Source of the DNA: a bacterium
GTDB taxonomy: Bacteria > Electryoneota > RPQS01
Direction of reading: 5' to 3'
DNA length: 64,000 nucleotides
NCBI GenBank assembly: GCA_036504735.1
Contig: DASXUQ010000017.1
Span: forward strand, 159,349-223,348
The notes below the pieces were generated by a model, which had not been told where the DNA came from, ran no database searches, and saw nothing but the letters and a program-made list of their open reading frames with translations. The translations under genes were made by a program, and so were the position numbers. This document shows, piece by piece, positions 1-64,000 of this stretch (position 1 is the stretch's first letter; every line of letters starts with the position of its first letter).

Positions 1-736
1 CCCGTCCCGTATAGTGCAGCAACTCCTGAGATTGCCCCGCCGCGAGAGCGGCCGAGGCACTCTGCCGCACCGTGCTGCGGCTGGGCCATGCCGGCTGCAA
101 CGGATTGGCAAACCGGCTGCGCAGAGAATCCAGCCGGGCCATGTACGCCGAACCGGGCGGCATGGTCAACGGTGTCATCGTGGTCCCTGCGGGATACGTC
201 AGCGCGGTCACATGAAAATACAGCGGCGGTCCGTTGTAGGTGATCCGTGCCCGCGAGGAAAAGGGGATGGGCACATAACTGAAAAAACCGCCGGACGATG
301 TATCAGCCAGCGGCGGAACAAAAGGCGCGGCGCGGCCGAAGAAGCTGATCAGCGGAGTATCGATCAGCGCGGTCGTAAGATTGTCCACATACAACCGCAG
401 CCGGATGTCCGGCGCCAGCGGCAGCATCGTACTCCACACTTCGGCAATCACACCCGGTCCCGTCACATCGCACAGAACCTGCCAACCCGCGCTATCGGTT
501 CCATAATAATTGCCTTGGTCGTTATTCCCGCTTCCGCGATCATAACTGGAGAAATGCACTACCTGTGCCTGCAGGGTGTCCAGCAATGCTTCTGTGTGTA
601 GCGCATGACGCCAAAAGCTGTCACTCTGTGCTACACCTGATCCACAGGTCGCCAACAAGAGCCCCACCGCGATCCACAACCGCAACGCGCAGCCTTCGAA
701 TCTGCCCTTCCTTCTTACACACTCCTGATTTTTCAT
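1..736 (-). CDS. DUF2961 family secreted protein (5' part; runs off the window)
   Basis: The reading frame starts at an ATG at 736 and stays open to the left edge, so only about 245 N-terminal residues are visible. A basic N-terminus and a hydrophobic stretch (residues about 19-32) followed by GVAQS look like a Sec signal peptide. After it comes SSYDRGSGNND, then YYGTDSAGWQVLCDVTGPG and a beta-rich stretch with RLRLYVDN. This matches the start of DUF2961 proteins, a family with a jelly-roll-like fold often found with carbohydrate-active genes; no reaction is established. It probably acts outside the cytoplasm. The thioredoxin-like gene on the same strand ends before it with its own terminator at 842-870, so this gene is probably transcribed separately. 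The family call is fairly secure; the role is unknown. Confidence 0.75.
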   Translation of the reverse strand, partial: MKNQECVRRKGRFEGCALRLWIAVGLLLATCGSGVAQSDSFWRHALHTEALLDTLQAQVVHFSSYDRGSGNNDQGNYYGTDSAGWQVLCDVTGPGVIAEVWSTMLPLAPDIRLRLYVDNLTTALIDTPLISFFGRAAPFVPPLADTSSGGFFSYVPIPFSSRARITYNGPPLYFHVTALTYPAGTTMTPLTMPPGSAYMARLDSLRSRFANPLQPAWPSRSTVRQSASAALAAGQSQELLHYTGR

Positions 737-841
737 GCTCGTAATAAATTTAGCGTCGGATATTCAGTTAAGACTCCGTTATATGCAGTACTACTTCCGC
801 ATCCCAGAAGTTTCTTTGCGTTTGAATGGGGTACCATCCCA

Positions 842-870
842 GCAAAAAGGCGGATCCTTCGATCCGCCTT
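842..870 (-). terminator. Rho-independent terminator of the thioredoxin-like gene
   Basis: A perfect 10-bp stem (847-856 with 861-870, loop CTTC) is followed on the minus strand by a run of T (842-846). It lies 24 bases beyond the stop codon of the thioredoxin-like gene. Confidence 0.85.
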
Positions 871-893
871 GCTCAAAAAAAGAGAAGTGTGAA

Positions 894-1184
894 CTACACG
901 GGGTCGCCGTAATGCTCGTTGACCGGTCCCCATCTTTGTTCACGCGCCGCCGCAATCTGTATCCAGGATACGATCTCTTCGCTGCTCGGCACCTGTCCCA
1001 TGCACTTGACCTCCCCGTCAATGATCAGCGCCGGCGTCATCACCACACCGTACTTCACGATGTCGTCGATCCGTTCGATCTTGCAGAGGTTCGCCTCCAC
1101 CTCCGTCCGCTCAATCGCCCGCTCCGCCTCCGCATACAACCTCTTGCACGTCGCCGACCCATGCCCCAGAATCTTGATTTCCAT
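894..1184 (-). CDS. TM0996/MTH895-type thioredoxin-like protein, SxxC active site
   Basis: This 96-residue protein has the thioredoxin-like fold of the small redox-active disulfide protein family (TM0996/MTH895). It opens MEIKILGHGSATCK, has the cis-Pro region VVMTPALIIDGE, and then GQVPSSEEIVSWI, which is the usual family ending. Relatives have CxxC at the active site. Here the first Cys is Ser (S10-A-T-C13), so the dithiol is reduced to one thiol. Two other Cys (ANLCK, EVKCM) are present and could pair with C13. The start at 1184 is chosen because AAGGAG lies six bases upstream; an upstream in-frame start would add 41 poorly coding residues. It is a single-gene unit with its own terminator. 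Its partner is unknown. Confidence 0.82.
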   Translation of the reverse strand: MEIKILGHGSATCKRLYAEAERAIERTEVEANLCKIERIDDIVKYGVVMTPALIIDGEVKCMGQVPSSEEIVSWIQIAAAREQRWGPVNEHYGDPV

Positions 1185-1253
1185 GATCCACTCCTTCACC
1201 ATCAGACAAAAGGCTGAAACGCTGAAAATCTGAACTGCTGAATTAAGGTGGTC

Positions 1254-1317
1254 GTAGGGGAGGGTTAAGCGCAGGAATTTGCTATGTGCACACGGCAACC
1301 CGCGCAACCCTCCCGCC
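1254..1317. repeat. GTAGGGG-type inverted-repeat element, copy A (single unit)
   Basis: The copy starts GTAGGGGAGGGTTAAG and ends GCGCAACCCTCCCGCC, so the two ends can pair as a hairpin. Related copies lie at 9361-9486, 27160-27222 and 54544-54668. It sits between the thioredoxin-like gene and the CPBP protease gene. Confidence 0.7.
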
Positions 1318-1322
1318 TGACC

Positions 1323-2558
1323 TTAAGTCTCAAGTCTCCGGTCTCGGATCTTTCTTCCCGCTCCCCCCACCCAAACCCCCAGCGCCGCTATGGCAATCAC
1401 CACAAAGCCCCACGTGTTCGCAATCACAAAACCGTTGCCCGTCCCCAATCCCTGCGCTGCCAGAGAGTAGATCGTCAAGCCCGCCGCCAGAGCCAACAGC
1501 AGCACCGGTCTGCCTGCCACCAGGTACCGCAGCACCACAAAAGCTAGCGCCACCCGCACAATGTTCGTCAGCAGGGAGTAGAGCCATTCATTGGCATCCG
1601 GCGAGGAGGTTGGCATTACCATCACCACCGCCGCCAGCAGCAATACGGCTCGCAGCAAGGGCGTGCGCATCCGGCCTTCCCACAAATAGGCAAAGAAAGC
1701 CAGCAGCAAGGCCGAAACCAATGTTCTGCTGAGGCCGCTTCCCAACATGAGCAGTAACGGCATGGGAGCGGATAGCCACTCGGGAATCGTCCAGCCTTCA
1801 AAGGGAATCCATGCCGGATTCGCCGCCGCCAGCAGCATTGAAATATCCTTGGCCAGCAGCAGTGCGCCGATCCCGCCCAAAATCGTGAACCCCGCATCCA
1901 GCCCCGCCGCGCGCCGCTCGGGCCGCCGCAAGGCCGGCGCGGCCTCCGGGTATAGCGCACTCAATACGGCCAGCCCCACCGCAAAAAAGACATACAGCAC
2001 GCCTGTGCTGATCAGCCATTGAGTAATCACTCCCGTGCGAAACACCGACCACGGCGTCGCCACCATGTTGAAGTACGTCGCCTTCGACAGATAGAATTCA
2101 TTGGTCCCCGCCAGAAAAGCCACCACTGCGGGAATCGCGGCATACAACAGCGCGCGCCGCCACGGCACAAATCCCCGCCGCATCCGGTACGCCAGCACCC
2201 CCACCGCCCACACCACCAGCGCCGCAATCACTAAAAACGTCAGCGTGGATTTCACCGTCCGCAGCACCGTGCCCGCTTCCCGTTCCCGTTCCCATGTCTC
2301 CGGAATCTTGTACCACGGCGGTTTGACGACGTGCAGCCAGTTTCCATCCACACCGCCGTTGCGCCGGTATTTCGCTTCCGCCACATTGCGCGGATCTCCC
2401 TCCCGTGCTTCGTAGGTAAAGCCGTGATCCAGCCGGTGGGGCCGCGTCTCGGTGCTCTGGTTCTTTACGTCCAGCTTTGAAAGATCCTCTCCCTGCATGG
2501 CCAGCGCGCTGTCTACCATCAGCCGTGCGCGATCCACACTCAAACTCTCGCCCGGCAT
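1323..2558 (-). CDS. C-terminal part of an amber-interrupted CPBP membrane protease protein
   Basis: This 411-residue frame is in phase with the CPBP protease gene before it and is separated from it only by a TAG (2562-2564) and one GAG codon. It holds the rest of an extracytoplasmic domain (residues 1-90), then about eight to ten membrane segments. It has no CPBP catalytic motifs itself. The first 90 residues complete a domain whose beginning lies before the TAG, and the whole resembles residues about 120-350 of the upstream part. The ATG at 2558 directly follows GGAG with no spacer, which is poor for initiation. Most likely it is the 3' half of one gene broken by a nonsense change, or read through; independent translation cannot be excluded. 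The last codons and the stop lie within a short-period repeat (about 1320-1350). Confidence 0.7.
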   Translation of the reverse strand: MPGESLSVDRARLMVDSALAMQGEDLSKLDVKNQSTETRPHRLDHGFTYEAREGDPRNVAEAKYRRNGGVDGNWLHVVKPPWYKIPETWEREREAGTVLRTVKSTLTFLVIAALVVWAVGVLAYRMRRGFVPWRRALLYAAIPAVVAFLAGTNEFYLSKATYFNMVATPWSVFRTGVITQWLISTGVLYVFFAVGLAVLSALYPEAAPALRRPERRAAGLDAGFTILGGIGALLLAKDISMLLAAANPAWIPFEGWTIPEWLSAPMPLLLMLGSGLSRTLVSALLLAFFAYLWEGRMRTPLLRAVLLLAAVVMVMPTSSPDANEWLYSLLTNIVRVALAFVVLRYLVAGRPVLLLALAAGLTIYSLAAQGLGTGNGFVIANTWGFVVIAIAALGVWVGGAGRKIRDRRLET

Positions 2559-2561
2559 CTC

Positions 2562-4724
2562 CTACGGCAAAAGCGGAATCAATCCTTCTACCTGCGCTGT
2601 TCGCGAATTCACAGCCCCGATAAACTGCAGCCGGTTCTCCGGAACCCAGGCCAGCACCCGCCACCGTCCTTCATGCAGCCGCTGATCCGCTATCCGGTTG
2701 AACTCCTCGACCGACCCCACGTGTTTGAGAATATATGACCGTGGATCGGACTTCCCCGCATTTTCATCCTGTCCCAGACTGCTGAAGGCCGCCATTTGCA
2801 GCGTGTCCGGGTTGGCCCATCCGGTTGCCCTTAGAGTATCCGCAATCAGCCGCGTCGCCGTCTGCTTTGTCACCGGATAAGAGAGGAAATCTCCCACTCG
2901 CGCCACCGGCAAAAAGGACAGCGCAATCCCCACAATCAGCAGAAGTATAGCCAGCGCCCGCCTGTTGGATGGCAACGGCTGATAGTGCACCGGCCCCACA
3001 GGAATCACCTCCACCGGTGCCGCTACCGGAGCCTCTTCCGCCGCCGTTCCCATATCGCCGTTGCGCACACCTTCCTCTGGCGCAAAGTGTCCCTTGCGCA
3101 GATAGGCCACCAAAGCTACCAGCATCGGCAGCACCAATAATCCCACCGCCACCGCGGCCGTCATTACGAAATACGGATTATGGCTCCGGAACAGCAGCAT
3201 CGCCGTGTACAGCGCGTCTACCGTGTAGTGCCACACCAGTGTCGCCAGAATGCCGTACTTCAGCATGATCACGCCGATCACAATCCCCGCCAATCCCACT
3301 TCCAGCCCGCGAATGTAAAACGGCTCGTTCGGATATGTCGCATGTCCGAAACCCCAGATCACTGCCGGAATCACCAGGGCCAGCCACGTGTACCGGTTGC
3401 GGAACAGCTTCTGCAAGAAAGGAATCGAAAACATGCGGCTCATGAACTCTTCGCTCACCGCCGGGAAGAAACCCATAAACAACACCGCCAGCCACGGCGC
3501 CGCTGTATTCAGCAAATTATCGTAGGGCACGTCCGACGGGCTCCAGGCGCCGAAATGCCCGGCAATCAGGTAAAAGGCAATCTGGTAGGAGAAGAAAAAA
3601 GACGTCAGCGTCACGCCCAGCAAGATGCTCTTGAACGCCCGCTTGGTCCGCAGTCCCTGGGCCGAAAACATCCGTGGCAAGGCCAGCTTCTGCGGATACT
3701 GTTCGCGGTACACCGTCTCCGCCGCCGCCGTCATCAGCATGATCGCCAGACCCATCCCGATTGCGCTCAAGATTCCGCTCAAAATCGTACTCGTCCAGAA
3801 CCCGGACCACGACGTCGTCGTGTCATAGCTGTAGAGCGTCAGCGGAATCTCGTTGATGTGGTTCAGGAGCACCAGCACCGCGCAGATCACCCCGAAGGTA
3901 ACCGCCGTCCGCCAATGTATGTCCCGCCGCCGCAGCCTCTGGAACACCACCACCACCATCGCCACAGCCGTCAGCAGCAACCCGATCCCGTCCAGGGATC
4001 CTGCCATAGTGTTGTAGCTGCGCAACCGCTCAAAAGACGCTTCCCAGGCCTGCGGCACATGCAGAAACTCGCTGTAGCTCCCAATCCGGTCCCCGATAAG
4101 TCCCACCGTATAGCGGTAGTCCGAGCCCTTCACGGGCTCAATCCCCACCGCCTTATAGGTAAAAGCCCAGTCGCTCCGGTGGGGTCTGCCGGTGCGCTGG
4201 GCCTCCAGAAAAATCAACTTCGTACTATCCTGCTTCATCGGGCCGAACAGAAACCTTTCGGCAATGACGCGCGCGTCATGCTCGGCAAGATCTGCCCCCG
4301 GAGCCTGTTCCTCTACCTCGTGCAGCAACTGCACGACCTCGCCTTCCGGCGTCACATAGACCCGGAACTCCTCTTTGGTGCTGGGCCGGAACCACCGGTG
4401 CTGCCAATACCAGAGCCGGACCGGATGCCCGAGATACCGCCGCGCACTGTCGACCCCCAGTTCCTTCTCCAGATACGTCTTGGCGTCATCATCATAACTG
4501 AACCGGCTGGCCGCATGATACCCCTGCGGTGGAGCAAGATCGAGCGATTGCAGATAAGCTTGAGCCATCTCCCGCGTCTGACCCCGGTCGTACCGGAAAT
4601 CCACCGCCGCCTCGGGAAACGCCTGTTTGAAGTATCGCAAGCCAACAAGCAGACCGGCTACCAGAATGATCAGGCAAACCGTTATGAAGAGTCCATCCTT
4701 GCGGTTCAGGCGAAGCTCATCCAT
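2562..4724 (-). CDS. CPBP family intramembrane metalloprotease, truncated by in-frame TAG
   Basis: This is a 720-residue membrane protein. There is one membrane segment near residues 12-30, an extracytoplasmic PepSY-like region (about 40-235), a first membrane block (about 243-335), then the CPBP (Abi/Rce1-like) core. The core motifs are visible: EExxxR at 425-430 (SEEFMSR), FGHATYP with His 461, and WHYTVD with His 499 and Asp 503. Residues about 570-720 begin a second extracytoplasmic domain that is cut by the TAG and continues in the next frame. CPBP proteins cleave substrates within the membrane; some process bacteriocins or prenylated proteins, but no substrate can be named here. The start at 4724 is preferred to the ATG at 4736 because GAGG lies six bases upstream of it. 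Confidence 0.85.
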   Translation of the reverse strand: MDELRLNRKDGLFITVCLIILVAGLLVGLRYFKQAFPEAAVDFRYDRGQTREMAQAYLQSLDLAPPQGYHAASRFSYDDDAKTYLEKELGVDSARRYLGHPVRLWYWQHRWFRPSTKEEFRVYVTPEGEVVQLLHEVEEQAPGADLAEHDARVIAERFLFGPMKQDSTKLIFLEAQRTGRPHRSDWAFTYKAVGIEPVKGSDYRYTVGLIGDRIGSYSEFLHVPQAWEASFERLRSYNTMAGSLDGIGLLLTAVAMVVVVFQRLRRRDIHWRTAVTFGVICAVLVLLNHINEIPLTLYSYDTTTSWSGFWTSTILSGILSAIGMGLAIMLMTAAAETVYREQYPQKLALPRMFSAQGLRTKRAFKSILLGVTLTSFFFSYQIAFYLIAGHFGAWSPSDVPYDNLLNTAAPWLAVLFMGFFPAVSEEFMSRMFSIPFLQKLFRNRYTWLALVIPAVIWGFGHATYPNEPFYIRGLEVGLAGIVIGVIMLKYGILATLVWHYTVDALYTAMLLFRSHNPYFVMTAAVAVGLLVLPMLVALVAYLRKGHFAPEEGVRNGDMGTAAEEAPVAAPVEVIPVGPVHYQPLPSNRRALAILLLIVGIALSFLPVARVGDFLSYPVTKQTATRLIADTLRATGWANPDTLQMAAFSSLGQDENAGKSDPRSYILKHVGSVEEFNRIADQRLHEGRWRVLAWVPENRLQFIGAVNSRTAQVEGLIPLLP

Positions 4725-5191
4725 AAAAGACCTCATGGTTGACGTCAACGTCCGGCATTTCGGAGCAGCATGTACAAGATACGCTATCGCATGTGCGAAG
4801 TCAACACCCAACGGCTTACCACTCGAACATGTAAGATGACTTCTCCAACAATCAGGATAAGCAACTCTGCTACTCGCCGTGCCACGCGCATAGAGCGGTG
4901 GCCCGGGAGATGTGGCATAGAGTATGCGTGAAAGTTGTGCAGGATTGGAGGCGTTGCGATCTCGCGGCGTCGCCCATTCCCGCCGTGCAGTGTGCCCGAA
5001 GGTTGCGCCGCCGCAACACCATGCGGAATAACCACTGTGAACCACCCCATGATCGTAGTCGCGTCCATCGAATCCCTGAATCACCTTGCTGATCGCACTG
5101 TCTGCTGCGCTCGCCGCGCGGGCTTGCCTGTGTTGTCCACGCCTCGGCTTCGTAGAGCGCGCAACGCATCCGCCCCGCGCCGGATCGTCTT
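4725..5191. other. Gene-free divergent intergenic region
   Basis: About 470 bases lie between the diverging CPBP and FapA-like genes. The open frames in it have no recognisable protein character. I see no convincing terminator, repeat or RNA. It presumably holds both promoters. Confidence 0.5.
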
Positions 5192-6961
5192 ATGAGCACA
5201 TCGTACGCCGATCCCGCACAGGTCCAGTTCGAGGTGGTCGCCAAGGGGTTTGATACTTGGGACATTCAGTTTCGCATTGACACCGAGGAACTGGTGGATC
5301 AGAAGATTCTGCTCGGCCACCTTCGTGCCATCAAACAGAAAATGGCCGAGGCCCAGCGGCTTCCCGATAACAGCCTGCTCTTCGATGGCATTCTCAGCAA
5401 GACGCGCACCGCGTCCGCGGTGGATGTGGTTGTGCGCATCAAAAAAGTGCAGTTTGAGAAGGGCAATCCCACCGTCTCCTTCAAGGACGGCATTGCCCTT
5501 GACGGCACACGCTACGCCCGCATGAATGCGGTGCTCGATATGTGCTACCTCGACCGTTTCGAGCGCGTCATCACTCTCGAACGCGTCATGAACGTCGTGC
5601 GGGAAGCGGCGATCGCCCCCGACCTGATCGATGAGGAGTTCATCTCTTCCAAGGTTCAGGTGGTTCTCGGTTCGCAGGCGCCCTTCAAAGGGGCTCCCAT
5701 CGCCAAGGGTGTGTTTCCCGCCATTGGCCGCGATGCTGAACTCGAGTTCTATTTCCACGCTGTGCCCAGCCCCGAGGCCGTGGAGTCCTATCTGTCCTCC
5801 CGCAAGGTCAAGCGCGGCGATCTGCTCTGCCGCCGGATTCCTCCCACCACCGGAGATAAGCCCGGCCGCAACGTGCTGAATGAGGTCCTGCCCGTGCGCA
5901 CCGGCCTCGATACCACGCTCACCGCCGGAGCCGGTGTGATCCTCTCGCTGGATGAGTGTGAAATCACAGCCGACGCCGACGGTGTCGTTGTCGTCACCCG
6001 CACCATGACCCGTGTCAATCTGCCGCAGGGCGTCAAAGAGATTCCCGCCACGGTGGCCCTCAAGATCAATCCCGTGCTTACGGTCTCGGGTGATCAGGTG
6101 CTGGACATCACTTCCAGCCAGACCATCGAGGTCATCGGCAACCTGCGTCTGGGCAGCCGCATCATCACGGACTGCGAGGTCTTTGTCTCGGGAAATGTCG
6201 AGGAAGGCACCCTCATTGAAGCCGCGGATGACGTGACCATTGCCGGCTCCGTGAGCGGCTCCAATCTGAACAGCCAGTCCAACATCACCGTCGGCTCGGT
6301 AGACGGATCAAGCGTGGTCAGCGCCGGCGGTCATGTGCAGATCAATGGTCAGGCCAGAAATTCCCGCCTTGTCGGCGGCACAGTCACCGCCGGATCCGTG
6401 GCCGGATGCGATATCCTGGCCCGTAGCGGCATCAGTCTGGGCCGTATCGACTCGGACGAGAGCAACCTCTTCTCGACCATCTGCGTCGGCATGAATGACT
6501 TCTTCCAGCAACGCCTTAAGGACAATCAGGCCTTTCTGACGTCGGCGCGGGATAACCTTGCGCGCATCGAAATCCTGATGGGCAAGGAGATCGTAAAAGA
6601 GGTCACCGCCGCCAATGTCCAAACCATGCTGCTGCGCTTCATGGCCCGTGCCCGCATCGGGAAAGATCCCCGCTATCATCAGCAGATTGACACCTATCGT
6701 GCTCTGCTTCAGTCGGTGCCGCCGACCCGCACACTCATTGCCCAGAAGGAGCGGGAGGATGCCGAACTGCGGCAGCGCATGACCGAGCAGCCGTCCCGCC
6801 CGGAGAACATCGTCATCATCCGCGAGAAAATTGCCGCGCGCGCCGCGCTTGTGGTCGATGGCGTAAAGACCGACCTGAATCCCACCGATGGCCCGGTCAC
6901 CGTGAGCGCCAATCCCGACGGTTCTTTGCGCGTCAAAGAGGAATCCTCCAAAGGCGCGTAA
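5192..6961 (+). CDS. FapA (DUF342) family protein
   Basis: The 589-residue protein has the layout of FapA/DUF342 proteins. An N-terminal segment (about 1-190) is followed by RKVKRGDLLCRRIPPTTGDKPGRNVLNE, a typical FapA-domain start with the TxGxxG-like turn near 220. Then comes a right-handed beta-helix (about 290-425) built of short repeats rich in V-x-G-N/S and I-x-G-x-V, and a C-terminal helical, probably coiled-coil part (about 435-540). Family members are polymerising scaffold proteins named for flagellar assembly protein A, though many occur without flagellar genes; none is seen here. No signal peptide is visible, so it is probably cytoplasmic. No good ribosome site precedes the ATG at 5192, so the start is less certain. 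A strong hairpin follows the stop. Confidence 0.85.
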   Translation: MSTSYADPAQVQFEVVAKGFDTWDIQFRIDTEELVDQKILLGHLRAIKQKMAEAQRLPDNSLLFDGILSKTRTASAVDVVVRIKKVQFEKGNPTVSFKDGIALDGTRYARMNAVLDMCYLDRFERVITLERVMNVVREAAIAPDLIDEEFISSKVQVVLGSQAPFKGAPIAKGVFPAIGRDAELEFYFHAVPSPEAVESYLSSRKVKRGDLLCRRIPPTTGDKPGRNVLNEVLPVRTGLDTTLTAGAGVILSLDECEITADADGVVVVTRTMTRVNLPQGVKEIPATVALKINPVLTVSGDQVLDITSSQTIEVIGNLRLGSRIITDCEVFVSGNVEEGTLIEAADDVTIAGSVSGSNLNSQSNITVGSVDGSSVVSAGGHVQINGQARNSRLVGGTVTAGSVAGCDILARSGISLGRIDSDESNLFSTICVGMNDFFQQRLKDNQAFLTSARDNLARIEILMGKEIVKEVTAANVQTMLLRFMARARIGKDPRYHQQIDTYRALLQSVPPTRTLIAQKEREDAELRQRMTEQPSRPENIVIIREKIAARAALVVDGVKTDLNPTDGPVTVSANPDGSLRVKEESSKGA

Positions 6962-6981
6962 TCGCTTCCGCTAAACACAGA

Positions 6982-7014
6982 GCGGGCCGCCCGATGACCG
7001 GGCGGCCCGCATCT
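6982..7014. terminator. GC-rich hairpin between convergent genes
   Basis: A 12-bp perfect stem, GCGGGCCGCCCG with its complement and a short loop, lies between the ends of the FapA-like gene (+) and the transporter gene (-). The T run is poor on both strands, but the position suggests a bidirectional terminator. Confidence 0.7.
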
Positions 7015-7042
7015 CTCTATGCCGTGATGCTTCGGTGATGCT

Positions 7043-8551
7043 TTACGCTTTGGCCGGTTGCACCCGGTTCCGCGTCTGGAAATAGTACCAGAGCATCGCC
7101 AGCGTCGATACGGTGCCGATTCCGCCCAGCACCACCCACACCAGCCACGGATGATGGATGTCCCACAACACGCGCGTGGCATCTTCCACCGACATGGTCT
7201 TCCCGCCCGCGCTCATCATCGAAGCCATCGTGTCCATCACCTTGTCCTGCGGCAGATCCTTGGCGGCGCTGGCGCTCATGCCGAAATTCGCCACCATGTA
7301 ATCCCGCGCGAACTGGATCTTGTCGCCCAGCTTCTCGTACAGGCTGCCCGACACGAGGTTGCCCAGCGTCCAGCCCACGGCAAAGGGGATATTCGAATAA
7401 CCCATATACAGCGCCTTCTTGTCCGCCGGCGCCGTCAGGCCGATATACTCCGAAAACTTCGGGCTGCAGCACATCTCGCCGATGGCAAAGATGAAGATGC
7501 CCAGTGACACGATGAACCCCAGGTTCGACATGCCGCTCATAAAGAATCCTACCAGCGAAATCACCATGCCGCCGATCAGCGCGATCATCGGATGGAATTT
7601 GCCCGTCAGCCACGCGATGGGCAGCATCAGCACGATAATCGCAAAACTGTCGATGTTAATCAGCACTTCCGGCTTGACGTTGCCCGACGAGAGCACCAGT
7701 CCCGAGCCGAAATGCGAGAACAGCGGCGCTACGTCCCGCGAGGTCACCCAGTCGTCGATGAAGTTGGGAAGCAGATCCCAAAGCTGCATGAACATGAACC
7801 AGAAGCCGCTGAAGATCCCGAGGAAAATGAGGAAGTTCTTGTCCTTGAAAATAACCCCGACGTCCTTCAGCGTCTGCCCCACGGTCTTGCGCTTGGCGTC
7901 CTTGGCCCGTTCCGGCTCGCGGTAGAAAAAGAGCATCGGAATGAAATTGAAAGCCGTCACGCCCGCCGCGCAATAGAACACCAGCCGCCAGTTGGTCTCG
8001 CCGCGCACCATCGCCGCCAGCAGCGGAGCCAGAAAGCCGCCGACGTTCACCATCCAGTAAAACACGCCCCACGCAATCGAACTGTTATGCTCGTTAGAGG
8101 CCTTGGCAATCGTCCCCTGCACCGGCGGCTTGAAAATCGCCGTGCCCAGGCCGATCATGCACGATGCCGCCAGGGCGCTGCCAAAGCCGCTGGCATTGGC
8201 GAACAGAATGTAGCCGATAATATTGATCGTGAAGGCAATCGCCAGGCTTTTTTTGTAGCCGTAAGAGTCCGTAAATCCGCCCGAAACCATCGGCACCAGG
8301 CACTGCACCAGCGCCCAGATGGCGAAGATCAGGCCCTTCTCCGTATAAGAGAGCGCGAGCCCGTTCTGCGCAATCGAGGCGATCATATACAGCGGCGCAA
8401 TCGCCCGCACTCCGAAATAGGCCAGCCGCTCCACGGCCTCCATCCAGTTCGCAATCCAGAAATTGGATTGCAGCCCCCGAACCTGCTGCATCACCGTCGG
8501 CTTCACCGCCACGGTATCTTTTTCCGCCAAGCTAATCGTTTCTTCTGCCAA
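7043..8551 (-). CDS. POT-like major facilitator superfamily transporter
   Basis: The 502-residue protein has about 12 membrane segments. The first helix carries MEAVERLAYFGVRAI, which corresponds to the ExxER..YG signature of proton-coupled oligopeptide transporters (POT/PTR2). The MFS loop between helices 2 and 3 reads GGFTDSYGYKKSLA, and FKPPVQG in helix 4 is also POT-like. It probably takes up di- or tripeptides or related compounds with protons at the inner membrane, but the substrate is inferred from the family only. The start codon is TTG: it lies five bases after AAAGGAG, and no ATG fits as well. The insertion KLGDKIQFARDYMVANFGMSASAAKD before the last helices is lineage-specific. The gene appears to stand alone. 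Confidence 0.85.
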   Translation of the reverse strand: MAEETISLAEKDTVAVKPTVMQQVRGLQSNFWIANWMEAVERLAYFGVRAIAPLYMIASIAQNGLALSYTEKGLIFAIWALVQCLVPMVSGGFTDSYGYKKSLAIAFTINIIGYILFANASGFGSALAASCMIGLGTAIFKPPVQGTIAKASNEHNSSIAWGVFYWMVNVGGFLAPLLAAMVRGETNWRLVFYCAAGVTAFNFIPMLFFYREPERAKDAKRKTVGQTLKDVGVIFKDKNFLIFLGIFSGFWFMFMQLWDLLPNFIDDWVTSRDVAPLFSHFGSGLVLSSGNVKPEVLINIDSFAIIVLMLPIAWLTGKFHPMIALIGGMVISLVGFFMSGMSNLGFIVSLGIFIFAIGEMCCSPKFSEYIGLTAPADKKALYMGYSNIPFAVGWTLGNLVSGSLYEKLGDKIQFARDYMVANFGMSASAAKDLPQDKVMDTMASMMSAGGKTMSVEDATRVLWDIHHPWLVWVVLGGIGTVSTLAMLWYYFQTRNRVQPAKA

Positions 8552-8639
8552 GGTTGCTCCTTTACCGTGAGATGTGAAATATGGGGAGGTCGGTCACGAC
8601 AATCTTGTAGGATGGACGATGCTGGCAAATGCCACTCTG

Positions 8640-8676
8640 CTTTCAGCATTTCAGCGTTTCAGCGTTTCAGCATTTT
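8640..8676. repeat. Short-period TTTCAGCG repeat
   Basis: Four tandem units of an 8-9 base motif, TTTCAGCG or TTTCAGCAT, lie just beyond the stop of the glutathione peroxidase gene. The same motif recurs near 1205-1240, 13262-13299 and 16629-16661. Confidence 0.75.
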
Positions 8677-8683
8677 CGGATTC

Positions 8684-9277
8684 CTACTGCGCTTCCGTCA
8701 GCAGCTTCTCAATCGCCGCCACCAGCTTCGGATCTTCGGGCGTGGTCTTGCTGTCGAAGCGCGTAATCACCGTGCCGTTGCGGTCCAGCAAAAACTTGTT
8801 GAAATTCCACGTGATCTCGCCCGGAGCCGGCGACTGCTTGGTCAGGTAGGTGTACAGCGGATGCTGCCCCTCGCCCTTGACCGAAATCTTCGACATCAGC
8901 GGGAACGTCACGTCATAAGTCGTCTTGCAAAAGGTCAGGATCTGGGCGTCGGTGCCCGGCTCCTGCTCTCCGAAATTGTTGGCGGGAAATCCGAGAATCA
9001 CCAAGCCGCGATCCTTGTACTTGCGGTACAGCGCCTCCAACCCCTTATACTGCGGAGTATATCCGCACTGGCTGGCCACATTCACCAGCAGCACCACTTT
9101 CCCCTTGTAGGCCGCCAGATCCGCCGTGTCTCCCGCAATCGTCTTGAACGGAATCGTCAGATAACTGCCGCTCTGCCCCTGCACCGCGGGCGCCGCTTCC
9201 GTCGTCTGCTTCGGCTGTGCCGACGAGCACGCCGCAATCAAAGCCACCATCGCCATTACGGCCATGAGTGTTTTCAT
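8684..9277 (-). CDS. Lipoprotein glutathione peroxidase
   Basis: The 197-residue protein starts MKTLMAVMAMVALIAAC, a signal peptide with the lipobox LIAAC (Cys 17), so it should be a periplasm-facing lipoprotein. The rest is a Cys-type glutathione peroxidase: NVASQCGYTPQY with peroxidatic Cys 71, GFPANNFGEQEPG (residues 97-108) and WNFNKFL with Trp 157 and Asn 158. The usual catalytic Gln of NQFG is Asn 101 here. These enzymes reduce hydrogen peroxide or lipid hydroperoxides, in bacteria usually with thioredoxin-like donors rather than glutathione. The start at 9277 has AAAGG seven bases upstream; the earlier in-frame ATG at 9310 would spoil the signal peptide. It is transcribed alone. Confidence 0.93.
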   Translation of the reverse strand: MKTLMAVMAMVALIAACSSAQPKQTTEAAPAVQGQSGSYLTIPFKTIAGDTADLAAYKGKVVLLVNVASQCGYTPQYKGLEALYRKYKDRGLVILGFPANNFGEQEPGTDAQILTFCKTTYDVTFPLMSKISVKGEGQHPLYTYLTKQSPAPGEITWNFNKFLLDRNGTVITRFDSKTTPEDPKLVAAIEKLLTEAQ

Positions 9278-9360
9278 GAGTACACCTTTTCTGAGAGTAT
9301 ATTTAGTCATGCGTATATTCCAATTTCCTGCATCCGCTGTGATCCCGGCGTGTACACCCC

Positions 9361-9486
9361 GTGTGGGGGCGGGTTAAGCAGAAGAAAGCCACACCTCAGA
9401 GAATGCAACACGCGCAACCCGCCCGTGCCACATCCTGCAATCGCTAACACGGGAGGGTTGTGGCAGACCTTAACCCTCCCCTACAC
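9361..9486. repeat. GTAGGGG-type element, copy B (full length, about 125 bp)
   Basis: The left end is GTGTGGGGGCGGGTTAAG and the right end CTTAACCCTCCCCTACAC, which form terminal inverted repeats. Inside lie CGCGCAACCCGCCCGTGC and GGGAGGGTTGTGGCAGAC, which can fold with the ends into two hairpins. Copy D (54544-54668) is the same element in the opposite orientation. It fills most of the gap between the glutathione peroxidase and ankyrin genes; no gene is seen in the rest (9487-9654). Confidence 0.85.
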
Positions 9487-9654
9487 GGTAATGGCAAGGG
9501 TATCGCCTCCGCCGTAGGGGATAGGGGTTCTGCCTTCCCCCCCACTTCAGTGGGGGGATTCAGGGGGGTGGCCGAAGGGCCATCTCCTGCCCGTCTTCGA
9601 TGATACGGATTGCCCGAAAAACCTCGCCTTGCCCCCGCCACCCGCCTTTTGCGC

Positions 9655-10272
9655 TTACTGCGTCGCTCCGTGCTTCTTCAGAAACTCCACCATCTCCGGA
9701 TGGTTCCCGTATTGTGCCACACGCATCGGCGTCCATTGTGTTTTCGTCATGAAATTCACGTCCGCGCCCCGCGCAAGCAATACTTCCGCCACCGCCTGAT
9801 TACCCTTCAGCGCCGCCGTGTGCAGCGGCGTCATGCCGTTATTGTCCTGCGCCAGCACCTTCGCGCCGCGATCCAAAAGCAGTGTCGCCGTCGCCGCATT
9901 GCCGGACATCGACGCGCTGTGCAGCGGTGTAATCCCGTCCTGCGTGATCATGTTGACGTCCGCGCCCTTGTCCAGCAGCGCCCTGGCCGCCTCGGAGAAA
10001 CCGCCCGCGCTCGCATAATGCAGCGGTGCATACCCTTCCGCATCGAAGGAGTTCGCATTCACCCCGCGCGCAAGGAATCGCCGCACGTCGTCCACATTTC
10101 CCGCCTTCGCCGCGGCATAAATGCTTTCCGTGGTCACCGGCTCCTGGGAAAGCCGCGTCTCTTCGGCAGACTTCCCCGGCGCCGCCGCCTTCTCGCCGCC
10201 CTTGTTGCATCCCCAAACCGTGATCAGCGCGGTGCACAATAGCAGCGCGGCACAGGTCCGAATCGTCCTCAT
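9655..10272 (-). CDS. Ankyrin-repeat lipoprotein
   Basis: The 205-residue protein starts with MRTIRTCAALLLCTALITVWGC, a signal peptide with a lipobox ending at Cys 22, so it is likely anchored in a membrane on the periplasmic side. A short charged linker is followed by about five ankyrin repeats, recognisable by D-x-x-G-x-T/A-P-L-H and by LLDKGADVN-like turns. Ankyrin repeats bind proteins; the partner is unknown. The start at 10272 is fixed by GAGGAG four bases upstream. The next gene upstream on this strand ends 10 bases before it, so the two probably share a transcript. Whether this lipoprotein serves the large GAF/PEP-synthase-like protein is not known. Confidence 0.88.
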   Translation of the reverse strand: MRTIRTCAALLLCTALITVWGCNKGGEKAAAPGKSAEETRLSQEPVTTESIYAAAKAGNVDDVRRFLARGVNANSFDAEGYAPLHYASAGGFSEAARALLDKGADVNMITQDGITPLHSASMSGNAATATLLLDRGAKVLAQDNNGMTPLHTAALKGNQAVAEVLLARGADVNFMTKTQWTPMRVAQYGNHPEMVEFLKKHGATQ

Positions 10273-10282
10273 GGTTCTCCTC

Positions 10283-13117
10283 TTAATCAACCGCATAGCC
10301 CCGGCTTTCGCTTCGCGGCGCGGGCGGCGGCGGTGGCGTCGCCAGAAATCCAATCGCCTCATCCAGCCCCGCATTCATCAACACCCGCAGCACCTGACCG
10401 CCCGTGCTCTCCGGCACATCAATCACCCGCACCGTGTTCTCCACCTCCGCAAACTCCGGCAGCAGATCGGTCAGAATATTCCGCGAATTCAGAAAGAAAG
10501 TCTCGTTGAATATCACTCCATTGTCGTCCGGATACAGCGGCAGATAGCGGATCGACGATTCCACCAGGTCCTGAAAGAAATGCGTTCCGAAGGAAAGGTC
10601 CGGCACATAGTTGCCGCGTTTGCGGGCAATCTCAATCAGCGCCGCCGTGTTCTTGATCTCCGAATACGTCACGCTCACGCCCAGCTTCACATCGCCGCGG
10701 CTGCCCCACCGTCCCGGCCCCATCAGAATAAACTGCCGCCGGGGGAGCATGGCGTTGAGCCGTCCCACCGCCCGTCCCACCATCATCAACGTCGGCAGGT
10801 CGGTGATCTCCAGATACTTCGCCGGATCCACATACACCACATGGGTAATGTCCGGCACCTTGCCGTTCGAGATGTAGCGGTTCGCCGTAAAAACGATCCT
10901 GTCCTTCGGCACGTCGCGCGGAATCGCCACCGGCACCGAATCGTTCGAATGCGACTGCGGCCGGCACTGCAAAAGGTAGAAATTCTTTCCGTCCGACGCA
11001 AACTCGATATCCACCGGCGTGCCCAGCGTCTGCTCCAGTACGTTCAGAATCGTCTTCATCAGCTTGACAAACGGCGTGCGCGTGATCAGCCCTTCGAAGG
11101 TCACAATCAGATCGCAATGCTCGCAGTCCAGATGAATGCTGGTCGGCTGTTGGATCTGATGATCGCGGTGCATCGACACATAGTGATGCAGTCCCGGCAG
11201 TTCCTCGCCATAGTCTTTCAAAAAGCGCGTCGCGTCAATCGTCTCGAAACAGTTGGTCTCAAGGTTGATGACGTCGATCTTGTTCGGCGCATAGCGGATG
11301 ACCTCTTCGGTGGTAATATTCACCCGCAGCCCCGGCTGTCCCGGCGCCATCAAAATCGGATAGTCGTCGCTTAAGCGGTCCACCGCCCGCGTGCCCAATC
11401 CCATCACCAGCCGCACCAGTCCGTCCTCGCGGCGAATTCGCGGCGACCAGCGGAATTCATTATTGCTGAAGGCCACGCCCGCATAGGCCGGGAGGAAGTA
11501 CTTGCCGATCTTCGTCCCCACCACTTCCTGAATCATAATCCCCATCTCCTCGGGGAAATCCAGCAGGCCGCGCTCTGCGCGGTACTCCACCGGGTCCGGG
11601 CCGAAGGTCGAGGAATACACCTCCGCCACCGCGTCCATCAGCGCTTCCAGCCGCTGCTGCTTCGGTCCCTGATTGGCCAGAAACAGGCTCTTGTATTTCC
11701 CCGAAAACGCGGCCCCGAGGCGGTCTTCGAGCAGGGAGGAGCTGCGCACAATCAGCGGATGCTCGCCGAAATCGTCCAGCGCCAGCGACAGCCCCTGCGC
11801 AATCTCCGGCGGAAAATCGCAGTGCTTGAAAAGCTGCACAATCTGGCTGTACTCCCGGCGGATCTCGTCGATGTCCTTGTACTTGTGCTCGACCAGCTCT
11901 TCAAGATTGTTATGATTCACAAACGCGAGAATCGCATCCGAGGTGATGTGCCACGTCTTGGGCGTCTTGATATTCTTCAGCAGATCGTTGCGCATCGCCT
12001 CCTTGCGCAGCACCCGCGACGCCAGAAACAGTCCCGCGCTCTTCCCGCCAAGCTGCCCGTGGCTCTCCTGCGGATAGGTGATGCGGTTCAACAGCTCGAA
12101 GAAGTCCGCGATCTCCACGTAGTTCTTCGCAATGTTGATATAGTCGAGCTGCTCGGTAAAGAACCGCCGGATCAATGACACCCGCAGTTCCTTGTCCGTA
12201 TACGGCGAGAGTTCGATCCCCTCGTCCACGATATGCTCGAAGCGGCGCACGGCGTCCGCGATCTCCGAAAGCGACGTGCTGAAATTCGCCAGCAGTTTCA
12301 CCAGGAAACTCGAGCGGTCCTCCTGAATCCATTTCTGGATGCAGGACAGAATCTCATCGTCGCTCATCGAGGTTGCGGCAATGCTGAACACCTGCGCGCT
12401 GAGCTTGGCGTAGTCGTGCAGATCGTTCTTCTCCGACGGCGTGTTCTCGTAGGAGTCGTGCCCCGGCGTCTCCAGCTTGCGGTCGCTGCTGATTTGCTGA
12501 AACAGCGTTTCCGCGTCCTGCACGCCGCTCCAGCAGAGCCGGATCAGCATCTTCTGGGAGATCCGCCGCACCAGGTTTTGATCGGTGCGGTTCAGCAGTT
12601 CCAGCACCACCCGCCACCCGCCCAGCGGGCTGGCCGCTACGTCCTGCTTGGCCGACTGCCACTGGCGGATTGCCTGGCGCAGCCGCTGATACTGGATAAA
12701 CTGTCCCAGCCGGTCGGCGATGGTGTGAATCAGCCGCACCTCCTGCTTCAGGAACGGCCCATCATCGGCGGCGGGAGTCTCCCGCGTGTAATAGACAGAG
12801 AGCGTGCCCTGCACCTTGTTCTGCACGATAATGTGCGCGTTATGGAACCACGGCGTCTCGCGGAAACCCGGCGTCAGCCACGTCTTGCCGTCGAAGATAA
12901 TCTTCGCCTTGCAGATCTCCGGAAACTGCCACGCCAGCGGCACCGCCCGCAGCACGCCTTCAAACACCGCGTCCAGCGTGATCGTCGGATCGTTCAGCAG
13001 CTCTTCGATCTTGTACAGACAGTTCAGCTCCTTGTCCCGCTCCTGCAGCGCCTCAAGCAGCTTGTCAATTGGCTTGTTGGGTTCATTCATAAGAAAGTCC
13101 CCATAAGAAAAATCCAT
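10283..13117 (-). CDS. GAF plus PEP-synthase/PPDK N-terminal-domain protein
   Basis: The protein has about 944 residues. The first part (about 10-170) starts with a coiled segment and looks like a GAF sensor domain. Residues about 170-360 are helical and not recognised. The rest resembles the ATP-binding N-terminal domain of PEP synthase/pyruvate phosphate dikinase: QLGGKSAGLFLASRVL, then HPLIVRSSSLLEDRLGAAFSGKYKS and later PVDIEFASDGKNFYLLQCRPQ. The phosphohistidine and PEP/pyruvate-binding domains of the true enzymes are absent, so it is unlikely to make PEP alone. A signalling or phosphotransfer role on an unknown partner is inferred. The start is uncertain: ATG 13117 has AAAGGG close upstream, ATG 13090 has GGGGA at seven bases, and a TTG lies at 13144. 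It is probably cotranscribed with the ankyrin lipoprotein. Confidence 0.8.
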   Translation of the reverse strand: MDFSYGDFLMNEPNKPIDKLLEALQERDKELNCLYKIEELLNDPTITLDAVFEGVLRAVPLAWQFPEICKAKIIFDGKTWLTPGFRETPWFHNAHIIVQNKVQGTLSVYYTRETPAADDGPFLKQEVRLIHTIADRLGQFIQYQRLRQAIRQWQSAKQDVAASPLGGWRVVLELLNRTDQNLVRRISQKMLIRLCWSGVQDAETLFQQISSDRKLETPGHDSYENTPSEKNDLHDYAKLSAQVFSIAATSMSDDEILSCIQKWIQEDRSSFLVKLLANFSTSLSEIADAVRRFEHIVDEGIELSPYTDKELRVSLIRRFFTEQLDYINIAKNYVEIADFFELLNRITYPQESHGQLGGKSAGLFLASRVLRKEAMRNDLLKNIKTPKTWHITSDAILAFVNHNNLEELVEHKYKDIDEIRREYSQIVQLFKHCDFPPEIAQGLSLALDDFGEHPLIVRSSSLLEDRLGAAFSGKYKSLFLANQGPKQQRLEALMDAVAEVYSSTFGPDPVEYRAERGLLDFPEEMGIMIQEVVGTKIGKYFLPAYAGVAFSNNEFRWSPRIRREDGLVRLVMGLGTRAVDRLSDDYPILMAPGQPGLRVNITTEEVIRYAPNKIDVINLETNCFETIDATRFLKDYGEELPGLHHYVSMHRDHQIQQPTSIHLDCEHCDLIVTFEGLITRTPFVKLMKTILNVLEQTLGTPVDIEFASDGKNFYLLQCRPQSHSNDSVPVAIPRDVPKDRIVFTANRYISNGKVPDITHVVYVDPAKYLEITDLPTLMMVGRAVGRLNAMLPRRQFILMGPGRWGSRGDVKLGVSVTYSEIKNTAALIEIARKRGNYVPDLSFGTHFFQDLVESSIRYLPLYPDDNGVIFNETFFLNSRNILTDLLPEFAEVENTVRVIDVPESTGGQVLRVLMNAGLDEAIGFLATPPPPPAPRSESRGYAVD

Positions 13118-13692
13118 CGGCCCTTTCGTAATCTCCTGTGGCAATCTTGCGGCGGTTGCGTGGGATGCTTCTCATAGTGAAGCGAGGTGGTAAGTTCAGC
13201 AATTGCGTGGCGGTCTTTACGCGAAAATTATTATTGACCGAACGAACTGCCTTACCTTAAGAAAAATCTGAAAATCTGAAGGTCTGAAATGCTGAAAAAG
13301 TGGGCAAAAGAGGCCCAATATGGGGTTGAAAGCGGGAGAATTCAGGTTTTTTTATGGGGGAGCGACGGTTATGTCAAGGAGCGAAGGGGGCGGCTGTTGG
13401 CCGGAGTCCGTCGCTCCCAATATATGAACAGATGTGCCGGAAAGCAAGAGCGAAAGATTGTGCACACCGATTGGAGAGAATGAAGTTGGAAAAGGCGAAA
13501 CCGGGAGTGGAGGAATGCCTCTTAGTCAGTGGGGCCGTGCGTAGCCGCCCTAATAATTTGTCATGCTGGCCGTCTTCGGGAAGCACCTCGGGTTCGCCTC
13601 CCAAACCCCGCCGAGTCGGGTGTAGGGGCCGATTGCATCGGCCCACTCCCACCCCGCACCGAGCCCACAACCCGACCGAAACCCCGCCCCAC

Positions 13693-13765
13693 CCAACCCC
13701 CGCCGAGTCGGGTTGAGCCGAAAGACAAACCACCCCGCACCCCATCCACAACCCGACCGAAACCA
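13693..13765. repeat. 73-bp direct repeat, copy 1
   Basis: This stretch is identical over 73 bases to 14108-14180. It includes GCCGAGTCGGGTTGAGCCG and CCACAACCCGACCGAAACCA. A related but diverged version precedes it at about 13605-13690. Confidence 0.9.
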
Positions 13766-14107
13766 AACCTCCAATGAAATGATTTGTCATTCCGTTCCGC
13801 CCCGGAACGGAATCCCAACTCCCACCTGCCTCTTCTTTCCTATTTCCAATTTCAAATTTCCTATTTTCCCCCACCCCCTTGTCATTCCGACGCCCCCCGC
13901 CACCCCCACCCATCGCCGCGCGGGGTGTCCTTACCCCGCGCGCTCTTGCGTTTTACTTCCGGCGGCCTCTGGCCGCCTCCGACAAGATCCCGCGCCACCC
14001 CCAACAAACCTTTGTCATCTCGTTAGAGTCCGTGGACTCCACCGGAGTCTTCGACCTGAAGCCGTCTTCGGCTGAAGAACCTCGGGTTCGTCTCCCAAAC
14101 CCCGCCT

Positions 14108-14180
14108 CCAACCCCCGCCGAGTCGGGTTGAGCCGAAAGACAAACCACCCCGCACCCCATCCACAACCCGACCGAAACCA
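14108..14180. repeat. 73-bp direct repeat, copy 2
   Basis: This is the second identical copy of the 13693-13765 repeat. It lies about 120 bases beyond the broken 3' end of the methyltransferase remnant. Confidence 0.9.
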
Positions 14181-14301
14181 ACCCCCAATAATTTGTCATT
14201 CCGACGCCCGCATCACGCAGTCCCGTAGCGCCCGACTTGGCGGGCCTTCTGCTGCACGCGCAGCGACATCTCGCCGCAGGCGGACAGCCGCCCCATGCCC
14301 C

Positions 14302-14590
14302 TCACAAATCCAATTTCTCGTTCTTCGTCTTCTCGCTCTTCGCCTTGGGGGCCTTTTTGAATGTTGCATCCATGTGGGGTATATTCGCCAGCACCGGAAT
14401 ATCCAGCGCCTTGCCGTCAAGCAACTCTTTCATGTGAAGATTTGCATGCGTGGATGCTTGGTGTCCTGCCGTTCGGTTTCACAGAAGCCTGCAGAAATCG
14501 CTTTCTTGCGCACCTATAGAGTAGACGGCTCGCGGGTGATGAACGCGCCAAAGCCGCTTTTTCGCAATCCATAATGCCACCCACTCCGGC
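14302..14590 (-). pseudogene. C-terminal remnant of a site-specific DNA methyltransferase
   Basis: Reading the minus strand through changes of frame gives pieces that line up with the C-terminus of type III-like (N6-adenine) DNA methyltransferases: GIMDCEKAALA, then GAFITREPST, a stop, VRKKAISAGFCETERQDTKHPRMQIFT, one missing base, then MKELLDGKALDIPVL (from 14433) and a Lys-rich end KLDL with TGA at 14302-14304. Intact relatives have a similar order (EREKA..FITLEPPT..EAASAGFY..YPRIQILTxxELLxGK). At least two frameshifts and one stop make it nonfunctional. The N-terminal piece of what seems to be the same gene lies at 15711-15866, on the other side of the TIR gene. The match is from memory of the family and was not aligned. 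Confidence 0.75.
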
Positions 14591-14616
14591 TGGCTTCCGA
14601 CCGGGTGCTGGTACCT

Positions 14617-15714
14617 TCAAGACTTCAGGTAGAGAACACCGCAAGATGCCAGCAAGCCAAGAAGCTCGCGGATTCTCGACATCGGTAGTTCGTCCGCTTC
14701 AACGCGCACGTACAAATCTATGTTTGGGTTGTCGGCGAACTCGTTTCGTCCAAACCAGAATACCAACTCGTGGAACGTGATGCCGTAACTCGTATGGAGC
14801 ATAGCCGCCGTATTACGAAGGCGAGCCGTTATTTTGTGCAACTCTGTCAAGGCATCAATTTGAGGTTTGAAGCGAAAGAGCAGTTGAGATCCTTGAACGC
14901 CTTTTGAACCAACTTCATCGAGCAAGATTTTGAGCGTGTCTTTGTACGGCTCCAAGACCGTTGGGTCAATGCTGATGTTGATCTGTTCCTCAGTCTCACC
15001 ATATCCCCATGATGCTGTTGCGCCCTCGAAATGAACCGCGAGGAAACCACCTTCGTCACCAATGCTCTGGCAACGAATTTTCTGCTCGACAAACTGGGCC
15101 TCTAAGTACGCAAGTGCCTCTCGCGAGGACTCGAACTTATTGTGGTCACACGCGGTGGATACAAACACATCTTCTATGTAACTTTCCAATACACCGAGGC
15201 CAGTGTTGTAGGCAGGAGCGCTTAAGGCAACAAGGTCATCGTACTCTTGACTCGTGAAACGCTCACTATGAGTATGGCCGAAGGTTTCATTGACGGTGTA
15301 AATCAAATTGTCAAGTGATTCAGCTGATCGAATGTTAAACCCTTGCAGCAGGCTCAGAGGAGGGCCGATCTGGGTCAAGTCAACACCTTGGAATCCGAGC
15401 GGAATAACCCTTGGCTCTGCCTTCTTGTGATATGAGTAGCCAGCCTCGAAATATAGCCAGTGGGAGTGAATGGAATTCTGGCTGACGAATACAAACATGA
15501 TTTTCGCTGATTCGAGTGCTTGCTCGATCCGATGGACCCAATTGCTGCCGAGAGGAATACTCTCTCCGTCGCTTGACAAAAACACATCAATCGCCCCACC
15601 AGTCTTCTTCTCGAAAAGCTCCTTTAGTCGCATTAACGATGCTGCATCTCTGCTCGAATGGCTAAAGAATACCACCGGCTTTGAATTGGACTGTAATGAT
15701 GACCTTCGACTCAT
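14617..15714 (-). CDS. TIR-domain protein
   Basis: The 365-residue protein begins with a bacterial TIR domain (about 12-140): PVVFFSHSSRD, DVFLSSDGESIPLGSNW and SIHSHWLYFEAGYSY, in which Glu 90 is at the position of the catalytic glutamate of NAD-cleaving TIR domains. The C-terminal two thirds (about 150-365) show no domain I recognise; it may sense a trigger or bind a nucleic acid or ligand. Bacterial TIR proteins usually work in antiphage defence by depleting NAD or making a signal nucleotide; that role is inferred. The start at 15714 overlaps the TGA of the methyltransferase fragment in an ATGA, and AAGG lies nine bases upstream. The gene sits between the two ends of a broken methyltransferase gene. 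No effector or sensor partner gene is adjacent. Confidence 0.85.
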   Translation of the reverse strand: MSRRSSLQSNSKPVVFFSHSSRDAASLMRLKELFEKKTGGAIDVFLSSDGESIPLGSNWVHRIEQALESAKIMFVFVSQNSIHSHWLYFEAGYSYHKKAEPRVIPLGFQGVDLTQIGPPLSLLQGFNIRSAESLDNLIYTVNETFGHTHSERFTSQEYDDLVALSAPAYNTGLGVLESYIEDVFVSTACDHNKFESSREALAYLEAQFVEQKIRCQSIGDEGGFLAVHFEGATASWGYGETEEQINISIDPTVLEPYKDTLKILLDEVGSKGVQGSQLLFRFKPQIDALTELHKITARLRNTAAMLHTSYGITFHELVFWFGRNEFADNPNIDLYVRVEADELPMSRIRELLGLLASCGVLYLKS

Positions 15715-15866
15715 ACCGAAACACCTTCTGTTGTGGCAAATATTACTTTGCAATGTTGGTCGCTCTTGAACGGCGGATCCAAATACACGAGGTCTACCGT
15801 CTCATCCTTGACGTAGCGCCGCAGGATGTCGAGGTTGTCACCGTAGTAAAGAAGATTCGAGGTCAT
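15711..15866 (-). pseudogene. N-terminal remnant of a site-specific DNA methyltransferase (51 codons)
   Basis: The frame starts MTSNLLYYGDNLDILRRYV and continues VDLVYLDPPFKSDQ. This is the usual beginning of type III-like DNA methyltransferases, with catalytic motif IV as DPPF. It stops after 51 residues at a TGA that overlaps the TIR start codon. All later motifs are missing here; the C-terminal piece lies at 14302-14590, on the far side of the TIR gene. It may still be translated and couple translation to the TIR gene, but it cannot be an active enzyme. No clear ribosome site precedes it. Confidence 0.8.
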
Positions 15867-15891
15867 AGGATATTCTGATGGACGCTGAGTA

Positions 15892-15943
15892 TTCGTGCTG
15901 GCAGGGGCGTCCGTGCAACGAGACCTTCGGCCCGCCTCGGCGA
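15892..15943. repeat. 52-bp direct repeat, copy 1
   Basis: This stretch starts TTCGTGCTGGCAGGGGCGTC and matches 16057-16108 with one difference. It lies just upstream of the methyltransferase N-terminal remnant. Confidence 0.88.
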
Positions 15944-16599
15944 TGATGTGTAGTGTTTGCAGAGCAGATGTTAGCCCGGCAGGTAAGCCGAGGTTCTTCA
16001 GCCCGAAGCGGGCTTCAGAATGACAAGCTTAGGTGTCGGCGCAGGCTTCGGAATACTTCGTGCTGGCAGGGGCGTCCGTGCAACGAGACCTTCGGCCCGT
16101 CTCGGCGAAGGGAGGGAACAGGGGACGCGCGCACGGTTAGATCCTGATAGGCAAGTTAGAATATTCCCCGCCCAAAGTCAACCGATCCCCCCAGGAGCAG
16201 AAAACAGAAAGCAAAAAGCAGGCAATCCATCAAAAATCACTCTGTTTTTCCTATTTTCAATTTCAAATTTCCTATTTGCCTTCCCCCTTAATGGTGCAAG
16301 CGGCAAAAGAACGGTTCCTCCCCCCGCACCTTATGTTGCATTCCCCCTGCAAAATCGCAATTTTCGCCGCTATTCTCAAGTCTTTAGTCTCCAGTCTCTT
16401 CCCCTCACCCCGCCCCATTTTCCCCTATGAAGAATTATTGATATGCAGCCGATAACTCCCGCGCCGCCAACTCTCGCATTCTCCGCCCCTTGGAGAACCT
16501 TACTATAAGGTCCATCAAATCCACAACCCCAATTCGCACTTTTATTCACAATTCGAGGTTGCTTCAGGATTTCCCGATTTTGGCATCTTGGCTTCCAAG
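15944..16599. other. Gene-free region with repeats
   Basis: No gene is seen. The stretch holds the second 52-bp direct repeat, a CAATTTCAAATTTCCTATT repeat (about 16249-16276) also found near 13839-13866, and an AAGTCTTTAGTCTCCAGTCT repeat (about 16374-16402). Open frames in it are short and repeat-derived. Confidence 0.55.
16057..16108. repeat. 52-bp direct repeat, copy 2
   Basis: This is the second copy of the 15892-15943 repeat, differing at one base and about 165 bases from the first. Confidence 0.88.
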
Positions 16600-16630
16600 A
16601 AAAAGGCGCCCTTTTCAGAGCGCCCTTTTC
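16600..16630 (-). terminator. Terminator after glutamate dehydrogenase
   Basis: On the minus strand AAAAGGGCGC is followed by a loop and GCGCCTTTTT, ending in a T run. It lies about 40 bases past the stop codon; a TTTCAGCG short-period repeat (16629-16661) fills the gap. Confidence 0.75.
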
Positions 16631-16665
16631 AGATTTTCAGCCTTTCAGCGTTTCAGCGTTTAGGC

Positions 16666-17952
16666 TTACACCCAGCCACGGTCCTTGCAGGCCTGGGCCA
16701 CGCGGTTCACGGCGATCACATAGGCCGCGTCACGCATATACAGCTTACGCTTCTTGGAGACGTCGGCCACGGCATGGAACGCGCTCGTCATTTTCTGATC
16801 GAGGCGGTTCAGCACTTCGTCCTTCTCCCAGAAGTAATTCATGTTGGACTGCACCTGCTCGAAGTAGGAGCACGTCACGCCGCCGGCGTTGGCCAAAAAG
16901 TCGGGGATCATAAAGATGCCACGGCCATGAATGACCTTGTCGGCTTCGGGGGTGGTCGGACCATTGGCGCCTTCGCCGATCAGGCGGACGCGCTTGCTGA
17001 TCTGATCCACGTTCGCGCCGGTCACCTGGTTCTCGATGGCGCTCGGAAGCAGAATGTCCACTTCCTGCTTGATCCACTCGTCACCCGCCAGCACTTCGTA
17101 ACCGATGTCGCGGGCCTTACCCTTGTCAATGCCGCCGAAGCGGTCGGTGATTTCCATCAGCTTGCGCCAGTCCACGCCGTCCTTCTTGCGGAAGGTGTAG
17201 GAGACCTGGTCCTGCTGATCCCAGCAAGCGACACAGATCACCTTGCCGCCGAGCTGCGTGTAGAGGTCAATCGCGTACTGGGCCACGTTGCCGAAGCCCT
17301 GAACCGCCGCGATCGTGCCCTTCAGATCGATGCCCAGAAGCTTCAAGGCTTCGCGCACCGTGTAGATCAAGCCGTAACCCGTGGCTTCCGTACGGCCCAG
17401 CGAACCGCCCATGCCCACCGGCTTGCCGGTGATCAGACCCGGGAAATGGCCGCCGTGAATGTGCTCGTACTCGTCCAGCATCCACAACATGTGCTGCGGA
17501 TTGGTCATGACATCCGGAGCCGGAACGTCCTGCAGCGGGCCAATCACGCGGGCCAACTGACGGATCCAGCCGCGGCAAATCTGCTCCTGTTCGCGCGCCG
17601 ACAGGTTGTGCGGATCGCAGATCACGCCACCCTTGCCGCCACCCAATGGAATATCCACTACCGAGCACTTCCATGTCATCCACATGGCCAATGCACGCAC
17701 CGTGTCAAGCGTCTCGTGCGGGTGAAAACGGATGCCGCCCTTGGACGGGCCGCGCGCATCACTGTGCTGAACACGAAAACCGCGGAAGATCTTCATGCTT
17801 CCGTCATCCATGCGCACCGGAATGCTGAACTGGAACTCGCGAAGCGGCTGACGAAGCAGATCCCGCGTCCCACCATCCAGCTCCAGAATATCGGCCACGT
17901 TGTCAAACTGAGTTTGAGCCATCTCAAACGGGTTGAATGACTTTCCAGCCAT
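16666..17952 (-). CDS. gdhA: Glutamate dehydrogenase (Glu/Leu/Phe/Val dehydrogenase family)
   Basis: This 428-residue enzyme interconverts glutamate with 2-oxoglutarate and ammonia in the cytoplasm. It carries the family marks: GPSKGGIRFHP at about residue 72, PLGGGKGGVICDP with the catalytic Lys region, QDVPAPDVMT, then the Rossmann start AAVQGFGNVAQYAI and the late GEGANGPTTPEAD. Length and order fit hexameric glutamate dehydrogenases. NAD or NADP preference cannot be read with confidence. The start at 17952 is chosen because AGGAAAG lies close upstream and the MAGKSFNPFEMAQ beginning fits the family; an upstream ATG at 18000 would add 16 unlikely residues. The gene is alone on its transcript with its own terminator. 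Confidence 0.95.
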   Translation of the reverse strand: MAGKSFNPFEMAQTQFDNVADILELDGGTRDLLRQPLREFQFSIPVRMDDGSMKIFRGFRVQHSDARGPSKGGIRFHPHETLDTVRALAMWMTWKCSVVDIPLGGGKGGVICDPHNLSAREQEQICRGWIRQLARVIGPLQDVPAPDVMTNPQHMLWMLDEYEHIHGGHFPGLITGKPVGMGGSLGRTEATGYGLIYTVREALKLLGIDLKGTIAAVQGFGNVAQYAIDLYTQLGGKVICVACWDQQDQVSYTFRKKDGVDWRKLMEITDRFGGIDKGKARDIGYEVLAGDEWIKQEVDILLPSAIENQVTGANVDQISKRVRLIGEGANGPTTPEADKVIHGRGIFMIPDFLANAGGVTCSYFEQVQSNMNYFWEKDEVLNRLDQKMTSAFHAVADVSKKRKLYMRDAAYVIAVNRVAQACKDRGWV

Positions 17953-18524
17953 TTTCTTTCCTTCCTTGCCCCTGCACATGTGCCGAGGCCTCTTGAACAT
18001 GTTTTAAGTTACAGGAAATCACGCCCGCCGGCCCCTGATCGGAGCCTCGGGGTGTGGGTTGACCTACAAAGACATAGCTGCATCAGCTATGGGATACATA
18101 AGTTAAGCCTTTTATCCGAGTTTATCAAGCCGTTTGGTCAGGGAAATGGACGTATTCACGCGCAATATGGCAGGATGAGCCACAATCCTCATCCCTGCCT
18201 CTCCTGTGAAATTTTTCCCATGATGGTTTAGTTGTGGATGTTCTTGTCCATAATGGCCTTTTTAACCTGCCGTGGTGCCTTCCCGAGCCCCCTAAGCCTC
18301 CTCATAAACTCCATTCCGCTTGAGCCGCCGTTGTCAAACGGAGGCTTGAGTGGGTCCGGTGCGTTAAAATATAGTTCAAGTATGTTGCGGTTCTACCAGA
18401 CAGGCCGTTGAACATCGGAGAATTGTCGTAGTAAAAGTTGGACTGTGTCCACAAAGAACTAAATTGCAGACATCGCATCCCCGCCGCATCAGAGCCCGCA
18501 CGCCCACACACGCAGGAGGTAGAC
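17953..18524. other. Divergent intergenic region with an imperfect palindrome
   Basis: This is the space between gdhA (-) and the first T9SS cargo gene (+). It has no gene. At 18319-18350 an imperfect inverted repeat (CTTGAGCCGCCGTT with AACGGAGGCTTGAG) could form a hairpin without a T run. It presumably holds both promoters. Confidence 0.5.
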
Positions 18525-20132
18525 ATGAACGGCCGTTCGAAATTCTGCTTCGCGATGGCAACTCTTTCCGTCTTGATCGGCCTGCCGCGACTGTGCGCAC
18601 AGAACAGGGATCCCCTCGGTCGCCTGGATCAAGGCGGCACCTATTGCGAGGTGGCGACGGTCATCCCCTCGAACGCGACCTCCTACACGGACACGGGGCT
18701 GCTCGACTGGAACAACGACTGCTCCTCGCCGTTCCCCTGGCCATACAATGAAGTGTTCTACAAGATCACACCCAGCCTGACGCGACTCTACACGTTCCGC
18801 CTGTCTGTCGCAGCGCCCTCCACCGGTGTGGCCCTTCGCATCAAGGCCGATGCCTGCTGCGCCGGAGGTGTGAGCGTCGCCGGAACAACGGCGCAGGTTG
18901 CGGCGGACTGTGATGCCCCGTCCACCACGTATCTGCGCGCCGCCCTTACCGCGGGCACATCCTACTGGATTCATGCCGGGGATAATTCGCCGGCCCCCAG
19001 CGGGTCGCGGTATCGTTTCGAAATGCTCTGCGTGGATTGCCCGGCTCCCGAAACCGTCCTGCCTCATTCCACGTGGGAGACGGCGCAGGACATCGCGCTG
19101 AATGATTCACTGATCGGCGACAGCGCCTTTGCCGGCCATCCGGATTGGTACAGGTTTTTCGTCACTGAGCAGGACAGCGTCTTCCTCTCGGTCGTGGGAC
19201 GCGAATTCGGCCATTGCCTCAGCGGCTTCTATCCGGCCAATTCCGGCAACTATCTCGACGCTCACTTTCAAGTCTTCTGTCAATGGGGCGGTGGCCTTTC
19301 GCTTGGCGAAGGACAAAATGAACTCTGCTCCACAGATGCCCGCGTCGCGCTCTGCCTGCCGTCGGGAATCTATTATGTCAAAGTGCAGAACTATGGCATC
19401 GGGTCGTGGGGGACGTGGCCGTACATCCTGCGACTCTTCGCGCGGGCTTCAAACACCGATTGTGCGCTCCCTACCGGATGTGGCGAGTGCTTCCCCTGTG
19501 CCTGTCCTCCTGCCGACACTCTGGTGGTGCTCGTTCCGGACCCATCAGGTCAGCCGGTTCACGTGTGTGCGAGCCTGAATTTCGACATCTCCACGCGCAT
19601 CATCGTGCCGGCCCCGAGCGGTCATCCTCCCGTCGTAGCAGTCTCACCGTCCTGTCCGGCCTGCGAAGCGCAAGGCTGTGTTCCGGCCACCGCATTTATC
19701 TATGATCCGCAGGCGTGGATCTACATCCCCACCCAAGGCTGCTATTCCAACTGGATTCGCACCGCTCCCGCGGCCATGGGCTGCTGTGCGTGTCTCACTC
19801 TGGAGCCGCCGGGCCCTGGCCGCCAGAGCGCGCCGAGCGGATCAGCCGTTCAAGAACTTCCTGCCGTCACCGCCTATGCCTTGCATCAGAACTACCCCAA
19901 TCCGGCCAATCCGACAACGGCCATCGCCTTTGACCTTTTGGACAACGGCTTCGTATCCTTGAAACTGTATGATGTCCTGGGCCGCGAAGCTGCAACGCTT
20001 GTTCAAACCGGCCTCAGCGCGGGCCGCCACACGGTCCGCTTCGATGCGTCCGGCTTGGCTTCAGGAATCTATATCTATCGCCTCCGGGCCGGTCACTTCG
20101 TATCCGACCGCAAACTGCTGGTGCTCAAATAG
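18525..20132 (+). CDS. Secreted Cys-rich protein with T9SS type A sorting domain (array member 1)
   Basis: The 535-residue protein has a signal peptide ending near LCAQN, then LDQGGTYCEVATVIP, the opening shared by the array. The body (about 30-410) has many paired Cys (DACCAGG, GCCACLTLE) and resembles the bacterial pre-peptidase-like beta domain in the part containing SYWIHAGDNS. Residues about 450-535 are the T9SS C-terminal sorting module: ALHQNYPNPANPTTAIAF, a beta-sandwich with YDVLGREAATLVQ, and a basic end DRKLLVLK. The protein should be exported through the outer membrane by the type IX system and attached to the surface or released. Unlike its three neighbours it lacks the fibronectin-like segment before the sorting module. 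GGAGGT four bases upstream of 18525 fixes the start. Function beyond export is unknown. Confidence 0.88.
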   Translation: MNGRSKFCFAMATLSVLIGLPRLCAQNRDPLGRLDQGGTYCEVATVIPSNATSYTDTGLLDWNNDCSSPFPWPYNEVFYKITPSLTRLYTFRLSVAAPSTGVALRIKADACCAGGVSVAGTTAQVAADCDAPSTTYLRAALTAGTSYWIHAGDNSPAPSGSRYRFEMLCVDCPAPETVLPHSTWETAQDIALNDSLIGDSAFAGHPDWYRFFVTEQDSVFLSVVGREFGHCLSGFYPANSGNYLDAHFQVFCQWGGGLSLGEGQNELCSTDARVALCLPSGIYYVKVQNYGIGSWGTWPYILRLFARASNTDCALPTGCGECFPCACPPADTLVVLVPDPSGQPVHVCASLNFDISTRIIVPAPSGHPPVVAVSPSCPACEAQGCVPATAFIYDPQAWIYIPTQGCYSNWIRTAPAAMGCCACLTLEPPGPGRQSAPSGSAVQELPAVTAYALHQNYPNPANPTTAIAFDLLDNGFVSLKLYDVLGREAATLVQTGLSAGRHTVRFDASGLASGIYIYRLRAGHFVSDRKLLVLK

Positions 20133-20156
20133 CGCTGCAAATCATCGACGCGTCCG

Positions 20157-20198
20157 CAAACCGGCTGCCTCCGCTGAGGTCGCCGGTTTGTTGTTTTG
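20157..20198 (+). terminator. Terminator of array member 1
   Basis: The stem CAAACCGGC (20157-20165) with GCCGGTTTG (20182-20190) is followed by a T-rich tail. It lies 24 bases after the stop. Confidence 0.8.
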
Positions 20199-20566
20199 TT
20201 GCGCAGCAGGACGCCGTCGCACGGAGTCTCGATAAACAAAAGGCTCTCTTGCGCGAACAGTGAACGGCAGGCGCCGGTGCGAAAAATCCCGCACCATCGA
20301 AAGCGGTATCGCGGCGTGTCCTACTCGCTCTTCGAGGCATGGTTCCGATAGGCATTCGACGGCTCAAACTCCGGGTCGTCACAAAGCGTTACTGAGGGGC
20401 GCACAGGCGTATTTTTGGTATGTTATGCCAGCCGCTTGAATCGCGAACTTTCGAACTCGGGATCCTCGAATATATAGCTAAAATTACAGATAAAACCTTT
20501 ATTAAGCAGTGCGCATGAGACGCAAAGCACCCTCCGATAGATGAATAAACTTGGAAGGAGTTACGC
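20199..20566. other. Intergenic region between array members 1 and 2
   Basis: No gene is seen. A CACAGGCGTATTTTTGGTATG stretch near 20401-20421 resembles CACAGGTGTATTTCGGATATG near 24955-24975 before array member 4, so the two leaders may share an upstream control sequence. Confidence 0.45.
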
Positions 20567-22435
20567 ATGAAAAGGACTGGCGTGTGGCTTGCCGCCTGCA
20601 TTCTGCTCTCCGCGTTCGTCTCCCTTGCTTATGCCGGACACCCGGAAATCGGCGGCAATTCCCTGGACCAGGGAGGCACTTATTGCGGTGGCGCGACCGT
20701 TATTCCGTCCGGCGCGACACTGTATTCCGATTCAGGCTTCCTCGACAGGGATGATGACTGCCTGAATCCACTTTCATGGCCCACCAATGAGGTCTTCTAT
20801 ACCTTTACCCCGGCGATCACCCGGACCTACATTTTCCGCACACAAGTCTTCTGGCCGTCAACCAACGTCGCGATCCGCATCAAAGCCAATGCCTGCTGCG
20901 CCGGTGGAATCACCGTTGCGGGTACAACCAACATGGTCCCCGCCGAGTGCGACAGTGGCCACACCACCTACATCCGGGCTCTGCTCACCGCAGGCACGCC
21001 ATACTGGATTCATGTCGGTGACAGCACGTCCACGCCCCGTGAATCCCGCTATCTCTTCACCATGATGTTCGTACCCTGTCCCGACTCGGTCAACACGTCG
21101 CTGCACACCACGCCGTCCACCGCGCTGGAACTTGCCTTGAACGATTCCATCATGGCCGACAGCGCCTTTGCCGGCCACCCGCTGTGGCTTCGCTTCACGC
21201 TGGACACTGCCGACAGTGTGATCATTACCGAACTGGGCCGCAGCTTCGGTCATTGCAACAGCGGCTTCTTCCCGACCTGTGCCATCAATCCGCTGGATGC
21301 GCACTTCATCGTCTACTGTGACACATTCGGACATGCGCTCTTCGATGCCAACCGGGAACTGTGTTCCTCAGACGCCGAGGCACGGCTCTGTCTCCCGCCC
21401 GGCACCTACTGGGTCAAGGTCGAAAACTTTCAAGGCATGGCCTGGGTGGGATGGAATTTTATTTTGACCCTGAGGGCTTTCCCGGCTTCAGGAGGATGTC
21501 CCGCGCTCTCCGACAGTTGTGGTCTGGAGACGGCCCTCTGTCCGGATGGCAGCCCCGCCGACACCTTGGTCATTCTGCAACCGGACAGCCTGCCCTTCCC
21601 GGCACCGCAAACCACATCTGTCTGCGCACGACTGGCGATTAATACCGGCACGCGGGTGGTGATCCCTGTGCCTGCCGCCTTCAATCGGCCTACCGTGCGG
21701 GTGGTTGCGGGGTGCGACGGCTGCGCCGGCGGCGTCAACTGTGTTCAAGCCACTTCCTGGACCGTTCAGGATCCGGCCTGGAACACCTTTGTGCCCGGTG
21801 TAGGCTTTGTCAACCGGATCATTCCCGATGTGGCGTCGGCAGGATGCTGTGTCTGTATCCGTCTTGATTTCGTCTTGCCTGTGGAATTGCAGAGCTTCAC
21901 GGCAGTCGCCGGCAATGGTGAAGTCACGCTGAACTGGACCACCGCCTCGGAGACCGATAACGACCATTTCGATATTGAGCGCGACGGCGCTCCCGTAGCT
22001 GTGATCCGCGGCGCAGGCGGCAGTTCGGTGCAGCACAGTTACCGGTACACGGATAGCGGCCTGACCAATAGCCGTTCGTACCGCTATAGCTTGGTCGGGG
22101 TGAACAGTGAAGGCAACCGCCTGATCCTTGACGAACTTCACGCCGTTCCCATCGGCATGGTGCCGGCCATCACGACTTACGCGCTTCATCAGAATTATCC
22201 CAATCCCTTCAACCCCACGACCGAAATCCGTTTCGACCTCGTAGATGCAGGCTATGCTACGTTGACCATCTACAACCTGATCGGCCAGCAGGTCGCCAGT
22301 CTCGTGAGCGGCGATCTTTCTGCCGGGCAGCATCAGATCCGCTTCAGTGCGGCCGATCTGCCTTCGGGCATCTATCTCTGCCGGCTTGCCGTCAATGGCT
22401 TTGTCGATCAGAAGAAGATGCTGCTCTTGAAGTAA
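20567..22435 (+). CDS. Secreted Cys-rich protein with T9SS type A sorting domain (array member 2)
   Basis: The 622-residue protein starts MKRTGVWLAACILLSAFVSL, a signal peptide cleaved near AYAG. It shares the array opening SLDQGGTYCGGATVIP and the blocks WPTNEVFYTFTP, ANACCAGGITVAGTT, HPLWLRFTL and FGHCNSGFFPTC. About 440-530 is a fibronectin type III-like domain (LPVELQSFTAVAGNGEVTLNW). The end (about 540-622) is the T9SS sorting module with ALHQNYPNPFNPTTEI and the tail KKMLLLK. At least 20 Cys are conserved among the array members, so the body is probably held by disulfides outside the cell. GGAAGGAG lies seven bases upstream of the ATG. A perfect terminator follows, so each array gene is its own unit. 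Function unknown. Confidence 0.9.
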   Translation: MKRTGVWLAACILLSAFVSLAYAGHPEIGGNSLDQGGTYCGGATVIPSGATLYSDSGFLDRDDDCLNPLSWPTNEVFYTFTPAITRTYIFRTQVFWPSTNVAIRIKANACCAGGITVAGTTNMVPAECDSGHTTYIRALLTAGTPYWIHVGDSTSTPRESRYLFTMMFVPCPDSVNTSLHTTPSTALELALNDSIMADSAFAGHPLWLRFTLDTADSVIITELGRSFGHCNSGFFPTCAINPLDAHFIVYCDTFGHALFDANRELCSSDAEARLCLPPGTYWVKVENFQGMAWVGWNFILTLRAFPASGGCPALSDSCGLETALCPDGSPADTLVILQPDSLPFPAPQTTSVCARLAINTGTRVVIPVPAAFNRPTVRVVAGCDGCAGGVNCVQATSWTVQDPAWNTFVPGVGFVNRIIPDVASAGCCVCIRLDFVLPVELQSFTAVAGNGEVTLNWTTASETDNDHFDIERDGAPVAVIRGAGGSSVQHSYRYTDSGLTNSRSYRYSLVGVNSEGNRLILDELHAVPIGMVPAITTYALHQNYPNPFNPTTEIRFDLVDAGYATLTIYNLIGQQVASLVSGDLSAGQHQIRFSAADLPSGIYLCRLAVNGFVDQKKMLLLK

Positions 22436-22883
22436 GGCATCCCCGCGCGAGATGTCCTGAAGGATTTGCTCCCGCGAACAGGCCAGCACATGAATGCGAG
22501 AAACGAAAGGCAGCCACATTTGGTTGCCTTTCGCTTTTTTGCGTGGGATTCGCCCGCTTCGGGAGGCAGGAAACAGCAGTCCGTCGCAGTGAAACCGATT
22601 GCAGTAAATTCAGACCGTGAAGGCATCTCATCTAACTTCATCAGATTCTGAAAGGTCACCCGCAAGCCCGCTGTAACTTTTGAAAACATGTGCCTTAGAA
22701 CATCCGGCCAAAATTGCCGATGTATTTTGAGTGTGTAATGAAAATCGCCGAAAATATCCAAGGAAGACTTGCATTTGCCAACCGACTCATTGGATTTGGC
22801 CGCCGGAAAAATAAATTATAGGAAGCGCGAGCAGAAACATCTTATGCCGGGGCTGAACCAAAAACACTATGAAGGAGTCGCAA
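22436..22883. other. Intergenic region between array members 2 and 3
   Basis: Apart from the terminator at 22504-22540 I see nothing definite here. The stretch before the next gene becomes AT-rich (22680-22880), as before the other array genes, and probably holds its promoter. Confidence 0.45.
22504..22540 (+). terminator. Terminator of array member 2
   Basis: A 9-bp perfect stem, CGAAAGGCA (22504-22512) with TGCCTTTCG (22525-22533), is followed by CTTTTTT. Confidence 0.92.
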
Positions 22884-24767
22884 ATGAAACGGACATGCTT
22901 ATCCATTTTGGCGATTATTGTGTTGTCTGCGTTAACCTGTGTAGCCTATGCCGATGTCCCCCGGGATAATGGCAACTCTCTGGATCAAGGCGGTACGTAC
23001 TGTGCCGGAGCCACCGTAATCCCCGGCAATCTCACCAATTATGTCGATACCGGCATCCTTGATGGAGACAATGACTGTTCGACTCCGTTCGCCTGGCCCT
23101 ACAACGATGTCTTCTACACCTTCACCCCGACCCTGACCCGGACCTACATCTTCCGCCTTCAGCTTGGCATGCCGTCCACCGATGTTGCTCTGCGCATCAT
23201 GGCCAATCACTGCTGCGGCGGCGGCACGTCCGTCAATGCGGTGCAGGATATGGTCGCCGCAGACTGTGATACCGGACGCGTCACCTATCTGCGCGCTCTG
23301 CTTGTCGCCGGGACCCAGTACTGGTTCCACATTGGCGACAATTCCACAGCGGCTCACTACTCGCCCTACCGCTTCGAACTCTTGTTCGTGGACTGCCCGC
23401 GGCGCGATACCACGGCTATGCACCACACGTGCGAGATCGCCCAGCCCATCGCGGCCAATGATTCCATCATGGGGGACAGCTCCACCTTCGGTCATGCCGA
23501 CTGGTACAGCTTTACTCTCGACCCCGCGTCTGCGAACTATATCGTTACGATCTCCGAGTTCGGGCGGTCCTTTGGCCATTGCAACACCGGCTTCTATCCG
23601 TTGTGCATGGACAATCCCCTCAACGCTCAGTTCTTCGTATACTGCTCCTGCCCGGCATCGGACAGCAGCCAGATCGCACACGCCAACGGCGAACTTTGCT
23701 CGACGGATGCCCAGACCACCCTCTGCTTGCCCGGAGGTGTTACTTACTATATCAAAGTGGAAAACTGGGGCGGAACCTCCTGGGCTGGCTGGGACTATAT
23801 CCTGAAAATTCAGAGCACCCCTACCACAGAAATCTGTCCCATACTGCCCACCGCCTGCTTTGAAGAACGCTTCCTCTGCCCGAACGCCGCCCCGGCAGAG
23901 ACACTCGTCACTCTCACGCCGAACATGCCTGTCCCGGGTCCGCAGGATACGTCTGCCTGCGTAAACGTCGCGGTTACTTTCGGCACGACGATTTTCATCA
24001 ACGTCCTCGGCGAAACCCGCCGTCCGATTGTCACCGTGACGTCCGGTTGTGCGTTGTGCGGCAACGAGTCGTGCCAGGGTTTGACCGATTTCAACTTCGA
24101 TTCGACCGCATGGGTCTTCAGCCCCGAGCGCGGTGGATGGGTGAACAGAATCACCACGTCACCCACCTCCACGGGGTGCTGCGTCTGCGTGCGTCTGGAG
24201 CGCATCTTGCCCGTCGAACTGCTCAGCTTTGCGGCGATCTCTGGCGATCAGAACATCACCCTCAACTGGGTGACCGCCTCCGAGTTGCAGAATGACCACT
24301 TCGTCATAGCCCGCGACGGCGTCCCCGTCACGACCATTCAGGGCGCAGGCTCCAGTCCGTCTCAACACTCCTATCACTATACTGATGTCGGCCTGACCAA
24401 CTACCAGACCTACACCTACACGCTGACCGCCGTCGATGTCAATGGCAATCAGCAGCCGCTTGGCACGGTCACCGCCATTCCAACGGCCGGCCCTGTCGTC
24501 ATCACCGAATATGCCCTGCACCAGAACTATCCGAATCCCTTTAATCCCTCGACCACGGTCAGCTTTGATCTGGTGGAGAATGGCCTGACCACCCTTAAGA
24601 TCTACAACCTGATGGGCCAGGAAGTCGCGTCTCTGGTCAACGGCAATCTGACCAGTGGTCGCCACAATCTGGTCTTCAATGCCGGCAATTTGCCGTCCGG
24701 CATTTATGTCTATCGCCTTGCGGTCAATGGCTTCACCGCCGAAAAGAAAATGCTGCTGATCAAGTAA
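22884..24767 (+). CDS. Secreted Cys-rich protein with T9SS type A sorting domain (array member 3)
   Basis: The 627-residue protein begins with the signal peptide MKRTCLSILAIIVLSALTC, cleaved near AYAD. The order of blocks is that of member 2: SLDQGGTYCAGATVIP, PYNDVFYTFTP, HADWYSFTL, FGHCNTGFYPLC, a GCCVCVRLE Cys cluster, a fibronectin type III-like domain (about 445-535, LPVELLSFAAISGDQNITLNW) and the sorting module (ALHQNYPNPFNPSTTV, NLMGQEVASLV, KKMLLIK). The protein is expected to be exported and surface-bound by the type IX system. The start at 22884 has GAAGGAG six bases upstream; an earlier in-frame ATG at 22869 overlaps that site. No enzymatic motif is visible; adhesion or shell formation is possible but unproven. 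Confidence 0.9.
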   Translation: MKRTCLSILAIIVLSALTCVAYADVPRDNGNSLDQGGTYCAGATVIPGNLTNYVDTGILDGDNDCSTPFAWPYNDVFYTFTPTLTRTYIFRLQLGMPSTDVALRIMANHCCGGGTSVNAVQDMVAADCDTGRVTYLRALLVAGTQYWFHIGDNSTAAHYSPYRFELLFVDCPRRDTTAMHHTCEIAQPIAANDSIMGDSSTFGHADWYSFTLDPASANYIVTISEFGRSFGHCNTGFYPLCMDNPLNAQFFVYCSCPASDSSQIAHANGELCSTDAQTTLCLPGGVTYYIKVENWGGTSWAGWDYILKIQSTPTTEICPILPTACFEERFLCPNAAPAETLVTLTPNMPVPGPQDTSACVNVAVTFGTTIFINVLGETRRPIVTVTSGCALCGNESCQGLTDFNFDSTAWVFSPERGGWVNRITTSPTSTGCCVCVRLERILPVELLSFAAISGDQNITLNWVTASELQNDHFVIARDGVPVTTIQGAGSSPSQHSYHYTDVGLTNYQTYTYTLTAVDVNGNQQPLGTVTAIPTAGPVVITEYALHQNYPNPFNPSTTVSFDLVENGLTTLKIYNLMGQEVASLVNGNLTSGRHNLVFNAGNLPSGIYVYRLAVNGFTAEKKMLLIK

Positions 24768-24798
24768 GCAGCCGCAGCCAGTCACGTTAGCGCAAGCG

Positions 24799-24832
24799 GA
24801 GCAGGCTCCCCAAGGGGAGCTTGCTCTTTTTT
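24799..24832 (+). terminator. Terminator of array member 3
   Basis: A long stem (24799-24811 with 24814-24826, one mismatch) closes with a two-base gap and is followed by a run of six T. Confidence 0.92.
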
Positions 24833-25122
24833 ATCCGTTCATAGCGCACTTCATGAACCTGCTTCTTCATCTGACTGGTTCATGGAGGCATGCTGCTCCC
24901 GCTGCCCGATCATCTTCCGCTTAGGTCTTGCCTTCCTGCTCGGTTTGGCTCGCCACAGGTGTATTTCGGATATGCCGCAAAGAGCCGCTTAAAAACTTGT
25001 ATAATGGCATTTTGTCTGCGTGGCTCTATAGAAATCGCGCTCCTTAGACGTACATTAGGTACCGAATAGCGCGAACGAATCCTCATCAGAGGCGTGAACA
25101 CAATTCTACCAAGGAGACACGT

Positions 25123-27000
25123 ATGAACAGGATCGGAACATTCATTTTATCTTTCCTATTGCTGACCGCGCTCACCAGCGCGGCAATAGCCGTAGAGCAG
25201 AACATACAGCCATCGTCCACCGCGTCGGAGGCTATTCCCATTGAATCCGGCGGAACCTATTGCGCCGGTGCCACAGTCATCGACAGTTCCACCACCAATT
25301 ATAGCGACACGGGAATTCTGGATCAGGACAATGACTGTTCCAATCCCTTCCCCTGGCCTTACAACGACATCTTTTATCGTTTCCGGCCCTCCGAGAGCCG
25401 CATTTACATCTTCCGTTTCCAACTCCCTGCCTTCGGCCAAAAGGCGGCGATCCGCATTATGGCCAATGCCTGCTGCTCCGGTGGCATCACCGTGGCAGCC
25501 GATACCAACAATGTGGCGCAGAGTTGTGACAGCGGCGCGACCGCTTATGTCCGCGCCCATTTGAGTGCTGACAGCACCTATTGGATCCATTTGGGCAACA
25601 TGTCGCCCACGCCCAGCCATGCGGCCTACCGCTTCCAGATGATGTATGTGCCGTGTCCCACGTCCGAAAGCACAACGCCGCACCAGACTCCCGGAACGGC
25701 GCAGGAGATTGCCCTCAACGATTCGATCATGGGTGACAGCGCCACCTTTGCTCATCCCAAGTGGTTCAAGTTTACACTGAACACCGCCGATAGTGTGATC
25801 ATTCAGGAATTCGGGAGGACCTTCGGTCATTGCAATGCCGGCTTCTATCCTCAGTGTCTGATCAATCCCCTCGATGCCCATTTCACTGTTTATTGCGACA
25901 CCTTCGGCCATCAGCTTGGCGAGGGCCACAACGGGATGTGCTCGAATGACGCCGTTATTGCCCTCTGTTTGCCTGCCGGAACCTATTACATTCAGGTCGC
26001 CAACTTTGAGGGTTCGTCCTGGGCAGGGTGGACGTTTATCCTGTCCCTGACCACGCGTCCCGCCGGAAACTGCCCGCCGCTGCAGATCACCTGCGGTCAG
26101 GAACAGTTCCTCTGCCCGACCGGCTTTGACAGCTTGGTGACCTTGACTCCGCTCGGAACGCCTCCCGGACCGCAGCATGTGGAAGCCTGTGTGCGGCTGG
26201 ATACCACTCACATGACCACATTGGTCGTGCCGGTGCAGAATGTCCATAACCGGCCCACGGTCACGGTTTCTACCCAATGCTCGACCTGCACCGCGACCGG
26301 TTGTACACCGCTGACCGGCGGCTGGACGTTCAATCCCGATAGCTGGGTATTCCATGATTCTCCGCCGCGCTTCACCAACACCATTATCGCAAATCCCGGT
26401 GCTCTCGGCTGCTGCGTCTGCGTCACGCTGGACTTCGTGTTGCCAGTCGAATTGCAAAGCTTTACGGCCATTGCCGGGGACGGCGAAGTGACGCTGCACT
26501 GGGCAACGGCTTCGGAGAATAACAACGACCATTTCGAAATCGAACGTGACGGTGTGGTTATGGCGCGGGTGCAGGGTGCGGGCAGCAGCAGCAGCGCGCA
26601 TACCTACGACTACACCGATCAGAGTCTCACCAACCGGCAAACCTACACCTACCGTCTTATGGCCGTAGATGGTCAGGGCAGCCGGAGTGCACTCGGTACG
26701 CTGCATGCGGTCCCGGTGGGCAGTGCGCCTCTGGTTACGGAATACGCTTTGAGACAGAACTACCCGAATCCCTTCAATCCCACCACGCAGATCAGCTTCG
26801 ACCTCGTCGAGGCCGGCAATGCGTCGCTCTCCATCTACAACCTGATGGGGCAGCAGGTCGTTACTCTGGTTAACGGCAACCTGTCGGCGGGACGGCATGA
26901 GGTGAGTTTCGATGCCACCAATCTGCCTTCAGGGATTTATCTCTACCGTCTGAAAGTGAATGGATTTGTGGCCGAAAAGAAGATGCTCCTCATGAAATGA
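25123..27000 (+). CDS. Secreted Cys-rich protein with T9SS type A sorting domain (array member 4)
   Basis: The 625-residue protein has a signal peptide (MNRIGTFILSFLLLTALTS) and the array opening IESGGTYCAGATVID after a longer Ser/Thr-rich spacer. PYNDIFYRFRP, ANACCSGGITVAADT, HPKWFKFTL and FGHCNAGFYPQC follow in the shared order, then GCCVCVTLD, a fibronectin type III-like domain (about 440-530, LPVELQSFTAIAGDGEVTLHW) and the sorting module with ALRQNYPNPFNPTTQI and KKMLLMK. It is closest to members 2 and 3. AAGGAG lies seven bases upstream of the start. It ends the array and has its own terminator. The function is not known; the four copies suggest gene amplification of one surface protein. 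Confidence 0.9.
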   Translation: MNRIGTFILSFLLLTALTSAAIAVEQNIQPSSTASEAIPIESGGTYCAGATVIDSSTTNYSDTGILDQDNDCSNPFPWPYNDIFYRFRPSESRIYIFRFQLPAFGQKAAIRIMANACCSGGITVAADTNNVAQSCDSGATAYVRAHLSADSTYWIHLGNMSPTPSHAAYRFQMMYVPCPTSESTTPHQTPGTAQEIALNDSIMGDSATFAHPKWFKFTLNTADSVIIQEFGRTFGHCNAGFYPQCLINPLDAHFTVYCDTFGHQLGEGHNGMCSNDAVIALCLPAGTYYIQVANFEGSSWAGWTFILSLTTRPAGNCPPLQITCGQEQFLCPTGFDSLVTLTPLGTPPGPQHVEACVRLDTTHMTTLVVPVQNVHNRPTVTVSTQCSTCTATGCTPLTGGWTFNPDSWVFHDSPPRFTNTIIANPGALGCCVCVTLDFVLPVELQSFTAIAGDGEVTLHWATASENNNDHFEIERDGVVMARVQGAGSSSSAHTYDYTDQSLTNRQTYTYRLMAVDGQGSRSALGTLHAVPVGSAPLVTEYALRQNYPNPFNPTTQISFDLVEAGNASLSIYNLMGQQVVTLVNGNLSAGRHEVSFDATNLPSGIYLYRLKVNGFVAEKKMLLMK

Positions 27001-27095
27001 CCACACTGCCGCGCGATGTACGATCCTGCCTCGCGCGGTCGATTTGCAGGCTGCGGCCATCGCGGATCCTGTTCAGCGATGACGCACTCCAGAGA

Positions 27096-27130
27096 AAACG
27101 GGCGGCCCTTCAAAGGCCGCCCGTTTCTAT
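27096..27130 (+). terminator. Terminator of array member 4
   Basis: A 12-bp perfect stem, AAACGGGCGGCC (27096-27107) with its complement at 27115-27126, lies 95 bases past the stop. The T run is short. Confidence 0.8.
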
Positions 27131-27159
27131 CTATCACAGCGCCCACCAACACCCTGCCT

Positions 27160-27222
27160 GTGCAACACCTTGTAATCGCTAAGACGGGAGGGTTGCGGCA
27201 GACCTTAACCCTCCCCTACACC
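27160..27222. repeat. GTAGGGG-type element, copy C (half element)
   Basis: This copy shares ATCGCTAAGACGGGAGGGTT and CAGACCTTAACCCTCCCCTACAC with copies B and D, but lacks the other arm. A flanking GCAAGGTATTGCCTCCGCCGT is also shared with the flank of copy B. Confidence 0.8.
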
Positions 27223-27265
27223 GATTCAGAGCAAGGTATTGCCTCCGCCGTCCCTTATTCCCTCG

Positions 27266-27490
27266 TTACGGCGCTCTGAAAAACATCAGCCGTGCCGACA
27301 GCACCAGTGCCATGAACAGGCACAGCGCGATCATCGTCGGCGGCATATGCCAGAACAGGTACACCAGCACCAGCAGCAATGCAATCACGAGGGCGGGGCC
27401 GAGGTACTTCTTCGGCACTCCGAAGAACACGCCACCGACGATGAAAACCAAGAAGGCGAGCACAGCAACAATCAGCGCTGTTTCCAGCAT
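27266..27490 (-). CDS. Small membrane protein, unrecognised
   Basis: The 74-residue protein has three hydrophobic stretches (about 3-24, 32-49, 52-70) with MLETALIVAVLAFLVFIVGG at the start and a short basic C-terminus. No family is recognised. The start at 27490 is supported by GGAGG eight bases upstream; the ATG at 27517 is also possible. It follows the 120-residue membrane protein gene by 26 bases and is probably the last gene of the permease operon. It may be a subunit or stabiliser of a membrane complex, which is only a guess from position. Confidence 0.65.
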   Translation of the reverse strand: MLETALIVAVLAFLVFIVGGVFFGVPKKYLGPALVIALLLVLVYLFWHMPPTMIALCLFMALVLSARLMFFRAP

Positions 27491-27516
27491 GGGCAGGTCC
27501 TCCGGTAAAGCGATCA

Positions 27517-27879
27517 TCACACCGATGCGGCAAAGGCCCGCACCAGCGCAGGTACCGTAAACAGAAACTCTGTAGCAAAATAGACAAGTACGGCAGGCCG
27601 GATGCGGCGGATGGTCCACGCGCTGTACTCGATCCGCAAAAAGCCCAACAGCACAAACGTCTTGGCCAGCGTACGCAGCAGCAGAACAACGATCTCGGGA
27701 AACCCCAGCATATAGGGTCCGCCGATCAGTTCCACGGCTGACCCCACCGCCCACGCCACGCCGTAAGCCAGCACCACGTGCATGTAGTCGAGGTGGTCGT
27801 CCTTAAGCACAGTGCCCAGCACAAACCACCACACCAATCCGCCAATCGCCATTTGCAGCAGAATGACACCGGGATTCAT
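27517..27879 (-). CDS. Small membrane protein, unrecognised
   Basis: The 120-residue protein has four probable membrane segments (about 5-25, 34-54, 60-80, 95-115). Its start codon overlaps the stop of the APC permease gene in an ATGA, so its translation is very likely coupled to that gene. I recognise no family. Context suggests a role linked to the permease or to the neighbouring 74-residue protein; there is no direct evidence in the sequence. Confidence 0.75.
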   Translation of the reverse strand: MNPGVILLQMAIGGLVWWFVLGTVLKDDHLDYMHVVLAYGVAWAVGSAVELIGGPYMLGFPEIVVLLLRTLAKTFVLLGFLRIEYSAWTIRRIRPAVLVYFATEFLFTVPALVRAFAASV

Positions 27880-29354
27880 GAGGTTCTCGCGGCGGCCTTC
27901 TTCCAGATGTAATAAATCGGAATTCCCAACAGCACGATGATCATTCCGGGCCAGGTGTAGCGCGGCTTGTAAATCAACAGGTCCACGCATACTCCGGTCG
28001 CAAACAGCACATAGATAATCGGCAGCACCGGATACCCGAAAGCCTTGTACGGGCGCTCCGCATCGGGCCGGGTTTTGCGCAGGCGGAAAATGCCGAGAAT
28101 CGTCAGGATGTAGAAAATCAGCACGGCGAAAATCACATAGTCCAGCAGGTCGCCGTATTTTCCCGACAGGCACAACACCGCCGCCCAGATCCCTTGGACA
28201 ATCAGCGCCACACCGGGCACTGCCTGTTTGTTCAGTTGAGCGGTCTTTTTGAAGAACAGGCCGTCGCAGGCCATCGCATAGTAGACGCGTGCGCCGGTCA
28301 AAATCATTCCGTTGTTGCACCCGAAAGTGGAAATCATGATGAATACGGCCATGATGATCGCCGCCGGAGCGCCGAAAATCAGGTAAGCCGCCGCCGTCCC
28401 CACGCGGTCATCCGCCGCAAATTGAATTCCCCGGCCAACGACGTCGGTGGCGGCGGGACTGCCCTGAATGGGCAGCAGCAGAATGTACGCAAGGTTCGCA
28501 ATCAGGTACAAAACCACTACGCTGCCCGTTCCCAGTGCCAGACTCAGCGCCACATTGCGCTTGGGATTCTTTGTTTCGGCGGCGGTGAAGGTCGACCCGT
28601 TCCAGGCATCGCAGGCAAACAGCGATCCGACCGAGGCCACGCCGAAGGCCGTCAGCAACGCCAGCCCGCTCAGGTGCGGCACCAGCACATTGCCTGCGCC
28701 GTCTTTGGTCATCGCTTCCCAGAAATGGCTGAAGTTGCCGGCAATCACTCCCGGATCTTTGGCCACGATGAAGCCAAGGATGATCAACCCGAACAGCGCC
28801 GCCGTCTTGGCAATGGTAAACAGATCCTGCACCCATTTGCCTTCCCGGATGCCGCGCGTGTTCAGCCATGTCAGGAAAGCCACGTTGGCAATCGCCAGCA
28901 TCTGCGCGGCGGAGATCTTCAGCCCCGCCACCGTGAAGAGAATGTTCTCTTCGCTGAACCAGGGAATGAGCACTGCCGTGAACTTGGCAAACGCCACACC
29001 GACGGCGGCAATCGAACCCGTCTGAATCACGGCAAACAGTGTCCAGCCATACAGGAAACCGGTCAGCGGATTCCACGCTTCGCGCAAATAGACATACTGC
29101 CCGCCCGCCTGCGGGAACATCCCGGCCAATTCTCCATAGCTCAGAGCGGCAATGATCGTTACCACACCGCTCACCGCCCACACCACCATCAGCCATCCCG
29201 CCGATCCCACCGTTCGCGCAATGTCCGCGCTGACAATAAAAATCCCCGACCCGATCATCGAGCCAATCACAATCATCGTCGCATCAAGCAGCGTCAATTC
29301 CCGCTTGAACCCTGCCTGACTCTTCTCCTGATCAGAATGCACGACCTGTCTCAT
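27876..29354 (-). CDS. APC superfamily amino-acid permease (LAT-like)
   Basis: The 492-residue protein has 12 predicted membrane helices. The first carries the unwound GSMIGSGIFIVSADIAR motif of APC (LeuT-fold) transporters. SYGELAGMFPQAGGQYVYLREAW follows in helix 2-3, and TNPKRN-type residues (AAETKNPKRNVALSLALG) come before helix 7. The overall pattern fits the L-type amino-acid exchanger group (SteT-like), which swaps or imports neutral amino acids; the exact substrate cannot be read. The start at 29354 has GAGGGA six bases upstream. It is followed by two small membrane protein genes, the first overlapping by four bases. A second, different APC gene lies upstream on the same strand with about 140 bases between them. 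Confidence 0.9.
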   Translation of the reverse strand: MRQVVHSDQEKSQAGFKRELTLLDATMIVIGSMIGSGIFIVSADIARTVGSAGWLMVVWAVSGVVTIIAALSYGELAGMFPQAGGQYVYLREAWNPLTGFLYGWTLFAVIQTGSIAAVGVAFAKFTAVLIPWFSEENILFTVAGLKISAAQMLAIANVAFLTWLNTRGIREGKWVQDLFTIAKTAALFGLIILGFIVAKDPGVIAGNFSHFWEAMTKDGAGNVLVPHLSGLALLTAFGVASVGSLFACDAWNGSTFTAAETKNPKRNVALSLALGTGSVVVLYLIANLAYILLLPIQGSPAATDVVGRGIQFAADDRVGTAAAYLIFGAPAAIIMAVFIMISTFGCNNGMILTGARVYYAMACDGLFFKKTAQLNKQAVPGVALIVQGIWAAVLCLSGKYGDLLDYVIFAVLIFYILTILGIFRLRKTRPDAERPYKAFGYPVLPIIYVLFATGVCVDLLIYKPRYTWPGMIIVLLGIPIYYIWKKAAARTS

Positions 29355-29465
29355 GGATCATCCCTCACGGCAATGGGAAGTATCGAGGCATCACTGTCGG
29401 ATCTGGAACATGTTCGCCGGCCGATGATGACGCTAACGACGGGGTGGTTTGGCACTGACTCTGTC

Positions 29466-29489
29466 GTAGGGGCACGGCATGCCGTGCCC
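29466..29489. repeat. GTAGGGGCACG palindromic repeat, copy 1
   Basis: GTAGGGGCACGGCATGCCGTGCCC is a near-perfect palindrome between the two permease genes. A second copy with the same outer flank, CTGTCGTAGGGGCACG in the reverse direction, lies at 54465-54493. Confidence 0.85.
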
Positions 29490-29497
29490 GCCGCTCA

Positions 29498-31027
29498 TTA
29501 CCGGTTCTTCACAGGCCTTGCCGCTGCCGCCTGCGCCTCCGCCCGCAATTTGGCCAGCACGGTGTGGTGGCGGCTGTAGGTGAAATAGATGATCAGGCCG
29601 ATGGCCAGCCAGATGGCCAGGCGCAGCCAGTTTTCGGCGGGAAGGGAGAACATCAGAACCATACTGGAGAGAATGCCTGCTATGGGCACGAACGGATAGA
29701 GCGGGGCTTTGAAAGGCCGCTTGGCCTCCGGATGCTTGCGGCGCATAATCAGCACTGCCGCACAGACCATTACAAAAGCGAGCAGTGTGCCGATGTTCAC
29801 CAGCTCCGCCAGAATGCGCAACGGCAGAAAGGCCGCCGCCAGGCCGACAAAGGTGCCGGTCAGAATCGTGGACTTCCACGGGGTGCGGAAACGCGGATGA
29901 ATCGCTCCGAAAAAGCTTGCAGGCACCATGCCGTCGCGCGCCATTGCCAGCAGAATGCGCGGCTGACTGAGGACCATCACCAGCAGCACCGAGGTAATGC
30001 CGGCCAGTGCTCCCAGAGAAATCAGAAACTGCAGCACCGGCAGATGCAATTGGCCGAAAGCATCCGATACCGGAGCATCGATGTTAATCTTGTCGTAAGG
30101 CACCATTCCCGTGAGCACCGCCGCCACGCCGATATAAAGCACCGTACAGAGAATCAGCGAGGTGATAATGCCGATGGGAATGTCCTTGGCCGGATTCTTG
30201 GCCTCTTCGGCGTGCGTCGAAAGCGAATCGAAGCCGATATACGCGAAGAAAATCATCGCCGCTCCCGCCAGCATCCCCAAAGGCTCGCCGCCGTTTCCTG
30301 TCTGGCCGAAGATTGTGTGCCCGAAGAAGCTCACACCCGATAGACCATAGGGCGCAAACGGATGCCAGTTATCGGGATTCACATAGAACGCGCCGACGAC
30401 AATCACCATCGCCACCACCACCAGCTTGGTGATCACAATCGTGGTGTTGACCGTCGCGCTCTCCTTGATGCCCTTCACCAGCAGCACGGTCACCAGCCCG
30501 GCGATAATCAGCGCGGGCAAATCAATCACCGTCCCGGTCGTCACGAGCGCACCCAGTCCGGGATCATAATCGAAGGGCGCGCGTGTGACGGCAAAAGGAA
30601 TATGGAGATTGAAGATCCCGATGAAATTTTGAAAGTAGTGGGACCAGCCATGCGCCACCGCCGCCGAGGAGACCGAATATTCGAGCACCAGATCCCAACC
30701 CATAATCCAGGCGAACATCTCTCCGAGGGTGGCATACGCATAAGTATAGGCAGAGCCCGCGACCGGAGTCAGCGAGGCAAATTCAGCATAGCAGAGCGCG
30801 GCAAAAATGCAGGCGATTCCGGCGGCCACAAAGGACAGAATCAGAGCCGGGCCGGTCTTGTCATGAGCCGCAATGCCCGTGAGCACAAAAATACCTGTTC
30901 CGATAATTGCGCCCACACCGAGGCTGGTGAGGGTCACCGGGCCGAGACAGCGGCGTAAACGGTTTTCGCCAGCCGCTTCGTCGAGCAACATCTGCAGCGG
31001 CTTTTTGGCGAACAGCGGATTCTCCAT
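29498..31027 (-). CDS. APC superfamily amino-acid permease (CAT-like)
   Basis: The 509-residue protein has 12 or more membrane segments. Helix 1 reads SLGVGAIIGTGIFVLTG, followed by ALCYAEFASLTPVAGSAYTYAY, and the segment FFAYIGFDSLSTHAEEAKNPAKDIPIGI before helix 7 is typical of the cationic amino-acid transporter (CAT) group. It likely imports amino acids at the inner membrane; cationic substrates are suggested by family only. The N-terminal helix QMLLDEAAGENRLRRCLGP also fits this group. I chose ATG 31027 because AAAGG is nine bases upstream; ATG 31033 is six bases earlier. The C-terminus is a short Ala/Arg-rich tail. The gene after it on this strand is another APC permease. Confidence 0.9.
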   Translation of the reverse strand: MENPLFAKKPLQMLLDEAAGENRLRRCLGPVTLTSLGVGAIIGTGIFVLTGIAAHDKTGPALILSFVAAGIACIFAALCYAEFASLTPVAGSAYTYAYATLGEMFAWIMGWDLVLEYSVSSAAVAHGWSHYFQNFIGIFNLHIPFAVTRAPFDYDPGLGALVTTGTVIDLPALIIAGLVTVLLVKGIKESATVNTTIVITKLVVVAMVIVVGAFYVNPDNWHPFAPYGLSGVSFFGHTIFGQTGNGGEPLGMLAGAAMIFFAYIGFDSLSTHAEEAKNPAKDIPIGIITSLILCTVLYIGVAAVLTGMVPYDKINIDAPVSDAFGQLHLPVLQFLISLGALAGITSVLLVMVLSQPRILLAMARDGMVPASFFGAIHPRFRTPWKSTILTGTFVGLAAAFLPLRILAELVNIGTLLAFVMVCAAVLIMRRKHPEAKRPFKAPLYPFVPIAGILSSMVLMFSLPAENWLRLAIWLAIGLIIYFTYSRHHTVLAKLRAEAQAAAARPVKNR

Positions 31028-31227
31028 GCGCATGTACCTTTGGTTTCGAAAAAGGAGCAAACACGCCAAGGCAGGTCAAACGAACTGTCTAAGTTATATA
31101 ATCAAAATCAGGATAGCAACCGTTTTTCACAGTCCGAAAAAATTAACGTTCTAACCTTTTACAAGCGCACTAATCTGATCCGACTTTTTGTTTTACAATA
31201 CCTTGCGTGGTCCGGTTCCGCAGTTCC

Positions 31228-31255
31228 AAAAACAAGGGCCGACAAATGCCGGCCC
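31228..31255 (-). terminator. Terminator after the first S8 peptidase gene
   Basis: On the minus strand GGGCCG pairs with CGGCCC (31236-31241 with 31250-31255) and is followed by TTGTTTTT. It is about 30 bases past the stop at 31287. Confidence 0.8.
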
Positions 31256-31286
31256 GGAAAACGCAAAAATCGATGCTGTGCCGCTG

Positions 31287-34127
31287 CTACTGCGATCTAA
31301 CCGTTACCCAATAATAGTACTTAAGGGCGTGCGCTGCGGTGTCTACAAAGCTGCTGTCGGTGGTTTCGCCGATCAGGTCGGGCGGCTGCAGGGCGTTCGA
31401 AATATAGGGCGAACGGTAGACGGTATAACTTCGGTTGTAGAGTGCATTGCCGAGTGAGTCCTGATTCACATGCGTCCACACCAGCCGCACGCTGTTGGAA
31501 TCGGACCAGAATTGGATCATGAGGTGAGGCGCGGGAGCTATCGCGGCGAGGGCGGTGGGCACAAAATCGAAGGTATAGTCTCCGGTCTGGCCATAGGAGG
31601 CACTGTGGGCCTTCAAGACTACGGCGGCCCAGACACCGCTCTGCTGAGGAGTGAAAGAAATGCTCTCGCTTCCGCCGTTGCCGGTGGAGTCGGCGGAGAT
31701 GACGGCATCACGCAGCGCCTGACAGGCGGCCTCAGGACTGAACAGCGCGAGCCTGACATCGATTGTGGCAGAGACGTTCCGGGCGCGAATGATGTATGAC
31801 ACTCCCGAGACCATGAAGAGTTCATAGAGGTCGAAGACTTCATCGGCGGCGAAATGCGCGGGAGCGGAGTAGGGCGGCATCTGTGAGGCGGCTGAACCCG
31901 CGTCGGCTTCAACGGCGTAATCGGAGAGTGATAGGTCCGTCGAACGTACCGCTTCGAACAGGCGGCTGGTCTGCGGAGCAACTGCGCCGTTGATGAGAAT
32001 CAGTTCAGGTTCTCCCGGCGGAGAAAGACTGGCGCATTCGAAGGTCTCGAAGCCCGAGGCGCTGCTGAAGGTGTCGGGGAAGGAGTAGAGATCGAGATCA
32101 TTGCCGCTTTGCGGCATGAGAGCGCAGCCAAGCCAGATAGACTCTGCGGGAGGTGAGGCGCGGAAGCCGTCCCCATTGTAATAGACGGGATTTCCCCAGG
32201 ACTTAAGCGGCGGCGCGGCGCGCAAGCGGACGTCACCCGGTGCGGTCAATTGCAGGGGCGACCAGACATACTGATGATAGAGCGAGTTGTTGTCGCGCGA
32301 GGCCTCGTCGAAGGTATGAGCCGAGTCTATGGCCAGCAGCAGCGTGTGCCGCCCGCCCGCTACTGTAAACGGCCCGCGGTTGGTGTCGAAGGCCAGCGTT
32401 CGCGGAAGGATGCGGGGCATCCACAATAGAGAGCAGAGCGGCAGGCCGTCGAGGAACACCAGCGCCGGAACGCCTTGATGGACAGCGTCGGGCGCAGGCG
32501 TGAGAGCCGAATCGAGCAGACAGGTGTTGATGTAGGTCGTGGCGCTGTTGCCGTTCAGAGCGGTGAGGCCGCAGGACTGGCTCGTAGCATTGCCGACGTT
32601 GCGCGGCACGAGCGGACCGGTCCAGCCTTGCGGGGTCCACGGCAAAACATCCGGCATGATCTGGCGGATGGCCGCATGGAGATTCGGGCGAGGTCCGACG
32701 TGATGAGTTCCTTGCTGCGGCGTGCCGGTGAGCGAAAGAATGGAGTGCATCTGTGCGGGCGAGAGGGCCACACCATATTTGACCTGACAGATTCCCTGCA
32801 GGTCATTGCCCGCGCCGCAGACCATGGGGGTGGCGGCGGAACTGCCGCCGAAGGACGTGGTGTAGAACTGCCGCTTGTCTCCCTGCGGATTGAAGCCGGG
32901 GGCATTGCCCTGACCGATTGTGCTGACCAATTGTCCCCAGGCATGCAGGTCGATTCGAGAGCCATAATCCGACCAGCACAGAGGAGAAGGAGATGTCGCC
33001 GAGCCCGCGCCGACCAGGATGGCGCCCGAATCGCGGTACCAGCGTTGAAAGTGGTTGCCATACACGGCATTGTCCAGATCCATCTGCCCATTGCCGGAGG
33101 CGGCATAGACGAGGACGCCGTTGGCTATGGCGGTTTGAACCGCCGCGAAGACATCATCCCAATATTCGAGGGCAATGCAGCGGAACTGGGCGGGATCTCC
33201 GCAGGAAGAATCGCAGGGATAGCCGGGATCGGGACCGACAGACTGTACGGACATGGAAAGCGATTCACCGGGACGGAGCGCGACTGCGGAGGCAATGAGG
33301 CCGGCCGTGTAATCGGTGTAGAGCCAGTAGCGGGCACCGAAGGCGCGGACGGCAGGACTCATTCCGGTGACGCCGTACCCGTTTTCGCAGGCGAAGAGAA
33401 TGCCGGCACAGCCATCACCGTGCTCCGAAAAGTTATCAGTGGGATTGCCGGTGTCGGAGGGAAGCTCGGTGAAGGTAGAAGGGAGGTCCTCATGATTGCC
33501 GACGAATTCGTAGTCGAGGACAATGCACTGGGCATTCGGGTTTCCGCTGCCCGCCGGATGATACGCATGAGCATAGAACGCGTTCAGTCCAAGGGGAGCC
33601 GCGCCGAGATACCCCTGAGTATTTTCCCAGTTGGGAGTGGCCGGAGCAATGTCCATGCAGGCAGGCATGATCTTGGGAGCATACCACGCTGTCTCAACCA
33701 TGTCGAGGCCGACGACTTCTGATATGAGGTGGCGTGGGTCGGGATTAGAGGGAATATGAAGAAGGTAGAAGTTGTTGAGGTTGGTGAGATCCTGTCCCGA
33801 ATTGGCTTCACCTTTTTGCTTACACACATCGAGTTGCGATTCCGAAAGCGGATCGGCCAGACGTGTCAGCGTAACGTCAGGATGCCGGGTGAGGAAGTTT
33901 TGCAATGGCCGGACATCTGCGCCGCTTTTGGAATAGGGCTTACCGTTCCGGAAGCGGATCATTGCCGCCTCGGTGAACTTGATGGTCAGACGGCTTTGCT
34001 CGGAGACATCAATCAAGTTGAAGTAGAAGTCCTTTTCAGTTGTCCGGCGCGGCGGGAGTTCACCGGCGAAGGATGGCAGGATAAAGCACAAGCTTGAGAT
34101 ACAAAGTAAATAGTTCCTAAGGATCAT
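31287..34127 (-). CDS. Secreted subtilisin-like (S8) serine peptidase, shorter paralogue
   Basis: The 946-residue protein has a signal peptide (residues 1-21, ending PSFAG) and a propeptide-like region (about 30-150) with KDFYFNLIDVSEQSRLTIKF. The S8 catalytic domain follows: Asp 205 in CIVLDYEFVG, His 236 in EHGDGCAG, oxyanion Asn 346 in ASGNGQMD, and Ser 430 in GGSSAATP. The usual GTS is GSS here. A CARDB-like module (about 500-620), a pre-peptidase-like beta module (about 640-840) and a fibronectin-like end follow. There is no T9SS tail, so it may be released or use another route. The start at 34127 has AAAGGA seven bases upstream. The longer paralogue lies directly upstream on the same strand with its own terminator. 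Confidence 0.9.
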   Translation of the reverse strand: MILRNYLLCISSLCFILPSFAGELPPRRTTEKDFYFNLIDVSEQSRLTIKFTEAAMIRFRNGKPYSKSGADVRPLQNFLTRHPDVTLTRLADPLSESQLDVCKQKGEANSGQDLTNLNNFYLLHIPSNPDPRHLISEVVGLDMVETAWYAPKIMPACMDIAPATPNWENTQGYLGAAPLGLNAFYAHAYHPAGSGNPNAQCIVLDYEFVGNHEDLPSTFTELPSDTGNPTDNFSEHGDGCAGILFACENGYGVTGMSPAVRAFGARYWLYTDYTAGLIASAVALRPGESLSMSVQSVGPDPGYPCDSSCGDPAQFRCIALEYWDDVFAAVQTAIANGVLVYAASGNGQMDLDNAVYGNHFQRWYRDSGAILVGAGSATSPSPLCWSDYGSRIDLHAWGQLVSTIGQGNAPGFNPQGDKRQFYTTSFGGSSAATPMVCGAGNDLQGICQVKYGVALSPAQMHSILSLTGTPQQGTHHVGPRPNLHAAIRQIMPDVLPWTPQGWTGPLVPRNVGNATSQSCGLTALNGNSATTYINTCLLDSALTPAPDAVHQGVPALVFLDGLPLCSLLWMPRILPRTLAFDTNRGPFTVAGGRHTLLLAIDSAHTFDEASRDNNSLYHQYVWSPLQLTAPGDVRLRAAPPLKSWGNPVYYNGDGFRASPPAESIWLGCALMPQSGNDLDLYSFPDTFSSASGFETFECASLSPPGEPELILINGAVAPQTSRLFEAVRSTDLSLSDYAVEADAGSAASQMPPYSAPAHFAADEVFDLYELFMVSGVSYIIRARNVSATIDVRLALFSPEAACQALRDAVISADSTGNGGSESISFTPQQSGVWAAVVLKAHSASYGQTGDYTFDFVPTALAAIAPAPHLMIQFWSDSNSVRLVWTHVNQDSLGNALYNRSYTVYRSPYISNALQPPDLIGETTDSSFVDTAAHALKYYYWVTVRSQ

Positions 34128-34359
34128 GCGTAAATCCTTTAAATAATGCTTCAATAATATGGGGGAATATGACGGTGCACAATGTATGCACGGGTCTTCG
34201 AGAAATCAAGCGTTCATTCAGGAAGGCCCCTTAGAAATGTCGTTTGTTAATTATACTATTTTCAAGGACGGCAAAATTCCCCGAAAGTTTAGGATAGGTT
34301 CGGTCTATTCGACAGATGAGCGTCCGTGCGATGCCTCGTTTCTACTAAGGGTAAACAAA

Positions 34360-34389
34360 ACGAGGGACCGGCAGATGCCAGTCCCTCGT
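34360..34389 (-). terminator. Terminator after the longer S8 peptidase gene
   Basis: The 9-bp perfect stem ACGAGGGAC (34360-34368) with GTCCCTCGT (34381-34389) is followed on the minus strand by a TTTTGTTT tail at 34352-34360. Confidence 0.88.
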
Positions 34390-34415
34390 CGCGGTCGCTG
34401 TATGTTCAGTGATTC

Positions 34416-37400
34416 TTAGTTGGCTTTGACCTTCACGCGGTAGAAGTACTTCATGTCTACGGCGTTGACGTCAATGAAGGTGCTGTCCGTGGTGCCGCCG
34501 ATGGAGTCGGTGGGCAGCGGGATCAGATTCAGAGAGGTACTGCGGTAGACGACGTACCGGCGGCCAGTCAGCGGATTGCCCAGCGAGTCCTGCGTGACAT
34601 GATTCCACGCAAGGCGGACGCTACTCGACGTTGTCCACGGTTCAATTACCACGTTGGACACAGGCCGCGGCGACGCGGCGGCAATGCTGCCCGTGAGGTT
34701 GTAGATGGCGGACTGGTTGGCGTCGCTGGAAGAGACCTTCGATACCACCAGCACGTACCAATCGGTAACGGTGGGCGTGAAGTTCAGCGTCTCATCCAGA
34801 CCGGGTCCGGCGGCGTTGGCCGATGCGAGATAGATGGCACGGCTCTGATAGGCGGTGGAGTCGCGATGCAGACGCAATTCGACGTCAGAACTGCCGGAGA
34901 GCATGTCACAGACGAAGCGGTAGGGAGTTCCGGCAATCATCATGACTTCATACATGTTGAACGCGCCTCGAACCGGAATCGTATCCGGATTGGTGATCTG
35001 CCACGGATAGGTGGACAGTTCGCGACCCACAGTATTCTCATACTGGAGAACCACACTGTCGGTGGCGCTGTTCCAGTTGATGACGCCGGGATACCACGCG
35101 CTCTGACTGGAGGTCAGACGCCAGGGGACGATGACATAATCCGTCGCGCCACTGCCGTAGGCAGAAGAGGTGACCAGCGAGGAGAAGCCACCGGTGGTTC
35201 CGGTGTAGTCACTGTAGAGATACATGTCAAAGTCAGCGGAGGGACCTTTGGGAAGCAAGGCCGCGCCGATGGCATAACCACCGGCCGTCGGGATCTGCAG
35301 ACCGTCGCAGTTGGGATAGGCGCCACTGCCCTGAACGGGGGGAGCGAGGCGTTGCAGGGTCGTCCCACGAGTCATCGCCAACGGGCTCCAGACGTACTGG
35401 CCGGACCAGTTGTTATCGGTCTCATTGGATTCCGGCACGACATTGCCGCCGTCCAGCATGAAGCTCATGGTGTGGCGTCCGCCGCGAACGCTCGCAACGG
35501 CAGCCGGCATGGACTCGGTCATGGTGAGAGGAGCCAGCGCCGCCAGAGTCGACATGGAACCCACCTGAACGTTATCAAGCTGGGTTACGATGGTGTAACC
35601 GAGGGGAGCCGAAGCATAGCCGCCGTTATACCACGCGACGTTCAGGTAGCTGGTGGCATTTCCCGTAATCGCGGTGGGGAAATGGGTGTTGTTCTGCGAC
35701 GCGTCATTGGTGTTGCGCGCGACCATGGCGGCATCCCATCCGGGATGAGCCGTACCAGGCAGCAGGTTCGCCGCCGGATTGCTGAAGAAGTCGAAGGTGT
35801 AGCTGCCACTCACGCCGTAGCTGGCCGAAGAGGCCTTCATGACGACCGCCACATACCATCCCGTGGTAGTGGGGGTGAAGGTCAGGTACTCATTTCCGTT
35901 GGCGCCGGTGCTGTTGACGGTGTAGGTATACTCGCCGATGGAATAGTAGTTGACACCCTGGCCGTAGATCGAAAGGCGGACATCGAGCCCACCGGTCACA
36001 TCCACCGCGCCGACAAAGTACGGGGTGCCGGCGGTGAGGTTGATCTCATACATGTCGAAGACGGCATTGACATCGAGTGTGTGGCTGGTCGTGTACGGCG
36101 GATACCAGGAAGCCGTGCTGGCCTGCTCCACTTCCACGGCATAGTCGGACGTCGACGCATCACTGTAGCGGACCGCCTGGAAGAGGCGGTTCATGGGGCT
36201 GATGACGTTGCCATTGACAAGAATCATGTCGGGAACGCCGCCGCCCTGCCCGCTGTACTTCTGATAGGTATCGAAGCCCGTCGTGTCGGTGTAGGCATCG
36301 GCATAGGAATAGAGGTCGACGTCATTGCCGGTCTGGGGCAGAACGGCGCAACCGAGCCACCACGTGCTGCCGGACGGAACGCTGCGGAAACCGTCGCCAT
36401 TGTAGTAGGTGGGGTTGCCGCCGGACTTGAGGGGAGGAGCGGTGCGGACGCCGTAGCTCTGGGCTGTCCAGTTGAGCGGGGACCAGCAATTCTGCTGCGT
36501 GTAGGTGTTGTTGCCTTCGTTGTACTCGGCAAAGGCGTTGTTGGGATCGAGCAGGAATTGCCAGGTGTGACGGCCACCGCGAACGGTGAGCGGGCCGTAG
36601 TTATTGAAGGTGAAGTCCTGGTACGGTGCAATACGGGGTGACCATCCGGCCCAGAAGACCGCGCCACCGTCGAGCCAGCTTTCGCTGTAAACACCGGACG
36701 TTCCGGAATCGGGAGCCGGAGTGAAAGCCCAGTTATAGCCGCACACGTTCATGTACGTGTTGTTGGTGTTGCCGTCGAGGGTCGTGATCAGGCACGCATC
36801 GCCCGTCGCGTTGTTCGCGTTGCGGGGAACGATGGGGCTGGACCATCCGGCGCGGGTCCACGGCAGGACATCCGGTTCAATCCAGTTGATGGCGTTGACC
36901 AGATTGGGCTTGGTACCGATCTCGTGCGAGCCCGTGTAGGGCGTGCCGTTATCATGCAGGTAGGCGCGCATGTCGGTGGGGGAAGCCGTAATACCGTACT
37001 TGCCCTGCAGCACACCCTGCAGGTCATTGCCGGCGGCGGTGACGATGGGCGTGGCACTGGAGGTGCCGCTGAAGGAGCGGGTGTACATCTGATTGCGGTT
37101 GCCGGTGGGATTGTACAGGTCGCCGTAACCGATGGTGTAGACATCCTGTCCCCAGCCATTGCAGTCCACGCGGCTGCCATAGTTGGACCAGCACATGGCA
37201 TCCTGAGACGCGGAGTGGCTGGCGCCGACGAGAATCGCGCGGGAATCGCGGTAGGTGCGGTCGAAGCGGCTACTGTAGCGGGCGGCGTCCAGATCCATCT
37301 GGCCGTTGCCTGCGGCTTCGTACACGAGGCGTCCGTTGGCCGTGACGGTCTGGATCGCCGCGAAATTGTCATCCCAATACTCGATGGCAATGTAACCGAA

Positions 37401-38549
37401 CTGGCCGCAGTTGCCGCAGGTGTTGTCGCAGGAGTAGCCGGGATTGGGGCCGTAGTTGTGAATTTCGATGAACTCGGACTCGCCGCTGAACAGGTGGCTC
37501 GAGGCATTGGTGATGCCCGTCGCCCATGTGCGGTTGAGAATTCCTACAGATTCGCCTTTGGGCGTTACGTTGGGGCTCTCGCCAGACATGCCGTAGGTGT
37601 TGTCGCAGGCGCCGATGATGCCGGAGCAGGCGTCGCCGTGGTCGGCTGTGCCGCCGCCGTCACCGCCGTCAAGCACGGCGAAGCCGGAGGGGAAATCTTC
37701 GTGGTCTTCAGTCCAGTCCCATTCGATGTCTACGGTCCATGCATTGAAATGGCCGTGTCCCCAGCCGCCGTAATAGGTGCCGGCGTAATCGGAATTAACG
37801 CCTGTGGGGGCGGGGCCGTGGTAGGTCTGATTGGCGACGTAGCTCGGGGTGGTGGGGGCAATGTCCGTGCAGGCGGGCGCGCCCTTGGGCTGATAGAAGG
37901 CCGTTTCGACGATGTCGAGCTTAATGACGCTGCGAAGCAGAGTCTCGGGAGCGGGATTGGAACGGATGTCGAGAATGTAGAAGTTGTTCAGGTTGGCGAG
38001 GTCTTCGCCGATGTTCTGCTCACCGGTGCGCTCCCAGTTGTCGAGCGTCTCTTCGGAGAGTTCCATCTCGCGGCGCATGGTGATTTCCGGATGCGCAGCG
38101 AGGAAGTTAAGCAGGGGAGCGACGTTGGCGGAGGCCTTGGAATAGGGCGCGGTGCCGTTCCAGCGGATCATGGATTCTTCGGTGAACTTCACAATCAGGC
38201 GGTCGGTGAGGGAGACGTCTACGCAGTTCAGGTAGAAATCTTTGGCCGTGATCTGGCGCGGCTTCAGCGGACCTTCATGCTTGGGGAAGTACATCGGGGG
38301 AAAGGCTTCGGGGGCGCGATCCGGATTGGTAGGCAGGCCGATGAAGCCGGAATTGTCTTGAGACTCGGGGACGCGAACGGTCGCGCCGGGGAGATTGAGA
38401 TGGTCCCGGGCCGCAATCACCGGCTCCCAGCCCGACGGGGCGGAGACGGCGGAATGCTGGGCGATGGGACCGGCGAACAGAATGAGTGCGCTGCCGCTCA
38501 CCAGCACGAGGAGGAGCAGAAGCACTGCATTAGGCAGAGCTTTCTTCAT
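34416..38549 (-). CDS. Secreted subtilisin-like (S8) serine peptidase, long paralogue
   Basis: The 1377-residue protein has a signal peptide (about 1-27) and a pro-region (about 95-225) with KDFYLNCVDVSLTDRLIVKF. The S8 domain has Asp 274 (WTVDIEWDW), His 304 (DHGDACSG), Asn 415 (AAGNGQMD) and Ser 497 (SGTSSATP). The C-terminal half is a duplicated pair of modules: CARDB-like (WSSPIVPRNANNAT and WDAAMVARNTNDAS) plus a pre-peptidase-like beta module, twice, then a fibronectin-like end with KYFYRVKVKAN. The 946-residue neighbour has this pair once. It should be an extracellular peptidase; the substrate is unknown. GAGGAG lies six bases upstream of the ATG. It is preceded by 18 bases and the small coiled-coil protein gene, which is probably cotranscribed. 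Confidence 0.93.
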   Translation of the reverse strand: MKKALPNAVLLLLLVLVSGSALILFAGPIAQHSAVSAPSGWEPVIAARDHLNLPGATVRVPESQDNSGFIGLPTNPDRAPEAFPPMYFPKHEGPLKPRQITAKDFYLNCVDVSLTDRLIVKFTEESMIRWNGTAPYSKASANVAPLLNFLAAHPEITMRREMELSEETLDNWERTGEQNIGEDLANLNNFYILDIRSNPAPETLLRSVIKLDIVETAFYQPKGAPACTDIAPTTPSYVANQTYHGPAPTGVNSDYAGTYYGGWGHGHFNAWTVDIEWDWTEDHEDFPSGFAVLDGGDGGGTADHGDACSGIIGACDNTYGMSGESPNVTPKGESVGILNRTWATGITNASSHLFSGESEFIEIHNYGPNPGYSCDNTCGNCGQFGYIAIEYWDDNFAAIQTVTANGRLVYEAAGNGQMDLDAARYSSRFDRTYRDSRAILVGASHSASQDAMCWSNYGSRVDCNGWGQDVYTIGYGDLYNPTGNRNQMYTRSFSGTSSATPIVTAAGNDLQGVLQGKYGITASPTDMRAYLHDNGTPYTGSHEIGTKPNLVNAINWIEPDVLPWTRAGWSSPIVPRNANNATGDACLITTLDGNTNNTYMNVCGYNWAFTPAPDSGTSGVYSESWLDGGAVFWAGWSPRIAPYQDFTFNNYGPLTVRGGRHTWQFLLDPNNAFAEYNEGNNTYTQQNCWSPLNWTAQSYGVRTAPPLKSGGNPTYYNGDGFRSVPSGSTWWLGCAVLPQTGNDVDLYSYADAYTDTTGFDTYQKYSGQGGGVPDMILVNGNVISPMNRLFQAVRYSDASTSDYAVEVEQASTASWYPPYTTSHTLDVNAVFDMYEINLTAGTPYFVGAVDVTGGLDVRLSIYGQGVNYYSIGEYTYTVNSTGANGNEYLTFTPTTTGWYVAVVMKASSASYGVSGSYTFDFFSNPAANLLPGTAHPGWDAAMVARNTNDASQNNTHFPTAITGNATSYLNVAWYNGGYASAPLGYTIVTQLDNVQVGSMSTLAALAPLTMTESMPAAVASVRGGRHTMSFMLDGGNVVPESNETDNNWSGQYVWSPLAMTRGTTLQRLAPPVQGSGAYPNCDGLQIPTAGGYAIGAALLPKGPSADFDMYLYSDYTGTTGGFSSLVTSSAYGSGATDYVIVPWRLTSSQSAWYPGVINWNSATDSVVLQYENTVGRELSTYPWQITNPDTIPVRGAFNMYEVMMIAGTPYRFVCDMLSGSSDVELRLHRDSTAYQSRAIYLASANAAGPGLDETLNFTPTVTDWYVLVVSKVSSSDANQSAIYNLTGSIAAASPRPVSNVVIEPWTTSSSVRLAWNHVTQDSLGNPLTGRRYVVYRSTSLNLIPLPTDSIGGTTDSTFIDVNAVDMKYFYRVKVKAN

Positions 38550-38567
38550 GAGGGTCTCCTCGATGGG

Positions 38568-38978
38568 TTATTTGCTGGATGTGGTGGTGGACTGAGCCGG
38601 AGCGTGTTTTTCGATCTGGGGAAGAGCCTGGGGCTGGGGAGGATTTCTCCAGTTGTTGAGAGCCTGCTCGATTTCGGCGACGCGGGCGGCATCCCCCTTA
38701 TCCTGCGCCCACTGGAGGAGGATTTCGAGGCGGCTGATTTCGCCCTGACGCTTGGTCTCGGCGATCTGAAGCTGGAGTTCATCCTGATGCTGCGGGGTAG
38801 CGGTAGCGATCTGGGCTTCGAGAGCCTCTATTTGAGCCTTGGTGGAGGCGGACAAGTCTTGAATCTGGGCCTGATAATCGGCGCGGGGGGTGGTGGCCTG
38901 AGCTTTTGCCGTCTGGGCAAAGCTGAATGAGCAGAGCATTCCCAAGGCCAGTACAATCGAGAGCAGTCTTACAAACAT
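38568..38978 (-). CDS. Small exported coiled-coil protein
   Basis: The 136-residue protein has a signal peptide (1-21, ending SFSFAQ), then a long helical, Gln/Glu/Ala-rich segment (about 35-110) that looks like a coiled coil. It ends in a Pro/Gln-rich and then Ser/Thr-rich tail. I recognise no family. GAGGAG six bases upstream gives a firm start, and its stop is 18 bases before the long S8 peptidase, so the two form an operon. A periplasmic helper, inhibitor or linker for the peptidase is possible from position alone. Confidence 0.78.
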   Translation of the reverse strand: MFVRLLSIVLALGMLCSFSFAQTAKAQATTPRADYQAQIQDLSASTKAQIEALEAQIATATPQHQDELQLQIAETKRQGEISRLEILLQWAQDKGDAARVAEIEQALNNWRNPPQPQALPQIEKHAPAQSTTTSSK

Positions 38979-39629
38979 GCGTTTCTCCTCTTAGCATGAG
39001 CATGAATAGGATGGATGAAGAACAGACAGGATAATATACACTTAGATTTGACTGAGCGCAAGAAGCTCAAAGTTCTAATTCGAGGGGTTTCTTCATAGTA
39101 AAATTATAATTTTATGTTGCTTAGCAGAAAGATTTTTGCCGATTTTGCAAATTTTGATATTGTTGACCCAGAAATCCTCGTATGAGCCAGTGGTAGATGG
39201 GCGTGAGTAAAGAATGCGGACCGCCGAACGGCATGTGTCAACATGGCATATGCAGCTTCCATAATCGAGAGGTTTGCACAATGGAAAGGGATGCCTCGCT
39301 CAATAACGGGAAATCAGCGTGATCATGATGGAACAGAAATGAAATGCGACGCGTCATACGATTGCGATAGATATGGCAAATATTTTTTTATTAATCGGTT
39401 ATGTATTAAAATCAAAAAAAGTGACAAGAATACCAATAAATCGGGATTGTATTGGGCTAGTCAATGCGTGTGGATTTAAGAAAATGATAGATAAATTTAG
39501 CATTGATATGATTAGTTCGATATCGTATATTAGCGCAGCGGATCGGCAAGAAGGATCAGAAAAAAGCTATTTCAATTCTTGTCTATCCAGCCAGTAATTG
39601 TCACGGCTAATAACTTTACGGAGCGTGTC
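38979..39629. other. AT-rich gene-free region
   Basis: These 650 bases are clearly AT-richer than the surroundings, especially 39100-39600. The short open frames have no recognisable character. I see no transposase, tRNA or terminator. It separates the peptidase operon (-) from an AT-richer pair of genes (+) and may be an island edge. Confidence 0.45.
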
Positions 39630-41105
39630 ATGAAAATTCGTCAGAGCGTGTTCGGTATTCTTGTTCTTCTTGCAGTTTCGTCTTTGGCATTCGGCCAACA
39701 ATCCATGGTGTTTGTTTCGTATTTCAGCCAAGATTCCACAGAGGCTCTTGGCTGCGGATGCACACCGGAAACCCGCGTGCCGTTTCCAGACAGTACTCGG
39801 TTATGCGTTGTGTGGGACGTAAATCATGCCACCAATCCTGGACCCGACACTGGGGATTTGTTGCCAATCCGAGGTCAAGGGTATGGTCAGACGAATTTCA
39901 GAACCACGATATTCAATGGCGCCGAGAGCGGGCTGGGAGCAGGCTTCTTCGTATTCGACCCTGCGTTGGTCATCGCCCATCCTGTGGCCGCTGATTCCTC
40001 TTGGTATTATCTCCAGATCTGCGGGTCGAGTTGTTCATGGCATTCGGCCTCGTTTCAAGCTCTTGCCGGTCCAAACGAGATCGAGTTAACTTCTGCCGAC
40101 TGGACATGCGCAGAGACTACTTGCAGTGGTTATTCAGACTATGACTCCACGGAGATTCCGAACAACAATTTTGAACAGGATACTGTCCACACCGTGGCTT
40201 GGGGTGTCCCGCCCGACTTGACGCTTTACCCAAATCCGGCAACTAATCAGTTGACCTTACGTTGGCGCTCTACCTGTGCATCGTCGTATAAAGTCTACTC
40301 GTCTTCGTCGCCTTATGGGTCCTACACGACTTTGATAGGAACTACTTCCGACACCACACTTACTATTACCCAGCCGACAGATGCGAAGCAGTTCTATAGC
40401 GTGGTCTCCTACATGGATTGGGATCAAGTTGGAGTTGACCACAATCGAGGGGTGTCCTTTATGGATAGCCGACTAGTGACAGAGTATGATTCGACCACGT
40501 GGACTGAGGCTGCTGTTTACGATTCTGCGCGCAAATATGCTCTAGATTTTCTGCGAGACAGCACCCACGCAGATCACGAGACGGCACGATTGGCTGTGGC
40601 TGAAATCGTCAATTACCATGATGCTACCCACGAACGGGTCATAGAGGTTATCGACTCATTGGCTACACTCGGAGTGGTATCGTCCAGAGAAGTCCCGTAT
40701 CTATATCGTTTGTTTGAGTTAGTTTTTGAAGATACTGCACTCACGGATGTTGAATTTAATGACAGTCTCAACATCTATGTTGACGATGTAACTGCAGTAT
40801 CTTGGAATGATGGCGAGTTTGTGTGCTTAACGATGGCAAGTGTTGGGTCGCATAGCTGGGATTACCGGAATACGGGTTATCGATTCAATTTCGGAAATAG
40901 TCTTGATAATCATGAGCCCCCCAACTGGCGGTGGCTCGTGGAGCGAGATTTGGTTGGTGCCGGTTTGTGGCTCCTGCGGTATGGCCAAAGCGGCGCGTGG
41001 GTAACTGGCGGCTGGGTTGGTGGCGTTGTCTGGGGGCTTGCCGGGGGCATAATAACCTCGGACGCAGCATGGGTTGAGTGGTCTTTGACGCATAATCATA
41101 TGTAA
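39630..41105 (+). CDS. Secreted protein of unknown function with a fibronectin-like segment
   Basis: The 491-residue protein has a signal peptide (MKIRQSVFGILVLLAVSSL, ending AFGQQ). A Cys-containing region (about 20-190) has GCGCTPETRVPFPDS and ICGSSCSWHS. A fibronectin type III-like segment (about 200-265) follows, with LTLYPNPATNQLTLRW. The middle (about 290-420) is mostly helical and acidic. The end is Gly- and Trp-rich (VTGGWVGGVVWGLAGGIITS) and may enter or cross a membrane. There is no T9SS tail. GGAG lies six bases before the ATG. Codon use is more AT-rich than in most genes here. Family not recognised; the next gene, a small membrane protein, may be its partner. Confidence 0.8.
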   Translation: MKIRQSVFGILVLLAVSSLAFGQQSMVFVSYFSQDSTEALGCGCTPETRVPFPDSTRLCVVWDVNHATNPGPDTGDLLPIRGQGYGQTNFRTTIFNGAESGLGAGFFVFDPALVIAHPVAADSSWYYLQICGSSCSWHSASFQALAGPNEIELTSADWTCAETTCSGYSDYDSTEIPNNNFEQDTVHTVAWGVPPDLTLYPNPATNQLTLRWRSTCASSYKVYSSSSPYGSYTTLIGTTSDTTLTITQPTDAKQFYSVVSYMDWDQVGVDHNRGVSFMDSRLVTEYDSTTWTEAAVYDSARKYALDFLRDSTHADHETARLAVAEIVNYHDATHERVIEVIDSLATLGVVSSREVPYLYRLFELVFEDTALTDVEFNDSLNIYVDDVTAVSWNDGEFVCLTMASVGSHSWDYRNTGYRFNFGNSLDNHEPPNWRWLVERDLVGAGLWLLRYGQSGAWVTGGWVGGVVWGLAGGIITSDAAWVEWSLTHNHM

Positions 41106-41125
41106 TCGATAATGTGGAGTTGATT

Positions 41126-41494
41126 ATGCAGTGGATGAACTTCGTGGGCGGGATAGCTACCGCCTTCTTCTCAGCCCTCATCTTGGCGATAATGGATAGA
41201 CGTGCTTACAAGGTGTTCTATACGTATCGCAGGAAGTTTTTGAATTACAGACACTTGAAGAGTTCGCACGATGCTCTCGTGTTCGTGCTGATATTTACTT
41301 GTCTATGGGTGAGCTTCTTCTTGTCTGAAACCTCGAATGCTGTTACTGCAATCGAATATTTGGGGCATTGGGCAGGGGTAGCTTTCGTTTGTATCGTGCT
41401 GATCATGTACGCCTTGGCGTACATGGTCTATCGTATGCTGAACGAGAGTCACACTTTCCAACAAAGTTCTTCCAAGGGCGTTGAAGAGCCGTAG
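41126..41494 (+). CDS. Small membrane protein, unrecognised
   Basis: The 122-residue protein has three likely membrane segments (about 4-24, 50-68, 78-102), a basic loop after the first (RRAYKVFYTYRRKF) and a hydrophilic tail. ATG 41126 follows GGAG by six bases; the GTG at 41114 is in frame but overlaps that site. It starts 20 bases after the Gly/Trp-rich protein, so the two are an operon closed by the terminator at 41524-41562. It resembles no family I can name. Confidence 0.72.
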   Translation: MQWMNFVGGIATAFFSALILAIMDRRAYKVFYTYRRKFLNYRHLKSSHDALVFVLIFTCLWVSFFLSETSNAVTAIEYLGHWAGVAFVCIVLIMYALAYMVYRMLNESHTFQQSSSKGVEEP

Positions 41495-41523
41495 GCCAAA
41501 CGTGAGCAATTTTCGGTGTTGGC

Positions 41524-41562
41524 AAACTGCCCCACGAGGTCGCATCGTGGGGCAGTTTGTTA
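41524..41562 (+). terminator. Terminator of the AT-rich pair
   Basis: A long perfect stem, AAACTGCCCCACGA with TCGTGGGGCAGTTT, has a 7-base loop and is followed by GTTA. The A run on the left could also serve minus-strand transcripts. Confidence 0.9.
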
Positions 41563-42003
41563 TACGCCAAGCTTGCGCTGTTATGCAAGCGCCTTATTTG
41601 TTAGTAGTGCGGGCCCAGCTAATTTATGGGGTCGTATCGAGAAGGGTCGGCTGCAAGTTGCCAATACAGCACACAAAGCAACCCCGCGATTTAAAAGGTC
41701 GGCCTACTGGTTGTGGTCACCGACATATAAACTTGACACGCGTCTTAGATTTTAGCAAATTAGAGAGTTGGGTCCAGCTTCGGCTGTGCTCACGTTGCGC
41801 ATGGGCTGCGCAGAGAGATCAAGAAAGCACGAGTATAACAGGCGTAATATCATAAATGTAAAGGTGTTGGCATAATATTTGTTATGATGAAGAGATTGCT
41901 GTAACAGGCTGAACCGTTGCATTAAGCGTTTTAGCCTGATAGGGTGTCAAATGCTCGGGTTACAAGGTACGATGCGGATCATCTGTTGGAAGAGGGATCG
42001 AAT
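41563..42003. other. Gene-free leader before the 42-50 kb gene set
   Basis: I see no gene here. There is a hairpin AAGCTTGCG with CAAGCGCCTT (about 41570-41593), and CAGGCTGAAC can pair with GTTTTAGCCTG (about 41906-41940). The latter lies about 65 bases before the cargo start codon and could be in its mRNA leader. The composition is AT-richer than average. Confidence 0.4.
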
Positions 42004-42864
42004 ATGAAGTCTTTGCACTATGGATTGGTTACTGTTGTTTTGTTAATGATGATGGCTTTGCCGGTCTCGGCTCAATGGACCTCGGAGTGGAGCAGCAGCA
42101 GTCTGCCGAGCGCCGTGGTCAGTGGGTGGCTGCAATTTCAGCAGACGGGCAGCACTTGGGATTACCGGTACTATACTTTGGACACACTGGCGTTTCGCGT
42201 CATGGACGGCTCGCTCTCGGGCACGACGCAGTACACGTACACGTTCAGCGCGGCGGAGCGGTTGGCGGGCGAGTTGGTCTACTCGCTGGGTGAAGATCTG
42301 ACGGGAGACGGTATTGTAGAATTTTACGTGCTGGCGGCCTACGGCACGGCGTCCGCTTACCGGACGACCGCGAAGGTGTTCGACATTACAACGGGCAACA
42401 CGATTTTTTTGCGGGACATCGCGAGCTATTCTTATACGGCAGTGTCCATCTGGGATGCGAATAACGACGGCACGCTGGACGGGGTGTTCACGCGGTACGA
42501 TTATCCGTCGGGAGCGAACTACGCCTATGAAGTGTATAACACGGGTGTCGCGGCGGGAATCAGCGGCCATCCGCAGACGCCGCGGCAGTTCGACCTTCAC
42601 CAGAATTATCCGAATCCTTTTAATCCCTCGACGCGCATCGACTATGAGCTGAACACTCCGGGACGGGTGGAACTGGAGATTATGAACGTGCTGGGACAGA
42701 GAGTGAGAACGGTAGTGGACGAATCGCAGGGGGCGGGGCGGCATTCGACGCTGTGGGACGGCAAGGACGCGAGCGGCAATGCGCAGGCATCGGGCCCATA
42801 TTATTATCAGATTCGCATCGACGGCAAGGCACAGCAGACGCGGCAGATGCTGCTGCTGAAATAA
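42004..42864 (+). CDS. Secreted protein with T9SS type A sorting domain
   Basis: The 286-residue protein has a signal peptide (MKSLHYGLVTVVLLMMMAL, ending VSAQW) and a short beta-rich body (about 25-190) with DLTGDGIVEFYV and DANNDGTLDGVF. Those are Asp/Asn-rich loops like FG-GAP or calcium-binding repeats. The T9SS sorting module (about 195-286) follows: DLHQNYPNPFNPSTRIDY, LGQRVRTVVD, and a FlgD-like WDGKDASGNAQASGPYYYQI ending RQMLLLK. GAGGGA lies six bases upstream. Its stop is only 14 bases before the PqqD-like gene, so it may be the first gene of the modification cassette and, possibly, its exported partner. Confidence 0.9.
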   Translation: MKSLHYGLVTVVLLMMMALPVSAQWTSEWSSSSLPSAVVSGWLQFQQTGSTWDYRYYTLDTLAFRVMDGSLSGTTQYTYTFSAAERLAGELVYSLGEDLTGDGIVEFYVLAAYGTASAYRTTAKVFDITTGNTIFLRDIASYSYTAVSIWDANNDGTLDGVFTRYDYPSGANYAYEVYNTGVAAGISGHPQTPRQFDLHQNYPNPFNPSTRIDYELNTPGRVELEIMNVLGQRVRTVVDESQGAGRHSTLWDGKDASGNAQASGPYYYQIRIDGKAQQTRQMLLLK

Positions 42865-42878
42865 CGGGGACTATCTTT

Positions 42879-43136
42879 GTGAGCACCTGGCAACTTATTC
42901 GCGGCCTGGCTCTGAGCGAGTCCGGCTTTGTTTTCCTGCCGAGCACCGGCGAGACTTTTACGGTCAATGAGCCGGGGCGCACGGTGATTCTGGGTCTGCA
43001 GGACCATAAGACAGTGGCGGAAATTATCGGCAGCATGGCGGAAGGGTACGACGCGGACGCGTTGACGATTCAGCGCGACGTCGAGGACTTTTTGGGCCAG
43101 CTCCGGCAATACCAACTGATGACCGAGGAAGCGTGA
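42879..43136 (+). CDS. PqqD-like peptide chaperone (RiPP recognition element)
   Basis: This small protein has 85 residues. It has the PqqD/RRE pattern: FVFLPSTGETFTVNEPGRTVILGLQDHKTVAEI, then YDADALTIQRDVEDFLGQLRQYQLM, which is the family's winged-helix fold from beta strands to last helix. Such proteins bind the leader part of a peptide and bring it to a modifying enzyme. The start codon is GTG at 42879 with GGGGA eight bases upstream; in-frame codons before it belong to the cargo gene in another frame. Its TGA overlaps the GTG of the ATP-grasp gene, so the two are translationally coupled. The peptide bound is not obvious; see the decarboxylase. Confidence 0.82.
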   Translation: MSTWQLIRGLALSESGFVFLPSTGETFTVNEPGRTVILGLQDHKTVAEIIGSMAEGYDADALTIQRDVEDFLGQLRQYQLMTEEA

Positions 43137-44167
43137 ACATTGCCGTTACCGGCTTAAATGCCACCGACAATCCCGGGCCGGGAATTCCCGTGATCCGCAG
43201 CCTGCGCGAAGCGGACGGCTGCGCCGGCCGCATCATTGGCCTGGCATATGATACTCTGGATCCGGGTCTGTTCATGAATGACATCGTGGATCACGGCTAT
43301 CTTGTGCCGTATCCCTCCAGCGGTTTGGACCCGGTGTTCGACCGGATCAAGGCGATCCATGAGCGCGAGCATCTGGATGTGATCGTGCCGACGCTGGATA
43401 CGGAAATGTATCTGTACTACAAGCTGGCAGACCGGCTGCGCGAGATGGGAATTCACACGTTCCTGCCGTCGACGGAGATGCTGAATCTGCGCGGCAAGGA
43501 TACTCTGGCGGCCTTCTGCACGGAGAATGACATTCTGGCGCCGAAGACGATGATTATCCGTTCGATGCAGGATCTGCATGCGATTCCGCAGCGGCTGGGC
43601 TATCCGGTATTCATCAAGGGAATTTTTTACGGCGCGACCAAGGCCTCGACCTTTGAGGAGGCGCTGACATCCTTCGACAAGTGCCGCCAGCAATGGGGTC
43701 TGCCGATTATCGCGCAGGAAGCATTGCAGGGGCCGGAGTTCAACGTGGCCGCGCTGGGAGACGGCAAGGGCGAAACCGTGGGCGCGGTGGCGATGCGCAA
43801 GACCTATATTACGGACAAGGGCAAGGGGTGGGCGGGAGTCTCCATTTACGATGAGGCTTTGCTGGAGCTGACCCGCACGGTGATCCGCAAGCTGCAATGG
43901 GCCGGCGGATTGGAACTGGAGTTCGTGAAGGATAAGCGCAACGGCGAGTATTATCTGCTGGAGATCAATCCGCGTTTTCCGGCGTGGATTTATCTGGCGA
44001 CGGCGGCGGGGCAGAACCTTCCGGCGGCGTGCGTGGATCTGGCACTGGGCAAGCCTGTTGCCGTGCAGCGCGAGTATGAGGTAGGGAAGCTTTTTGTAAG
44101 GTGCTCCTGGGACCTGATATCGGATATGAAGTACTTCGAACAGTTGACGACTGAAGGAGACGCGTAA
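43133..44167 (+). CDS. ATP-grasp domain ligase
   Basis: The 344-residue protein resembles stand-alone carbamoyl-phosphate-synthase-like ATP-grasp enzymes. It has an N-terminal Rossmann-like region (1-115, with MNIAVTGLNATDNPGPGI), then the ATP-grasp fold with GYPVFIKGIFYGATKAS (ATP lysine), QEALQGPEFNVAALGDG and the metal-binding end LELEFVKDKRNGEYYLLEINPRFP. Such enzymes join a carboxylate to an amine or another nucleophile using ATP through an acyl phosphate. The substrates here cannot be read. The start is GTG, overlapping the TGA of the PqqD-like gene by four bases; the next gene starts on the base after its stop. This tight packing argues that it acts with both neighbours. Confidence 0.88.
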   Translation: MNIAVTGLNATDNPGPGIPVIRSLREADGCAGRIIGLAYDTLDPGLFMNDIVDHGYLVPYPSSGLDPVFDRIKAIHEREHLDVIVPTLDTEMYLYYKLADRLREMGIHTFLPSTEMLNLRGKDTLAAFCTENDILAPKTMIIRSMQDLHAIPQRLGYPVFIKGIFYGATKASTFEEALTSFDKCRQQWGLPIIAQEALQGPEFNVAALGDGKGETVGAVAMRKTYITDKGKGWAGVSIYDEALLELTRTVIRKLQWAGGLELEFVKDKRNGEYYLLEINPRFPAWIYLATAAGQNLPAACVDLALGKPVAVQREYEVGKLFVRCSWDLISDMKYFEQLTTEGDA

Positions 44168-45526
44168 ATGGCCGCAGTGAAGAAACGCTATGAGCGACCG
44201 ACGATCATCAAGCAGTACTCCGGGATGATGAACAAGATCGGCGGCCGGGCATACGGCGCACCGGTGAGCGAGATCGAAGGCGTGCCCGTGAGCGAGCTTG
44301 TCGAGCGCTTCGGCTCTCCGCTGTTTGTGATGTCCGAACGGCTGATCCGCTTCAATCAGAAACGCGCCCACCGGATTTTCCGCACGCGCTATCCCAAGGT
44401 GCAATTTGCCTGGTCCTACAAGACCAACTACCTCGACGCGGTATGCAAGGTGATCCACGGGGAAGGCTCCTGGGCGGAGGTGGTGTCGGAATTCGAATAT
44501 GACAAGGCGCGGCGACTGGGCGTCCCCGGTTCGCAGATTCTGTTCAACGGCCCTCACAAGAGCACCGGCGCGCTGACCAAGGCCATCGACGAAGGGGCTT
44601 ACATTCACATAGACCACCATGACGAGCTGTATGACCTGATCGAGTTGACGGAGAAGATCGGCAAGACGGCGAACGTGGCGGTGCGGGTGAATATGGATAC
44701 GGGCATTTATCCGATGTGGGACCGCTTTGGACTCAACTATGAGAACGGCGAAGCATGGCAGGTGATCTCGCGGATTATGCAGGCGCCAACGCTGCGGCTG
44801 GCGGGATTGCACACGCACATCGGCACGTACATTATGGCGTCCGAGCCGTACCGGATCGCGGCGTCCAAGCTGGCGTGGCTGGCGAAAAACCTGCGGGAGC
44901 AGTATCATCACACGCTGGACTATATTGATATGGGCGGCGGGTTTGCTTCGCACAATACGCTGATCAGCCAGTACCTTCCCGCCGAGGGAGTGGTGCCGAC
45001 GCTGGAGCAGTTTGCCGACGCGATTGCTTCGGGACTGGCCGACTATGCGCCGCCGCCACCCGAGCAGCCGACGCTGTTTTTGGAAACGGGCCGCGCGCTG
45101 ATCGACGACGCCGGATTTCTGGTTACCACGGTACTGGCCAACAAGCGTCTGTCCGATGGACGGCGGGCGGCGATTATCGATGCGGGCGTGAATATTCTGT
45201 TCACCAGTTTCTGGTACAAACACACGGTATCGCCGGAGAAGGATCACGGCGCGGTGTATGAGGATACGGCGCTGTACGGGCCGCTGTGTATGAACATCGA
45301 CATGGTGCGCGAACAGGTGACGCTGCCGCCGCTGCAAAAGGGGGACAAGCTGGTGCTGCACCGCGTGGGAGCGTATGACGTGACGCAGTGGATGCAGTTT
45401 ATTACCTTGCGTCCGAACGTGGTGATGGTGATGGAGAACGGGTCGGTGGAGGTGATCCGCCGCGCGGAAACTCTTGAAGACCTGGTGAGCAAAGAGCAGA
45501 TTCCGGAATCGCTGAGGACGGCCTGA
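44168..45526 (+). CDS. Fold-III PLP-dependent decarboxylase with a leader-like N-terminal extension
   Basis: The 452-residue protein belongs to the diaminopimelate/ornithine decarboxylase group. Visible marks are SYKTN with the PLP Lys 85, HTHIG (215-219), the phosphate-binding DMGGG (255-258), ETGRALIDDAG (306-315) and the catalytic Cys 374 in GPLCMNID, where DapDC has GPxC. Before the enzyme comes an extra stretch (about 4-30), KKRYERPTIIKQYSGMMNKIG. Its YxxPxI spacing resembles leaders recognised by PqqD-type proteins in lasso-peptide pathways. The PqqD-like gene is two genes upstream. Substrate specificity for diaminopimelate is not established. The start directly follows the ATP-grasp stop; GAAGGAG lies nine bases upstream. 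Confidence 0.87.
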   Translation: MAAVKKRYERPTIIKQYSGMMNKIGGRAYGAPVSEIEGVPVSELVERFGSPLFVMSERLIRFNQKRAHRIFRTRYPKVQFAWSYKTNYLDAVCKVIHGEGSWAEVVSEFEYDKARRLGVPGSQILFNGPHKSTGALTKAIDEGAYIHIDHHDELYDLIELTEKIGKTANVAVRVNMDTGIYPMWDRFGLNYENGEAWQVISRIMQAPTLRLAGLHTHIGTYIMASEPYRIAASKLAWLAKNLREQYHHTLDYIDMGGGFASHNTLISQYLPAEGVVPTLEQFADAIASGLADYAPPPPEQPTLFLETGRALIDDAGFLVTTVLANKRLSDGRRAAIIDAGVNILFTSFWYKHTVSPEKDHGAVYEDTALYGPLCMNIDMVREQVTLPPLQKGDKLVLHRVGAYDVTQWMQFITLRPNVVMVMENGSVEVIRRAETLEDLVSKEQIPESLRTA

Positions 45527-45529
45527 GCC

Positions 45530-47746
45530 ATGTTTGCCGCGGACTCCAAGGGCAGACGGTTTGCCGATTCGGTTCTGTTCAGTTATGCGCAGCTTCTGTT
45601 CTCGAACCGCAGATGGTTCGGCGCGGTGCTGCTGGCGGCCACCTTCTTCCATCCGCCGAGCGGCATGCTGGCATTGGCCGGAGTGTGCCTGTCCAATGCC
45701 GTAGCGTACCTGCTGAAATATGATCCGGCGCGGATCCGCAGCGGGTTTTATGGCTTTAATGGAATCCTGCTGGGCGCGGCGTACGGGTATTATTTGAATC
45801 TAACGCCGTTTCTGCTGGCGATCTTCCCGATCTTTATTCTGATCTCGTTTGTAGTGGCGGCGGCACTGGAGAACTATCTGGCAACGGCGTTCAACCTGCC
45901 GGGGCTCAGTCTGCCGTTTGTGCTGACGCTGTTCATTGTCACCATCTTCCTTTGGAATTATGACGCCGCGATATTTCGCACGTCGCCCTTAGAGCAGTTT
46001 GCCGGCGCGGGCGCGCTGCCGGCGCAGGTGCGCGTCTACTTTCATTCGCTGTCGCTGATCCTGTTTCAATCCCATCTGTTGGCGGGAATGCTGGTTGCTC
46101 TGGGGCTGCTGCTGTTCTCGCGGGTGATGTTCGTGCTGTCGGTGGTGGGATTTGCGGCCTGTGCCCTGTTTGTGCAGTTGCTGCTGCCGGAACATACCGA
46201 ATCCTTTGCCGTGCTGGCGGGGTTGAATGCGATTTTGACCGCGATTGCCTTGGGCGGCGCGCTGATTATTCCGTCGCGGAAATCGCTGGCGCTGGCGGTG
46301 CTGGCGGTGCTGATGGTGGTGGTGTTCACCGGCGTGTTTGTGCGCATCACCAATCCGGTACATTTGCCGGTGATGGTGCTGTCTTTCAACCTGGTGGTGC
46401 TGGGGACGCTGTACAGTCTGAAGTTCCGCAGCCATTCCAGCGGGTTGGTGCTGCTGTATTTCCTGCCGGGATCACCCGAAGAGAATTACTACTACCATTC
46501 GACGGTGCGGGCGCGGTTTCATGCTCTGAAATATTTTTTGCCGGATCTGCCGTTTTCCGGCGCGTGGACGGTGTCGCAAGGCTACGACGGTCCGCATACG
46601 CACCGCGGCGACTGGAAGCACGCCCTTGATTTTGTGGTGTGCGGCGAAGACGGAAAGACCTACCAGAACGGCGGCCACAAGCCGGAGGATTATCATTGTT
46701 ACCGGCTGCCGGTGCTGGCGGCGGAGGCCGGGGAAGTGGTGGCGGTGGTGGATGGCATTCCCAATAACCGCATCGGCGAAGTGAATTTGCAGCGGAACTG
46801 GGGCAACACCATCGTGCTGAAGCATATGGAAGGGTTGTTCTCGGCGGTGTCGCACCTGGAGCCGGGATCGCTGCGGGTGTGCATCGGCCAGTGGGTGCCG
46901 CGAGGCGAAACGCTGGCCCTGTGCGGCAGCAGCGGACGCTCGCCGGAACCGCATTTGCATTTCCAGTTTCAGGCGACGGGCAAGGTGGGGGAGAAGACCT
47001 TGCCGTACCCCCTTGGGAGCATCCTCGAAGAGAAGGACGGGCAGTGCCGTCTGAAGGTTTCCGAGCCGCCGGCGGAGATGGCCGTGGTGCAGAACCTGAT
47101 GACGCAGCGGAACCTGAAAGTTGCCTTTACGTTTCCCCTGGACAGCGTGCACCGCTTTCTGTGCCGGTTCGGGGCGGCAGGCGAGCCATTCGAAGAGACA
47201 TGGGAAGTGAAGGTGGACGTTTACAATGTGCCGTATTTTGAGTCGTCCGCGGGCGCATGGCTGAACTTCTTTGCCAACGAGAAGATGTTTTACCTGACGG
47301 ATTTCCGGGGGAACAGACGCTCGGCGCTGTACCATTTTTACTTGTGCGCGATGCAGATGCCGCTGGGGTATTATCCGCGCCTGACGTGGACGGACGTGCT
47401 GCCGCTGTCCAAGGTGCTGCATTCGGCGGTGAAGCCTATCTCGGAACTGTTGCTGCTGGCGGGGCCGCAGATTCGCGCGGAGGTGGAGTTCCACTTTGAA
47501 GAGCCGCAGGCGGGGAACGGCGGAACGCCGGGGATTGTCAGCGAATTACAGGTGCGGGGCAAGGGAGTGTTTGCCGCGTACCGCAAGGCATCGCGCGGGC
47601 GGCTGCATCTGTCGGCCAGCGGCGCGGTGAGTGGTTTTGAATATTCCGAAGGAGAGCGCCCCGTGTTTTCGGCAGAAAGGGTTGCGGAGAGCAGCCCCGC
47701 TGCGGTCACGGCGAGCGTGGATGCGCTATCGTCACTGAAGGCCTGA
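45530..47746 (+). CDS. Urea transporter fused to M23 peptidase
   Basis: The 738-residue protein has two parts. Residues about 20-310 form 10 or so membrane segments with RSGFYGFNGILLGAAYG, the signature of urea transporters (SLC14/UT), and a second half-repeat starting near 220. Residues about 345-490 are an M23 (LytM-like) metallopeptidase domain: HTHRGDWKHALDF, PVLAAEAGEVVAVVDG, SHLEPGS and EPHLHFQF with His 475 and His 477 as likely zinc ligands. Residues 500-738 are a beta-rich domain I do not recognise. UT-M23 fusions occur in other FCB genomes. The peptidase should face the periplasm. It starts three bases after the decarboxylase stop, so it is part of the same operon. Confidence 0.88.
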   Translation: MFAADSKGRRFADSVLFSYAQLLFSNRRWFGAVLLAATFFHPPSGMLALAGVCLSNAVAYLLKYDPARIRSGFYGFNGILLGAAYGYYLNLTPFLLAIFPIFILISFVVAAALENYLATAFNLPGLSLPFVLTLFIVTIFLWNYDAAIFRTSPLEQFAGAGALPAQVRVYFHSLSLILFQSHLLAGMLVALGLLLFSRVMFVLSVVGFAACALFVQLLLPEHTESFAVLAGLNAILTAIALGGALIIPSRKSLALAVLAVLMVVVFTGVFVRITNPVHLPVMVLSFNLVVLGTLYSLKFRSHSSGLVLLYFLPGSPEENYYYHSTVRARFHALKYFLPDLPFSGAWTVSQGYDGPHTHRGDWKHALDFVVCGEDGKTYQNGGHKPEDYHCYRLPVLAAEAGEVVAVVDGIPNNRIGEVNLQRNWGNTIVLKHMEGLFSAVSHLEPGSLRVCIGQWVPRGETLALCGSSGRSPEPHLHFQFQATGKVGEKTLPYPLGSILEEKDGQCRLKVSEPPAEMAVVQNLMTQRNLKVAFTFPLDSVHRFLCRFGAAGEPFEETWEVKVDVYNVPYFESSAGAWLNFFANEKMFYLTDFRGNRRSALYHFYLCAMQMPLGYYPRLTWTDVLPLSKVLHSAVKPISELLLLAGPQIRAEVEFHFEEPQAGNGGTPGIVSELQVRGKGVFAAYRKASRGRLHLSASGAVSGFEYSEGERPVFSAERVAESSPAAVTASVDALSSLKA

Positions 47747-47793
47747 GAGCAAGGGCCTGTCTCTGAAATTTTACTATTGCGAAGGTACATTCG

Positions 47794-48438
47794 ATGAAAC
47801 CATTTCGTCTGGCAAGCGTGATCATACTTTTTGCGTTTCTGCTGCTGGCGGCGGGGCTGGTGCTGCACGCGCAGGATACCAAAGACAGCGTTGTCATCCC
47901 ACATTATAATGCCTCGCTGGCGCAGGAAGCGAACGGCAAGTATGCCGACGCTTTAAAGGAGATGGAAGCGATTCCGACCAACGCACGGAGCGATTACGCC
48001 GTGGTGCTGAGGTTTGGCTGGCTGGAATATATGAATGCGAAGTATGATCTGGCGGAGAAATATTACCGGCAGGCGGTGGCCGCGGCGCCGAAGAGCGTGG
48101 AAGCGCTGCTGGGTCTGACGCTGCCGCTGGCGGCGGTTCAGGATTGGACGCAGGTGGAAGCAACCTATCATAAGGTGCTCGCCCTGGAGCCTGTCAACTA
48201 TACGGCGCATTTGCGGCTGGGACAGATGTACATGAATCGCGGCGACAACAACGCGGCGGCGGCGCATTTTGCGAACGCGCTGGAGCATTATCCGGCGGCG
48301 TATGAGGCGGTGTTGTCATCGGGATGGAATGAATTCAGCCTTGGCAATAAGGACGCGGCGCGGCGGCTGTTCGAACGCGCGCTGATGATGAGTCCGGGAG
48401 ATACCAGCGCGCTGCGCGGACTTTCGGGTCTTAAGTAA
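47794..48438 (+). CDS. Exported TPR-repeat protein
   Basis: The 214-residue protein has an N-terminal hydrophobic signal or anchor (6-26), then about five TPR units (about 38-210), with YADALKEME, YDLAEKYYRQAVAAAPKSVEALLGL and DNNAAAAHFANALEHYP typical. It should work in the periplasm as a scaffold. GAAGGT lies seven bases upstream. It is 47 bases after the transporter/peptidase gene and touches the next gene, an outer-membrane barrel, so the two are coupled; TPR proteins next to such barrels often help assemble surface structures. Confidence 0.85.
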   Translation: MKPFRLASVIILFAFLLLAAGLVLHAQDTKDSVVIPHYNASLAQEANGKYADALKEMEAIPTNARSDYAVVLRFGWLEYMNAKYDLAEKYYRQAVAAAPKSVEALLGLTLPLAAVQDWTQVEATYHKVLALEPVNYTAHLRLGQMYMNRGDNNAAAAHFANALEHYPAAYEAVLSSGWNEFSLGNKDAARRLFERALMMSPGDTSALRGLSGLK

Positions 48439-48439
48439 G

Positions 48440-49312
48440 ATGACCAGAGCGTGTGCGGCGGTTATCCTGTTGGCGCTGACGTGCGGTGTTTCTTATGCCC
48501 GCACGTTTTCCGTTCGTCCCAGCGTGTTCGAAACACACGGCAGCTACACGGACCGGCGGACCTCGGAAGAGCACGCGGGGTATGTGACGGTGGCGATCCA
48601 TGACCGGCATTACCTGACGGCGGGCTACAGCGATTTGACGGTGTCCCATCCCGACTGGTCCTATCATCAGAAGATGCCGGTGGGCGGAGTGCTGCTGAGC
48701 CACTGGCCGTGGCGGATGAAGGCGTACGCGGGGTACATGGCGGGGACGTTCTCCTCGGCGCGGTTTTCCGGGTACGCGGATCACGCCACGGTGGGAAGTG
48801 TGGAGGCGATGTTCTCGCGGCCACTTTACGAGCTGGGCCTTTCCTATGCGCGGTTTTCGGGCAAGGGGCAGAGTTATGCCGTTCTGCCGCCGGGGCAGTC
48901 TTCGAAACTGACTTCGGAGCAGATTACGGGGCGGCTTACGTGCGTGTTGGCTTCGCGGTGGAGCGCCACGGTGCGGCCCAATTTCACACACGTCGAAGAC
49001 GGACGGACGCTGTATTCGCTGGCGGCTAAGGCGGTGTATGTGCCGCGTCGGCGCTGGACGTTTCAGGCGGGCGGGTTCATCGGCGAGCGCGCCTACTATT
49101 TCGACAATGATCTGCTGGTGATCTTCAACCAAAACGATACTCAGCGCGGGATGATCTTCGGCGAAGCGGAAACGCAGGTGTGGAAGAGCTTCTCGGTTAC
49201 GGCGGAGTACATCTACACCCATTTCGATTACAGTCCTGTGGCCGGATTGCCCGGCGGGACCTATTCGATCCGTTATCTGGTGGCCGGTATCAAGAGCCGG
49301 ATTCCGTGGTGA
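48440..49312 (+). CDS. Outer-membrane beta-barrel protein (YaiO-like)
   Basis: The 290-residue protein has a signal peptide (1-20, ending VSYAR) and then amphipathic strands of alternating residues ending in an aromatic C-terminus (LVAGIKSRIPW), typical of outer-membrane barrels. About 14-16 strands can be counted roughly. It resembles YaiO-type barrels found next to TPR proteins, but the match is weak. It starts one base after the TPR stop codon. A role in exporting or anchoring a surface polymer is possible; nothing in the sequence shows it. Confidence 0.75.
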   Translation: MTRACAAVILLALTCGVSYARTFSVRPSVFETHGSYTDRRTSEEHAGYVTVAIHDRHYLTAGYSDLTVSHPDWSYHQKMPVGGVLLSHWPWRMKAYAGYMAGTFSSARFSGYADHATVGSVEAMFSRPLYELGLSYARFSGKGQSYAVLPPGQSSKLTSEQITGRLTCVLASRWSATVRPNFTHVEDGRTLYSLAAKAVYVPRRRWTFQAGGFIGERAYYFDNDLLVIFNQNDTQRGMIFGEAETQVWKSFSVTAEYIYTHFDYSPVAGLPGGTYSIRYLVAGIKSRIPW

Positions 49313-49318
49313 AATTCT

Positions 49319-50020
49319 ATGAGTGAAGCGACCCTTGAAGAGAAATTTCTGACCAGCGTTTTTGGCAAGGCGGTGGGCGAGGACGTGTGCGCGGAAATTT
49401 TGCGACGGGCGGATAAGCAGACGTGGCCGGCCAACTCGATGGTGTTTCAGGAAGGGGACGCCGCGGTGGGGATGTTCTTTGTGGCCAGGGGGCTGATCAA
49501 GCTGGCGCGGATTACACCCGATGGGCGCGAGAGCGTGCTGAGCTTTGTGGAGCCTCCCGGGCTGTTTGCCGAGGCGGCGATATTCCTCGGGAAATACCCG
49601 GCGACGGCGATTGCCCTGGCGGACACGGAACTGCTGCTGCTGCGACGGCGGGATGTGATGGAGCTGATTGGCAAGCATGAGCCCTTTTTGAATTTCCTGT
49701 TTGGCGCGATGGCCAAGTGGTTGCAGCGGCTGGTTTCAAGAATCGATCAGTTGACCTTGAGCGATGGCACGGCGCGGGTCGCACGGTATCTGCTGGCCGA
49801 GCTTGACAAGCAGAAGCCGACACTGGATTTCAAAGTGCCGCGGGTGAATCTTGCCTCCAAGAAGGGAGACCTGGCGACGCTGCTCAACATGAACCAGCCG
49901 TCGCTTTCGCGAATCTTCCGCCGTTTGCAGGATGAAAAGGTGATTGACGTGCAGGGGCGGACGATCTATTTGAACGATCTGGGAGCGCTGAATAAGTTGA
50001 CATTGCCACCGCTTGAATGA
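49319..50020 (+). CDS. Crp/Fnr family transcriptional regulator
   Basis: The 233-residue protein has a cyclic-nucleotide-binding-type beta-roll (about 20-120: FQEGDAAVGMFFVARGLIKL, GLFAEAAIFLGKYPATAIALADTELLLL), a long dimerisation helix (about 125-150) and a winged HTH (about 165-225: KGDLATLLNMNQPSLSRIFRRLQDEKVI). It has no Cys cluster for an Fe-S centre, so it is not a true Fnr oxygen sensor. The PGLFAEAAIF region lacks the exact CRP cAMP-binding residues. It lies just before the quinol NO reductase gene, so it is a likely Dnr/NnrR-like regulator of that operon. Its last codons run into a GAAGGATGAAG repeat. Confidence 0.88.
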   Translation: MSEATLEEKFLTSVFGKAVGEDVCAEILRRADKQTWPANSMVFQEGDAAVGMFFVARGLIKLARITPDGRESVLSFVEPPGLFAEAAIFLGKYPATAIALADTELLLLRRRDVMELIGKHEPFLNFLFGAMAKWLQRLVSRIDQLTLSDGTARVARYLLAELDKQKPTLDFKVPRVNLASKKGDLATLLNMNQPSLSRIFRRLQDEKVIDVQGRTIYLNDLGALNKLTLPPLE

Positions 50021-50052
50021 AGGATGAAGGCGGAAGGATGAAGGATGAAGAG
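50018..50052. repeat. GGATGAAGG short-period repeat
   Basis: About four units of GAAGGATGAAGGCG/GATGAAG begin at the TGA stop of the Crp/Fnr-type gene. This is one of several short-period repeats found at gene ends in this window. Confidence 0.8.
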
Positions 50053-50090
50053 AGGCCGAGATGGGGCCTCCTGATGGGGTGATAATTTGA

Positions 50091-50116
50091 AAGCACGGAG
50101 CACCGTGCTTTTTTAT
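50091..50116 (+). terminator. Terminator after the Crp/Fnr-type regulator
   Basis: AAGCACGG (50091-50098) pairs with CCGTGCTT (50103-50110), followed by a run of T. It separates the 42-50 kb gene set from the NO reductase operon. Confidence 0.88.
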
Positions 50117-50326
50117 TTGCAGTAAATGTTAGTAGTTTAGTCTCTTTGTCGGATTATCCGGTTTTTTATCTTGTGGAAAGAACGGAGGGCTGGGCGGTGA
50201 GTAGATTGGGGTCATGCAAACCAAGACCCCGGTTCACAGCCGTATGTGACCGGAGGAACTAATCGGGCCATATCCGGTGACAAAGTCGTTGCCGGGATAG
50301 TCAAACATATAGCACAGAGAAGTAAG

Positions 50327-52630
50327 ATGAACTTCAAAAAACTCTGGATAGCCTTTGCTGCGGTGACGGTGTTGTCATTTGCGGTGCTGGGCTTCTTCGG
50401 CGTGGAGATCTATCACGAGAAGCCGCCGATACCACAGAAGGTGGTAACCACGGACGGGCAGGTTCTGTTCAGCGGTCAGGATATTCTGGATGGACAGAAT
50501 GTATGGCAGGGCATGGGCGGACAGGAGATGGGCTCGATCTGGGGACACGGGGCCTATTTGGCGCCGGACTGGTCCGCCGACTGGCTGCACCGCGAATTGG
50601 TAAAGATGCTGGATACCTATGGCGTGGCGCTGAACGGTTTGACCTACGATTTGCAATCGCCGGTGGTGCAGGCAACATTGCGTGAACAGTTAAGAGAAGA
50701 ATACCGTAAGAATACTTACAACGCGCAGACGGGCGAACTGGTCCTGTCGCCGGAGCGCGCGGAAGCGATTAAGGAAGTTGGAGATCATTATGCCGGGCTG
50801 TTCGGCAATGATCCGGCCAAAGCGAGCTTACGGGACGCGTATTCCATTCCGGCGAACGTGATGAAGAGCGCCGAGAATCAGCGGTTGATGAACAGCTTTT
50901 TCTTCTGGACGGCGTGGTCCTGCGCGACGCAGCGGCCGGGAAAAGAGATTACCTATACCAACAATTGGCCCTCCGAGCCCTTGATAGGCAACCGTCCCAC
51001 AAGTTCAGCGATTATCTGGTCGGTGATCAGTTTTGTGCTGCTGCTGGGCGGGATTGGCGCGTTGTCGTGGTATTTTGCGGTGCAGGACAGGAAAGGGCCG
51101 GAAGAGATTGCGGAGGCTCCGGCATCCGATCCTCTACTGGCTTTGAATCCAACGCCCTCGATGAAGGCGACTCTGAAATATTTCTGGGTGGTGATGGCGC
51201 TGGCGGTGGTGCAGATTCTGTTGGGGGCGATCACGGCGCACTACGGAGTGGAAGGGCAGGGTTTCTACGGGATTCCGCTGGCAAAATATCTGCCGTACAC
51301 CGTGACACGCACGTGGCATTTGCAGCTTGGCATCTTCTGGATTGCCACGGCATGGCTGGCCACGGGGCTGTTTGTGGCGCCGGCGGTATCGGGGATGGAA
51401 CCGAAATTCCAGCGGTTGGGCGTGAATGTTCTGTTTGTGGCGCTGCTGGTGATTGTGGTGGGCTCGTTGGTCGGGCAGTGGATTTCGGTGGTGAAGGGGA
51501 TGGGCTTCCAGACGAGTTTCTGGTTCGGACATATGGGCTATGAATATGTGGACCTCGGACGGTTCTGGCAAATCTTCCTGTTCGCGGGGCTGTTTATCTG
51601 GCTGTTCCTGATGAACCGCGCGATGTATCCGGCCTTCAAGAAACCGACGGGCAACCGCCACTTGTTGATACTGTTCTTTATTGCTTCGGCGGCGATTGCG
51701 CTGTTCTATGGCGCGGCGCTGATGTGGGGACGGCAGACACATTTGTCGATGGCCGAATACTGGCGCTGGTGGGTGGTACACCTGTGGGTGGAAGGGTTCT
51801 TTGAAGTGTTTGCCACGGTGGTGATCGCCTTCCTGTTTACCCGCATGGGTCTGCTGAAGGAGAGCATTGCGGCAAGTGCGGTGCTGTTCTCGACGGTGAT
51901 TTTTCTTGGCGGCGGAATTATCGGCACCTTCCATCACCTTTATTTCTCGGGGACGCCGACAGCGGTGCTGGCCCTGGGTGCAACGTTCAGCGCGCTTGAG
52001 GTGGTGCCACTGGTGCTGGTGGGATTTGAGGCCTATAAGAATCTGACTCTGAGCCGGATGAAGCCGTGGATTCAGGCGTACCGCTGGCCGATCTACTTTT
52101 TTGTGGCGGTGGCCTTCTGGAATCTGGTGGGCGCCGGACTGTTTGGCTTCCTGATCAATCCTCCCGTGGCGCTCTATTACATGCAGAGTTTGAACACCAC
52201 TCCGGTGCACGGGCACACGGCGCTGTTCGGCGTGTACGGCATGCTGGGATTCGGGTTGATGCTGTTCTGCCTGCGTGGGCTGACGGTGCGCAAGGTGTGG
52301 AAGACCGGAGCATTGTCCTTTGCCTTCTGGTCAATCAATATTGGCCTGCTGCTGATGGTGACGATCAGCATATTGCCGCAGGGCTTGATGCAGACGTGGG
52401 CGAGTGTGGAACACGGCTTGTGGTATGCGCGCTCGGCGGAGTTTCTGCACACCGGATTAATGGACACGCTGCGCTGGCTGCGGGTGATCGGCGATACGAT
52501 CTTTGCGGCGGGTGTGATTTCGCTGGGCTGGTTTGTGCTGGGGCTGAAGACGGGCTGGTCTCTGTCGAAAGAAGACAGTGTGCTGGAACCTATGGCCGAG
52601 AAGGCCAAACTGCGTTCGGGCGTGGCGTAG
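50327..52630 (+). CDS. norZ: Quinol-dependent nitric oxide reductase (qNor)
   Basis: The 767-residue inner-membrane protein reduces two NO to N2O using quinol. It has the N-terminal fused NorC-like extension (about 1-230: GQDILDGQNVWQGMGGQEMGSIWGHGAYLAPDW, then AYSIP) and the NorB part with His ligands in TRTWHLQLGIFW, VVHLWVEGFFEVFATV, GTFHHLYFSGTP and HGHTALFGVYG. These supply the haems and FeB. Glu in WVEGFFE is the expected active-site residue. Length fits qNor. The start at 50327 is preceded by AGAGAAGTAAG. DUF6448 and hemerythrin genes follow closely, forming an NO-stress operon. I see no clear TTGAT-N4-ATCAA site in the 200 bases before it. Confidence 0.95.
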   Translation: MNFKKLWIAFAAVTVLSFAVLGFFGVEIYHEKPPIPQKVVTTDGQVLFSGQDILDGQNVWQGMGGQEMGSIWGHGAYLAPDWSADWLHRELVKMLDTYGVALNGLTYDLQSPVVQATLREQLREEYRKNTYNAQTGELVLSPERAEAIKEVGDHYAGLFGNDPAKASLRDAYSIPANVMKSAENQRLMNSFFFWTAWSCATQRPGKEITYTNNWPSEPLIGNRPTSSAIIWSVISFVLLLGGIGALSWYFAVQDRKGPEEIAEAPASDPLLALNPTPSMKATLKYFWVVMALAVVQILLGAITAHYGVEGQGFYGIPLAKYLPYTVTRTWHLQLGIFWIATAWLATGLFVAPAVSGMEPKFQRLGVNVLFVALLVIVVGSLVGQWISVVKGMGFQTSFWFGHMGYEYVDLGRFWQIFLFAGLFIWLFLMNRAMYPAFKKPTGNRHLLILFFIASAAIALFYGAALMWGRQTHLSMAEYWRWWVVHLWVEGFFEVFATVVIAFLFTRMGLLKESIAASAVLFSTVIFLGGGIIGTFHHLYFSGTPTAVLALGATFSALEVVPLVLVGFEAYKNLTLSRMKPWIQAYRWPIYFFVAVAFWNLVGAGLFGFLINPPVALYYMQSLNTTPVHGHTALFGVYGMLGFGLMLFCLRGLTVRKVWKTGALSFAFWSINIGLLLMVTISILPQGLMQTWASVEHGLWYARSAEFLHTGLMDTLRWLRVIGDTIFAAGVISLGWFVLGLKTGWSLSKEDSVLEPMAEKAKLRSGVA

Positions 52631-52670
52631 AACTCAACCGCAACATTTTATACAAACCGGAGGAATATCC

Positions 52671-53303
52671 ATGCATACAATATTACGAGCGGCAGGCGGG
52701 CTCATGCTTGCGCTGGGCATCCTGGCGTTGCCGCAGATCAGTCGCGCGCATTGCGATACGATGAACGGGCCGGTTGTCACAACGGCGCAGATGGCGCTGG
52801 ACAGAGGTGACGTAACGCCAGTGCTGAAATGGGTGAAGCCGGATGATGAGCCGGCGATCCGCGAGGCGTTCGCAAAGACGCTGGCGGTGCGCGGCAAAGG
52901 CAAGGAGGCCAAGGCTCTTGCCGATACGTATTTCTTCGAAACACTGGTGCGGCTGCATCGTGCGGGCGAAGGCGCACCGTACACCGGCCTCAAGAGCGGC
53001 GAACAGCCGGAAGGGATTATTACCGCCGCGGATCAAGCGCTGGAGCGGAAGTCCGCGGACGACCTGGTCAAAGATATCCGGGCGGCGATGGTGAAGGGGA
53101 TCGAGCAGCGATTTGGCCGCGTGGTAGAGGCACGGAGGCACGCGGACGAAAGCATCGCGGCCGGGCGCGCCTTTGTAGACGCCTATGTGGACTACATCCA
53201 CTATGTAGAACGGCTGCACAACGACATCACCGGTTCGGCGGGACACGGAAGCGATGAAGCGGACGCGGCGGAAACCCCACACACGTGCGGAGCGCACCAA
53301 TGA
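52671..53303 (+). CDS. DUF6448 family exported protein
   Basis: The 210-residue protein has a signal peptide (1-27, ending SRAHC) and the family opening HCDTMNGPVVTTAQMALD, then VKPDDEPAIREAFAKTLAV and ADTYFFETLVRLHRAGEGAPYTGLKSG. The end is His/Cys-containing (HTCGAHQ). DUF6448 proteins have no assigned function; conserved His and Glu suggest metal or haem binding in the periplasm. CGGAGG lies seven bases upstream of the ATG. The gene sits between NO reductase and hemerythrin with 40 bases before it and a four-base overlap after it, so it probably serves NO handling. Confidence 0.85.
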   Translation: MHTILRAAGGLMLALGILALPQISRAHCDTMNGPVVTTAQMALDRGDVTPVLKWVKPDDEPAIREAFAKTLAVRGKGKEAKALADTYFFETLVRLHRAGEGAPYTGLKSGEQPEGIITAADQALERKSADDLVKDIRAAMVKGIEQRFGRVVEARRHADESIAAGRAFVDAYVDYIHYVERLHNDITGSAGHGSDEADAAETPHTCGAHQ

Positions 53304-53842
53304 AACCGACAGATATTCTGATACACGAGCACGAGATCATATTGAAGGTGCTGGACGCGGCGGAGCGGGAAGTGGCGTTCATGGACGAGACAGGAACGCT
53401 GCATGAGGAGACGATTGAGCGCATGGTGGACTTCATCCGCAACTTTGCCGACCGCTGTCACCACGCCAAGGAAGAGAAGAAGCTGTTCGTGTTTTTGGAG
53501 CAGCGCGGCCTGTCGGCACAGAGCGGCCCGGTGGCGGTGATGCTGCATGACCATGAGACCGGGCGGGAGTTTGTGCGCGGTGTGGCGGCGGGGCTGGAAT
53601 TGTCCCGTACGGGCGACGGGGCGGCGGTAGCGATGGTGCGGAACAATCTGGCGGGATACATTAATCTGCTGCGGATGCACATCCACAAGGAGAACAACAT
53701 TCTCTTTCCGATGGCGGCGCGGCTGATGAATCCGGAAGATGAAGCGCGGTTGCTGGCCGAATTCGAACAGGTGGAGGCCGAGGACATCGGTGAAGGCGTC
53801 CATGAAAAGTACCACCAGATGGCTCACGACTTGACGCGATAG
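53300..53842 (+). CDS. Hemerythrin-domain protein
   Basis: The 180-residue protein has the four-helix hemerythrin pattern: HEHEIILK near 8-15, HHAKEEKKLFVFLE near 53-66, HDHETGREF near 81-89 and HIHKENNILFPMA near 125-137, giving the His and Glu ligands of a di-iron centre. Such proteins bind O2 or NO or help repair iron centres (YtfE-like), which fits the NO reductase context. The start at 53300 overlaps the TGA of the DUF6448 gene in an ATGA, with GGAG seven bases upstream. A terminator follows. Confidence 0.92.
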   Translation: MKPTDILIHEHEIILKVLDAAEREVAFMDETGTLHEETIERMVDFIRNFADRCHHAKEEKKLFVFLEQRGLSAQSGPVAVMLHDHETGREFVRGVAAGLELSRTGDGAAVAMVRNNLAGYINLLRMHIHKENNILFPMAARLMNPEDEARLLAEFEQVEAEDIGEGVHEKYHQMAHDLTR

Positions 53843-53870
53843 GGAAACGCTTTCCTCCCTATGACACGGA

Positions 53871-53896
53871 AAACCAGGCTGAGAGGCCTGGTTTTT
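53871..53896 (+). terminator. Terminator of the NO reductase operon
   Basis: AAACCAGGC (53871-53879) pairs with GCCTGGTTT (53886-53894) and is followed by TTTCT. It lies 28 bases after the hemerythrin stop. Confidence 0.9.
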
Positions 53897-53982
53897 CTGT
53901 TGGGCTTGGGACTTGAATAGATGAACTTTGTATTGTATATTGGAGGAAGGAAGGGGAAGAACATTTTGCACAGGAGAGTCGC

Positions 53983-54294
53983 ATGAAGTGGTCTCACGTA
54001 ATTATCGGCACCGTGTTTGCCCTTAGCTGGCCCGTATTTATGACCTGGTGGCGGCGGAAGGAACGCGGACAGGTTGGAAAGCAGCCGACGTATGAGGAAC
54101 TCAGAACGGAGCGGGATGTCCTGTTCTTTGATGCCGGCTTTCTTTCGTTTTGGGTTTTTCTGGCGGCTCCGTACATTGACTGGACCTACTTCGGCGAGTA
54201 CACACGTGCTTATGTCAGCATCACTCTCATTGTCGTATTCGTGGTGAGTCGGCGGATTCTTCACTGGATGGACCGGCCGAGAGCCCATACATAG
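53983..54294 (+). CDS. Small membrane protein, unrecognised
   Basis: The 103-residue protein has three hydrophobic segments (about 4-22, 48-65, 75-92) with many Trp and Arg at the edges, including WWRRKERG after the first. AGGAG lies six bases upstream of the ATG, so it is likely real. It has its own leader and terminator. No family is recognised. Confidence 0.7.
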   Translation: MKWSHVIIGTVFALSWPVFMTWWRRKERGQVGKQPTYEELRTERDVLFFDAGFLSFWVFLAAPYIDWTYFGEYTRAYVSITLIVVFVVSRRILHWMDRPRAHT

Positions 54295-54346
54295 GAGTAA
54301 GACACCCCAAGGAGTTGGGTCCCTGGGGTGAATTGGTTGGTGTTGG

Positions 54347-54377
54347 AAAACCGGGCTGAGGAGTCCGGTTTTTGTTT
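54347..54377 (+). terminator. Terminator of the small membrane protein gene
   Basis: AAAACCGG (54347-54354) pairs with CCGGTTTT (54365-54372), followed by TGTTTTT. Confidence 0.88.
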
Positions 54378-54464
54378 TTGGGGGACGCCGCCGCGGAGTA
54401 TCGCCTTCAATTGTCGAATACGGGCACGACATGGCCCTGCGGCCACCCCGAATTCAGAAAAGAC

Positions 54465-54493
54465 GGGCACGACATGTCGTGCCCCTACGACAG
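54465..54493. repeat. GGGCACGACATGTCGTGCCC palindromic repeat, copy 2
   Basis: This perfect palindrome continues into CCTACGACAG, the reverse complement of the flank of copy 1 at 29461. A partial copy begins at 54421. It lies 50 bases from GTAGGGG element copy D. Confidence 0.88.
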
Positions 54494-54543
54494 AATCCGA
54501 ACCTCGTTTGCGGGTGCCCTTAGACCATCATGACGATTGTTAT

Positions 54544-54668
54544 GTAGGGGAGGGTTAAGGTCTGCCGCAACCCTCCCGTCTTAGCGATTGCAGGATGTTG
54601 CACGGGCGGGTTGCGCGTGTCACCTCTTCAGCGGTTGTTGCTTCTGTCTGCTTAACCCGCCCCTACAC
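54544..54668. repeat. GTAGGGG-type element, copy D (full length, inverted relative to B)
   Basis: Read in reverse, this copy matches copy B: GTGTAGGGGCGGGTTAAGCA at one end, CGCGCAACCCGCCCGTGC and ATCCTGCAATCGCTAA inside, and CAGACCTTAACCCTCCCCTAC at the other end. The ends are 16-base inverted repeats with one mismatch. It fills the gap between two convergent genes. Confidence 0.88.
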
Positions 54669-54702
54669 CGAATGACAAGACAAGAAGAGGCGGCAGAATG
54701 CC

Positions 54703-55506
54703 CTATGTCAGCAGGCTGGCGATTTTCAGGCTCAGGTCGAGGTGGCGTTCACTGCGATGCGGGGGGAGGGCGATGGGGCAGGGACCGCCGACGATCACGC
54801 CTACGGCGCGATGCTGGCCGGAAAGATGGATCGCATCGACGAGGGTTTCGAAGCTGTTCAGATCGGGCGGAATGACCAGATCGGCCTGACCGCCGATTTC
54901 ACTCTTCAGACCTTTTTCATCTACGGCGCGGGGACTGACGGCCAGATCGAACGCGAGGGGACCGTCGACCTTGGCTTTGCCGAATTGGCCGCGCTGGCTC
55001 ATATGGCCGAGGGTGGCTTCCCAGATGGTGGAATGCACACTGGCGGAAATCAGCTCCACGCAGGAGAGCAGGGCCACTTTGGATTCGGGCTCTCCAAGAT
55101 CGCTCAGGGCGCGAACCATGGTCTGCACGCCTTTAATGGCTTCGGGAATGGAATCATAGTTGCCGAGCGGCGTGAAGCCTGCCCAGAGCATTTTGTGATA
55201 GGTGGGGACTTCAAAGCCCTGCAGAACGCTGAGCGGTTTGAATTCGCGGGGCACGGCGCGGTCGAGCATCCGCGTGAGCTTGAGACCTTCATCTCCCGAG
55301 CAGAAGATCATGTCGGTCTCGCCTTTGACGGCGCTGTCGACGGCGTGATAAATGCAATCGGGCAGATCGCCGCTGCAATGGTTCACCGTCCAGCCGCGCT
55401 GCTGCCATTCGGCAAGGACTGAGCGCTCAAAATCCGAAGCGCCCACGGCGGTAATGCGGCCCGGCTTGCGGCCTGCGGCGCGGTCGAGTAGTTCCTGGAG
55501 AATCAT
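54703..55506 (-). CDS. Phosphate acyltransferase-like protein (second PTB paralogue)
   Basis: The 267-residue protein is distantly related to phosphotransbutyrylase/phosphotransacetylase. The C-terminal half has VDGPLAFDLAVSPRAVDEKGL followed by GGQADLVIPPDLNSFETLVDA and VGVIVGGPCPIALPPHRS, which parallel the PTB pattern, while the N-terminal half has diverged. It starts with an ATGA overlap on the stop of the first PTB-like gene. It may form a heteromer with that protein or act on another acyl-CoA. No direct proof of activity is visible. Confidence 0.75.
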   Translation of the reverse strand: MILQELLDRAAGRKPGRITAVGASDFERSVLAEWQQRGWTVNHCSGDLPDCIYHAVDSAVKGETDMIFCSGDEGLKLTRMLDRAVPREFKPLSVLQGFEVPTYHKMLWAGFTPLGNYDSIPEAIKGVQTMVRALSDLGEPESKVALLSCVELISASVHSTIWEATLGHMSQRGQFGKAKVDGPLAFDLAVSPRAVDEKGLKSEIGGQADLVIPPDLNSFETLVDAIHLSGQHRAVGVIVGGPCPIALPPHRSERHLDLSLKIASLLT

Positions 55507-56420
55507 GAGCGGGCCTCCTCTCCGGCCATCACGGCGGCGAGCGCAAGCGAGGCCATTTTGTTCATCGGTGGATCACTGCGCGAGACGAGAGAAAGCGGCA
55601 CACGCGCGCCGGTGATTACGCCCATGAAGATTGCGCCGCGCAAATGGATGAGGGCCTTGACGGCGATGTTGGCTTCTTCGATACCGTGCGAGACCATGAT
55701 GTCCGGATCGCCGATGACATCACTTTGCCAGGCGGTCCCTTTTGGCGGGCCGACCATTACGGTGCGCATGGTGAGCGGACCTTCGATGTACTTGCAGATG
55801 CCGCGCACAAAGCAGGTGCGGGCAATGGCGGAGGTTTCGATGGTGGAAGGGAAATCGGGATCGGCTTCATCGAGCACGCCCAGCAAGGCAACCTTGGGAT
55901 CGGCGATGCCCAGATAGCGGCAGACGCGAACGGCGTTCTCGACGATGGCGACTTTCTGGTGGAAATCGGGGGCGGAGAGCACGCCGCCATCGGTGATGGT
56001 CAGCAGTTTGGTATGTCCCGGGACTTCGAGGGTGGCGCAATGGGAAAGCAGTTTGCCTTTGCGCAGATTGGCATTGGGCGCGAGCACGGCCTTCATCAGA
56101 TCGGACGTGGGGACTTTGCCTTTCATCAGAATCTGACACTGGCCGGTGCTGCAGAGGTCGACGGCCTTGGCCACCACCGCTTTGACGCCATCGGCATGGG
56201 TGACGGTGAAGTCCTTCGGATCCAGATTGAGTTTCTCGATGCCCGCGCGCACCTTGGCCTCGCTGCCGACGAGATGCACGTGGACATAGCCCTCTTTCTG
56301 CGCATCGGCTACGGCGCGCAGCACGTCGCCGTCTTCGCCACCGGCCACGGCGACGATGGGCATCTTCTTTTTGGCCAGATCGCGGGCATGATCCATTACG
56401 TGACGGGCGGTGGTCAGCAT
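55503..56420 (-). CDS. Phosphate butyryltransferase-like protein
   Basis: The 305-residue protein belongs to the PTA/PTB family. It has IVAVAGGEDGDVLRAVADAQ at the start, ILMKGKVPTSDLMKAVL, VPGHTKLLTITDGGVLSAPDF and DIMVSHGIEEANIAVKALIHLRGAIFMGVITGARVPLSLVSRSD, all usual for phosphotransbutyrylase. It should interconvert butyryl-CoA (or a related acyl-CoA) and phosphate with acyl phosphate, the step before butyrate kinase. The start at 56420 follows AGGAG by five bases within the kinase gene's last codons. It is the middle gene of a three-gene operon. Confidence 0.88.
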   Translation of the reverse strand: MLTTARHVMDHARDLAKKKMPIVAVAGGEDGDVLRAVADAQKEGYVHVHLVGSEAKVRAGIEKLNLDPKDFTVTHADGVKAVVAKAVDLCSTGQCQILMKGKVPTSDLMKAVLAPNANLRKGKLLSHCATLEVPGHTKLLTITDGGVLSAPDFHQKVAIVENAVRVCRYLGIADPKVALLGVLDEADPDFPSTIETSAIARTCFVRGICKYIEGPLTMRTVMVGPPKGTAWQSDVIGDPDIMVSHGIEEANIAVKALIHLRGAIFMGVITGARVPLSLVSRSDPPMNKMASLALAAVMAGEEARS

Positions 56421-57487
56421 GCATACTCCTTGGCGTTTTCCACGCCGTTCAGCACACGGTACGCTCCGGCGGCCATGGCTTCAAGTTCGCGTTCGCCGGG
56501 ATAGAGCATCACACGGCCCAGCCAGCCCGCGTAGGTTTTCAGTTCGGCGATCAGCCGCTCGGAGTTGGCAAGACCGCCAGTGAGAATCAGCGCATCGAGC
56601 TTGCCTTGCAGCACCATCGCATAGGCGCCGATCTCCTTGGCAATCTGGTAGACCATGGCGCGGAAAATCAGCGCGGCTTTGGCGTCGCCCTTGTCGATCA
56701 TCTCTTCGACTTCGATCAGGCTGTTGGTGCCGAGGTAGCCTTTGAGGCCGCTGCCTTTGGAGAGATAGCCTTTCAGTTCCTTCAGCGAGTATTTGCCGGA
56801 GGCGGACAGGTCGAGCAGGCCTTCGAGGGGCAGCGCGCCGGCGCGTTCGGGGGAGAAGGGACCCATGCCGAGCAGGCCGTCATTGACGTCGACGATCTTG
56901 CCGCCATTTACCGCGGCGATGGAAATCCCGCCGCCGAGATGGGCGATGACAAAGCGGGTTTCGGCGAGGTTCTTCTTCAATTCGGCAGAGGCGAGATAGG
57001 CGCAGGAGCGAATATTCAGCGCGTGGGAGCGGCACTTGCGGGAAATTTCGGGAATGCCGCTGATGCGAGCGAGGTCAGTGAAATTATCTACGGAAACGGG
57101 ATCGACGATATAGGCCGGGACATTCCATTCGGCGGCGAGGGTGCGGGCAATGGGCGCGCCGAGGTTGGATACATGGGCGGACCATTTTTCGCTGAGCAGT
57201 TCCTCGACCATCGTATCGTTGATGTGATAGGTGCCTCCATCGAGCGGCCGCATGGGTCCGCCGCGGCCCACGACGGCGCGGGGGGCGAGGGGATGGTTTT
57301 GCTGGGCAAGCTGCTCGCGGATCTGGGCAATGCGTACGGGCACCAGGTCACGCATGGAACGGGGGGCTTCCTGACCGTGGCGCAGTGTGCTCTCGCAGAG
57401 GCAAGAGCCATCGGGGCGCACAAAGGCCATTTTGGTGCTGGTGGAGCCGGGATTGATGACAAAGACGCAATCTTCTGAGGACGGCAT
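56414..57487 (-). CDS. buk: Butyrate kinase
   Basis: The 357-residue protein is an ASKHA-fold acetate/butyrate kinase of the Buk type: INPGSTSTKMAF at the start, VVGRGGPMRPLDGGTYHIN, AHLGGGISIAAVNGGKIVDVNDGLLGMGPFSPERAGALP and ALILTGGLANSERL. It makes ATP from butyryl phosphate, or runs in reverse. Branched or other short acyl groups are possible. The start at 57487 is the first ATG, with AAGGAG 12 bases upstream; a CTG six bases after that site and a TTG at 57535 are less likely. It begins the operon with two PTB-like genes, overlapping the next. Confidence 0.92.
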   Translation of the reverse strand: MPSSEDCVFVINPGSTSTKMAFVRPDGSCLCESTLRHGQEAPRSMRDLVPVRIAQIREQLAQQNHPLAPRAVVGRGGPMRPLDGGTYHINDTMVEELLSEKWSAHVSNLGAPIARTLAAEWNVPAYIVDPVSVDNFTDLARISGIPEISRKCRSHALNIRSCAYLASAELKKNLAETRFVIAHLGGGISIAAVNGGKIVDVNDGLLGMGPFSPERAGALPLEGLLDLSASGKYSLKELKGYLSKGSGLKGYLGTNSLIEVEEMIDKGDAKAALIFRAMVYQIAKEIGAYAMVLQGKLDALILTGGLANSERLIAELKTYAGWLGRVMLYPGERELEAMAAGAYRVLNGVENAKEYAC

Positions 57488-57863
57488 AGGCAGGTGGGTC
57501 TCCTTAGCGGGATAAGTTAGAGACAAAATGTACAAACTTTTTGGGAAATCTGCTCGGAGGCATGAGTAGCAGCATGGGTCAGAGAGGCTGGTGGATTGTG
57601 AGCAGGATAGGGTGGTCCGGTTTCACGGCGAACTGCCTGCAATGGCCATAAACTATGAATATATACCGAATAAGTAAACTTGACGGTGAGGTAGAGATAT
57701 GCATCAGCAATCTTCGGGTCGAATTAGGGAAATTACATAATTCAGCATCAGAAGCTTGCGTTTCCGGGTAGCGGCGAGCATATTTATTATAGGGAAATTC
57801 ATCCTGGCATATTGTGCGTGCTCTGTGAGGACAAAACACCTTATCCTGTAGAGGAGGCTGGTC
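57488..57863. other. Divergent intergenic region
   Basis: The stretch lies between buk (-) and a T9SS cargo gene (+). It has no gene. It becomes AT-rich around 57650-57820, which probably holds the cargo gene promoter. I see no repeat. Confidence 0.45.
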
Positions 57864-59288
57864 ATGCGTGTCAAAATTCTGCTTCTGGCGACGCTTTTTC
57901 TGGCGTTGACATCTGTCGGCTTTGGACAGAACTTTGTGGCGTGTTTGTACTACGACGGTTACCAGCTTACGAACACCTGTGATGGCGGCGGCGCGCTGGC
58001 GGACGGCACGCCGATGGTGATTTATTATGACGCCAACAGCAACGGCCCGGACGCGGCCGATCAGCCGGCAACGGTCTGCACCGAGCCACCGGATTGCGCC
58101 AGCGGTCCTGCGGGCACGGTCAACTTCAACACGTTTACCATCAACAGCGCGGCTGTAGGGCTTGAGCCCGGTCAGTTCCTGAGCGAGCCATGCTTCACCA
58201 GCTCGGGAATCACTCCGAATCCGTCGCGCTATTATGTTAAGATCGTGGCGGCCAATGGCCTGATTTGGGTCAGTGCGGTCTTTACGCTGGCGGTTGGCCC
58301 GCAGGATGTGAATTGCGGCCCGTGGGTCTGTGTGCAACCTCCTACGCCGCCGTGTGATCCGCCGAGTTTTGAGACCGTTCTGGCTCCGCCGAATGAAATG
58401 AGTCTCCCGCACGCGTGTCTGTGCCTGAACCCGGCGGCGCCGGGCGGCATCCACACGGTCTATGTGGGGCCGTTCACGCTCGCCTGCATGGATGCAGCCC
58501 CGGGAGGGCTACAGATCACCTATCAGTTAGTGGGCGGCCCGAGCGAATATTGTCCGTCGCCCACGTGTCCGCCCGCGGCCGGATGGGTGGTTCCAGGAGG
58601 ACTGTGGACGTGGACCATGATTAATGGGCACCGGTATGTGACGAAGCAGATTATTATGCCGCAGGGCAGCACGTGGGGCTGCGCGAGCCTTTCGCTGAGC
58701 CCTTCACCGGGACCGTGGGATTGCGGCTTGCCGGTCAGCTTCGGCACCTTCAGCGCACTGTCTTTGGACAACGCGGTGAAGCTGAACTGGACTACGCGCT
58801 CGGAGAATGGTGTTGCCGGTTTTGACGTGCTGCGGGATGGTGCGCCGATTCACGTGGAGACAGCCACGAACACGGCCACGGAGCATAGTTACAGCTTTAC
58901 GGATAACAGCGCCCTCAACGGCACAACGTACACCTACAGCCTGGTATCAGTGGGCTTGGACGGCTCGAGAACGGTGGAAGCGACGCAAGCGGTGACGCCG
59001 GATCAGAACCACGCGCTGGTGACTGAGTATGACCTGCGCCAGAACTTCCCGAATCCGTTTAACCCAACGACGACGATTTCCTTTGATCTGCCGGAAGCGG
59101 GTCATGTGTCGCTGAGAGTGTACGATGTTGCCGGGCGGGAAGTGGCGAGTCTGGTGAATGGGCCGATGGCAGCGGGGCGGCAGCAGGTGAGCTTTGAGGG
59201 AAGAAACTTGCCCTCCGGATTGTATTTCTACTGTTTGAAGACAGGCAGCGGATTCAGCGCCACGAAGAAGATGCTGCTGGTGAAGTAA
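57864..59288 (+). CDS. Secreted protein with T9SS type A sorting domain
   Basis: The 474-residue protein has a signal peptide (MRVKILLLATLFLALTSVG, ending FGQN) and a Pro/Cys-rich body (about 25-290) with VCVQPPTPPCDPPSF and ACLCLNPAAPGG. A fibronectin type III-like domain (about 290-375, FSALSLDNAVKLNW) and the T9SS sorting module (about 390-474) follow: LRQNFPNPFNPTTTI, YDVAGREVASLV, and the tail KKMLLVK. It is not a close relative of the 18-27 kb array in its body but has the same delivery module. GAGGAGG lies six bases upstream. Its role is unknown; outer-surface location is expected. Confidence 0.9.
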   Translation: MRVKILLLATLFLALTSVGFGQNFVACLYYDGYQLTNTCDGGGALADGTPMVIYYDANSNGPDAADQPATVCTEPPDCASGPAGTVNFNTFTINSAAVGLEPGQFLSEPCFTSSGITPNPSRYYVKIVAANGLIWVSAVFTLAVGPQDVNCGPWVCVQPPTPPCDPPSFETVLAPPNEMSLPHACLCLNPAAPGGIHTVYVGPFTLACMDAAPGGLQITYQLVGGPSEYCPSPTCPPAAGWVVPGGLWTWTMINGHRYVTKQIIMPQGSTWGCASLSLSPSPGPWDCGLPVSFGTFSALSLDNAVKLNWTTRSENGVAGFDVLRDGAPIHVETATNTATEHSYSFTDNSALNGTTYTYSLVSVGLDGSRTVEATQAVTPDQNHALVTEYDLRQNFPNPFNPTTTISFDLPEAGHVSLRVYDVAGREVASLVNGPMAAGRQQVSFEGRNLPSGLYFYCLKTGSGFSATKKMLLVK

Positions 59289-59463
59289 GAGAAAAGCTGA
59301 AGATTGAAACATGGGAAAGGGCGGTCCTATAATGGGGTCGCCCGTATTTTATCAGGAGGGCATCGCAATCAGGAGAATGGCGGGGCAAATGCCTGCTCGC
59401 TTGACATTCATGTTCAAACTCCTAAATTGCCTTCATCTGCAAACGATTATCCGGGATGAGGGC

Positions 59464-60567
59464 ATGACGAAACCGGGGTTTCCGAGGCACTTTGGGGTGT
59501 TTTTGCTGCTGTCGGCCTTTGGGATGGCACAGCTTGGGTGGTGGGTGATCTTTCAGGTACGGGAAGGCACCCGCGTTCACCGCGAGCAGAGCCATCTGTG
59601 GGAGCAGCAGATCAGCATGGCACGGCAATGGGCGGCGCAGTTCAATCCGGCGCCGCAGGAGTTCCGCGCGTGGCTGTCCGCCTTTCCGGATCTGGAAGTC
59701 ACACCTGACGGACAGGATGTTCAGGTAACAGGTGCGGCCAAGGCCCAGCTCGATCAGATTGCCAACAAGCGCGTGCGGATGTTCATTTTTGAAGGCGCGT
59801 TCTTCAGCCTGCTGGTCGGGGCGGGAGTGATCTATATCTACTGGACGCTGCACAAGGAGGTGGACTTCGAGCGGCGGGAAGCGATGTTCCTTTCGGCGAC
59901 TTCCCATGAACTGCGCACACCTTTGACATCTCTCCGGTTGTACCTTGAGACCTTGCGGGACCGAGAACTGCCTCCGGCCCAGAAGACAGAAGTGCTTGAA
60001 ACGATGGCGGCGGATACGGAACGGCTGAATGATCTGATCGACCGGCTGCTGCAGGCGCAAGCCGTAACCAATCCCGCGCGCAAGCCGCTGTTGCGGATGA
60101 CGGATCTTGCCGAAGAGACGGCGGCGGCGATTGAGCATGTCAAACCGCTGTTCGATCACGGGGGATTCGAATTGCGGACCTCCTTGCAGCCGGGATTAAT
60201 GGCCATGACCGAGCCGACCTGGTATCAGACGATTGTGAAGAACCTGCTGGAGAACGCGTACAAATATTCTCCCAACGGCGGGAGTGTGGATCTGGAGCTT
60301 TCCCGCGCGGGAACGCGCGCGCGGCTGGTGGTGCGGGACCGGGGAATCGGCCTGGATCACGGCGAGGCCGAGCGGATTTTCGAGAAGTTCTATCGAGTCG
60401 AAAACGAGGACACGCGGCGCACACGCGGTACGGGACTGGGACTGTATCTGGTACAGCGCATGGCGGAGGCCTTTGGCGGAAGGGCGCATGTCAGCAGTCC
60501 GGGACTGGGGAAGGGCGCGACCTTTACCGTGGAATTGCCGCTCGCAGCGGAGGTTGCCCATGCCTGA
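59464..60567 (+). CDS. Sensor histidine kinase
   Basis: The 367-residue protein has two membrane segments (about 9-30 and 105-128) framing a short periplasmic domain (about 31-104). There is no HAMP domain. The kinase core shows the H-box ATSHELRTPLTSL with His 148, the N-box NLLENAYKYSPNGG, G1 DRGIGLD, F-box FEKFYRVEN and G2 GTGLGLYL. It should phosphorylate itself and the response regulator encoded next, whose start overlaps by eight bases. The signal is unknown. The start at 59464 is chosen for the hydrophobic segment and GAGGG upstream; earlier in-frame ATGs add an unlikely extension. Confidence 0.9.
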   Translation: MTKPGFPRHFGVFLLLSAFGMAQLGWWVIFQVREGTRVHREQSHLWEQQISMARQWAAQFNPAPQEFRAWLSAFPDLEVTPDGQDVQVTGAAKAQLDQIANKRVRMFIFEGAFFSLLVGAGVIYIYWTLHKEVDFERREAMFLSATSHELRTPLTSLRLYLETLRDRELPPAQKTEVLETMAADTERLNDLIDRLLQAQAVTNPARKPLLRMTDLAEETAAAIEHVKPLFDHGGFELRTSLQPGLMAMTEPTWYQTIVKNLLENAYKYSPNGGSVDLELSRAGTRARLVVRDRGIGLDHGEAERIFEKFYRVENEDTRRTRGTGLGLYLVQRMAEAFGGRAHVSSPGLGKGATFTVELPLAAEVAHA

Positions 60568-61270
60568 CCGTATTCTGGTTGTCGAAGATGAAGCCAGCAT
60601 CGCACGGGGTCTGAAGCTGAACCTCGAAGCGGAAGGCTTTGCGGTGGAGGTCGTCGCCGACGGGTTGGAGGCGATTCAGGAGATTTTGACGCATGAGCCG
60701 TCGGCAGTGGTGCTGGATATTATGCTGCCGGGAGCCAGCGGCTTTGATGTCTGCGACCGGGTGCGCGGTGCGGGAAGCCGGGTGCCGATTCTGTTCTTAA
60801 CCGCGCGCGGAGCCGAAGACGACCGGGTGCGCGGTTTGGAACTGGGAGGCGACGACTATATGACCAAGCCGTTTTCGGTGCGCGAATTGATCTCACGGCT
60901 GCGCACGATGCTGCGGCGGGAACAGTGGTACCGTCAGACCCCGCGCGCCGGAGAGATGGTGCAGTTCGGCGGCAACCGCGTGGACTTTACCGCCTACAAG
61001 GCCTGGACGCACGACGGAGTGATTACTCTCACGCAAAAGGAGTGCATGCTTTTGAAGCTGCTGGTGGAGCGGGAAGGACAGGTGGTGGAACGCGACACGA
61101 TTCTGGATCATGTATGGGGCTATGACCGCTATCCGACCTCACGCACAATTGACAATTTGATCACGCGGCTGCGGAAGTACTTTGAGACCGATCCCAAGGA
61201 GCCGCAGTACATTCAGACGGTGTACGGTGCAGGGTACAAGTTTTCGAAGGAAGGGGAAGAGAAGACTTGA
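60560..61270 (+). CDS. OmpR/PhoB family response regulator
   Basis: The 236-residue protein has a receiver domain (1-120) with the acidic pair VVEDE, phosphoacceptor Asp 53 in VLDIMLP, Thr in LTARG and Lys in TKPF, and an OmpR-type winged helix (about 145-230: LTQKECMLLKLLVEREGQVVERDTILDHVWG, TIDNLITRLRKYFE, IQTVYGAGYKF). It is the partner of the kinase encoded just before it; its ATG has GGAGG seven bases upstream inside the kinase gene. Targets are not known; the NHL/cytochrome genes start 490 bases downstream after a terminator. The stop codon is within an ACTTGAGACCGGAGACTTGAG repeat. Confidence 0.94.
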   Translation: MPDRILVVEDEASIARGLKLNLEAEGFAVEVVADGLEAIQEILTHEPSAVVLDIMLPGASGFDVCDRVRGAGSRVPILFLTARGAEDDRVRGLELGGDDYMTKPFSVRELISRLRTMLRREQWYRQTPRAGEMVQFGGNRVDFTAYKAWTHDGVITLTQKECMLLKLLVEREGQVVERDTILDHVWGYDRYPTSRTIDNLITRLRKYFETDPKEPQYIQTVYGAGYKFSKEGEEKT

Positions 61271-61291
61271 GACCGGAGACTTGAGATTTTG
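61264..61291. repeat. ACTTGAGA short-period repeat
   Basis: AGACTTGAGACCGGAGACTTGAG overlaps the stop of the response regulator gene. The same text in reverse (AAGTCTCAAGTCTCCGGTCTC) overlaps the stop of the CPBP C-terminal frame at 1322-1345, and a variant lies at 16374-16402. Confidence 0.82.
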
Positions 61292-61420
61292 TTTTGAGGT
61301 TCTACGGACGTTGAAGATTGTTCCACTATCTAAGTGCCTCGGACTTGGTCTTTTGGCAGGTTTCATGGCAAATGACCGGGGAGGGGCATAATGGTAAAAG
61401 TATATGAATTTGGGAATTGT

Positions 61421-61445
61421 AACCGCGACGAGCGGTTTTTTTGTG
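61421..61445 (+). terminator. Terminator of the two-component operon
   Basis: AACCGC pairs with GCGGTT around a GACGA loop, followed by a run of T. It is 150 bases after the response regulator stop. Confidence 0.88.
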
Positions 61446-61759
61446 GCCAATAACGTAGAATAGCGGAATGAGCCAGAAATGCGGCGAATGGATGCGATAC
61501 GGCAACACGATTGAGGAGGCACATGCCTCTGCCTCGGAGGGTCGGGAAGGTTGCCAAGCGGCAACATCCTTAAGTATAAGCATATTACGAAATCCACAAG
61601 TGCAGTCCAATTCAGAGAATTATTATGAGGAGGATATTTCATTCTGGCTTTTCAATTCGTATTTTAATGTCGGGTAGTCGTAAATCGCTCTGACCCACTC
61701 ACATACTATGACGGCAGCGACCAGAGTTTGTGACTTTGTGAATAATAATTCAAGAGTTT
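61446..61759 (+). other. Gene-free leader with hairpin-forming segment
   Basis: The DNA before the NHL-repeat gene has no gene. Between about 61500 and 61567 it can fold: GAGGCACATGCCTC and, beyond it, GTTGCCAAGCGGCAAC, while GGCAAC at 61501 could pair alternatively with GTTGCC. This could be a structured mRNA leader. It does not match the conserved core of a riboswitch class I know. Confidence 0.4.
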
Positions 61760-62824
61760 GTGAAAAGTTTCCTGACTGACCCGCCCTTTGGCAAACGTTA
61801 TACCCATCTTACCGGACGTGTGATGGCGGTGTCGGTTCTATTTTTGGTCTTGTTTGTGACGGAATTCTCGTTCTGTGACACCCCGCCTGCCTACTTTGCC
61901 TACGAGATTTCGCCGCCGGCCGGCGTACCGGCGCTGGTGAATCCGTCATCAATCTATTACGACCGCCGCCACGGCGAGATGTATGTGGCAGATACGGGGA
62001 ATGACCGGGTTGTGATCTTTGATAAGCGCGGCAACTATCTTTTTGAGTTTGCCGATAAGCAGCATCTGGCATCCCCGCGCAGTCTGGTGGTGGATTCGAG
62101 CGGACACATTCTGGCGCTGTGCGAACGGCGATCTGACCGGCTGGAAGAGTTCGACTATGATGGCCGCTTTCTGCGGGAGATTTCGCTGAAGCCGTCGGCC
62201 ACGGATACGACCGTCATCATGGCCAACAGCATCACCATCGATGATTCGGACCGGGTGTATGCGTTGTGTGCCGATCCGGGCCACATATATGTAGTGGGCA
62301 CCGATGGGACTCCGGTGCGGGATTTTCCGCTGTTTCAGGATTTGAGTCCGTCGGATCGCAGCCAGCCGATCGTCGGCAGTATCTCGGTGGTAAATGGCCT
62401 GCTGGTGATTCCGATTCCGGTGATATCGGCGCTGACGATGTACAAGACGACCGGGGAATTTGTCAAGCTCTTTGGACATGCGGGTGGCGGACCGGGGTTG
62501 TTGAGTTTTCCGGTGGCGACGTCGACTGACGGGCACGGCAACATCCTGGTGATGGACAAGCACCGCCACACGCTGCTGCGCTACGATGCTGACGGGACGT
62601 TCATCGACGAGCTGGGCGGGATGGGGATGAACAGGGGGTGGTTCTATCATCCGATTTCCATCTGCACAGACGATTCCGGTCACTGCATCGTCCTGCAATC
62701 CTTTTTGAGCCGGGTGCAGGCAGTCAACCTTCCCAGCGTGAAGAAGCCGGCAGGGGAAGTCCGGGTGACGACGGCGCAGGGCGCTTCAGCGGCACCGGCG
62801 GCAGAAGACAAGCAAACGAAATAA
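61760..62824 (+). CDS. NHL-repeat beta-propeller protein, exported
   Basis: The 354-residue protein has an N-terminal hydrophobic segment (about 20-38, ending FSFCD) and about five or six NHL blades: VNPSSIYYDRRHGEMYVADTGNDRVVIFDKRGNYLFEF, LASPRSLVVDSSGHILAL and FPVATSTDGHGNILVMDKHRHTLLRYDADG. The tail is Ala/Lys-rich. NHL propellers near multihaem cytochromes are common in FCB and related genomes and may assist them at the envelope; the link is inferred from position. The start is GTG 61760 or ATG 61823; neither has a strong ribosome site. The cytochrome gene follows 86 bases later. Confidence 0.83.
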   Translation: MKSFLTDPPFGKRYTHLTGRVMAVSVLFLVLFVTEFSFCDTPPAYFAYEISPPAGVPALVNPSSIYYDRRHGEMYVADTGNDRVVIFDKRGNYLFEFADKQHLASPRSLVVDSSGHILALCERRSDRLEEFDYDGRFLREISLKPSATDTTVIMANSITIDDSDRVYALCADPGHIYVVGTDGTPVRDFPLFQDLSPSDRSQPIVGSISVVNGLLVIPIPVISALTMYKTTGEFVKLFGHAGGGPGLLSFPVATSTDGHGNILVMDKHRHTLLRYDADGTFIDELGGMGMNRGWFYHPISICTDDSGHCIVLQSFLSRVQAVNLPSVKKPAGEVRVTTAQGASAAPAAEDKQTK

Positions 62825-62910
62825 TCTCTTTCAAAACAATTCTTTTGGTTACCGTTCGGCGAGAAGGCGAGCGGGTAATGAATGAACATCCAATGTCAAC
62901 GGAGGAAAGC

Positions 62911-63972
62911 ATGAGACGAACTGTACTTGCGATCGTGATGTCGGTCGGCCTTCTCGCCTTGGTGGCGACACCGGCGCTGGCGTTCCATGATCAGGGTGTG
63001 GCCCACTGTAACGGCTGCCATACCATGCACAACAGCGAAAACGGTCAGATGATTGACCCGACCGCTCCGAACGGCAATCCGTATTTGCTGAAGAACGGAA
63101 CTCCCAGCGACGTGTGTCTGTCCTGCCATGCCACCAGCCGTGGCGCGGTGTGGGGCAGCGATCCGCTGAACCCGCCTCCCCAAAAGGGCAGCGGTAACTT
63201 CGCCTTCCTGGCGGCGGCGAACTTGAACGACGGCCATAGCGGCCATCTGTCCCCGATCCCCGGCTCCTACGGTGGTCACAACGTCATTGCTCCCAGCAAG
63301 AACGCGGCTGCGGACCCGGTTCTGACCACCGCCCCCGGTGGCACGTACCCCGCCGCGGCCATGAGCTGCACGAGCTGCCACAACCCGCACGGCAACGCCC
63401 ACTTCCGTCTCCTCTACGGCGCTGGTCATGTGGAAGCTGGTAACTTCAACTTCACGAACGCGGCCCCGACGGCGACCGGTCTCGGTATCAGCACCGCCAC
63501 CGACGTTGAAGCGGCCAACAAGCATACGGCGTACCAGGGCGGCATGAGCGCCTGGTGTGCGAACTGCCACGGCAACTTCCATGATGGCAATGGCGCCCTC
63601 TTGAAGCACCCGTCGGGCGTGGCCATGGGCGCGTCGATTGCCCAGACCTACAACCTGTACAATGGTACGGAAGATCAGAACGGCGGCGTCGCCGCGACGG
63701 CGTACACCCCGACGGTTGCCTTTGAAGATCCGGCCATGACGACGACCAGCACCGCTGGCCCGTCCGCCACCAGCCAGGTGAGCTGCATCAGCTGCCACCG
63801 TGCGCACGCGTCCTCCGGTCCGAACATCGGCCGTTGGGACTTCAACATCACGACGTGGGCTGAGGAAGGTGTGGAGTCCGGCGCGTACGCGATTCCGAAT
63901 CCGTATCCGACGAGTGGTGCCGAGCAGCGCTCGCTGTGCAACAAGTGCCACAACCGTGACGCCGGCAACTAA
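62911..63972 (+). CDS. Periplasmic six-haem cytochrome c
   Basis: The 353-residue protein has a signal peptide (1-26, ending ALAF) and six CxxCH haem sites: CNGCH, CLSCH, CTSCH, CANCH, CISCH and CNKCH, at about residues 35, 74, 156, 217, 291 and 344. Several are followed by a further His (CHTMH, CHNPH, CHRAH), which is typical of bis-His multihaem cytochromes. The rest is Gly/Ala/Asn-rich. It should carry electrons in the periplasm or at the outer surface. GGAGG five bases upstream of 62911 gives the start. It lies close to the NHL protein and may share its transcript. Only 28 bases remain after the stop. Confidence 0.93.
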   Translation: MRRTVLAIVMSVGLLALVATPALAFHDQGVAHCNGCHTMHNSENGQMIDPTAPNGNPYLLKNGTPSDVCLSCHATSRGAVWGSDPLNPPPQKGSGNFAFLAAANLNDGHSGHLSPIPGSYGGHNVIAPSKNAAADPVLTTAPGGTYPAAAMSCTSCHNPHGNAHFRLLYGAGHVEAGNFNFTNAAPTATGLGISTATDVEAANKHTAYQGGMSAWCANCHGNFHDGNGALLKHPSGVAMGASIAQTYNLYNGTEDQNGGVAATAYTPTVAFEDPAMTTTSTAGPSATSQVSCISCHRAHASSGPNIGRWDFNITTWAEEGVESGAYAIPNPYPTSGAEQRSLCNKCHNRDAGN

Positions 63973-64000
63973 TCGCCGAGTCGAGGAAACAGTATCGTAG

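Follow-up and report, generated by a model that had tools for sequence, protein, structure and literature searches.

A conserved set of four genes in the window (the whole 64,000-nucleotide stretch of DNA analysed) probably encodes a biosynthesis-and-export module in which a PqqD-type RRE protein binds an N-terminal arm fused to a PLP-dependent decarboxylase, rather than a separate precursor. The genes encode, in order, the RRE protein, an ATP-grasp ligase, the decarboxylase, and a fusion of a urea transporter (UT) domain with an M23 peptidase domain (Table 1), and all four products matched Pfam families over the gathering score. An earlier sequence-only reading had described tightly packed genes, and its spacings were exact: the PqqD-like and ATP-grasp genes overlap by four bases, the ATP-grasp and decarboxylase genes adjoin with no gap, and three bases separate the decarboxylase from the UT-M23 fusion. 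Its T9SS cargo gene, ending 14 bases before the PqqD-like gene (at 42864), was also confirmed, with a type A sorting domain scoring 30.6 against an NCBIfam cut-off of 23.

Table 1. Coordinates in the window of the cassette genes, their domains and the adjoining genes.
Feature	Position	Strand	Remarks
T9SS-sorted secreted protein (FlgD-Ig / T9SS type A tail)	41944..42864	+	adjoins cassette upstream; syntenic in Ignavibacteria-type module
PqqD-type discrete RRE protein, 85 aa, GTG start	42879..43136	+	PF05402
ATP-grasp ligase, 344 aa	43133..44167	+	ATPgrasp_Ter
PLP decarboxylase, alanine-racemase fold, 452 aa, conjugate-decarboxylase-like	44168..45526	+	Orn_Arg_deC_N and C-terminal domain
Leader-like N-terminal arm of decarboxylase, residues 1-33	44168..44266	+	
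UT-M23 fusion, 738 aa	45530..47746	+	UT and Peptidase_M23
UT domain	~45566-46414	+	UT 158.4 bits, profile 2-289 of 292
M23 domain	~46547-46984	+	Peptidase_M23 48.1 bits
TPR-repeat protein, exported, extended-module member	47794..48438	+	matches TPR proteins in 63/80 cassette loci
Predicted outer-membrane protein (OMP), Ignavibacteria-type	48440..49312	+	signal peptide, no Pfam family

Of 80 loci from named genomes, 74 have the four genes in this order on one strand, and a contig end cuts three of the six that do not; the order also holds in 30 of 31 Bacteroidota loci drawn independently, by the ATP-grasp gene alone. Among 39 genomes of the phylum to which the window belongs, six have the cassette-type decarboxylase, and exactly those six have the UT-M23 fusion. 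The earlier proposal that the genes work together is thus borne out, and comparison among genomes supports one functional unit whose order is conserved across phyla. Two loci count against the explanation: at L159 the arm is present but a PqqD gene is missing from the surrounding 1 kb, and at L068 the decarboxylase is present and the upstream cassette is absent. No plasmid-borne cassette was found among the matches listed; these resemble LysA, reach about 30% identity at most, and align from residue 24 on, apart from one two-piece match starting at residue 12. A literature search found no paper joining these components and no description of the gene set.

The limits 42879-47746 are too narrow, and the TPR and OMP genes downstream usually belong to the module as well. 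These two genes and the upstream T9SS cargo gene are syntenic in Ignavibacteria; the cargo gene is about 37-44% identical to its counterpart in Ignavibacteria cassettes, and the OMP shares 29-32% identity with its syntenic equivalent in eight loci. In other Bacteroidota, the OMP position is taken by a TPR-containing predicted outer-membrane protein.

The PqqD-like protein belongs to the PqqD-type RRE family (PF05402, 48 bits against a cut-off of 23.4). Its best NCBIfam match was lasso_PqqD_Strm (36 bits, under the cut-off), and its nearest relatives in the PDB are the leader-binding proteins TbiB1 and TfuB1. In a previous leader-bound crystal structure, D70 sits on the Tyr of the leader and N33 at the kink made by its Pro, with F74 lying between the pockets (PMC13381572). 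The corresponding LppB residues N33, D70, and F74 are matched with the same spacing by Asn30 (42966-42968), Asp67 (43077-43079), and Phe71 (43089-43091) in the window; Asn30 is kept in all 108 cassettes, and residue 71 is mostly F (102 of them), with Y in four and L in two. These residues support the view that the protein retains a leader-binding cleft with the published YxxP-binding residues.

A candidate ligand for this cleft is carried by the decarboxylase itself. Its N-terminus forms an arm of about 33 residues with the pattern [Y/F/W]xxPx[I/L/V], the ligand motif of discrete lasso-type RREs, followed by a near-invariant Lys-x-Gly; in the window these are Y8-x-x-P11-x-I13 (44189-44206) and K23-x-G25 (44234-44242). 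The arm motif was present in 85 of 85 sequences, P11, K23, and G25 were invariant (100% of 53 non-redundant sequences), and the arm lies outside the LysA-homologous part, which starts at about residue 35. Matches of the arm to PF19397 (E=0.0028 in the window; 9 of 28 arms) were all below the gathering score and are treated as a hint only; the arm profile matched no lasso leader in the PDB, and the NCBIfam search with the arm returned nothing meaningful. No separate copy of the arm was found in 12 genomes in a loose first look with a 37-residue query, and no conserved small ORF or separate precursor gene was found upstream in 76 loci. From the motif, the binding residues of the RRE, their covariation (below), and the lack of a separate precursor in these searches, the decarboxylase appears to carry the "leader" as part of its own chain, in place of a precursor peptide. 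The suggestion that the PqqD-like protein presents a peptide leader therefore holds for the cleft, which is kept, and fails for a separate leader, the leader-like sequence being the enzyme's own N-terminus.

The known lasso-type RRE/leader pairs (TbiB1, TfuB1, LppB, PbaB1) share with the cassette the PqqD fold family, the N/D/F residues at the same spacing, and the ligand motif [Y/W]xxPx[L/V/I/F/A]. They differ in that their motif is on a short precursor instead of an enzyme.

Arm residue 8 and RRE residue 67 covary across the 108 cassettes: Y or W occurs with D or N (94/94), and F with Y, S, or H (14/14). This pair ranks at the top of 1440 pairs, and each of the four inferred changes occurs on a branch that both residues share, an outcome that none of 200,000 random placements equalled; two of the four depend on nodes with 0.89-0.90 support. 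Arm residue 22 and RRE residue 67, which are not known to touch, rank second (z=12.5), a sign that the covariation scores are inflated by clade structure. The covariation supports binding, and the RRE very likely grips the YxxPxI of the arm as lasso RREs grip their leaders, the best-supported part of the explanation. In AlphaFold2 models of an in-frame PqqD-ATP-grasp-decarboxylase read-through, built across the natural stop codons of locus L077, whose three genes lie in one frame, the arm was predicted disordered (pLDDT ~26-46), as it was in a PqqD-less control; shallow alignments (25 and 17 rows) and short tethers make the lack of docking weak evidence against the contact.

The ATP-grasp protein matched ATPgrasp_Ter over gathering (51.7 bits), and E277, N279, P280, and R281 of its catalytic segment E-I-N-P-R are each conserved at 97% or more across 77 sequences. 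The decarboxylase matched Orn_Arg_deC_N (96 bits) and the C-terminal domain (53.2 bits), both over gathering; its SYKTN motif is found in 108 of 108 sequences, with C-M-N-I-D in 106 and C-M-Q-I-D in one. It has the same fold and PLP site as LysA, but LysA structures carry the active-site motif C-E where the cassette enzymes have CM, the leader-like arm is added, and the window enzyme reached 218.6 bits against a cut-off of 297.9 for the LysA model TIGR01048 (205-234 bits for its cassette counterparts in 11 other genomes). A separate LysA above the cut-off was found in 5 of the 11 cassette genomes searched, while in the window's own genome the cassette decarboxylase is the sole good LysA-like match. 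The closest solved structure is the N-citrylornithine decarboxylase FslC/FigC (7kh2, 213 bits; 291 bits by profile), which has the C-M motif in common; however, the cassette enzyme is under the FslC cut-off (NF041039, 232.6 bits against 500), and no siderophore synthetase is among the recurrent neighbours.

BtrJ is the ATP-grasp ligase of butirosin biosynthesis. The BtrI/BtrJ/BtrK system likewise combines such a ligase with an alanine-racemase-fold decarboxylase, and its enzymes act on a carrier-bound amino acid, whereas the cassette has no acyl carrier protein but, in its place, a PqqD-type RRE together with an arm on the enzyme. BtrK, to which the cassette decarboxylase is moderately similar (110 bits), works on carrier-bound glutamate (PMC7857480).

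The UT-M23 fusion contains a full-length UT domain of the PF03253 family, and about 250 residues at its C-terminus matched no family. The M23 residues H358, D367, H442, H475, and H477 are invariant (100% of 73 sequences) and make up the H, D, H, HxH set, which we take to correspond to the zinc and catalytic positions of LytM, and the domain looks catalytically intact. It had been called an extracellular peptidase, but the UT fold and a hydropathy/positive-inside reading, with a K/R-rich segment directly after the last TM of UT, indicate that it is probably cytoplasmic.

In the proposed mechanism, the RRE would dock on the YxxPxI of the decarboxylase arm and so bring the ATP-grasp ligase to the decarboxylase. 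By analogy with BtrJ/BtrK or with citryl-amino-acid decarboxylases, we lean slightly towards a route in which an amino acid would be ligated and then decarboxylated as the conjugate. Passage of a small product across the inner membrane would fall to the UT domain, its trimming or release to the M23 domain, which is probably cytoplasmic, and the outer-membrane step to the OMP/TPR pair. It is doubtful, and put forward as speculation, that Lys23 of the arm is the acceptor of the ligation, which would make the decarboxylase its own carrier. In the LysW/LysX system, an ATP-grasp enzyme charges a separate carrier, LysW, modified at its C-terminus; the proposal resembles it in the charging of a protein carrier, with no LysW-like protein in the cassette. 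The full scheme, in which the RRE presents the arm, the ligase charges Lys23 with an amino acid, decarboxylation follows in cis, and the cytoplasmic M23-UT protein frees and exports the product, is slightly less likely still.

A serious alternative, to which we give a substantial minority chance, is that the PqqD protein on the arm acts only as a scaffold holding ligase and decarboxylase together, the substrate being a free small molecule and the arm never charged. In its favour, the YxxP contact is the best-supported interaction, and FslC/FigC, the nearest solved enzyme, uses the free conjugate N-citrylornithine; however, this alternative leaves unexplained the near-invariant K23-x-G25, 10 residues past the RRE motif in a segment predicted to be disordered. 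The arm could also be both leader and core of a borosin-like fused-precursor RiPP that is first modified and later cleaved from the decarboxylase, for example by M23. The short conserved segment after the leader-like motif, together with the invariant catalytic residues and predicted cytoplasmic side of M23, agrees with this idea, which is nevertheless unlikely, as the residues past KFG vary and lead directly into the folded enzyme with no obvious cleavage motif, and each enzyme chain would give one product only. It is quite improbable that the genes serve a lasso-like RiPP pathway whose true precursors are encoded elsewhere, with the arm as a decoy or regulatory mimic: the RRE is closest to lasso RREs and the weak PF19397 resemblance fits, but no other copy of the arm was seen in the 12 genomes, and no lasso cyclase (PF00733) or leader peptidase is in the window cassette or, by inspection, apparent among the recurrent neighbours in the 80 loci. 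An ordinary LysA among chance neighbours, for which the shared fold and its standing as sole good match in its own genome would speak, was rejected as very improbable given the score below the TIGR01048 cut-off, the CM motif, the separate LysA elsewhere, and the conserved operon. Scattered homologues and plain diaminopimelate decarboxylase activity had been named as grounds against the earlier reading; as far as sequence evidence goes, conserved order and co-occurrence speak against the former, and the latter is disfavoured.

The preferred reading, an RRE bound to an arm fused to the decarboxylase, bears on a wider question. RRE-Finder gave about 8,000 matches to the discrete lasso RRE model, only about 4,000 of them with co-occurring lasso enzymes (PMC7470986). 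Thousands of discrete lasso-type RREs thus occur without lasso genes, some of which the module could explain concretely, as RREs whose bound leader is part of an enzyme. An even draw of 395 Bacteroidota genomes gave 34 with the cassette, so the module is common and probably physiologically important, and the gene set suggests an undescribed route for building and exporting a small molecule.

The PqqD-like protein, ATP-grasp enzyme, PLP decarboxylase and urea transporter-M23 peptidase fusion (UT-M23) are encoded in that order, the first two genes overlapping by 4 bases, the middle two abutting and the last two 3 bases apart, and a gene for a T9SS-sorted secreted protein (T9SS cargo) ends 14 bases ahead of them; coordinates and Pfam matches agree exactly with the sequence-only reading on both points. 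A 508-aa, secreted-looking protein without Pfam match is encoded further upstream.

Positions in the window of the cassette genes and of neighboring features
Feature	Positions	Pfam match
PqqD-like gene	42879-43136	over gathering score
ATP-grasp gene	43133-44167	over gathering score
Decarboxylase gene	44168-45526	over gathering score
UT-M23 gene	45530-47746	over gathering score
508-aa protein	39579-41105	none
Crp/Fnr-type regulator, then quinol-type nitric oxide reductase	49319-52630	NorB cytochrome c-like domain + COX1 (reductase)
Strong terminator-like hairpin between these two	50089-50112	

The four genes are a conserved unit. When named genomes were scanned with a decarboxylase alignment and the best 80 of 577 relatives were kept (mostly Bacteroidota and Ignavibacteria), all four genes lay in the same order and strand in 74 of the 80 loci, and of the six that differ, three are truncated by a contig end. 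ATP-grasp matches in 395 Bacteroidota genomes (34 positive, 31 loci fetched) supplied a second sample, which showed the four genes in order in 30/31 loci; the single exception, L159, has the ATP-grasp enzyme and the N-terminal arm of the decarboxylase, with no PqqD gene within 1 kb upstream. Of 39 genomes of the own phylum, Electryoneota, six have UT-M23, the same six and no others have the cassette-type decarboxylase, and five of these carry the cassette-type ATP-grasp; in the sixth (G022), the contig stops inside the decarboxylase, and the ATP-grasp gene would sit upstream of the break. Scattering is thus not the rule, and the proposal that the genes work together is supported by conserved order and by this co-occurrence. 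PqqD, ATP-grasp and decarboxylase adjoin in every own-phylum cassette genome with sufficient contig, while UT-M23 adjoins the triplet in three genomes and lies elsewhere in three (L008, L009 and L010 of G019, G021 and G023), so physical linkage is not required. At L068:6717-8075, a cassette-type decarboxylase with arm has neither PqqD nor ATP-grasp in the 6.7 kb upstream. No description of the gene set was found in the open-access literature that was searched.

The arm, about 33 residues, precedes the LysA/FslC-homologous region, which starts near residue 35. It carries [Y/W/F]xxPx[L/V/I/F/A] followed by Lys-x-Gly in 85/85 decarboxylases, with Pro11, Lys23 and Gly25 invariant among 53 sequences below 80% identity (Gly25 is Ala in 1/31 of the second sample). 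The motif bound by discrete lasso RREs (RiPP recognition elements) has been published as [Y/W]xxPx[L/V/I/F/A] (PMC13381572). PF19397 matches 9/28 arms, below gathering score (best E 0.0028).

Among solved structures, those closest to the PqqD-like proteins are TbiB1 and TfuB1, which serve as RREs in lasso peptide pathways. According to the LppB crystal structure, N33 holds the kinked Pro, D70 hydrogen-bonds the leader Tyr, and F74 sits between the two pockets (PMC13381572); these correspond to Asn30, Asp67 and Phe71 of the PqqD-like protein because the spacing is equal (37 and 4 residues). Asn30 is without variation in 108 cassettes and Phe71 is kept in 102. Where the arm has Tyr or Trp, residue 67 is Asp or Asn (94/94); where it has Phe, lacking the hydroxyl, residue 67 is Tyr, Ser or His (14/14). 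This pair ranks first of 1440 arm-by-PqqD pairs (z 13.8); the runner-up (z 12.5) does not correspond to any known contact, indicating that shared ancestry inflates covariation scores. On the ATP-grasp/decarboxylase tree, four changes are inferred, two of them depending on nodes supported at 0.89 and 0.90, and all four fall on the same branches in both proteins, which 0/200,000 random placements match. Judging from these sequence comparisons, the PqqD-like RRE very probably docks on the decarboxylase arm. AlphaFold2 does not predict the arm to belong to the decarboxylase fold: in a read-through of PqqD, ATP-grasp and decarboxylase, from a locus with all three genes in one frame, its pLDDT was about 26-46, likewise in a control without PqqD. 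The run showed no docking, but given its shallow alignments and short tethers it counts only weakly against it. Of the suggested leader-presenting role, leader binding is supported by the kept residues, but the putative leader is on the decarboxylase, with no stand-alone copy in 12 cassette genomes searched. No conserved small ORF was found upstream of the cassette.

Plain diaminopimelate decarboxylase activity appears improbable, since the enzyme scores under the LysA cut-off, C-M-N-I-D is present in 106/108 cassettes where LysA has C-E rather than C-M, and a separate LysA over cut-off accompanies it in 5/11 cassette genomes. In the whole genome of the window (G000), no LysA exceeds the curated cut-off and the cassette decarboxylase is the sole good match; ten same-family genomes gave no decarboxylase match. 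FslC/FigC (N-citrylornithine decarboxylase) is nearest in PDB and NCBIfam, before LysA, and BtrK is also among the matches. Members of this fold family process conjugated amino acids; the BtrK substrate is glutamate bound to BtrI, an 87-residue carrier (PMC7857480). E-I-N-P-R is kept in the ATP-grasp enzyme.

The conserved unit is larger than the four reported genes. Downstream of the cassette, a TPR-repeat protein is present in 63/80 loci, and 52/80 have a predicted outer-membrane protein (OMP) that contains TPRs; Ignavibacteria have another predicted OMP at that position, plus the upstream T9SS cargo. The window shares this layout, its TPR, OMP and T9SS cargo genes matching Ignavibacteria counterparts (up to about 45%, 29-32% and 37-44% identity). 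Because its decarboxylase is also closer to Ignavibacteria (67%) than to the own phylum (42-47%), the module was likely acquired horizontally. The concatenated tree lists the window next to Ignavibacteria, not its own phylum. Directly downstream of the module lie the Crp/Fnr-type regulator and nitric oxide reductase. Elsewhere, regulators stand just upstream of PqqD (L054, L057, L059, L062, L074, L080, L081 and others): 14 loci have a ~195-aa AraC-type regulator whose N-terminal segment contains cysteine and which is possibly metal-sensing, and 13 others a histidine-kinase-like/response-regulator-like pair.

The M23 catalytic residues are all invariant (73 sequences). Urea transporters have both ends inside, and a K/R-rich stretch stands right behind the last UT transmembrane helix in 6/6 proteins examined; the M23 domain should therefore be cytoplasmic, instead of extracellular as first read.

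The initial observation is confirmed, and its interpretation is correct in part. RRE-arm docking is the best-supported step of the proposed mechanism; the docked RRE would place the ligase beside the decarboxylase, which would act on its substrate in conjugated form. More speculatively, Lys23 might be the acceptor, and the M23 domain would free the product for the UT channel. The new element would be a leader carried by an enzyme in place of a precursor peptide, its recognition backed by covariation.
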